31,148 bases of DNA from a candidate division Zixibacteria bacterium SM23_81 (GTDB taxonomy: Bacteria; SM23-81), in NCBI GenBank assembly GCA_001304015.1, contig LJUY01000027.1:1-31148 (forward strand), written 5' to 3'. The notes under the pieces were generated by a model. That model was given only the letters and a program-made list of their open reading frames with translations. It did not search any database and was not told the origin of the DNA. A program made the position numbers and the translations under genes. Positions 1-31,148 of the stretch are shown piece after piece. Position 1 is the first letter of the stretch. Every line of letters begins with the position of its first letter.

Positions 1-836
1 ATGCGATCGTAAGCCAGGGGCTCCACATTCTGAAAGGAGACCGCTCCCATCTCTGGCTGCTGACCACAGTGCTTATCGTAATAGGAGATCCAGAAATAAC
101 CGCCGAAGCCCCAATCATCATCCCAGCTGTTCTTGCACAACCATGCCCCGGGGCCTTCCGAAGCCTGGGTGGTAAGGCTATCGTCCCAGCCCACGATGGC
201 CACGGCATGGTTGGGATCCAGAGGGCTGCTGGGCGGCTGGTAGTGGATGTAATTCGAGATGAAGGCACCGTCGGAACACAGGCACGTGCCCATGACGCCG
301 TCGGTCACGATCTTCTCTTTGATGATGTCGATGTTGCTCAGGTCCGTCTGGGCCACATACCACTCTATGTCCCTCGGGTAATAGTAGTGATAACTGTTCT
401 GGGATCGATCTGGAGCGGCGCCGTAGGATTGCCCGTCGATGTCCCTGACGGCTCCCTCGCCTCGTGCCAGATACGCCGCCGTCACACGATAGTCGCCTCC
501 CTCATGGACAACGAGCCCACCGCCGCCGGGATCGTCGTCATTGTTGTGCTGGTTGAAGCCGTTCCACCAGTCCAGATGGTATTCCGCCAGATTGGGCTCA
601 TCGCTCTCCCCGGCATCAGCCCAGGCTCCGGTCATCAACAGATTGCCCTCCATGGCGGCCATGGCCCCATGAGTCCAGCAGGTGCCCCCGGTCTGGCTTT
701 TCACCGAGGTGACGTAATTTTGGCCGCCCACATCTCGCAAATCGAAAGAGCTGGGCGGATCGGCGAAGGCAGAACCATAGAAGAGCAGCGACGAAAATAT
801 GGAAATCGTGATAAAAGCTTTCATCTTTGGGTTCAT
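1..836 (-). CDS. Exported C1A papain-like cysteine peptidase, 3' end cut by window edge
   Basis: The gene reads leftwards off the window, so only 278 codons are visible and the C-terminus is unknown. The start is the ATG at 834-836, preceded by AGGAGG with an 8-nt spacer. Residues 1-25 form a signal peptide (hydrophobic stretch ending in AFA). The mature part begins FDLRDVGG. Catalytic landmarks of the papain family are visible: Gln48, Cys53 in GGTCWTH, His210 in [13 protein letters not shown] and Asn236 in [10 protein letters not shown]. The TCWTH site and the inserted segment at about residues 90-180 resemble C1A peptidases of the 'lectin-like domain' group rather than cathepsins. There is no obvious long propeptide between signal and catalytic Cys. 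It probably degrades proteins outside the cytoplasm. It has its own promoter (902-930), so it is probably not part of the upstream operon. A C-terminal sorting module may lie beyond the edge. Confidence 0.93.
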
Positions 837-901
837 CGAGAGAACCTCCTTTTTGATCCTTGCGGAAGATCATGTATCGGCGATGTTTTCCACTCTCCAT
901 C

Positions 902-930
902 ATTCTATCAGATTGGAGACATTTTGTCAA
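902..930 (-). promoter_or_regulatory. Sigma-70-type promoter of the C1A peptidase gene
   Basis: On the minus strand TTGACA (925-930) is followed by exactly 17 nt and TAGAAT (902-907). Transcription would start near 895, giving a leader of about 60 nt before the ATG at 836. The match to the housekeeping consensus is strong (6/6 and 5/6). Confidence 0.75.
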
Positions 931-1003
931 GTGGTTAAATTAATTAAGTTTTACACCATGAACGTGAACGATGACTTCTTCACCTTGAGATCTTAGATTG
1001 TCG

Positions 1004-1054
1004 AACTCCTTTAGTGAGGGGGAAGTTTCCCCCTCGTGGCGAGGTTGAGGAGTT
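1004..1054. repeat. Nested palindrome (hairpin element 1)
   Basis: The inner arms GAGGGGGAA (1016-1024) and TTCCCCCTC (1027-1035) pair perfectly around a 2-nt loop. Outer arms AACTCCT (1004-1010) and AGGAGTT (1048-1054) could extend the stem across an unpaired section. It lies in the 547-bp gap 837-1383, which contains no convincing gene. It has no flanking T-run, so it looks like a dispersed palindromic element rather than a terminator. Confidence 0.55.
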
Positions 1055-1104
1055 GGAAGCAGAGATGGGTCCAGTAGATGGATGAAAGGGTGGCGGATAG
1101 ACAA

Positions 1105-1133
1105 CCTCCCGCGGGTTTGGAACCCGCGGGAGG
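1105..1133. repeat. Perfect 13-bp inverted repeat (hairpin element 2)
   Basis: Arms CCTCCCGCGGGTT (1105-1117) and AACCCGCGGGAGG (1121-1133) are perfectly complementary with a 3-nt loop. The element is much more GC-rich than its flanks. Short GC-rich palindromes of this look recur in FCB-group and related genomes; that statement is from general memory, not from a search. Confidence 0.7.
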
Positions 1134-1198
1134 ATTCAAAAAGGAAAGGATTATCGAAGATACCAAAACTACACCTTTGTTCAAACGCCTGATGCAAT

Positions 1199-1228
1199 TG
1201 TAGGGACGTATTGCAATACGCCCCTACA
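1199..1228. repeat. 15-bp inverted repeat with TGTAGGG ends (hairpin element 3)
   Basis: Arms TGTAGGGACGTATTG (1199-1213) and CAATACGCCCCTACA (1214-1228) abut with no spacer and differ at one position. The TGTAGGGRCG...CGCCCCTACA ends are shared in part with the next element at 1274-1297. This suggests a family of small mobile palindromes. Confidence 0.7.
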
Positions 1229-1273
1229 GCCTCTTCCTAACCACCATACCCAATTCATTCTACGAGAATAATT

Positions 1274-1297
1274 GGGGCGAATAGCCATTCGCCTCTA
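1274..1297. repeat. Palindrome related to element 3 (hairpin element 4)
   Basis: GGCGAAT (1276-1282) pairs with ATTCGCC (1287-1293) around a 4-nt centre. The right end CGCCTCTACA resembles CGCCCCTACA of the element 46 bp upstream. The core differs, so this looks like a second, diverged member of one palindrome family. Confidence 0.55.
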
Positions 1298-1325
1298 CAT
1301 TACCTCCTGACGCTCTTCTTAAATG

Positions 1326-1359
1326 CAAAAAGGGCCCGCTCAATTGCTCGGGTGGGCCC
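1326..1359 (-). terminator. Rho-independent terminator of the surface-protein operon
   Basis: Read on the minus strand, GGGCCC (1354-1359) pairs with GGGCCC (1332-1337), with further partial pairing inside, followed by TTTTTG (1331-1326). It lies 25-58 nt past the stop codon of the LVIVD-repeat gene. Confidence 0.75.
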
Positions 1360-1383
1360 GATCGTCTATGTAACCTTTCACCA

Positions 1384-3627
1384 TCACCTCAAGAACATCA
1401 TCTTGATGGTCTTCCCAAAACCCCCTGCCTTCAACCGACAAAAATACAAACCGCTGGCCACGTCTCTATCCTCGTTGTCACGCCCTTCCCATATGACCTC
1501 ATATTCACCAGCTCTCTGGACAATATCCACCAGAGTTCGCACCTCCTGACCTAGAATGTTGAAGATCTTCAGGGACACATGCGCATCCTTGGCACTCTGA
1601 TAACGGATCTGGGTGTTGGTGTTGAAGGGATTGGGATAGTTCTGACTTAAAGAATAGATGGTTGGCAAGTCCCTTGATATGTTAATATGTTCTTCGACTC
1701 CTGTGCCACCTGCAAATTCCAGAATGATCAAACCACAATCGTCATCGGCTACATAGACATGGCCTCCGGAGACCGCCACCTCGCGGGCGTCATCGGGAGT
1801 ATCGTAGAAACCCTCCTCCAAGGGATGAGCAGGATCGCTCACGTTTATCACCCGAAGACCAGCACGACCATCCGCCACATAGGCATAATTTCCGGAGACG
1901 GCCACACCCCAGGCCTCATCGGGAGTGTCGTAGAACCCTTCTTCATAGGGATGGGCAGGATCGCTTACATTGACCACCCGAAATCCACCATAACCTTCCG
2001 CCACGTAGACATAGCTCCCGGAGATCGCCACACCGTAGGACCACCCCGGGGTATCGTAGAAACCCTCCTCATAGGGCTTGGCAGGATTGCTCACATTTAT
2101 TACCCGAAGGCCGGAGTCCTCATCCGCCACATAAGCATAGTTCCCGGAAACTGCCACATCCCAGGCTTCATCCGGAGTGTCGCAGAAGCCTTCTTCATAA
2201 GGATGAGCTGGATCGCTGACGTTCACCACCCGAAGACCAGCCTCGCAATCCGCCACATACGCATAGTCGCCGGAGACAGCCACATCATTGGCCCAATCTG
2301 GAGTCCTGTGGAAGCCCTCCTGGTAAGGATGAGCGGGGTCTTTCACATTCACTATCACAAGACCCGACACGTCCACTACGTAAGCGTAACTCCCGGAGAT
2401 CGCTATACCCCAGAGCCAATCTGTTTCTAGGAAGCTTTCCTCGTACGGATGAGCAGGATCGCTCACGTTTATCACCCGAAAACCAGACCAATCCGCCACG
2501 TAGGCATAGCTCCCCTGTACAGCCATATCATAGGCACATATCGGGGTGACGAAAGAGCCTTCCTCATGAGGATGGGCAGGATCGCTCACGTCCACCACCA
2601 GAAGGCTCCTCGCATCTGCCACATAGACATAGCTTCCGGATACCACCAAACGACGGGGCATCCCCGGTGTAATATAGTAAGCTTCCTGGTGCGGATGGGC
2701 AGGATCGCCGACATTCACAACCTGAAGACGAGACGGATATTTTGAATCCGCCACGTAGGCAAAGTCCCCAGAAACCGCCACATCCCAGGCTCGCCCCAGA
2801 GTGTCGCAGAAGCCTTCCTCGTAAGGATGAGCAGGATCGCTCACGTTCACCACCCGAAGACCATGCGGTCCCGCTGCCACGTAAGCATAGGTCTTAGAGA
2901 CCACTACACCCGAGGCGTGAGTTATGTAGAAGCCTTCTTCGTAGGGATTGGCTGGATCGCTTACATTCACCACCCGAAGACCAGAATCTACTGCCGCCAC
3001 GTAAGCATAGCTTCCACAGACCGCCACACTATGGGCTTGATCAGGAGTATCGCAGAAGCCTTCTTCATGAGGATGCGCAGGGTCACTCACGTTCACCACC
3101 CGAAGACCAGAATCCTCAGCTGCCACGTAGCAATAGATCCCGAATACCTTTACATCGCGGGCATCATCTGGAACGTAATAAAAACCCAGCCTGGTGGGCG
3201 AGGAGGGATCCGTCACATCCCAGATCTCCAGACCTGCCACATCGCAGGCAATGTACAATCTGTTATCTCCATAGGAGAGTCCCTGCACGAAGCCGCGAGT
3301 ATGGATAGTCTCAGAAAGCTTAGAAGGATTACTCGGATCAGATAAATCCAATACATACACGCCTCCTCCTGAGCCACAGAATGCAATGCTCCGCACAGAG
3401 TCATAGGCTATCGCCTCGCACAGACCGAATGGCCAGTTGCCGACAAAGTGGACGTTTAGAGAGTCCGGCCACATCGTATGTGCATCCCCTTGCTTGGTCC
3501 AACCAGTAGATCGAGGTTCACTCATCCCCACCGGGGTAACTACATCTGTCCGCTGAATCGCAGAAGACCACACCGCAGCCATAACAGCCACCCCAACAAT
3601 CATACCAATGACCTTTTTCACAGACAT
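1384..3627 (-). CDS. Secreted LVIVD-repeat beta-propeller protein with C-terminal sorting domain
   Basis: This 747-residue protein is last in the four-gene surface-protein operon. The ATG at 3627 follows AGGTGG. Residues 1-25 form a signal peptide or anchor (VIGMIVGVAVMAAVW). From about residue 65 to 650 there are 14 units of about 42 residues with the pattern AVSGxYAYVADxxSGLRVVNVSDPAHPYEEGF; this is the LVIVD repeat, which folds into beta-propellers. Fourteen units would make two seven-bladed propellers or one large one. Residues from about 658 to 747 form the YPNPFN sorting module (VSLKIFNILGQEVRTLVD, GLYFCRLKAG, KTIKM). The repeats are highly uniform, implying recent internal duplication. 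The role is unknown; display or binding at the cell surface is inferred. The sorting-module DNA is nearly identical to that of the neighbouring upstream gene. Confidence 0.93.
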   Translation of the reverse strand: MSVKKVIGMIVGVAVMAAVWSSAIQRTDVVTPVGMSEPRSTGWTKQGDAHTMWPDSLNVHFVGNWPFGLCEAIAYDSVRSIAFCGSGGGVYVLDLSDPSNPSKLSETIHTRGFVQGLSYGDNRLYIACDVAGLEIWDVTDPSSPTRLGFYYVPDDARDVKVFGIYCYVAAEDSGLRVVNVSDPAHPHEEGFCDTPDQAHSVAVCGSYAYVAAVDSGLRVVNVSDPANPYEEGFYITHASGVVVSKTYAYVAAGPHGLRVVNVSDPAHPYEEGFCDTLGRAWDVAVSGDFAYVADSKYPSRLQVVNVGDPAHPHQEAYYITPGMPRRLVVSGSYVYVADARSLLVVDVSDPAHPHEEGSFVTPICAYDMAVQGSYAYVADWSGFRVINVSDPAHPYEESFLETDWLWGIAISGSYAYVVDVSGLVIVNVKDPAHPYQEGFHRTPDWANDVAVSGDYAYVADCEAGLRVVNVSDPAHPYEEGFCDTPDEAWDVAVSGNYAYVADEDSGLRVINVSNPAKPYEEGFYDTPGWSYGVAISGSYVYVAEGYGGFRVVNVSDPAHPYEEGFYDTPDEAWGVAVSGNYAYVADGRAGLRVINVSDPAHPLEEGFYDTPDDAREVAVSGGHVYVADDDCGLIILEFAGGTGVEEHINISRDLPTIYSLSQNYPNPFNTNTQIRYQSAKDAHVSLKIFNILGQEVRTLVDIVQRAGEYEVIWEGRDNEDRDVASGLYFCRLKAGGFGKTIKMMFLR
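1448..1551 (-). repeat. Sorting-module DNA repeat, copy 1 (partner 3747-3850)
   Basis: These 104 nt, inside the 3' end of the LVIVD gene, match 3747-3850 at 102 positions by direct reading. The upstream parts of the two genes are unrelated. The near-identity points to recent duplication or gene conversion of the tag-coding segment. Confidence 0.9.
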
Positions 3628-3682
3628 GACCCGCCACCTACTCTCAGAGAAGGCAGTTTCTTTATTTTACGGTGAACAGCTC

Positions 3683-5293
3683 TCACCTCATCAGCACCAT
3701 CTTGATGGTCTTGCTGACATCACACGTCCTCAACCGACAGAAATATAAACCGCTGGCCACTTCTCTATCCTCGTTGTCACGCCCTTCCCAAATGACCTCA
3801 TATTCACCAGCTCTCTGGACAATATCCACCAGAGTTCGCACCTCCTGACCCAGGAGGTTGAAGATCTTCAAGCTCACATGGCCAGCCTGTGGAGTATGAT
3901 AGCGGATCTCGGTACTTGTGTTAAAGGGGTTGGGATAGTTCTGGTGAAGAGTCCATTCCTTAGGCAATCCGCTCATGGGGCTCTCTAAAATGACTGGAAC
4001 GGGAACGCAATAGGTAAATTTCATCAGATCAGCGCGGATGACATAACCAGTGCCCGTGCCGCTGTCGATCACAGAAACGCTATTTCCCCTGCCAGGAACA
4101 AGATAGTGAAAGCCCAAAAGCCTCCACTCACAAGCCTGATCGGTACACTGATTTAACCAGACAGAATCAGGTGCGGCTCCTCCTCCCGGGCGGATTACGT
4201 AGAGAGCATTTGTGCTGGCGGCGGCGGTCACAGGCAGGGCAAACTCGATACGGTACAAGCCTGCAAAGGGAATATCAGGTGTAAAGGTGGCTTGAGCACC
4301 TGGATTTTGGGGCCGAACAGCATATCGGCTGGTGAGATTGTTTATCCCCGGGCAATTAGCCCCTACGTTGGCCGTCTCCCATTCACCCACCTCTTCCACA
4401 TATCCAGGGGGGCCATCATCATTATTGACTACAATTCGTATGCTTACCCCCTCTCCAGTCAGGGGTATTGGAATGCAAGGTTCATCGGCATCATCGCTGA
4501 TGATCTTCAGGGTATCATCAAAGATTTGATCCTCTAAAGGCATAAAGCGAATGGTAAAGTCCTCAAAGCTCCTGGGCTCGATATACACTGGGACGCTGGG
4601 CTCATAAAGAAAAAAGGCGTTGGTTGCACACATCGTCTGTTGTACTGTCAGGCCAGTGCCTCCTATGTTGTAGATGCGGAGCTCCCAATCTTTATGGTCT
4701 AGTACATCCACCTGTCCGTAAGCGTAAGCGTTTCGCCGCTCCGGCTCGATATCCAGCTCACTTGGGCCTAGAATAAATCGGGTCGCATCGGCCCGAAAGA
4801 TATTCCCAGATGTGCTGGTGCTGTCGTTGACCACCATCACCGCGTTGACCATGCCCTCCGTCAGATAGTGAACGCCCAGATTGATCCAGTTGCCGCTATT
4901 GTAGTTCTGGTCGTGCCAGGAGGAATCAGGCGTGGTGCCGAAGGATGAAAGGACATACAATGCGTGATTCCTGGAGTCGCTAATCGGCGGCAAATAGAAA
5001 GCGACGGCATAGTAGCCAGCGGTTGTGATGTCCGGTGTCCAGCGAGCCGTTTGTCCGATGTTGCTGGGATTTTCCATCTGCACGTAATAATGCTCACCAC
5101 GCCAGCCAAAGCCGTAGAGATAGACCCATGTTGAGCCCGTCATAGTGTAGTGAGGCGTCCCCTGACAGTCGTCCACGTAGAGGGTTTCTCTCTGGGTGAT
5201 CTGGGCCAATGTTTGAGGGACCGAGACCAAGCTGCAGATGGTTAGCGACAGGGTCACAGCAGCGAGGACACAAGTCTTCATATACACCCTCAT
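3683..5293 (-). CDS. Secreted protein with two golvesin-like domains and sorting domain
   Basis: I chose the ATG at 5293 because GAGGG lies 8 nt upstream; a GTG at 5302 would overlap that ribosome site. The product is 536 residues. A signal peptide ends near residue 31 (VSVPQTLAQ). Two copies of a domain like the golvesin C-terminal/Xly carbohydrate-binding-like fold follow, at about 36-178 and 285-430. Each has a TWTPDI..AGYY/LYRI strand, ALYV, a DSxW...Q segment, W..LG.HYL..G and a closing RAD..xF. Between them, at about 180-280, lies a HYDIN/ASPM-like beta domain (FTIRFMPLEDQIFDDTLKI). Residues from about 448 to 536 are the sorting module. These folds usually bind polysaccharides or other surface ligands, so adhesion is a reasonable inference. 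The gaps to the genes on either side are 55-58 nt. Confidence 0.88.
   Translation of the reverse strand: MRVYMKTCVLAAVTLSLTICSLVSVPQTLAQITQRETLYVDDCQGTPHYTMTGSTWVYLYGFGWRGEHYYVQMENPSNIGQTARWTPDITTAGYYAVAFYLPPISDSRNHALYVLSSFGTTPDSSWHDQNYNSGNWINLGVHYLTEGMVNAVMVVNDSTSTSGNIFRADATRFILGPSELDIEPERRNAYAYGQVDVLDHKDWELRIYNIGGTGLTVQQTMCATNAFFLYEPSVPVYIEPRSFEDFTIRFMPLEDQIFDDTLKIISDDADEPCIPIPLTGEGVSIRIVVNNDDGPPGYVEEVGEWETANVGANCPGINNLTSRYAVRPQNPGAQATFTPDIPFAGLYRIEFALPVTAAASTNALYVIRPGGGAAPDSVWLNQCTDQACEWRLLGFHYLVPGRGNSVSVIDSGTGTGYVIRADLMKFTYCVPVPVILESPMSGLPKEWTLHQNYPNPFNTSTEIRYHTPQAGHVSLKIFNLLGQEVRTLVDIVQRAGEYEVIWEGRDNEDREVASGLYFCRLRTCDVSKTIKMVLMR
3747..3850 (-). repeat. Sorting-module DNA repeat, copy 2 (partner 1448-1551)
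   Basis: This is the second copy of the 104-nt segment, differing from 1448-1551 at two positions. Similarity falls off quickly on both sides: the last residues before the stop read RTCDVSKTIKMVLMR here and KAGGFGKTIKMMFLR in the other copy. Confidence 0.9.
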
Positions 5294-5351
5294 CTTGCCC
5301 ACCCTCTTTTCAACTCAAAAAGGCGCCAGACAGACACTCATCATGAAACTC

Positions 5352-7139
5352 TCACCTCATCAGCACCATCTTGATAGTCTTGCCAAACTCACCTACCTTC
5401 AGCCGGCAGAAGTACAACCCGCTGGCCGCCTCTCGGCCCTCATCGTCTCTACCATCCCAGAGCGCTTCATACTCACCGGGCCTCTGCTCGACATCCACCA
5501 ATGTCCGCACCTCCTGACCTAGGGCGTTGAAGACCTTCAAGGTCACATGGCCATCTGCGGGAATCTGATAGTTGATCTTGGTACTTTCGTTGAATGGATT
5601 TGGATAGTTCTGGCGGAAAGCGTTAGTCTTGGGCACATCCGCCGAAGGAATCTCCGATACAACAGGGCTGGCGATCATGCCCAGCTTGGCTACAAAGGCA
5701 TCAACGCCGTTATTGATCACATCGAACGCCCCTGGTGTTGTTGGGAAGTCCGGCGACCAAGTATCTCCGATCACGTAGGCGTTACCGGCGCTGTCCACGG
5801 CGAGACCATAGCCTAAATCATCGTAACTTCCTCCCAAGAATGTGCCATAGACTAGGGTGTTTTCCAAGGGATTGAACTTGACAAAAAAACCATCTGCGCC
5901 ACCATTGTACGTGTTATCGAAAGCCCCGGTTGTGGTGGGAAAGTTAGCCGAGTGGGTAAAGCCGGTCATGTAGAGGTTGCCTTCGGAATCCATAGCGATG
6001 CTTCTACAACTTCCCTCAGAATCGCTTCCTCCCAAGAAGGTGCCATAGATAGGGCTTTTCCCCGTGGGGTCGAGCACAACCACAAAGGCGTCTGCTATGC
6101 CGCCATTATGGGTTCTATCGAAAGCTCCGCCAGTGGTGGGAAACTGAATGGAATAGGTTCGCCCCGTCACGTAGACGTTGCCAGACTCATCTGCGGCAAT
6201 GCCATTACCCCAGTCCCAATCAGCTCCCCCCAGGAAGGTAGAAAAACGGAGAGTATCGCCTGCTGCGCTAAGCTTGGTCACGAAGACATCCCTTCCACCG
6301 TTGTGGATGATATCAAAGGCGTTGTAAGTGGCGGGGAAATTATCCGAATTGGTCCTCCCAGTTATGTAGGCGTTACCAGCATCATCCACGACGATGTCAT
6401 AACCTCGCTCCTGAAGACTCCCCCCCAAAAAGGTGGCGTAGTCAAGATCGCTTCCCTCGGGATTGAGCTTGGCCACAAAGACATCCTCGCTGCCGTTGTG
6501 GGTGATATCGAAAGCACCGGCTGTGGTGGGAAAGTTAGCGGAACCGGTTCGTCCGATCACATAAGCGTTTTCGGCACCGTCAAGGGCGATGCTATAACCC
6601 AAATCGTAATCGCTTCCTCCCAGAAAGGTGGCGTAGTCAAGGGTGTCTCCCGTCTGATTGAGCTTGGCTACAAAAACATCGTAGTAACCATTGTGTGATT
6701 CATCGAAAGCACCTGCTGTGGTGGGAAAGTCGACCGCCCCACTATATGACTCGGCAAACCCCGTCACGTAGGCGTTGCCAACGTCGTCAACCATCACACC
6801 ATAGCCAGCATCGTCGCCGCTTCCTCCCAGGAAGGTAGCGTAGTCCAGGGCGTTACCTGTTAAGTTGATCTTGACCACATAAACGTCGCCATATCCGAAA
6901 CCGCCGTTGTAAGTGGTATCGAAGGCACCTGTAGTCGTGGGAAAATCCGCAGACTGGGTCTGTCCGGTCACATAAACGCAGCCATCATGGTCCACTGTGA
7001 CGTCGAGGCCCCGCTCAGCATCGCTTCCTCCCAAGAAAGTACTCCAGACCAGGCCTGTCTCATTGGCCCAGACCATACTCCCAAAGAAGAGCAATAAGAC
7101 CAGAGCGATGAGCATGAAAGCTTTAATGTTCGCGTTCAT
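5352..7139 (-). CDS. Secreted SBBP-repeat seven-bladed beta-propeller with sorting domain
   Basis: The ATG at 7139 is preferred: AGGAGG lies 8 nt upstream, whereas the GTG at 7148 sits on the ribosome site itself. The product has 595 residues. Residues 1-25 (AFMLIALVLLLFFGSMVWA) are a signal peptide. Seven units of about 65 residues follow, with the pattern LDYATFLGGSxxDxGxxIxVDxxGNAYVTGxTxSxxFPTTxGAFDxxxNGxxDVFVAKL. This is the SBBP repeat, and seven units give one complete propeller. Residues from about 508 to 595 are the YPNPFN sorting module (QNYPNPFNESTKINYQIP, VRTLVD, GLYFCRLKVGEFGKTIKM). SBBP proteins are extracellular, but their ligands are mostly unknown. The gene is second of four intact genes in the operon, 55 nt after the kelch gene. 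Confidence 0.94.
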   Translation of the reverse strand: MNANIKAFMLIALVLLLFFGSMVWANETGLVWSTFLGGSDAERGLDVTVDHDGCVYVTGQTQSADFPTTTGAFDTTYNGGFGYGDVYVVKINLTGNALDYATFLGGSGDDAGYGVMVDDVGNAYVTGFAESYSGAVDFPTTAGAFDESHNGYYDVFVAKLNQTGDTLDYATFLGGSDYDLGYSIALDGAENAYVIGRTGSANFPTTAGAFDITHNGSEDVFVAKLNPEGSDLDYATFLGGSLQERGYDIVVDDAGNAYITGRTNSDNFPATYNAFDIIHNGGRDVFVTKLSAAGDTLRFSTFLGGADWDWGNGIAADESGNVYVTGRTYSIQFPTTGGAFDRTHNGGIADAFVVVLDPTGKSPIYGTFLGGSDSEGSCRSIAMDSEGNLYMTGFTHSANFPTTTGAFDNTYNGGADGFFVKFNPLENTLVYGTFLGGSYDDLGYGLAVDSAGNAYVIGDTWSPDFPTTPGAFDVINNGVDAFVAKLGMIASPVVSEIPSADVPKTNAFRQNYPNPFNESTKINYQIPADGHVTLKVFNALGQEVRTLVDVEQRPGEYEALWDGRDDEGREAASGLYFCRLKVGEFGKTIKMVLMR

Positions 7140-7194
7140 TCTATTCACCTCCTTTTGACTAATATGAGCTGTGAATTAGAAAAGGCGTTTTCCC

Positions 7195-8487
7195 TCACTT
7201 GAGCAGCACCATCTTGATAGTTTTGCTAAACTCACCTGCCTTCAACCGGCAGAAGTACAAACCACTGGCAACTTCCCCACTCATGTTATCTCGCCCATTC
7301 CAGGTTACGGTACAACTGCTGGCCTTCTGCTCAACATCTAACAAGGTCCGAACCTCCTGTCCCAGAGTATTAAAGATCCTCAAGTTAACATAGCCTTCTT
7401 CGGGGATTTGATAGCGGATTTCAGTCGAGGCATTGAAGGGATTGGGATAGTTCTGAGAGAGCCGGTACGCTTCAGGCAAATCAACGGGCAGGGAGGTAGG
7501 CTCAACGGGGACAGGATAATCCCCGCCGCCAAACGTCCAGGTCTCATCGTTATAATCAACATCCCACCCGCCAAACAAAACCAGCAAATTTGATTCATCC
7601 ATGCTGGTCTCGGAGAGGGCAAGGACTATTCTAGCCGAGGGTTGAGTAGTATTCGCATCCTGGGTCCAGTTTCTATCGGTGAGATCATAAACCCAGGTCT
7701 TATCGTTATAACCAGCAGCATCCCACCCGCCGAATAAAAGCACTTTGCCTCCCCCGAGATAAGCTATAGCATGGTCGCGCCGTGCTGAAGGCTTCGCTGA
7801 AGGGTTTTGCTGAGTCCAGGTGCTCTCGCTGAGATCATAGAGCCATGTTCCATCGTTATACCCATCAGCATCGTATCCACCAAATAAAAGAACCTGATCC
7901 TCACCGATATATGCCATGTCATGTCCATGGCGCGGCGAGGGTTTTTCTGGAGGACTTTGCTGAGCCCAGGTGTTCTCGCTAAGATCATAAATCCACGTGT
8001 CACCGATAACTTTAGTCTGATCCCCGCCAAATAAAAGCACCTGATCCCTGCCGATGTAAGCCATAGCATGACAATATCGCCACGGTGGCTTCAATGAAGG
8101 GTTTTGCTGATTCCAGGTGTTCTCGCTGAGATCATAGACCCAAGTGTCATCGAAAATATCCTCCCAGCCGGACCCACCAAATAAAAGCACCTTATCTCCG
8201 CCGATGCAAGCCATAGCATGACGGATGCGCCTCGGCGGTTTCGATGTCGGGTCTTTATGAATCCAGGCGTTGGCGCTGAGATCATAGATCCAAGTCTCAT
8301 CGGTTGAGCTTGAAGTAGCAGTGCTGCCACCAAACAGAAGCACCTGATCCTCACCCGCATAGGCCATAGCATGGAAGTGTCGCGCCAATGGCTTCGATGC
8401 AGGATATTGCTGGGTCCAGTCGTCAAGGGCATCTGCCACAGAAAAGAAAATACAAACCATGAATAAACCATAAATAACTGATTTCAT
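7195..8487 (-). CDS. Secreted kelch-repeat beta-propeller protein with sorting domain
   Basis: This 430-residue protein is the first intact gene of the surface-protein operon. The ATG at 8487 follows AAGGGGGCG at about 10 nt. Residues 1-20 are a signal peptide (SVIYGLFMVCIFFSVADA). Six units of about 50 residues show the kelch pattern: HAMAYIGxDQVLLFGG, then DxTWIYDLSENTW, then a QQNPSxKPxxR linker. The sixth unit is more diverged. Residues from about 343 to 430 are the sorting module (LSQNYPNPFNASTEIRYQIP, GLYFCRLKAGEFSKTIKM). Six units suggest a six-bladed propeller. No galactose-oxidase active-site residues are apparent, so a binding role is more likely than catalysis. Its leader RNA would contain the relic at 8548-8586. 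Confidence 0.93.
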   Translation of the reverse strand: MKSVIYGLFMVCIFFSVADALDDWTQQYPASKPLARHFHAMAYAGEDQVLLFGGSTATSSSTDETWIYDLSANAWIHKDPTSKPPRRIRHAMACIGGDKVLLFGGSGWEDIFDDTWVYDLSENTWNQQNPSLKPPWRYCHAMAYIGRDQVLLFGGDQTKVIGDTWIYDLSENTWAQQSPPEKPSPRHGHDMAYIGEDQVLLFGGYDADGYNDGTWLYDLSESTWTQQNPSAKPSARRDHAIAYLGGGKVLLFGGWDAAGYNDKTWVYDLTDRNWTQDANTTQPSARIVLALSETSMDESNLLVLFGGWDVDYNDETWTFGGGDYPVPVEPTSLPVDLPEAYRLSQNYPNPFNASTEIRYQIPEEGYVNLRIFNTLGQEVRTLLDVEQKASSCTVTWNGRDNMSGEVASGLYFCRLKAGEFSKTIKMVLLK

Positions 8488-8547
8488 CTTCAGACGCCCC
8501 CTTATTCTCCTTAAGGAGTCATCACGTAAAAAACGGTTCTTGCTCCC

Positions 8548-8586
8548 TCACCTCATCAGCACCATCTTGATGGTCCTGCCAAAATC
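8548..8586 (-). pseudogene. Relic 3' end of a deleted fifth sorting-domain gene
   Basis: The minus strand reads DFGRTIKMVLMR followed by TGA at 8548-8550, the exact end of a sorting module. Further upstream the frame degrades (RFL, then a TAG), so no gene remains. The DNA at 8547-8575 is identical over 29 nt to the end of the golvesin-like gene (3682-3710). The stop lies 60 nt before the kelch start, which matches the 55-58-nt spacing between the intact operon genes. The simplest reading is a former first gene of the operon that lost everything but its tail. Confidence 0.85.
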
Positions 8587-8627
8587 TAAAAACCTCTACG
8601 GAACCTAAACATCTCCTAGGCCAATTC

Positions 8628-8656
8628 AAAATACTAGATTCAGAGTTTTTTGTCAA
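8628..8656 (-). promoter_or_regulatory. Consensus promoter of the four-gene surface-protein operon
   Basis: On the minus strand TTGACA (8651-8656) is followed by 17 nt and TATTTT (8628-8633). The start site would be near 8621, giving a leader of about 134 nt that runs through the relic tail before reaching the kelch ATG. The 327-bp gap 8488-8814 otherwise holds only AT-rich sequence and the rluD terminator. Confidence 0.7.
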
Positions 8657-8753
8657 GAGTCTTTCCTAATCTTTTAAGAAATAATGAATTGCTCATTTTC
8701 ATAAGAAAAAGACCTTTAGGGTCCTTTCACCCCATCCCCGCTCTCCCAGAAAT

Positions 8754-8778
8754 AAAAAAATCGGCATATCGCCGATTT
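8754..8778 (-). terminator. Rho-independent terminator downstream of rluD
   Basis: On the minus strand AAATCGGC (8778-8771) pairs perfectly with GCCGATTT (8765-8758) around a 5-nt loop and runs into a T-tract (8760-8754). It lies about 37 nt past the rluD stop and closes the ileS-lspA-rluD transcript. Confidence 0.85.
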
Positions 8779-8814
8779 CTCATCAGGTTCAACATATTGG
8801 AAAAGCGCAAAATT

Positions 8815-9801
8815 TCAAACGCTCAACCGTCCTCGCCACCATCCCCGCAGTCTCTCCAGGGTGACCGCCATATCCTCTGGCAGCTCCGCCTCGAACTGCA
8901 TGAATTTTCCCTTCACGGGGTGGTTGAAGCCCAGAATCTGGGCATGGAGGGCCTGTCGCGGCATCAGTCTCAACAACTCTTCTCCCATTTTCCGGCTTGC
9001 TTGACGCAGACCAGCCAGCTTCTTGCGTCGCCCCCCGTATTTAGGATCGCCCAGCACCGGGTGTCCCAGATGAGCCAGGTGCACACGAATCTGATGCGTT
9101 CTGCCCGTCTCCAACTTCAATGAGAGAAAGGAGCAGACGCCGAATTCCTCCTCTACTCGATAGCGGGTCATGGCCTTCCGCCCACGCACCAGCCGGATGG
9201 CCATCCTCTTCCGATCCGTCCGGTGGCGTCCGATGGGACTGTCGATGATGCCCTCCGTGGAGGGAAACTGCCCCCAAACGATGGCTCGATATTCCCGCCT
9301 GATCACATGCTGCTGCAGCTGGTCCGCCAGAACACGGTGGGCCTGGTCTGTTTTGGCCACCATCAGCAGTCCGGTGGTATCTTTGTCGAGGCGATGGACT
9401 ATGCCTGGTCTCAACGGCCCATGGATGCCGGAAAGCTTGGCACAATGATGAAGGAGAGCGTTGACCAAGGTTCCCGAATAGACGCCCGAGGCGGGATGCA
9501 CCATCATGCCCGCCGGTTTGTTCACCACAAGGAGTTGATCGTCCTCAAAAACAACGTCCAGAGATGTTTTCTCTGGACTCACCTTGGCGGGCCTGGTCTC
9601 CACGAGCTGGAGCTTCACTTCCTGGCCGGCCCTGACTTGATAATGCGGTTTCACCGGCTTTGCATCGATAAATACTCGGCCCTCCTCGATGAACCTTTTT
9701 AGGGCTGACCGCGAGATGCCCCTTAAATGCTCGGCCAAAAACTGATCCAGGCGCTGCCTTTTAATCTGGCTGGGAACGATCAGACGCTTTGTTTTCGCCA
9801 C
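8815..9801 (-). CDS. rluD: RluA/RluD-family 23S rRNA pseudouridine synthase
   Basis: This 328-residue enzyme would convert specific uridines in rRNA to pseudouridine. An S4 RNA-binding domain occupies about residues 14-65 (RLDQFLAEHLRGISRSALKRFIEEG). The catalytic domain follows, with VNKPAGMMVHP near 93 and the signature HRLDKDTTG with catalytic Asp139. LKTGRTHQIRVH-type and GHPVLGDPKYGG motifs lie further on. The GTG start at 9801 has GGAGG close upstream and lies 41 nt inside the 3' end of lspA, so the two genes are translationally coupled. The place after lspA matches Bacillus ylyB. The exact rRNA target (RluD positions versus those of a paralogue) cannot be read from sequence. Confidence 0.95.
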   Translation of the reverse strand: MAKTKRLIVPSQIKRQRLDQFLAEHLRGISRSALKRFIEEGRVFIDAKPVKPHYQVRAGQEVKLQLVETRPAKVSPEKTSLDVVFEDDQLLVVNKPAGMMVHPASGVYSGTLVNALLHHCAKLSGIHGPLRPGIVHRLDKDTTGLLMVAKTDQAHRVLADQLQQHVIRREYRAIVWGQFPSTEGIIDSPIGRHRTDRKRMAIRLVRGRKAMTRYRVEEEFGVCSFLSLKLETGRTHQIRVHLAHLGHPVLGDPKYGGRRKKLAGLRQASRKMGEELLRLMPRQALHAQILGFNHPVKGKFMQFEAELPEDMAVTLERLRGWWRGRLSV

Positions 9802-10291
9802 GATCCTCCGCTTTTTTTAGCAACAGAGAAAGCAAAAACACGACAATCCCCACCGTAACCGCGGCGTCTGCGAGATTGAAAACCGGCCAGCGCAGACGAC
9901 CGATGCCGAAATCCAGAAAATCGGTCACCGTCCCGTAGCGCAAGCGGTCCACCAGGTTGCCCAAAGCACCTCCCAAAATCATGGCCAGAGAAATCTGTGG
10001 CCCTGCACCCATAGCAGACATTCGCCGGAAATACAGAAAAATGAAGACAATGGCCACGATGGAGGCCACCAGGTAAAACCATTCGCCGCCTAAAGAAATT
10101 CCGAAAGCACCGCCAGCATTTCGAACAAACGTCAAACGAAAGAAGTCGGCCACAATGGGAATCGATTGGCCCACTTCCATCCTCTTTTCCACCAGGATCT
10201 TAGATGCTTGATCTGCGAAAATTACGAGGATGGCCACCAGCACGAGATACATCGAATTTGCCGAGGGCCTTCGGAAAGGGAGACTCCTCAT
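9761..10291 (-). CDS. lspA: Lipoprotein signal peptidase (signal peptidase II)
   Basis: LspA is an inner-membrane aspartyl protease that removes the signal peptide from diacylated prolipoproteins, such as the candidate at 27644-29473. The visible signatures are FADQASK (residues 26-31), RNAGGAFGI, GGALGNLVDRLRYG, VTDFLDF and WPVFNLADAAVTVG, with catalytic Asp near 124 and 142. Four membrane segments are evident. I chose the ATG at 10291 (176 residues), just after the dksA-like stop; a later ATG at 10252 gives 163 residues, and neither has a strong ribosome site. The open frame continues upstream into the dksA-like gene, but that part is not conserved LspA. The 3' end overlaps rluD by 41 nt. 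Confidence 0.96.
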   Translation of the reverse strand: MRSLPFRRPSANSMYLVLVAILVIFADQASKILVEKRMEVGQSIPIVADFFRLTFVRNAGGAFGISLGGEWFYLVASIVAIVFIFLYFRRMSAMGAGPQISLAMILGGALGNLVDRLRYGTVTDFLDFGIGRLRWPVFNLADAAVTVGIVVFLLSLLLKKAEDRGENKASDRSQPD

Positions 10292-10322
10292 GGGGGAGCT
10301 CGAAGAATGAGGTTTCGTTACT

Positions 10323-10709
10323 TCAACCTCCCTGCTGCAGGTTCCTCTCCTCGTTGGCCTGGCACTGAATGCACAGACGAGCATGGGGGACAGCCTGGAG
10401 CCGTTTTGGATTAATGGGCTTTCCACAATCGCCACACTTTCCATAGGTTTTATTTTGAATCCGTCTCAAGGCATCGTTGATGTCCAACAGCATGCGGCCT
10501 TCCTGAGAGGCCAGTAGAAACGCTGTCTCCCTGCCCATGGCGTCCGTACCCTGGTCAGCCATGTGAAAAGAGTACGCCGAAAGATCCCCCGAGGCATCCC
10601 TGGATGTATGGTTCAAAACGGCATCCTCTAAATATCCCAGTTCGCCCAAAAGCTCTTTACGCATCTTCAGTAATTGGCGTTCGTATTTTTCTAGCTTAGC
10701 CTTCTCCAT
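10323..10709 (-). CDS. DksA/TraR-family C4 zinc-finger protein (YlyA-like)
   Basis: The 128-residue product has an N-terminal helical coiled-coil (EKAKLEKYERQLLKMRKELLGEL) and a C-terminal zinc finger with Cys92, Cys95, Cys113 and Cys116 (CGDCGKP...CIQC). Members of this family bind the secondary channel of RNA polymerase and modulate transcription, often with ppGpp. The tip residues here (DQGTDA) differ in spacing from the DxxDxA of E. coli DksA, so activity may differ. The ATG at 10709 has AGGAGG 5 nt upstream; a GTG at 10715 overlaps that site and is less likely. The gene lies between ileS and lspA, the position of B. subtilis ylyA. Confidence 0.9.
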   Translation of the reverse strand: MEKAKLEKYERQLLKMRKELLGELGYLEDAVLNHTSRDASGDLSAYSFHMADQGTDAMGRETAFLLASQEGRMLLDINDALRRIQNKTYGKCGDCGKPINPKRLQAVPHARLCIQCQANEERNLQQGG

Positions 10710-10738
10710 CTCCACCTCCTGCTCCCAGCTGAGGTTCC

Positions 10739-13558
10739 TCAGTCACTAGGAGTAACCTTAAGCTGATCGATAATTTCAACACATCTGTCACACAGTGTGG
10801 GGTGAGTTTTGTTCTCGCCCACGGTGGTTGAATAATTCCAACACATCTCGCACTTGTCTCCTGCCGCCTTTCTCACGCCCACCACCAGACCCAAAGCTTC
10901 ACTTTCATGGCGCTCCACAGCCTCAAACTGGTCTGTGTTCTGCAGAGTGGTGGAGGAGACGATGAACAACATCTTCAGATCTTTCTGGTACAGTTCCAAT
11001 AGCTGTCGTAACTTTTTCGGCGCCGCATAGAGATGGATGGCAGCTTCCAATGAGTTGCCAATCACCTTCTTTTTGCGAACAACCTCCAGAGTCTTAAGAA
11101 CCTCGTCCCGCACGGCCAACAGCTGCTCCCAACGAGCGGCCAGCTCTTCATCTATCCACTCCTCTCTGGCTTGCGGGAAGAGAGCAAAGTGGACGGATTC
11201 CTCGTGTCCCTTTCTGGCCGGCATCTGCTGCCAGATTTCTTCGGCGGTAAACGGAAGCACCGGCGCCAACAATCTGACCATGGCCGAGATCAGCTCATAG
11301 AGGACGGTCTGCGCCGCGCGTCTGGCTTTCGAATCGGGATCGTTCACATATAAGCGGTCCTTGAGCACGTCCAAATAAAAGGCGGAAAGTTTTACGACGC
11401 AGAAACTGTAAATCGAGTGGTAGATCTCGTGAAACTGATAGCTTTGGTATGCTCGCAAAACGGTTTGGATAAGTCGCTGAAGGGTGTCGAGCGCTAAACG
11501 GTCGATCTCCTGCAGCTTGCTATATTCAACGGCGTCTTTGGTCGGATCGAAATCGTACAGGTTACCCAGAATGAAGCGAAAAGTGTTCCGAATTTTGCGA
11601 TAAGATTCAGAAATTCTCACCAGGATCTCCTCGGAGATGCGCACATCGCTGCTGGTGTCCGTGGAACAGAGCCACAGCCTGAGCACATCGGCTCCATGTT
11701 TGCCGTAGATTTCCAAAGGAGAGATGACATTGCCCCTGGTCTTGTGCATAGCCTGGCCTTCGCCGTCCAGCACGAAGCCATGGGTCACCACGGCCCGGTA
11801 GGGAGAGTCACCCCTAGTAGCCATACCGATGAGAAGAGAGGAGTTAAACCAGCCGCGATGCTGATCTGATCCCTCCAGATACAGGTCCGAGGGCCATCTG
11901 AGATCCTTCCGACTCTCCAAGACGATCCGGTGCGTGGAGCCCGAATCGAACCAGACGTCTAGGATGTCCGTCTCCTTCTCGAACTCGATGTCGCCGCACT
12001 TGGGACATTTGAAGCCGGGGGGAAGAATTCCTTCGGCAGGCACCTCATACCAGGCGTCGGAACCCCTCTCCCTGATTAACTTGGCCACGGCCGAGATGGC
12101 CTCAGCGGATAGGATCTCATGCCCATTTTTCTTGCAGTAAAAGACGGGGATGCCCACGCCCCAGGTACGCTGCCTGGAGAGACACCAGTCAGGCCGGCTC
12201 TCCACGGCGCCGAAAATCCGGTTCTCGCTATGCCCCGGCACCCACTTGACCTTGCCGATGACATCGAGAGCCCGTTGGCGCAAATCCAAATGATCCACGG
12301 ACATGAACCATTGCACCGTGGCTCTGAAGACCAGCGGCTGATGGCAGCGCCAGCAGAAGGGATATTGGTGGCGAACAGTGCCCACGTATAGCAATACTCC
12401 CTTTTTACGCAGATCTTCGTTGACCAGATCATTAGCCTCGAAGACGTGAATGCCCTCATACTCGGGCACCTGGTCGGTGAAAAGCCCCCGGTCGTCAACG
12501 GGAGAGTAAATCTCCAAGCCTTCCCGGATTCCCACCTGATAGTCCTCAGCGCCGTGACCAGGAGCCGTGTGCACCACGCCGGTGCCCTCATCGAGAGTAA
12601 CGTGGTCGGCTAGGAATATGGGGCTGTCCCGATCGTACAGGGGATGTTTGCAGATCAAGCCAGTCAAGCTCTTGCCTTTCAACGTTTTGATTCGTTTGAA
12701 GGACTTGGCCCCGATCATCTCCATGGCCCTTTCCACCAACCCATCAGCCAGTACAAAGACCTTTCCGTCTGTCTCCACCAGAGCATAGGCCAAACCGGGG
12801 TGCACTACCAGGGCCATATTGGCCGGGATGGTCCAGGGGGTCGTGGTCCAGATGAGCACATAGCAGGAGGCCAGGTCAAGGCCGGCGAAAACACCTTGGG
12901 GATCTTTCCTCAGGGGAAAGGCGACGACTATGGAGGATGACTCCTTCTCCTGATACTCGATCTCTGCGATAGCCAGCGCAGTGACACAGGTGGGACACCA
13001 ATGAATGGGACGCAGGCCCCTGTAGATGTAGCCCTTCTCCACCAGCTCCCCGAAAATTTCAACGATCTTCCCCTCGAACTCCGGCGACATGGTCAGGTAG
13101 GGGCGCTGCCAATCGCCCCAGACTCCCAGCCTGATGAACTCGTCTCTCTGAAGATCGATGTACTTCTGCGCATACCATCGGCAGCGCTTACGTAACTCAA
13201 GGGACGTGAAGCTCTTGCCCTCTTGACGCATCAGCTTCGAGACGTTGAGCTCGATGGGCATCCCGTGATTGTCCCAGCCAGGGACGTAAGCGGCATCGTA
13301 GCCTTCCATGCTCTTGGATCGTACCACGATATCCTTAAGGGTCTTGTTTAGGGCATGGCCCATATGGATGTCACCGTTGGAGTAAGGGGGCCCATCGTGC
13401 AGAACGTACTTTTTGCCTCGCCCTCGCTTTTTGCGAAGTTTTTGATAGGCATCCAACTTATCCCAGAAAGCCAAGATCTCTGGCTCGCGTTGAGGTAGAT
13501 TGGCCCGCATGGGAAAGTCCGTTCTGGGCAAATTCAGTGCTTTAGAATAATCCGTCAA
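10739..13558 (-). CDS. ileS: Isoleucyl-tRNA synthetase
   Basis: This 939-residue class I enzyme charges tRNA-Ile. The HIGH box appears as HMGH (65-68) in [16 protein letters not shown]. The editing domain contains [14 protein letters not shown] and [16 protein letters not shown]. The catalytic loop normally KMSKS reads AMHKT (603-607), keeping Lys606 but not the first Lys or the Ser. A C-terminal zinc finger (Cys903, 906, 923, 926) is present, as in bacterial-type enzymes. Length is normal. The start is a TTG at 13558 with AGGAG 6 nt upstream. The 268-bp gap before it (13559-13826) shows no T-box-like or other RNA leader that I can recognise, and no clear promoter. Confidence 0.97.
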
Positions 13559-13826
13559 GTGAAACTCCTAATTTCATCGCAAACGGCACGCCCCATCCCC
13601 ACGGCCCTCAGCCGCGCTTTCTCTAAGACCATCGAACTTCTCCAGGAACACAATTTCTTCTGAAAATTTATGTCGATACCCCTCAAAAAAGCGGTGATGG
13701 GGAAAAGAGTACGCCAGCTATTGGCCCCAGCTCTTGAAAATCGCCATCTCGTCTCACAAGCTTTCCAGGCAGCTCAAAATCTAACTCCCTGCATTACAAG
13801 TTGCTTCAAATAGAAACAAGCCGATC

Positions 13827-14648
13827 CTACATGCTTTCTATGACCCGCTTCATCAATTTAGTCAGCTTGGGCTCGGCTTCGGCGGCCACTTTGATGATTT
13901 CCTTATGGCTGGCAGGCTTGAGGGCATCGGGCAAACAGGAATCGGTGACCACCGAAAGCCCCAGGACTCTCATCCCGCCATGGATGGCCACGATGTCCTC
14001 AGGCACAGTGGACATGCCCACTACATCTGCGCCAATGGTGCGGAGAAAACGGTATTCGGCAGCTGTCTCAAGGGTGGGGCCAGTCATGGCTACGTAAACC
14101 CCCTTTTGTACCTTTATCTTCTCCTCCAAAGCCACCTTTTCCGTCAGAGCGATGAGCTTACGGTCATAAGGCTCAGACATGTCTGGAAAACGGGTGCCCA
14201 ACTCATCCTCGTTGGGACCGAGCAATGGATTAATCCCCAGCAGATTGATATGGTCTCTGATAATCATGATGTCGCCGGGCTTAAACTGCGGATTGAGACC
14301 CCCGCAGGCATTGGAGATCACCAACACCTCTGCTCCCAGAGCTCTCATCACTCGTACCGGAAAGGTGATCTCCTGCATAGAATAGCCCTCATAATAATGG
14401 AAACGCCCCTGCATGGCGACCACCTTTTTGCCCCCCAGCTTGCCGAAAAGCAATCTTCCCGCATGGCCCTCGACGGTGGAAACGGGAAAGTACGGTATCT
14501 CCTCATAGGAGATCACCGCCTCCTTCTGAATCTCCTCCCCTAGGGCTCCCAAGCCTGACCCAAGGATGATGCCCACCTTGGATTTCGACTTCACGCGAGA
14601 CAATAAAAATTCGGCGGTCTCAGTGATCATTTCGGTGAGCTTGCTCAT
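13827..14648 (-). CDS. punA: Purine-nucleoside phosphorylase, trimeric class
   Basis: The enzyme splits purine nucleosides with phosphate into base plus ribose-1-phosphate for salvage. The ATG at 14648 has GGAGG 5 nt upstream and gives 273 residues, the usual length of the trimeric family. Motifs seen are GSGLG (30-34), GHAGR (61-65), RFHYYEGY (82-89), NACGGL (113-118) and MTGPTLETAAEYRF...GADVVGMSTVPE. The base-contacting position that is Asn243 in the human enzyme is Asp236 here (SVVTDSC). Related bacterial members also show TD at this site, and it could alter base preference, for example towards 6-amino purines. The gene sits 81 nt after divIVA on the same strand, next to the nucleoside-salvage gene tdk one cluster-step away. 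Confidence 0.93.
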   Translation of the reverse strand: MSKLTEMITETAEFLLSRVKSKSKVGIILGSGLGALGEEIQKEAVISYEEIPYFPVSTVEGHAGRLLFGKLGGKKVVAMQGRFHYYEGYSMQEITFPVRVMRALGAEVLVISNACGGLNPQFKPGDIMIIRDHINLLGINPLLGPNEDELGTRFPDMSEPYDRKLIALTEKVALEEKIKVQKGVYVAMTGPTLETAAEYRFLRTIGADVVGMSTVPEDIVAIHGGMRVLGLSVVTDSCLPDALKPASHKEIIKVAAEAEPKLTKLMKRVIESM

Positions 14649-14729
14649 CTGCACCTCCCATATCGGCTGGCTCGAGGACCGGTACAAGCCTTTTCAGGTC
14701 ATGCTGGTGAAAGAAAACAAAAAAGGTGG

Positions 14730-15314
14730 TCAGCTTTGCGTTTCGGATCCAGTCTCCTGCTCGGGATTTGTCTCTTCAAGATTGCTCAGCATCTTCTCCA
14801 GTTCCTGCCCGCGAGGACGGGCCCGTCGCCTCTTTGTAGAAACGGGTCTTTTGGGAAGCTCTGTGCCGGACTCAATGTTCTCCAGAAGATGCCATTGCGC
14901 ACCGAGCATCGCCTTGAACTCCGAGAGGTAGGTTTCCTTGCTGATCTGCAAATCGGAGAGCTTCTTGTTTATCTGTGCCAAGCGTACTTTCGCTTCTTCC
15001 AATATCTTTTCGCGCTCCAGCTGAGCTTCCTTGATGATAAGGTCAGCTTCCTTTTCTATATTGCGCTTGGCCTCCTCGGCCGTTTTCTGTGTCGTCAGCA
15101 GGGTGTCCTGGAGAGTTTTCTCCATTTTCTGATAGCTTTCCAGACGTGTCGCGAGCTCCGTCAGTTTTTCTTTCATCTCCGAATTCTCGGCGATGAGCTT
15201 TTCGAACTCCTCAGCAAGCATCTCCAAATAGGTACTCACCTCCACGGGATCAAATCCCCGGAAGGCTTTGTTGAAGGTCTGTTGCTCAATTTCTAACGGA
15301 GTCATTTTCATCAT
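14730..15314 (-). CDS. divIVA: DivIVA-domain protein
   Basis: The 194-residue product starts with the DivIVA membrane-binding signature TPLEIEQQTFNKAFRGFDPVEVSTYLE (about 4-30) and continues as a long coiled coil rich in Glu, Lys and Leu to about residue 150. It ends in a basic, probably disordered tail. DivIVA proteins sense curved membranes at poles and septa and recruit partners for division, growth or chromosome positioning. The start ATG at 15314 lies 5 nt after GGGGGTGATC, an extended match to the 16S rRNA tail; the ATGs at 15311 and 15305 are alternatives. It lies between yggS and punA, and its nearness to ileS repeats the Bacillus arrangement. Confidence 0.9.
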   Translation of the reverse strand: MMKMTPLEIEQQTFNKAFRGFDPVEVSTYLEMLAEEFEKLIAENSEMKEKLTELATRLESYQKMEKTLQDTLLTTQKTAEEAKRNIEKEADLIIKEAQLEREKILEEAKVRLAQINKKLSDLQISKETYLSEFKAMLGAQWHLLENIESGTELPKRPVSTKRRRARPRGQELEKMLSNLEETNPEQETGSETQS

Positions 15315-15374
15315 GATCACCCCCACAAGGGAGAATCGAAAGATCGAGAACTCTCTTAACACTGAGAGCGGCCA

Positions 15375-16058
15375 TCAGCCACGAAAGATGGCTGTGCCGA
15401 TGCGCACCATATTGGCGCCTTCTCGAATGGCTTCTGGAAAATCGTTGGTCATCCCCATGGAAAGGAAGCGCATTTCCACATTTGGAATTTGCAGGCCTTT
15501 GGCCTGTTCGAAAATTCCTCTGAGCTTGATAAAACAGGGCCGAACCCGTTCTGGATCCGGGGAAAAAGTCCCAATAGTCATCAATCCCAAAGCTCTTATG
15601 CCCTCCAGAGTGGCCAGCGATTCAAGAAAAGGGATGGCTTCGTGAGGAGCCATTCCGAACTTGCTATCCTCTCCGGAAGTGTTAACCTGCACGAGCACGT
15701 CGGTCTGTCTTTTCAGCTCCTGAGAACGACGGCTGATTTCCTCCGCCAACCTGAAGCTATCCAGTGAATGGATCAGATCGAAGATCTGCAGGGCTTTTTT
15801 GACTTTGTTGCGCTGGAGATGACCCACCAGATGCCAGCTGATGGAACCTTTCACATGGGGGTATTTGGCTAAAGCCTCCTGAACTCGATTCTCGCCGATG
15901 ACGGTCACTCCACAGGAGATGGCCTCCTGAATGGCCTCCACCGCCACCGTCTTAGTCACCGCCACCAGGTGGATTTCCTCATGAGACCGACCACTTTCTT
16001 CCGCGGCGATGGCGATCCGTTCCCGAACCCTTTTCAGGTTGTCGTCGATAGAGTTCAT
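15375..16058 (-). CDS. yggS: YggS/PLPBP family pyridoxal-phosphate homeostasis protein
   Basis: The 227-residue product is a single-domain TIM-barrel PLP-binding protein without known catalysis; the family controls PLP and amino-acid balance. PLP would bind Lys36 in LVAVTKT. Other family motifs are GENRVQEAL, WHLVGHLQRNKVK, VLVQVNTSGEDSKFG and RFLSMGMTNDFPEAI. The ATG at 16058 gives normal family length. Its upstream GGGCGCGG is a poor ribosome site, and the open frame runs 20 codons further upstream without conservation. The Bacillus orthologue ylmE also sits just upstream of divIVA, which supports a shared cell-division cluster. Confidence 0.94.
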   Translation of the reverse strand: MNSIDDNLKRVRERIAIAAEESGRSHEEIHLVAVTKTVAVEAIQEAISCGVTVIGENRVQEALAKYPHVKGSISWHLVGHLQRNKVKKALQIFDLIHSLDSFRLAEEISRRSQELKRQTDVLVQVNTSGEDSKFGMAPHEAIPFLESLATLEGIRALGLMTIGTFSPDPERVRPCFIKLRGIFEQAKGLQIPNVEMRFLSMGMTNDFPEAIREGANMVRIGTAIFRG

Positions 16059-16157
16059 CCGCGCCCAAACCAAGTTTGACCTGAAAATATACCGTATAGA
16101 AAATAGGAGTGCAACCAAAAAATTCGTTGAGCTGTGAGATGCGAGGCTGAGGTTTCG

Positions 16158-16718
16158 CTATTGGGGTGGCTGAAAACAACGTCGGCATCTAGGCTCGTAT
16201 GCGCCTTCCGCTCCTACCACCACACGCTCATCGCTGTCGACCAATCGCTGCGATCGATTGGCCGGCTCCCCACAGACCATACAGACAGCCATGGTCTTGG
16301 TGATGTACTCGGCTACAGCCAGAAGCTGTGGTATGGGCTCAAAGGGATTGCCGCGATAATCTTGATCCAGGCCCGCCACAATAACGCGCTTGCCCTCGTT
16401 GGCCAGGCGTTCGCAGATCGTTACCAGATCCATACTCAGAAATTGCGCTTCATCGACTCCCACCACTTGCGTGTCGGGATCGGTACGCGCTAAAATCTCC
16501 TTCGCTGAGCTCACCGACTCCGAGGGAATCTTCTGGTCATTGTGTGAGACCACGTGATCCTGGCCGTACCGATTGTCCACAACTGGCTTGAAGACCTGCA
16601 CCTTCTGTCGCGCAATTTGAGCCCGGCGCAAGCGCCGAATCAGCTCCTCACTTTTGCCACTAAACATGCTCCCGCAGATGACCTCGATCCAGCCTGTTTT
16701 TCGGGACAATTTATCCAT
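16158..16718 (-). CDS. tdk: Thymidine kinase, type II
   Basis: This 186-residue enzyme phosphorylates thymidine with ATP for salvage. The P-loop is [10 protein letters not shown] (16-25). The DEAQF motif carries the catalytic Glu at position 90. The lasso and zinc-ribbon region has Cys146/149 (CMVCGEP) and Cys178/181 (CRRC). All key residues of the tetrameric TK1-like family are present. The ATG at 16718 follows GGGGGGCG. It is the first gene after the promoter at 16789-16817 and so probably heads the block that runs through yggS, divIVA and punA, with a 99-nt gap to yggS. Confidence 0.97.
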
Positions 16719-16788
16719 CTGCGCCCCCCATGAGTATTTGGCAGAACTGCGTCAGAGACTGCTCTATCTTAAAGGGAGAGCTTAAACA

Positions 16789-16817
16789 ATGATACATCCT
16801 GCGGCACATGTTGTCAA
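16789..16817 (-). promoter_or_regulatory. Consensus promoter of the tdk-yggS-divIVA block
   Basis: On the minus strand TTGACA (16812-16817) is followed by 17 nt and TATCAT (16789-16794). Transcription would begin near 16782, about 64 nt before the tdk ATG. It lies in the divergent gap between tdk and the ACT-domain gene. Confidence 0.72.
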
Positions 16818-16952
16818 GCTCATTGTATGAACTTCCTGGTAAGATCAAGTCGTAAAAAAAAGTTGCTTTTGGGCTTCATTTGCGTTACCATATTTTGTAG
16901 CCATTGTTTCATAATGAGAAAACATTTTATGCATGTTACAGCAGGAGGAGTT

Positions 16953-17432
16953 ATGGAAAAAGTGGTCATCGACGGTATCGAAAAAAATCTGAACATGGCA
17001 AAAGTAACTCTTTTCGGAGTTCCTGACAGACCAGGCGTGGCCGGTGAGATCTTCGGCGCATTAGGCCAACAGGGTGTCAGCGTTGAGCTTTTGGTCACCA
17101 GCGCAGTCCAGAAAGGGCACAGCAACATCTCCTTTGCTGTGGTACTCGATGTCCTGGAAACAGCTAAGGAGATATTAGAGAAAATGAAAGGTCGGATTGG
17201 CGCCGCACGCATTTCCACTCATCCGGGAATGGCCTTGATCTCCATCCACGGGCAGCAGCTGGCCGGAGTGCCCGGGGTGGCCGGCAAGATGTTCCACGCT
17301 TTGGCCTCCAGCGGCATCAACATCGACAGCATCAGCTCATCCAGGACAACGGTCACGTGCCTTATTGAACAGAGCAAATTGGACCAAGCCGTCACATCCC
17401 TGCAGACTACCTTCCAGTTTCGCCAATCCTAA
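16953..17432 (+). CDS. Stand-alone tandem ACT-domain protein, aspartokinase regulatory-like
   Basis: The 159-residue product resembles the C-terminal regulatory part of aspartate kinase but has no kinase domain. ACT1 (about 17-80) begins AKVTLFGVPDRPGVAGEIFGALG, the usual aspartokinase phrasing. ACT2 (about 94-155) contains GVAGKMFHALASSGINIDSISSS. Aspartokinase ACT pairs bind lysine or threonine, so amino-acid sensing is a family-based inference; the partner is unknown. I chose the ATG at 16953, which has AGGAGG 4 nt upstream; a frame extension to 16827 adds 42 residues without ACT similarity. The gene stands alone between tdk and a convergent propeller gene and ends in a bidirectional terminator. 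Confidence 0.88.
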   Translation: MEKVVIDGIEKNLNMAKVTLFGVPDRPGVAGEIFGALGQQGVSVELLVTSAVQKGHSNISFAVVLDVLETAKEILEKMKGRIGAARISTHPGMALISIHGQQLAGVPGVAGKMFHALASSGINIDSISSSRTTVTCLIEQSKLDQAVTSLQTTFQFRQS

Positions 17433-17443
17433 ATTGATTTTAA

Positions 17444-17476
17444 AAAAAGGGGCGAAGAGAAAACTCCGCCCTTTTT
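17444..17476. terminator. Bidirectional terminator between ACT gene and propeller gene
   Basis: AAAAGGGGCG (17445-17454) pairs with CGCCCTTTTT (17467-17476) with one G-T pair, flanked by A- and T-runs. It can stop the plus-strand ACT transcript and the minus-strand transcript ending at 17516. Confidence 0.8.
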
Positions 17477-17515
17477 CCTCAAAAGCCCTTGCGAAGCTGT
17501 CAAGCCAAATCTTCT

Positions 17516-19702
17516 TCACCTTCTTCCTATGATCGTCTTGCCGGCGCCCACATTGCCAGCTATATCGATGGCCTTGATCACGATGACGTGTTCACCAGAG
17601 GAAAGGGGCTCTGTGACGAAGGAAAATTCCTCCTCAGGACCATCTAAGACCTCATCTCTGGGCGGGAGCGCCTTCCAATCCCCGGCGTCTATCGAATACC
17701 AGAGCTCGGCGATGGAGCTCAACTCATCGATTGCCTGGCCCGATACCTGATACCGGCCTTCATCGCCAGGCTGGCCATCGACCTCCATCACCTTAGGTGG
17801 CGTGTTGTCTATTACAAAAGGATCGCTGACTTTCTCAGCTGATAGGGCCTGTCCCTCCGGATTGTCCGGACTGTCTGTGGCTTTTACTCGCAACAGGTAT
17901 GTTCCATCAGGGAACGCTTGGCCGTCCCAGGCATAGGTGGAGTTCCTCACATCTTCCTTCAGAATCTTCCACTCTTGCTCTTCTTCCCCACGAAAGTAGA
18001 GATCGTAACGGAGACGATCCCCATTGGGATCTTGGGTCTGCCAAGTGACCTTTCTGACTCCCGGCCCCAGCCTGTCTTTCCCCAAAAAAAGGTCAGATGA
18101 GGCCTCGCCCTGATCTGCAAAGCTGGAACTCTTTCCCTCCCTTCGGGAGATGTTGGTTCCCCTGCCCCCCTCTATGGTGGGATGATGGACGTAGACTCCG
18201 GTAATCTTGGGTGCTAGATTCCGCTGCACATAGGCCAGCCAGACCCTTTCCAAAGTGGGCGTCAGAGTCTCTTTGGAGGTAGAGAGCTTTACCCGCCACT
18301 GGATAAATCGGGCCGGGGGACTTTCGATGGCCTCCCCCTGGGTACTCTCGTAGGGTGCAGACCACTGGCTCCATGTCTCATCCGGAACCTGACTATTGCC
18401 AGAGCGGGTTTGCAGAGACACGTGCGCCCCTCTTGGTTGACGAGCTTCCCAGCTAATGCGGCCCCAGCGAGCCACGAAGGTGGCATCATGAACCTCCGAC
18501 TCCAGGGTACCCTCCTTCTGGTAGTCGGTGCGGAGGCGGAAGACCTTGCCCAAATTTCCTGTGCCCACCAGGATGTCCCCATTTCGACCCCTGAACAAAG
18601 CTAAACTGTGGGATTCTTGTCCATCGACCAACCTGCTCCAGCTCCCATCTGCGGCCACCGCGTAGATGCGTCCCTGATCTCCCGTTCCCACGATCAAATC
18701 CCCCCGGGCACCAAGGATCATAGAGAAAACCATGACCTCTTCTGGCCCTGCCCAGAGAGTGACGGCTGACCCAAGGCCGTCGATGGCGTAGATGGTTGAG
18801 GCGCCTTTCACTTCCTGCACAGCGCCTTCACCGATAAAGCTTTGCATCAATTCAGACACCTCCCCGGTCTGGACCTCGGGGGGCTGAGCTTTCTCGGCTT
18901 TGGGTGGCTGAGGGGGTGGTCTTTGTCTGGGGCCTTCGCCACTAGTGGCTGCAGCATAGAGTTGCCCATCCCCATCGAATACCAGGCTACGGATCTCCTG
19001 CTCTGCTGCGTCGAAAAGCATCAATCCTTGACTCTGAGAATCAATTTTGTAGATCAGTCCATTGCCCTCTCCGCCCGCATACAGGCGACCTCGCCACCAG
19101 GTGAGAACAGTGACGTTTGTCTCCTTGGTATCATAAAAAAGCTCGCCACGACCATTGGAGTTCACCTTGAAGATCTTTCCCTCATCGCCGGTACCACAGT
19201 ATAAATTTCCGCTTTCATCGAAGGCCAGAGACCATACATGCTCCTGTTCCGTTGAGAAAAAGAGGTCTGCCTGGCCTTTGGGGGTAAGCCGGATGATCTG
19301 GCCGCCGGGCGAGGTGCCAGCGTAAAGGTTGTCGTGCCGGTCCACCGCAAGACTGAGGATCTCCAGTTCTTCAGAGTCGTGCCACAAAGTCAGTCTTGCG
19401 TTTTTGTCGATCTTGAAGATCTTCCCATTATTTCCAGTGCCGGCAAAAAGATTTCCCTTGGAATCCTGGACAAGACACCAGACGAAAGGCTCCCCCGTAT
19501 CGGCCAGGAGCTCGAGCACCGGACTGAGGGACACCTTGCCGTCGCTCAGAATGGAAACGTTCTCGGGCGTGCCTTTGTTAAACTGCTCGTGACTTCGCAC
19601 CTCCCAGTAGGATGTGGTCACGGCTTGGGCTAGCGTAACCATTGTACAGCCCATCAGGAGGGCGCACAGCAAAGCGAAAAGGCCTGCCCTATGAGAATTC
19701 AT
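17516..19702 (-). CDS. Large exported beta-propeller protein with C-terminal Ig/FN3-like domains
   Basis: The 728-residue product starts at ATG 19702 behind AAGGAGG at 8 nt. The N-terminus is hydrophobic and offers two readings: a lipobox LMGC (Cys19), or ordinary cleavage after AQA near 27. About residues 65-400 hold at least seven propeller units with the pattern LxFDxxGNLYxGTGxxGKIFKVxxxGxxxLF (NHL/SMP-30-like), interrupted near 250-300 by a Pro/Gln-rich insert. A middle region (about 420-525) has WGRISWEARQP and a WSQWSAPY segment. Then come an FN3-like domain (about 565-655, DPNGDRLRYDLYFRG...DGTYLLRVKATD) and a final Ig-like domain ending GNVGAGKT. It has no YPNPFN module, unlike the other large secreted proteins here. 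It follows the S55 peptidase gene on the same strand after 133 nt, so joint expression is likely. Confidence 0.85.
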   Translation of the reverse strand: MNSHRAGLFALLCALLMGCTMVTLAQAVTTSYWEVRSHEQFNKGTPENVSILSDGKVSLSPVLELLADTGEPFVWCLVQDSKGNLFAGTGNNGKIFKIDKNARLTLWHDSEELEILSLAVDRHDNLYAGTSPGGQIIRLTPKGQADLFFSTEQEHVWSLAFDESGNLYCGTGDEGKIFKVNSNGRGELFYDTKETNVTVLTWWRGRLYAGGEGNGLIYKIDSQSQGLMLFDAAEQEIRSLVFDGDGQLYAAATSGEGPRQRPPPQPPKAEKAQPPEVQTGEVSELMQSFIGEGAVQEVKGASTIYAIDGLGSAVTLWAGPEEVMVFSMILGARGDLIVGTGDQGRIYAVAADGSWSRLVDGQESHSLALFRGRNGDILVGTGNLGKVFRLRTDYQKEGTLESEVHDATFVARWGRISWEARQPRGAHVSLQTRSGNSQVPDETWSQWSAPYESTQGEAIESPPARFIQWRVKLSTSKETLTPTLERVWLAYVQRNLAPKITGVYVHHPTIEGGRGTNISRREGKSSSFADQGEASSDLFLGKDRLGPGVRKVTWQTQDPNGDRLRYDLYFRGEEEQEWKILKEDVRNSTYAWDGQAFPDGTYLLRVKATDSPDNPEGQALSAEKVSDPFVIDNTPPKVMEVDGQPGDEGRYQVSGQAIDELSSIAELWYSIDAGDWKALPPRDEVLDGPEEEFSFVTEPLSSGEHVIVIKAIDIAGNVGAGKTIIGRR

Positions 19703-19835
19703 GCTTAAACCTCCTTAGTGAGGTAACATCTTAAATGGGCAATTCGCGGTGTCTTCTATGTTTAGGGGGAAAGTACCCTGACAGTTGAATCGATCAATCT
19801 TCAATTTTCAATGATGTCTCCAAGCTTTCAGCCCC

Positions 19836-21650
19836 TCACCGCTTCACCAAGATGGGCAGGGTGACCTGTCCGGAAAGAACGTAACGGGCAGGCAGTCTTT
19901 TCTCCTGGAGAACCACCTCGTGAGTCATACCCCCCTCACCCTCCTGGTGAGAACCACGCAGAACGGCCAGCGCCGACGGTGGTAGCGAGGGAAGCTCTTG
20001 ACCCTTGATGACTGCCCCGCTTCGGGGCATGACAAGCTTGACGATCAGCTCGTCCCTGTGCTCAATCTTTTTCAAGATATCGAGAATCTGAGCCAAATTA
20101 TGAAACCGAAACCTATGGGGAGCCCGTTTCTGCTCCCATAACATGCTGGCGGTGGCATCGCTAATCCTCAGGACCAGCTCACCCTCAGGAGCGTCATCGG
20201 GCACACGGATGGTGGTTCTGAGGGTCTGCTCCTCACCCCGGTAAGGCTCCAGAAAAACTGTCAGTTGAACTTCCTCGCCGGGCCTTACCGTCTGTTTGTT
20301 AGCGCGAGCGCTGGAAATGCGCGCCGTTCTTCTCCGGTTTTCCACCGAGATGTCTAAGGAAAATTCTCTCAGCGACACTTCCTCAAGATCGTTCTGAAGC
20401 AGAAGACCGATGATCTCACCGAGCTCTTTTGCCAATATGGTCTGGGGCGTCGCGCCAGCGAAAAGGTTTTTCACCTCCAGGTCGGGGTATCCATGGATGG
20501 CGATGCGGGCGTCTAATGCCATGGTAACATCTCCCACAGCTTTGCCAGTGGTGAGCAACGCGTTGAGAGTCGTCCAGGTCACCAAACCAGGGGAGAAAAA
20601 CTTGTTATCGATGATCTCAAAGAAGAATTTCTCAGATTCAGCCCCATCCTGGTAGTGGACCGCCAAGCGAATGGGTATCATGGAAGGGTTCTGTCCGATG
20701 TTACCCGCTACGCCGGAGCGCCGATCCTGACGAAGAACACCCAACTCCTTGGTGACCGAGGCCAGCTTAAAAGAGATGGCCTGACTGGGCATCACGGAGT
20801 GAACATAGGCTCCTGTTATGGGAAAATTCACGTCGCCTGCATAGAACATGGGATGTCCAAAGCCAATGATCCTATCTCCCTCTCGATAGGTGAGGGTTCC
20901 AAGAGCGCTGACGCTGATATCTCCACGAACCAGTTGAACCGCTAGAGAGGCCCCTGCCTCTAAGGAAACAGTTAACGATTCCTCTTGCGCCATGGAGCCA
21001 GCCTGTATAGGGGTCATGCCATACTTCTCGAAGAAGGGCGCCATCTGCGCCACCACACGCTGGTCGAATCCAGAGAGCATCACCGGTGTTTCCAGGGGCA
21101 CCAACGCTGGGGGCCGCGCTGCAGGTAACTGAGCATGGTCCGCCCAAAGCTGACCGGGAAGCAACACCTCTTCCATCCCGAACTCAAAGTCCAGGAGTTG
21201 GTCTGGAGCCCTGATGTCCTTCTGTCCTCGCCATTGATCGGCATCCATGCGATGCCATAGATCCAGCATTTCCTCGATGGGTGTGATCCCACCAATAGGC
21301 TGGGTTGAAAATGCCCAGCCATATGCCTGGGCGCCGATTAGCTTGCCCTCAATGTAAATGGGACTCCCGCTCATCCCCTGGATCAGGCCCGACTGGGCCA
21401 GAGGTCCTCCGCTGAACCTAGCCAGAATAATATCTCCACGGGGCCGGGCTTGCTTCAGGACGCCTAGGATCTCCACCTGAAACTCCTCGATCTGGGTGCC
21501 GGAAAACACCGTTTTCCCCACACCCACCATCCCCGCTTTGATCTGGTCCACGCGCATAAACTGAGTCTCGGCCAGCCCTTGGGCCAGATTGGGAATGGCA
21601 AACACGATCACATAACCGAGCACGATCAAGCTACGCCAAAGCAGTCTCAA
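19836..21650 (-). CDS. Exported SpoIVB-like S55 serine peptidase with Ser and His halves in reversed order
   Basis: Numbering is from a TTG at 21650, which has GAGG 8 nt upstream (604 residues); GTG 21659 is an alternative. Residues 3-24 are a signal peptide. An N-terminal block carries VGKTVFSGTQIEEFQVEILG and QGMSGSPIYIEGKLIGA, with the presumed nucleophile Ser94. A later block carries GTLTYREGDRIIGFGHPM, with presumed His266, followed by a GNIG segment. In SpoIVB, as I recall it, the GH block precedes the GMSGSP block, so the halves appear swapped here. No PDZ domain is evident. The C-terminal 170 residues look like beta-sandwich domains (VRPGEEVQLTVFLEPYRG). SpoIVB itself is a sporulation signalling protease; there is no sign of sporulation genes in this window, so a different role in the cell envelope is likely. 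Confidence 0.85.
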   Translation of the reverse strand: MRLLWRSLIVLGYVIVFAIPNLAQGLAETQFMRVDQIKAGMVGVGKTVFSGTQIEEFQVEILGVLKQARPRGDIILARFSGGPLAQSGLIQGMSGSPIYIEGKLIGAQAYGWAFSTQPIGGITPIEEMLDLWHRMDADQWRGQKDIRAPDQLLDFEFGMEEVLLPGQLWADHAQLPAARPPALVPLETPVMLSGFDQRVVAQMAPFFEKYGMTPIQAGSMAQEESLTVSLEAGASLAVQLVRGDISVSALGTLTYREGDRIIGFGHPMFYAGDVNFPITGAYVHSVMPSQAISFKLASVTKELGVLRQDRRSGVAGNIGQNPSMIPIRLAVHYQDGAESEKFFFEIIDNKFFSPGLVTWTTLNALLTTGKAVGDVTMALDARIAIHGYPDLEVKNLFAGATPQTILAKELGEIIGLLLQNDLEEVSLREFSLDISVENRRRTARISSARANKQTVRPGEEVQLTVFLEPYRGEEQTLRTTIRVPDDAPEGELVLRISDATASMLWEQKRAPHRFRFHNLAQILDILKKIEHRDELIVKLVMPRSGAVIKGQELPSLPPSALAVLRGSHQEGEGGMTHEVVLQEKRLPARYVLSGQVTLPILVKR

Positions 21651-21780
21651 AACCCTCACCTCTTTAAAATAAAAACAGTTGAGCTCTCGACATTTGCCCC
21701 TAATGTAACACTCGGCTTCTTCAAGGTCAACCAGAATTTTCTCCAAATCTCACGGCACAGATAGCTTTTGTACATTGAGA

Positions 21781-21803
21781 ATTATACTTGCAGCCTGCAA
21801 GTG
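21781..21803 (-). promoter_or_regulatory. Perfect -10 box with palindromic operator in the spacer (S55 peptidase promoter)
   Basis: The minus strand has TATAAT at 21786-21781. The 17 nt upstream of it are almost exactly filled by the palindrome ACTTGCAG-G-CTGCAAGT (21802-21786, 8-bp arms, 1-nt centre). The -35 position reads CTTTTT, a poor match. A perfect -10, a weak -35 and an operator between them is the pattern expected of an activator-dependent promoter. The regulator is unknown, and no regulator gene is visible nearby. Confidence 0.5.
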
Positions 21804-21831
21804 AAAAAGTGAGGGGCGGGCGATTTTTTTG

Positions 21832-21860
21832 TTGCGAAAATCACGGAACCATATTTAAAT
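21832..21860 (+). promoter_or_regulatory. Candidate promoter of the TPR/membrane-protein pair
   Basis: TTGCGA (21832-21837), 17 nt, then TTAAAT (21855-21860), each matching 4 of 6 consensus positions. It would start transcription near 21867, about 59 nt before the ATG at 21926. Confidence 0.35.
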
Positions 21861-21925
21861 TAGGGAGACTCTAGAGAAACATTATTTGGCTATCACATCT
21901 CGCTTACCTATTAAAGGGTGTGCGA

Positions 21926-22732
21926 ATGGCCAAAAGGGGAGACAGGGCTCTGCAAAGGGCAGAGGAATACCGAAGAGAGGGGCTCGGCGAGATGGCCGTA
22001 GACTCCTACCGAGAAGCGATTGCTCTCTATAAAGAAGATCGTGATGTTCTCCGGCAGGCCAATGCTCTCTCCTCTCTGGGAAAGCTATACGGCCAGCAGC
22101 TCTTCGATCACCGCAAGGCTCTGAAAAGCTACCAGGAAAGCTTGCGACTCAGGCAAATATACGGCTTGGAACGCCTGAGTGAGGAGTACTTCAATGTAGC
22201 CGAGCAACAAAATTTCCTGGGCATTCTATCGGAAGCAAAGGACAACCTGATGCGAGGTTTGCATTCTGCCGAAAGAGAGGGCAATCGCCAAAATATCGGG
22301 AAAATCCTAAACCTCTTGGGCGATATCCTGTTGGAGGAGGGAAATCTGAATGAAGCTGAGGAGCGCCTGCGGACCTCTCTGGAAGTGCTCACCGCAGAGG
22401 GCGACGAGCTCATGATCAGCTACGTCCAATCCAGCATAGGCCTGTTGCTAGCCTGCCGGCATAAATACGAAGACGCTCTCAAAGCATGTCAGAACGCCCT
22501 CGATCAGGCCGAAAAGATCGCTGCGCAGAGTGCTATCGGCATCGCTCAGCTCAGATTTGGCCAGGTGCATTGGATGCAGGGCAGCTTTTCCACGGCACGA
22601 GATTACTTCTCGAAGGCCTTGGAAATCGCCCAAAGGACCAAAGCCAAAATTCTCAGGGAAACTGCCCTGGAGTGGCTGGATCGGTGCGGCCTGGAGAGTC
22701 CTCCCCGTTCCACCCCTCCAGAGCAGACTTGA
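21926..22732 (+). CDS. TPR-repeat protein, probably cytoplasmic
   Basis: The 268-residue product has no signal peptide and consists almost wholly of about six helical repeats of 34-42 residues, of the MalT/Rapsyn-like TPR type (ALSSLGKLYGQQLFDHRKALKSYQESLRLRQ, ILNLLGDILLEEGNLNEAEERLRTSLEVL, RFGQVHWMQGSFSTARDYFSKALEIAQ). Such proteins are scaffolds for protein-protein contact. The start ATG at 21926 has AAAGGG 7 nt upstream; a GTG at 21920 is possible. It is followed after 39 nt by a small membrane-protein gene, so the two probably form an operon. The last 12 residues are Pro/Ser-rich and unstructured. The specific function is unknown. Confidence 0.85.
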   Translation: MAKRGDRALQRAEEYRREGLGEMAVDSYREAIALYKEDRDVLRQANALSSLGKLYGQQLFDHRKALKSYQESLRLRQIYGLERLSEEYFNVAEQQNFLGILSEAKDNLMRGLHSAEREGNRQNIGKILNLLGDILLEEGNLNEAEERLRTSLEVLTAEGDELMISYVQSSIGLLLACRHKYEDALKACQNALDQAEKIAAQSAIGIAQLRFGQVHWMQGSFSTARDYFSKALEIAQRTKAKILRETALEWLDRCGLESPPRSTPPEQT

Positions 22733-22771
22733 ATTCCTCAATATCCATTTTCTAAAGGGAGGTGAGATCCA

Positions 22772-23134
22772 TTGATCAGCGGTAAAAGAGTGTTCTGGAC
22801 TACGGCCCTGGGCATCATCGCCGGAATTCTTTGCTATCTGATGAGCCGAGGTTCTGTTGATCCTTACCCAACCTGGATGGTTCTGACCACAGTTCTCAAC
22901 CGCGCGTTCATCGGCTTCTGCATCGGAACCAGCGGTCTCAAGTGGCACTGGGTAAGCCATGGCATCTTCTGGGGATTGCTCATCTCTCTGCTGTTGGCCA
23001 TTCCAGCCTGGGGAGAGGGCAGCTTCATGGGATTTTTCCTGCTCATGATCGCCGGCGCGGTCTGGGGTTTTCTCATCGAGCTGCTCACCAACAAGGTCTT
23101 CCGGGCTCCCGCTGCGAAAGAGAGCTCAGCATAG
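22772..23134 (+). CDS. Small four-helix membrane protein of unknown function
   Basis: The 120-residue product has four predicted membrane segments (about 8-24, 36-55, 60-80 and 85-108) and a short charged tail. I do not recognise the family. The TTG start at 22772 is supported by GGGAGGTG at about 9 nt; a GTG at 22790 would remove part of the first helix. Conserved-looking polar residues inside the membrane part include Asn43, Arg44, His59 and His63. It is co-directional with the preceding TPR gene and followed by a clear terminator, so the pair is a complete two-gene unit. Confidence 0.75.
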   Translation: MISGKRVFWTTALGIIAGILCYLMSRGSVDPYPTWMVLTTVLNRAFIGFCIGTSGLKWHWVSHGIFWGLLISLLLAIPAWGEGSFMGFFLLMIAGAVWGFLIELLTNKVFRAPAAKESSA

Positions 23135-23161
23135 ATCTTTGGGCACTCCAAGCCCATGAAC

Positions 23162-23191
23162 AAAGGCGAGGGCAGCTTTTCCCTCGCTTTT
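23162..23191 (+). terminator. Rho-independent terminator of the TPR/membrane pair
   Basis: AAAGGCGAGGG (23162-23172) pairs with CCCTCGCTTTT (23181-23191) with one wobble position and ends in TTTT. It lies 28 nt past the membrane-protein stop. Confidence 0.8.
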
Positions 23192-23290
23192 GTCACCTAT
23201 GGGATTTTGGAACATCGTAGAGTGAGCCAAATTGGCCACAAATTTCCACAAGCAGTGGACAAATATTTAGATTATACCACAGGTCCTAAA

Positions 23291-23325
23291 GAAAAGGGTC
23301 CCAGAGAATAACCCTCGACCCCTTT
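23291..23325 (-). terminator. Probable terminator of the subtilase gene
   Basis: On the minus strand AAAGGGGTC (23325-23317) pairs with GACCCTTT (23300-23293), with one bulged G, and is followed by TTTC. It lies 40-74 nt past the subtilase stop. Confidence 0.55.
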
Positions 23326-23364
23326 GCCGCCTGGGTGAGCGAAGAAAGAATTTAGAGCTTTTTA

Positions 23365-26091
23365 TTACCGCAACAAGACCATCTTCCTGGTCTTCACGAA
23401 ATCTCCCGCCTCAAGGCGATAGAAGTATACCCCGCTGGCTAGCTCTCTGCCGTTTGTATCTCTTCCTGCCCATTTCACCTTATAATAACCAGTCTTCTGA
23501 ACTTCGTCTACTAGGCTGCCCACTTTCTGACCCATCACGTTATAAATCTCTAATCTTACGGAAACGTCCTCGGGGAGCTGATATTTGACGTGGGTTGTGG
23601 GATTAAAGGGGTTGGGATAGTTTTGGAACAAGGCAAACACCTTGGGCAAAAGCGGCGGTCCAGCCGTGACCTGGATGGGCCCATAGGCTGTCCTCTGGCC
23701 CTGGAAATCCTCGCTCTCCAGCAGATACCAGTAGGTGACCTCGCTGCGCACCTGTTTGTCTACAAAACGATAGGACCGTGGGCTGGTCGAATTTCCGGCA
23801 CCATCGAGGAAGGCGACGAAGTCGAACTGGCCCTCTTTCTCGAGGCTCCGGGACAGATGAAATCCTCTGTTGTTCGTTTCGCTCTCCGTGCTCCACTCCA
23901 GGAGAATTCCCTCCGGCACAGGAGAGGCCTGAAGCGAGGAGAGCTGCACCGGAAGGGTTATGTCGCCGGTGATGTCGGAGATCTCAGAGGGGTTGAAGTG
24001 CTCGTCCCTAGCCTTGATGGCAAAATAGTACGAAGTGGCCGGCGAGAGACCGGTCACCTCCATGGATTCCGCAGAGCCCGAACCCTGGGGAGTGGGCTCC
24101 CCGACAACCTGGGTGGCACTTTCCCACCACGCCGCGGTGTCCGCCTTGGAAGGCAGACTGGTATCGTATCTGATGTCATACTCCGTAGCCGTTCCCAAGG
24201 TGGTATCGTCCCCAGGGGCGGTCCATGCCAGGAAAGCGCTAGAATCGCTTACGGTAGTGATGCGGAAATCGCCGATCCGAGAGGGAGCGGTGATGTCGAT
24301 GAAGGCCTTGATCTTTCCATAACCCCAAGTGTTGTTGGGAACCATACCGGTATAACCGTCGGTAATGGCATTGTCTATAAGAATGTTTTTGACCTGATCC
24401 GGGCTCAGATTGGGATTGTGCTCCAGCAGCAGAGCACAGACCCCGGCGGCGATGGGACACGCCATGCTGGTGCCCTGCATGATGATGTAATCAGCCGGAC
24501 CAGAGCAATTCAAGGTCAGACTGTCGTTGTCGATGATCTGCGAGCTACTATAGCTGAAGTTGTGATCCATGCAAGATGCCAGGGCACTCCCTCCTGCGGT
24601 GATAAATGGTAACTGCGGTCCGGCCCCATCGATCCGCGGACCTCGACTGCTGAAGGAGGCGATATCGTCCTGTGGCTGAGCGTACCACCAAGGCCCTCCG
24701 TTACAGTAATCTATCCAGCGATCCTTGGACACCCAGGCTCCCACGGAGATGGCCTGGTCGGCACAGGCGCCGCCCACGACGGTGTAGTCCGGATCGTAGC
24801 TTGGAAAGGTCACATCGCCATCATAACTGTACAGATGAAAATCCTGGGGAAGTAACGATTTCGGCGAATTGTCTGTCACCACTGCATAGTAGATTCCCGA
24901 CATGACTATGTCGGATTCAAAGAACTGAGACTCGGTACCTCGCGGACTGTGTGTCTGTGCGTAAGCCGTTGTGGTAATTGGCGCATAGGAGGCGTCCAGG
25001 TACTGAAGCTCGAGATCTACATGAACGCTGGTGTCCGCTCCATCGTACCAGGTCAGCAGGATGGGGATCTCGAGAATGCTGCTCACTTCGATCTGTACGG
25101 TATCGGCATCGGCCTTGGCCGCCACCGTCCCTGAGTAATGCTCGTCATCATTGGCCGAGTTGCCCGCCGAGGTCAAGTACAGAACGCCTTGGCTCACCGC
25201 CCAATCCTCTGTCTGGCAGTCTTCCTCACTGCCATCGTTGTATTCGTTGAGGCCGCCATAGCTGACCGAGATGATATCCACGCCATAAGTATCCACGGAC
25301 GCTATCACAGCAGAAATCATGGCCGCCTCCGTAGCGCCGGAATACGCGTCGCCACCGATCTTCAGAAAGACCAAGCCAGCCCCCGGAGCTGCTCCTTGAT
25401 ACGTGCTGTCCGACAACGTGCCCCTACCCACGGCGCTTCCCGTCACATGAGTGCCGTGAGGATGGGCACCTTCGATGGTGTCGTCCAGGCTGTCGGGGGC
25501 CATATGATAATCCTTGCCGGCCACCAGAGTGGGAATGTCAGCGTGAGTGGAATCCAGTCCCGAATCGTGGATGCAGACGACCACACCGCTGCCGTCCAGT
25601 CCCTGAGCCCACATGGAATGACACAACGCCCCTGCCGTGGCCAAGTTGTTGTCAGGAAAGCGTAGCTTCTCGGCGCTGCTCATACGGGCTATAAAATCCA
25701 GATCAGCCACTTCCAGAGCCCGAGAAACAGACAGGTCAGCGATCATGAAGCCGGTAGGATGATTCTCCAAAGGGGGAATCCATGTGTCCTCATATACTTT
25801 CACGTCCAGACCCTTCAGCTCTGAAAGCTCACCGGGACCTGGGTAGCTCCTGAAATGCAAAAAGACCTTCTGGCGAGATGGATCGGAGTCATCGACCCCC
25901 ACCCTGTTTTTGGCCATCAGGTCCAGTTCCCTCCTGGAGCCGTCTTCTAGAATCTTCTTCTTGGCACTCAATTGCGCCTGCAGGACACCCTCCATCTTCG
26001 ACCAGTGATTCACATCTTCATCGGCCCAAGTGGTGGTCGCCAAGAAAACCAACAAAGTCAGACCAGCCCATCTTACAAGACGAACGGCCAT
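23365..26091 (-). CDS. Secreted subtilisin-like (S8) serine protease with sorting domain
   Basis: The 908-residue precursor starts at ATG 26091 behind AAGGAGG. The signal peptide ends at WA-DED near residue 23. A propeptide of about 125 residues follows. The catalytic triad is Asp176 (CIHDSGLD), His215 (PHGTHVTG) and Ser542 (GTSMACP), with Asn311 (TSAGNS) as oxyanion residue. A segment of roughly 330-450 residues between Asn311 and Ser542 includes a beta insert that reads like a jelly-roll (YYAVVTDNSPKSLLPQDFHLYSYDG). After the protease come an FN3 domain (about 602-708) and a second beta domain (715-810, LQASPVPEGILLEWSTESETNNRGFHLSR). The sorting module follows (820-908, QNYPNPFNPTTHVKYQLP, GVYFYRLEAGDFVKTRKM). 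This module is more diverged than those at 1384-8487. It probably acts on extracellular protein. Confidence 0.97.
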   Translation of the reverse strand: MAVRLVRWAGLTLLVFLATTTWADEDVNHWSKMEGVLQAQLSAKKKILEDGSRRELDLMAKNRVGVDDSDPSRQKVFLHFRSYPGPGELSELKGLDVKVYEDTWIPPLENHPTGFMIADLSVSRALEVADLDFIARMSSAEKLRFPDNNLATAGALCHSMWAQGLDGSGVVVCIHDSGLDSTHADIPTLVAGKDYHMAPDSLDDTIEGAHPHGTHVTGSAVGRGTLSDSTYQGAAPGAGLVFLKIGGDAYSGATEAAMISAVIASVDTYGVDIISVSYGGLNEYNDGSEEDCQTEDWAVSQGVLYLTSAGNSANDDEHYSGTVAAKADADTVQIEVSSILEIPILLTWYDGADTSVHVDLELQYLDASYAPITTTAYAQTHSPRGTESQFFESDIVMSGIYYAVVTDNSPKSLLPQDFHLYSYDGDVTFPSYDPDYTVVGGACADQAISVGAWVSKDRWIDYCNGGPWWYAQPQDDIASFSSRGPRIDGAGPQLPFITAGGSALASCMDHNFSYSSSQIIDNDSLTLNCSGPADYIIMQGTSMACPIAAGVCALLLEHNPNLSPDQVKNILIDNAITDGYTGMVPNNTWGYGKIKAFIDITAPSRIGDFRITTVSDSSAFLAWTAPGDDTTLGTATEYDIRYDTSLPSKADTAAWWESATQVVGEPTPQGSGSAESMEVTGLSPATSYYFAIKARDEHFNPSEISDITGDITLPVQLSSLQASPVPEGILLEWSTESETNNRGFHLSRSLEKEGQFDFVAFLDGAGNSTSPRSYRFVDKQVRSEVTYWYLLESEDFQGQRTAYGPIQVTAGPPLLPKVFALFQNYPNPFNPTTHVKYQLPEDVSVRLEIYNVMGQKVGSLVDEVQKTGYYKVKWAGRDTNGRELASGVYFYRLEAGDFVKTRKMVLLR

Positions 26092-26165
26092 AGGACTCCT
26101 CCTTTTAAAATTACAGAAAGCTTTTCGGAATCATCGTGAACTGTTCTCACTTGGCCATTAAGTCC

Positions 26166-26194
26166 ATACTATTGTAAAATGGATGCCCTGTCAA
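26166..26194 (-). promoter_or_regulatory. Consensus promoter of the subtilase gene
   Basis: On the minus strand TTGACA (26189-26194), 17 nt, TAGTAT (26166-26171). The start would be near 26159, about 68 nt before the ATG. It lies in the 329-bp divergent gap 26092-26420, which otherwise holds AT-rich sequence and the plus-strand promoter candidate. Confidence 0.7.
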
Positions 26195-26365
26195 GAAAAA
26201 AATCTGACCTCACAGATTTTATATCTTCCAGAACTTGCACATTTTGTCCTTAATACCCGAGACATCTCACATTGCCTTGATCACATTCTCTGTCCATCAA
26301 ATCCACCCCCCGCACATGAGCGGTATCCCGACGGTCTAAATCCCCCCTCATGGGCTATTATCCTA

Positions 26366-26394
26366 TTGACAAATATCTCTCAAACATGTAGTTT
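26366..26394 (+). promoter_or_regulatory. Candidate promoter for yjbQ and following genes
   Basis: TTGACA (26366-26371), 17 nt, then TAGTTT (26389-26394). The -35 is perfect and the -10 matches only 3 of 6. The predicted start near 26401 leaves a leader of only about 20 nt before the GTG at 26421. Confidence 0.4.
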
Positions 26395-26420
26395 ATAGAT
26401 TATGCTACAAGCGATGGGAG

Positions 26421-26840
26421 GTGAACTCTGCCCTGATAATTAAACGATTCAGCGTGCCCACGAAGTCCAGGACGGAGATGATCAACATCGACGACCTGGC
26501 TCGGCAAGCGGTGGAGGAAAGCGGAGTGAAGACGGGCATCTGCCATGTCTTCGTCCCTCACACTACCGCAGGGGTGACCATCAACGAGAATGCCGATCCC
26601 AATGTAGTGCGGGACATTCTCATGGAGGTCAATAAGGTCATTCCCCTCCAGGACAATTACAGCCACATGGAGGGTAATGCCGCCGCGCACATCAAGTCCT
26701 CCCTGGTAGGGTGCTCCCAGACGATTCCCGTGGAGGGCGGCCGATTGGTCCTAGGCACTTGGCAGTCCATCTTCTTTTGCGAGTTTGACGGACCTCGGCA
26801 GCGTCGAGTTCTCGTTCAGGTGGTGGGCCAAACCTCGTAA
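26421..26840 (+). CDS. yjbQ: YjbQ / UPF0047 family protein
   Basis: The 139-residue product matches the small UPF0047 family over its whole length. Signatures are HVFVPHTTAGVTINENADPNVVRD, DNYSHMEGNAAAHIKSSLVG and the ending LGTWQSIFFCEFDGPRQRRVLVQV. E. coli YjbQ has a weak secondary thiamine-phosphate synthase activity, but the true cellular role is unsettled. The start is taken as GTG 26421, the only in-frame standard start before the first strand; its ribosome site GGGAG touches the codon, so the start is uncertain. It heads a plus-strand series reaching the window end, with a 140-nt gap to the next gene. Confidence 0.93.
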   Translation: MNSALIIKRFSVPTKSRTEMINIDDLARQAVEESGVKTGICHVFVPHTTAGVTINENADPNVVRDILMEVNKVIPLQDNYSHMEGNAAAHIKSSLVGCSQTIPVEGGRLVLGTWQSIFFCEFDGPRQRRVLVQVVGQTS

Positions 26841-26980
26841 TCAGAGTTTTTCTGGCCCCTGACCTCAGAAACACTTGGAGTAAGAGGTCCACGAAACTTC
26901 AGGAGCCTTTTTATTGAGCCAGGAGTGCTCTGACATCTTGAAGAGAACGATTTTCAGAAAACTGAGCCGGGATGCTCTAG

Positions 26981-27535
26981 ATGCCTCTGCCCATTGGACA
27001 TTCTCTCGCGGGATATCTGACTTACCTGGGCGTCGAAAGGGACGTGACCTTTCGCAGGTGGAAGATCATTCTGCTCTACCTTTTCTGCGCCAATCTGCCC
27101 GACCTGGATATCTTGCCCGGCTTTCTGATGGGTTTGCCGAACAGATACCATCACGGCATTAGCCACAGTCTTGGCTTTGCCATCCTGGCAGGGATGCTCG
27201 TGATCCTCTACAAACGCTGGCGAGGACATGGACATCTTCTAAGATCTCTAAGCATAACTTCTGGCCTCTATTTCACTCACGTTTTGCTGGATTGTCTCAT
27301 CGTTGATACTTCCTTCCCCTACGGGGTCCAGCTCCTATGGCCCTTGAGCAGTCAATATGTCATCTCGCCCGTCCTACTCTTTCCAACGGTCTATAAGGCC
27401 AACACCAGCGGCGCCTTTTTGGGCAGTCTCTTTCAGTTTGGTAATCTGAAGCTCATCGGCGTCGAGTTGCTTTACTTTCTACCCCTGGTGGGAGCGGCCC
27501 ATCTGATTCTGCGGAGGAGGCGGGAGCGCCCTTGA
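26981..27535 (+). CDS. YdjM-like metal-dependent hydrolase family membrane protein
   Basis: The 184-residue product belongs to the YdjM / PF04307-like family of membrane proteins with predicted metal ligands. Visible features are LPIGHSLAGY (His7) at the N-terminus, ANLPDLD in the first loop, HHGISHS and HVLLDCL. These His and Asp residues would face one side of the membrane and bind metal. About five membrane segments are seen, ending with a basic RRRRERP tail. No clear ribosome site precedes the ATG at 26981. The substrate is unknown for the family. It lies between yjbQ and a TPR lipoprotein gene on the same strand. Confidence 0.85.
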   Translation: MPLPIGHSLAGYLTYLGVERDVTFRRWKIILLYLFCANLPDLDILPGFLMGLPNRYHHGISHSLGFAILAGMLVILYKRWRGHGHLLRSLSITSGLYFTHVLLDCLIVDTSFPYGVQLLWPLSSQYVISPVLLFPTVYKANTSGAFLGSLFQFGNLKLIGVELLYFLPLVGAAHLILRRRRERP

Positions 27536-27643
27536 GGATCGCCTTTATTTTGATGGTTTTAACCCACGAAAGGGTAATTTTACCTGCCCTGACAGAAACA
27601 TGATCGCTAAGCCCAGTTCTCAGTTCTAAAAAAGGAATAAAGT

Positions 27644-29473
27644 ATGACATCTGGCACAAAAATTCGTCGTGTTGACAAAAAGCGCTCTGTCAACGCCAAC
27701 TTTGTCTTTTCTACTTTGTCAACTGTCGGTCTTGTGAGCCTCATCCTACTGCTTGGATTTACAGGATGTGGCAAAAAGGAAGAAAAGCAGAAAGCTCAGG
27801 CAACCATCCAAATAGAGTCGGAAACACCCGAGGCAAAACCTGGCGAGATCACCGCGACTATCTCAGTGAAACCAGATAAACGGCGATCACTAGCCATCAT
27901 GTACTTTGAGAACCGGTCTGGAGATTCGACCCTGGATTGGATGAGCAAGGGCATCGCCGAGATGCTCATCACCGATCTTTCACAATCCCACTCCCTGGAC
28001 GTTCTCAGTGGACAAGAGTTATACAACATCCTCCAGGAGATGGGCCAGGATAACCTTCCCTTCATCATTGAGGAAACGGCCATAGAAGTGGCTCTCAAAG
28101 CTGGAATAGAAACGATTCTCCTTGGCAGCTTCACGAAAACCGGGGAGACGGTACGCATCTCCGCTCGGCTGCTAGACGGTTTCTACAGCAATCTTATCAA
28201 AGCGGAGACAGTGGAGGGCTTTGAGCTGGAGAGCATCTTCACCATGGTGGACCAGCTCAGCAGAGCCATCAGGGACGACCTAAACCTCTCCATGGCTGAG
28301 GATGAAGCAGATCTTGACATCATGGACTTAACAACCAATTCGATCGAGGCATATGAGGCTTTTGCCAAGGGGTTGGAGGAACTGCATAAGCGCAAGTTTA
28401 AGGACGGCATGGTCCATTTTGAGCAAGCGGTTGAGATCGATTCAAACTTCACCTTTGCCTATGCTGTTATGGCTAGTTACTGGCATAACATTGGAAATAT
28501 CTCCAGGGCCAAGGATGCGGCGATCAGAGCTATCGCCTTACTGGATCGGCTGCCCGAGCCAGAGAGGCGAGCGGCGGAAAGGAACTCCACTTTCGCCTTG
28601 GCCCGTGCTGTCATGACCATTTACTGGCACGGCATTGGAGATGAACCCAGGACCAGAGATGCAACAAGCCATGCTATGGTCCTTCTGGGCAGATTGCCTG
28701 AGCCTGAAAAGCTTATGATCCTTGCGATTGACGCCCATCTCAGAGGTGACTACGACGAGGGATTCCGACTCTACAGGAGCCTCTGGGAATTGCTTCCCGA
28801 AGAGAAGAGACCCGCTTACTATTCTGGACTAGGGCAACTATATTTTAGCAGGGGCGAGTTTGAAGAGGCAAAGCAAATTTACAAAAATATGTTACGATTT
28901 GACCCCATCCTAGCCCCGGCCCATTATATGCTGGGTTTAGTACACCACCACCAAGGAACACTAGATTCGACCGAGATGGAGTTGCAGGAAGCTCTCAGGC
29001 TGAGCCCTGATATCATAGGTGCCCATTTGATACTGGCACAGATCTACTCTGTTCAGGGGCGAGTCGATGAAGCCGAATTCCATCGGCAACAGGTGGTCAA
29101 GCTCGATCCCGAGAATCCCCAAATTTACAGCTCTCTAGGATATCAATATTTATACCAGAAAAGGTACGATAAAGCCATCGCGGCTTTCAAACAATATGTT
29201 ACCTTGGCACCCAACGATCCCAACTCGCATGTTTGTTTAGGGGAGGGATATTTCCGAGAGGGAGATTCAAAAAGGGCTGAAAAGGAATGTTTACAGGCTA
29301 TTAAGCTAGACTCTAGCTTTGCAAACCCTTACTTTACCTTGGCTCTCATCTACGAGCAGAGGGGCCAGGCTAAAAAGGCCATTGAGTCTCTCAAGAAGTA
29401 CCTTCGCCTTAGTCCGGAGGGACTCATGGCCAAAGTCGCCCAACTTAGGCTGGAAGCGCTCCAAAGGAAATGA
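27644..29473 (+). CDS. Lipoprotein with FlgO/CsgG-like domain and TPR repeats
   Basis: The 609-residue product starts at ATG 27644 with AAAGGA about 8 nt upstream. The hydrophobic signal ends in the lipobox FTGC (Cys42), followed by a Lys/Glu-rich linker; LspA of this window would process it. Residues from about 80 to 215 form a FlgO/CsgG-like (TolB N-terminal-like) alpha/beta domain (SLAIMYFENRSG, WMSKGIAEMLITDLSQ, ILLGSFTKTGETVRISARLLD). From about 230 to 605 follow roughly ten TPR helices pairs (YYSGLGQLYFSRGEFEEAKQIYKNMLRFDP and similar). Residues 268-313 are duplicated in tandem as 314-359. This layout is frequent in FCB-group and related bacteria, often next to regulatory kinases or cyclases, but none is seen here. 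A periplasmic scaffold role is inferred. Confidence 0.88.
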   Translation: MTSGTKIRRVDKKRSVNANFVFSTLSTVGLVSLILLLGFTGCGKKEEKQKAQATIQIESETPEAKPGEITATISVKPDKRRSLAIMYFENRSGDSTLDWMSKGIAEMLITDLSQSHSLDVLSGQELYNILQEMGQDNLPFIIEETAIEVALKAGIETILLGSFTKTGETVRISARLLDGFYSNLIKAETVEGFELESIFTMVDQLSRAIRDDLNLSMAEDEADLDIMDLTTNSIEAYEAFAKGLEELHKRKFKDGMVHFEQAVEIDSNFTFAYAVMASYWHNIGNISRAKDAAIRAIALLDRLPEPERRAAERNSTFALARAVMTIYWHGIGDEPRTRDATSHAMVLLGRLPEPEKLMILAIDAHLRGDYDEGFRLYRSLWELLPEEKRPAYYSGLGQLYFSRGEFEEAKQIYKNMLRFDPILAPAHYMLGLVHHHQGTLDSTEMELQEALRLSPDIIGAHLILAQIYSVQGRVDEAEFHRQQVVKLDPENPQIYSSLGYQYLYQKRYDKAIAAFKQYVTLAPNDPNSHVCLGEGYFREGDSKRAEKECLQAIKLDSSFANPYFTLALIYEQRGQAKKAIESLKKYLRLSPEGLMAKVAQLRLEALQRK

Positions 29474-29577
29474 GGCTATTCATCATTCTTCCATCTTTGC
29501 AGAGGAAGATTTGAACATGCCCAGCACAGCATATCATCGCTGAGCGCAACGTTTCGCTTTTACTTAAGGTAAAGCCT

Positions 29578-30960
29578 ATGATCCTTCGCATTGGAATTCG
29601 TCGTGAGGATGAAAAACTGCGGGAACGCCGCACACCCCTCACCCCAGAGCAGGTACGGGCCTTAGCTCAAAACCATGCCATAGAAGTTTGCGTGCAGCCC
29701 TCGGACATCAGGATTATCCCCGAGCAAAAATTCGCCGAAGCCGGAGCAAAGATCGTAGAGGATCTCTCTCCCTGCCCCATCATATTCGGCCTCAAGGAGA
29801 TCCCCTTGGACGATCTAGAGCCTTCCAAGGTCTACGTCTTTTTCTCTCACGTCATCAAGGGCCAGCACCACAACATGGAGATGCTCAAAAAGCTCTTGGA
29901 GTTAAACTGCACCCTTATCGACTACGAGAGGGTTACCGATGACCAGGAACGACGGCTGATCTTTTTCGGCCGGCATGCGGGTCTGGCCGGAATGATCGAG
30001 ACGCTCTGGGCTCTGGGCAAACGCCTGAGCTGGGAGGGTATTCCCAATCCCTTCGATAAGATCCGCCGGGCTATTGGATACCCGGATCTTCCTACGGCCA
30101 AAGCCAAGATCGCTAAGGCCGGCAGGAAACTGGCCAGCCGGGGTCTCCCGGAATCCTTGGCCCCTATCATCTTCGGGTTCGCCGGATACGGTCACGTCTC
30201 CCAGGGTGCTCAAGAGATTTTCAACTTGTTACCCTTTCAAGAGATCGATCCTTCCGAGATCGACGCGATAACAAAGGGTCGGGAGCGCTTCACCGACGTC
30301 ATCTACAAGGTGGTGTTCAAGGAGGAACATCTAGTCGAGCCCCTCAACTCCAACGTCCAATTTGAATTACAGGATTACTACCAGCACCCGGAAAAATACC
30401 ACTCCCAGTTTTCCTCCTACTTACCTCATCTGACGGTCTTGTTGAATTGCATCTATTGGGACGAGCGGTATCCTCGGCTGGTGACCAAGCGGGATGTACA
30501 GCACCTTTACAGCCAGGGCAATCAGCCCCGCCTGCGGGTCATCGGAGACATCAGCTGCGACATCGAGGGGGCCATAGAGTGCAACGTGCGTTTCACCACC
30601 TCGGAAAATCCCATCTATGTCTATGAGCCGTTCACAGGCCAGACATCGGACGGTTGGGAAGGTCACGGGCCGGTGGTGTTAGCTGTGTTCAACCTGCCCT
30701 CTGAGCTTCCTCTGGAATCTTCTCGAGATTTTGGCCGAGTTCTGTTGCCCTTTGTGCCCCAGCTGGTTGGGGCCGACTTCTCAGTGGATTTCGAGCACTG
30801 CCAGCTCCCTCTGGCCATCAAGAAAGCCGTCATCGTCTATAAAGGAAAGCTGACTCCGCAGTACCGTTATTTGGAGAAATACAAGATAGGGGTCGAGGAT
30901 TCAAGGAGTCGAGGATTCAGGGATTCAAGGAATCATGGAAAAAATTTCCTCAGACCCTGA
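29578..30960 (+). CDS. Lysine-ketoglutarate-reductase-like (alanine dehydrogenase/PNT fold) oxidoreductase with read-through tail
   Basis: The 460-residue product matches the first domain of eukaryotic AASS. The N-terminal AlaDH/PNT-like part has RRTPLTPEQVRALA (18-31), FFSHVIKGQHHNM (88-100) and LIDYERVTDDQERRLIFFGRHAGLAGM. The Rossmann motif is GFAGYGHVSQGAQEI (200-214). The expected reaction is NAD(P)-linked joining of lysine and 2-oxoglutarate to saccharopine, or the reverse. No saccharopine dehydrogenase domain follows. The start ATG 29578 has AAGGT about 9 nt upstream. The last 24 residues (from KIGVEDSRSRG) are not part of the family; they result from loss of the normal stop codon, as the duplicate at 31001 shows. 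The activity is inferred from family only. Confidence 0.85.
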   Translation: MILRIGIRREDEKLRERRTPLTPEQVRALAQNHAIEVCVQPSDIRIIPEQKFAEAGAKIVEDLSPCPIIFGLKEIPLDDLEPSKVYVFFSHVIKGQHHNMEMLKKLLELNCTLIDYERVTDDQERRLIFFGRHAGLAGMIETLWALGKRLSWEGIPNPFDKIRRAIGYPDLPTAKAKIAKAGRKLASRGLPESLAPIIFGFAGYGHVSQGAQEIFNLLPFQEIDPSEIDAITKGRERFTDVIYKVVFKEEHLVEPLNSNVQFELQDYYQHPEKYHSQFSSYLPHLTVLLNCIYWDERYPRLVTKRDVQHLYSQGNQPRLRVIGDISCDIEGAIECNVRFTTSENPIYVYEPFTGQTSDGWEGHGPVVLAVFNLPSELPLESSRDFGRVLLPFVPQLVGADFSVDFEHCQLPLAIKKAVIVYKGKLTPQYRYLEKYKIGVEDSRSRGFRDSRNHGKNFLRP

Positions 30961-30966
30961 GCACTT
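30823..30966 (+). repeat. Tandem 3'-end duplication, copy 1
   Basis: This segment covers the last codons of the reductase-like gene and the following GAGGATTCAAGG-rich stretch. It aligns with 31001-31148, at offset 178 up to 30882 and at offset 183 afterwards because of a 5-nt gap. The region 30897-30933 itself contains short internal repeats of GAGGATTCA/GGATTCAAGG type. Confidence 0.88.
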
Positions 30967-31000
30967 TTAAAAAGGGGCAGCGGAGGGAGGAATTCGAACG

Positions 31001-31148
31001 AAGGCCGTTATCATCTATAAGGGAGAGCTAACTCCGAAGTACCCTTATTTGGAGAAATACCTGAAAAGATAGGGGTCGAGGATTCAAGGAGTCGAGGATT
31101 CAGGGATTCGGGGAATCATGGAAAAAATTTCCTCAGACCCTGAGCACT
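31001..31148 (+). repeat. Tandem 3'-end duplication, copy 2 (runs to window edge)
   Basis: This copy encodes a 3'-terminal fragment reading KAVIIYKGELTPKYPYLEKYLKR (split here: KAVIIYKGELTP, KYPYLEKYLKR) and then the stop TAG at 31070-31072. It has no start of its own and is a gene fragment. It keeps the five bases CTGAA (31061-31065) missing from copy 1 and therefore the original stop. It ends at the window edge and may extend further. Confidence 0.85.

Follow-up and report, generated by a model that had tools for sequence, protein, structure and literature searches.

Gene organization at the locus

The window analysed here is a stretch of 31,148 nucleotides from the candidate division Zixibacteria bacterium SM23_81. 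Its minus strand carries a gene for a protein related to SpoIVB, the S55 family peptidase of Bacillus subtilis, in which the two halves of the catalytic domain appear in reverse order. The gene occupies exactly the span from a TTG codon (21648-21650), with a sequence resembling a ribosome-binding site in front of it, through the stop codon (Table 1). The open reading frame called by program begins at 21746, and residue numbers in that frame are those used here, counted from the TTG codon, plus 32 (Ser94 is 126 and His266 is 298). The next gene downstream encodes a secreted protein whose N-terminal part is a beta-propeller. Elsewhere in the window, at 1384-8487 (minus strand) and 23365-26091 (minus strand), are genes for secreted LVIVD/SBBP/Kelch repeat, Golvesin_C and subtilase proteins with FlgD-Ig or type IX-like C-terminal sorting domains.

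Table 1. Features of the protease gene and its neighbour, with positions in the window
Feature	Position	Strand	Basis or remark
Permuted S55-like serine protease gene	19836..21650	minus	604 aa; TTG start; RBS-like GAGGTGAGGG upstream
Signal-peptide-like N-terminus, LRLLWRSLIVLGYVIVFAIPNLAQG	21576..21650	minus	Sequence; hydrophobic stretch in 97/97 aligned homologues
First catalytic half (Ser barrel), equivalent of barrel 2 in HtrA proteases and SpoIVB	21231..21569	minus	VIA-align, hhalign
Ser94 codon (GMSGSP), presumed nucleophile	21369..21371	minus	205/207 homologues; codon checked
Linker between halves, part disordered, length variable	20961..21230	minus	Ser-His spacing 116-271; model pLDDT < 50
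Second catalytic half (His barrel), counterpart of the N-terminal catalytic half of SpoIVB	20601..20960	minus	hhalign, separate model
His266 codon (GFGHP), presumed general base	20853..20855	minus	206/207 homologues; codon checked
Asp309 codon, candidate third triad residue, 43 residues past His266	20724..20726	minus	207/207 homologues
C-terminal alpha/beta region and Ig/MG-like beta domain	19839..20600	minus	Model DSSP; fold matches
Partner gene, secreted beta-propeller protein with Ig-like C-terminus	17516..19702	minus	Directly downstream of the protease gene

Domain composition of the protease

The hydrophobic N-terminus, common to every aligned homologue, suggests that the protease is secreted to the periplasm or the cell surface. 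An AlphaFold model of residues 28-604 has a pLDDT of 90.3 and a pTM of 0.89, with model residues 122-148, in the linker, falling below a pLDDT of 50. A Foldseek search with the whole model returned no match under E 0.001. In other fold comparisons, the first half corresponds to barrel 2 as seen in SpoIVB and the HtrA proteases, and the second resembles the barrels of clan PA proteases.

The original prediction held that the protein lacks a PDZ domain and carries C-terminal beta domains instead. A Pfam search of the protease gave no match to the PDZ family, and the protein begins directly with the Ser barrel. As to the C-terminus, an Ig-like beta domain is indeed present, and residues 415-577 of the model resemble domains of complement C3 and alpha-2-macroglobulin (Z about 6); however, DSSP analysis of the model and the fold matches also reveal an alpha/beta region, so that this part of the protein is not composed of beta structure alone.

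Order of the halves and spread of the family

In SpoIVB the catalytic His precedes the catalytic Ser. Here, the GMSGSP half containing Ser94 lies ahead of the GTLTY/GFGHP half containing His266, the two residues being 172 positions apart, as had been predicted. The same order is found in all 207 distinct homologues in which both halves are present, and it is therefore not a local accident of assembly. Membership of family S55 would call for His and then Ser within one domain, an order that neither the protease nor any of these relatives displays. Among all the loci read, including those of the 207 two-half proteins, three-half intermediates (Ser-His-Ser or His-Ser-His) were not found.

The family profile PF05580 matches the protease with 35.8 bits (cut-off 25) at its N-terminus only, residues 64-142 aligning with profile positions 113-192 of 210, which is the Ser half of the profile. 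The same N-terminal stretch aligns with the C-terminal ends of TIGR02860 and of the SpoIVB crystal chain 9lnf. Against TIGR02860, the SpoIVB equivalog model, the score of 35.9 bits lies below the curated cut-off of 305.

Far from being a poorly described class, as had been supposed, the family is large and widespread, and many of the bacterial groups that have it do not form spores. A scan of genome contigs, made with a query alignment of eight rows, yielded at least 593 confirmed matches. The best 80 of these come from Acidobacteria, Planctomycetes (including anammox bacteria), Gemmatimonadota, Latescibacteria, Poribacteria, Zixibacteria, Cloacimonadota, KSB1, WOR-3 and Aminicenantes. In a domain-wide sample of 290 genomes, 69 have a PF05580 match; one of these is a full-length canonical match (3-210) and the others cover the Ser half only. 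The match to this profile in G106 (locus L150) resembles an ordinary V8-like protease and was rejected as a member of S55.

The absence of visible sporulation genes, also part of the original prediction, is in keeping with a domain search of the source genome, in which Spo0A_C was not found. In two Clostridia, a permuted protease with an SLH (S-layer anchor) domain occurs in the same genome as a canonical SpoIVB; the SLH domains of these two proteases are N-terminal (L141:2058-4445, plus strand; L142:1187-3520, plus strand). Another genome encodes, alongside its SpoIVB, a short S55-like protein of canonical order (L143, minus strand, 270 aa; AAGH ... GMSGLP) with no room for a PDZ domain.

Homology of the two halves to SpoIVB

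Both halves were expected to have counterparts in SpoIVB, and both do. For the Ser half, hhalign relates the sequence to the C-terminal half of SpoIVB with an E-value of 2.4e-17 and 42% identity. When the first 113 residues of the model are compared by VIA-align, they superpose on DegQ 127-243 (Z 7.2), DegS 142-252 (Z 6.6) and SpoIVB 9lnf 313-426 (Z 5.9), and barrel 2 of DegP and of Rv3671c is also among the matches. These Z-scores are middling (5.9-7.2), and they support the view that the N-terminal half of the protease has the fold of the C-terminal barrel of HtrA proteases and SpoIVB.

The match of the His half is weaker. This half aligns over 80 columns with SpoIVB 163-258, that is, on the His half of SpoIVB, with an E-value of 7e-5 that none of 150 column shuffles equalled on default settings. 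This value was obtained with 50 canonical SpoIVB sequences, 20 diverged ones having been added to 30 close ones; against the 30 closely related sequences only, the match is unconvincing, and on default settings with fewer sequences it is weak (E 0.0006-0.002). With one other hhalign parameter set, one of the 150 shuffles beat the score. The two segments align with the profile separately, and when the halves are exchanged in silico the alignment to SpoIVB grows from 84 to 168 columns and its score from 116 to 141, spanning both halves. SpoIVB and the permuted family also share a register of spacing, GTxT...GH and G-x4-[D/N]-x3-G-x2-G. Taken from these alignments, homology of both halves to SpoIVB appears well founded.

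Modelled alone, the His half has a pLDDT of 91.8 and finds its best fold matches in V8, Esp, Spl and other clan PA proteases (Z up to 6.3). The structural aligner set it largely on barrel 2 of these proteases, a placement that the likeness of the two barrels in the clan PA fold may explain. The SpoIVB structure 9lnf was not among the fold matches listed for the isolated half, which is no evidence against a permutation.

Contact between the halves was approached through covariation computed over the 207 sequences, a set of 96 having been too shallow. Between the halves there are 14 pairs with z>=4, as against 0-1 in 15 full pairing shuffles and none in 12 near-neighbour shuffles. One pair, Q123-G295 (numbered in the open reading frame), joins the position that precedes the catalytic Ser by three residues to the one that lies equally far ahead of the catalytic His; another, L161-I294, links the helix after the Ser barrel with the strand before the His, I294 lying four residues ahead of it. 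Several pairs involving V346 look like a reflection of shared ancestry rather than of contact. Overall, the sequence evidence for the permutation is good, and the structural evidence also favours it, short of final proof.

Presumed catalytic residues

Among the 207 homologues, Ser94 is kept in 205, a figure that is partly selected since 80 of the sequences came via the GMSGSP pattern; His266 (206) and Asp309 (207) were not selected in that scan. A conserved His upstream of Ser94 would have spoken against the proposed active site; across the 207 homologues, no column other than that of His266 has His in over 30% of sequences. Ser94 and His266 are presumed to be the nucleophile and the general base. 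Asp309, a candidate third member of the triad, did not figure in the original prediction, and nor did the conserved partner gene. The spacing from His to Asp is 43-44 in 203 of 205 homologues and that from Ser to His is variable (Table 1). In chymotrypsin, the corresponding distance from His57 to Asp102 is 45 residues, which is similar. An invariable order of His, Asp and Ser is regarded as characteristic of clan PA proteases; in this protease the order is Ser94, His266, Asp309.

In the family, Cys occurs at both of columns 283 and 296 of the open reading frame in eight of the 207 members and at one alone in none, a pattern that likely marks a disulfide beside the catalytic His. One locus (L151) has tandem paralogues at 269-2047 and 2362-4311, both on the plus strand. 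The second is intact; the first has Ala in place of the Ser and Lys in place of the His and is likely a pseudoprotease.

Hoa et al. reportedly defined the SpoIVB family in 2002. In B. subtilis SpoIVB the residue aligned with Asp309 is Asn290, and 50 of 51 canonical sequences have Asn there; by this alignment, Asn290 is a candidate for the third catalytic residue of SpoIVB. In the crystal structure of SpoIVB (9lnf), Asp363 is about 24 Å from His236, and Thr393 has been suggested (PMC12502668). The position of Thr393 is occupied by Ala in the permuted protease.

The beta-propeller partner

Overall, 132 of the 186 loci that could be assessed have the partner gene directly after the protease gene; for the best 80 loci, taken from the at least 593 matches, the figure is 63. 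Among 60 relatives, a full partner is present in 15 of 16 genomes with a permuted protease and in one of 44 without (Fisher 5e-12, kinship of the genomes ignored). Presence was judged by coverage of both parts of the partner; matches in G012, G023, G041 and others, which did not span the propeller as well as the C-terminal part within a single frame, were discounted. In two genomes (G015 and G020) the genes for protease and partner lie apart, and the link between them therefore exceeds synteny. A natural fusion is found in one genome, where the protease halves, the propeller and the C-terminal region of the partner lie in a single frame of 1254 residues (L181:2125-5886, minus strand, the same gene as L144); its partner part is matched in three colinear short segments, with an E-value of 4e-9 for that single protein. 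The conserved gene pair points to a two-gene envelope system that had earlier gone unremarked.

Relation to known proteases

With SpoIVB, the protease shares the GMSGSP motif of the Ser half, the GTxT...GH motif of the His half and, probably, a two-barrel serine protease architecture and secretion. It differs in the reversal of the halves, the lack of a PDZ domain, which is N-terminal in the SpoIVB equivalog, and Asp309 in place of Asn290; it also has additional alpha/beta and Ig-like domains and a propeller partner, and no tie to sporulation. The HtrA proteases (DegP, DegQ and DegS; S1C) are periplasmic, as the permuted protease may be, and their barrel 2 resembles the Ser half (Z 6.6-7.2). 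However, these run from barrel 1 through barrel 2 to a C-terminal PDZ domain, whereas the protease starts with barrel 2 and its C-terminal domain is Ig/MG-like. It belongs to S55 in the wide sense and is not a SpoIVB.

A 'SpoIVB peptidase (S55)' has been widely detected in acidobacteria (PMC8841776), and the proteins in question are probably the same permuted ones, recognized by their Ser half. The passage concerned mentions neither the swapped order nor the partner gene.

Interpretation and alternatives

The reading we favour, and consider probable, is that of a secreted clan PA serine endopeptidase, sister to SpoIVB, with circularly permuted barrels, a single Ser94-His266-Asp309 site and an associated propeller protein. 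The signal peptide would carry the protein to the periplasm or surface. The chain would run from the Ser barrel through the variable linker into the His barrel, the two barrels packing as in SpoIVB. In the single active site formed by the two barrels, Ser94 would attack the peptide bond, His266 would act as base and Asp309 would orient His266. The alpha/beta and Ig-like domains may stand in for the PDZ domain of SpoIVB. The protease would be made together with the neighbouring propeller protein and probably held by it; the chances seem about even that the propeller does the work of a PDZ domain, binding the enzyme and either presenting substrates or restraining them. The targets of cleavage would be proteins of the periplasm or cell surface. 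SpoIVB itself cleaves SpoIVFA, leading to release of a membrane protease (PMC12502668), and by analogy a similar site-1 role for the permuted protease is possible.

The weak match of the His half to SpoIVB on default settings, together with its placement mostly on barrel 2 of V8, Spl and trypsin-like proteases, might indicate that the Ser barrel alone is related to SpoIVB and that the His barrel was recruited or duplicated and later gained its catalytic His, the likeness to a permutation being convergence. Such independent assembly is quite unlikely, as the His-half profile lands on the correct region of full-length SpoIVB with a score that no shuffle equalled, the reordered profile covers both halves, and the spacing of G, D/N, G and G and the positions of GTxT and GH are common to both. 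It might also be supposed that the fold is kept without cutting, as a scaffold whose conserved residues serve folding or propeller binding. Non-catalytic members do exist, as the degenerate copy at L151 suggests, but that copy adjoins an intact paralogue, and the near invariance of Ser, His and Asp over many phyla, where most other columns vary, makes this proposal very improbable for the family.

A further possibility concerns not the protein or its mechanism, which would be the same as in the permuted protease favoured here, but the direction of evolution: the permuted order may be ancestral for S55 and SpoIVB re-permuted. The permuted type is far commoner, a single one of the 69 genomes with a PF05580 match having a full-length canonical one. 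The Ser-half tree, which is unrooted, shows a single change in the order of the halves, on a branch without support. To our knowledge, all other clan PA proteases have the His barrel first, and the order in SpoIVB is therefore the simpler ancestor, which leaves the opposite direction unlikely.

Implications

In the literature searched, no report of a natural circular permutation of the clan PA fold was found. We are evenly divided on the broadest form of the proposal, in which the chymotrypsin fold has been circularly permuted in nature to the order Ser-His-Asp, the permuted form occurs in many phyla and far more commonly than SpoIVB, the enzyme and a propeller subunit make up a dedicated secreted protease of two components, and Asn290 is the true third catalytic residue of SpoIVB. 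A widespread family with exchanged barrels would be the first case known to us of this fold being circularly permuted in nature. The exchange would explain why annotation recognizes only half of a SpoIVB domain in these proteins. Finally, the permuted family offers a testable answer to the question of the third catalytic residue of SpoIVB, namely Asn290 instead of the distant Asp363 (PMC12502668).
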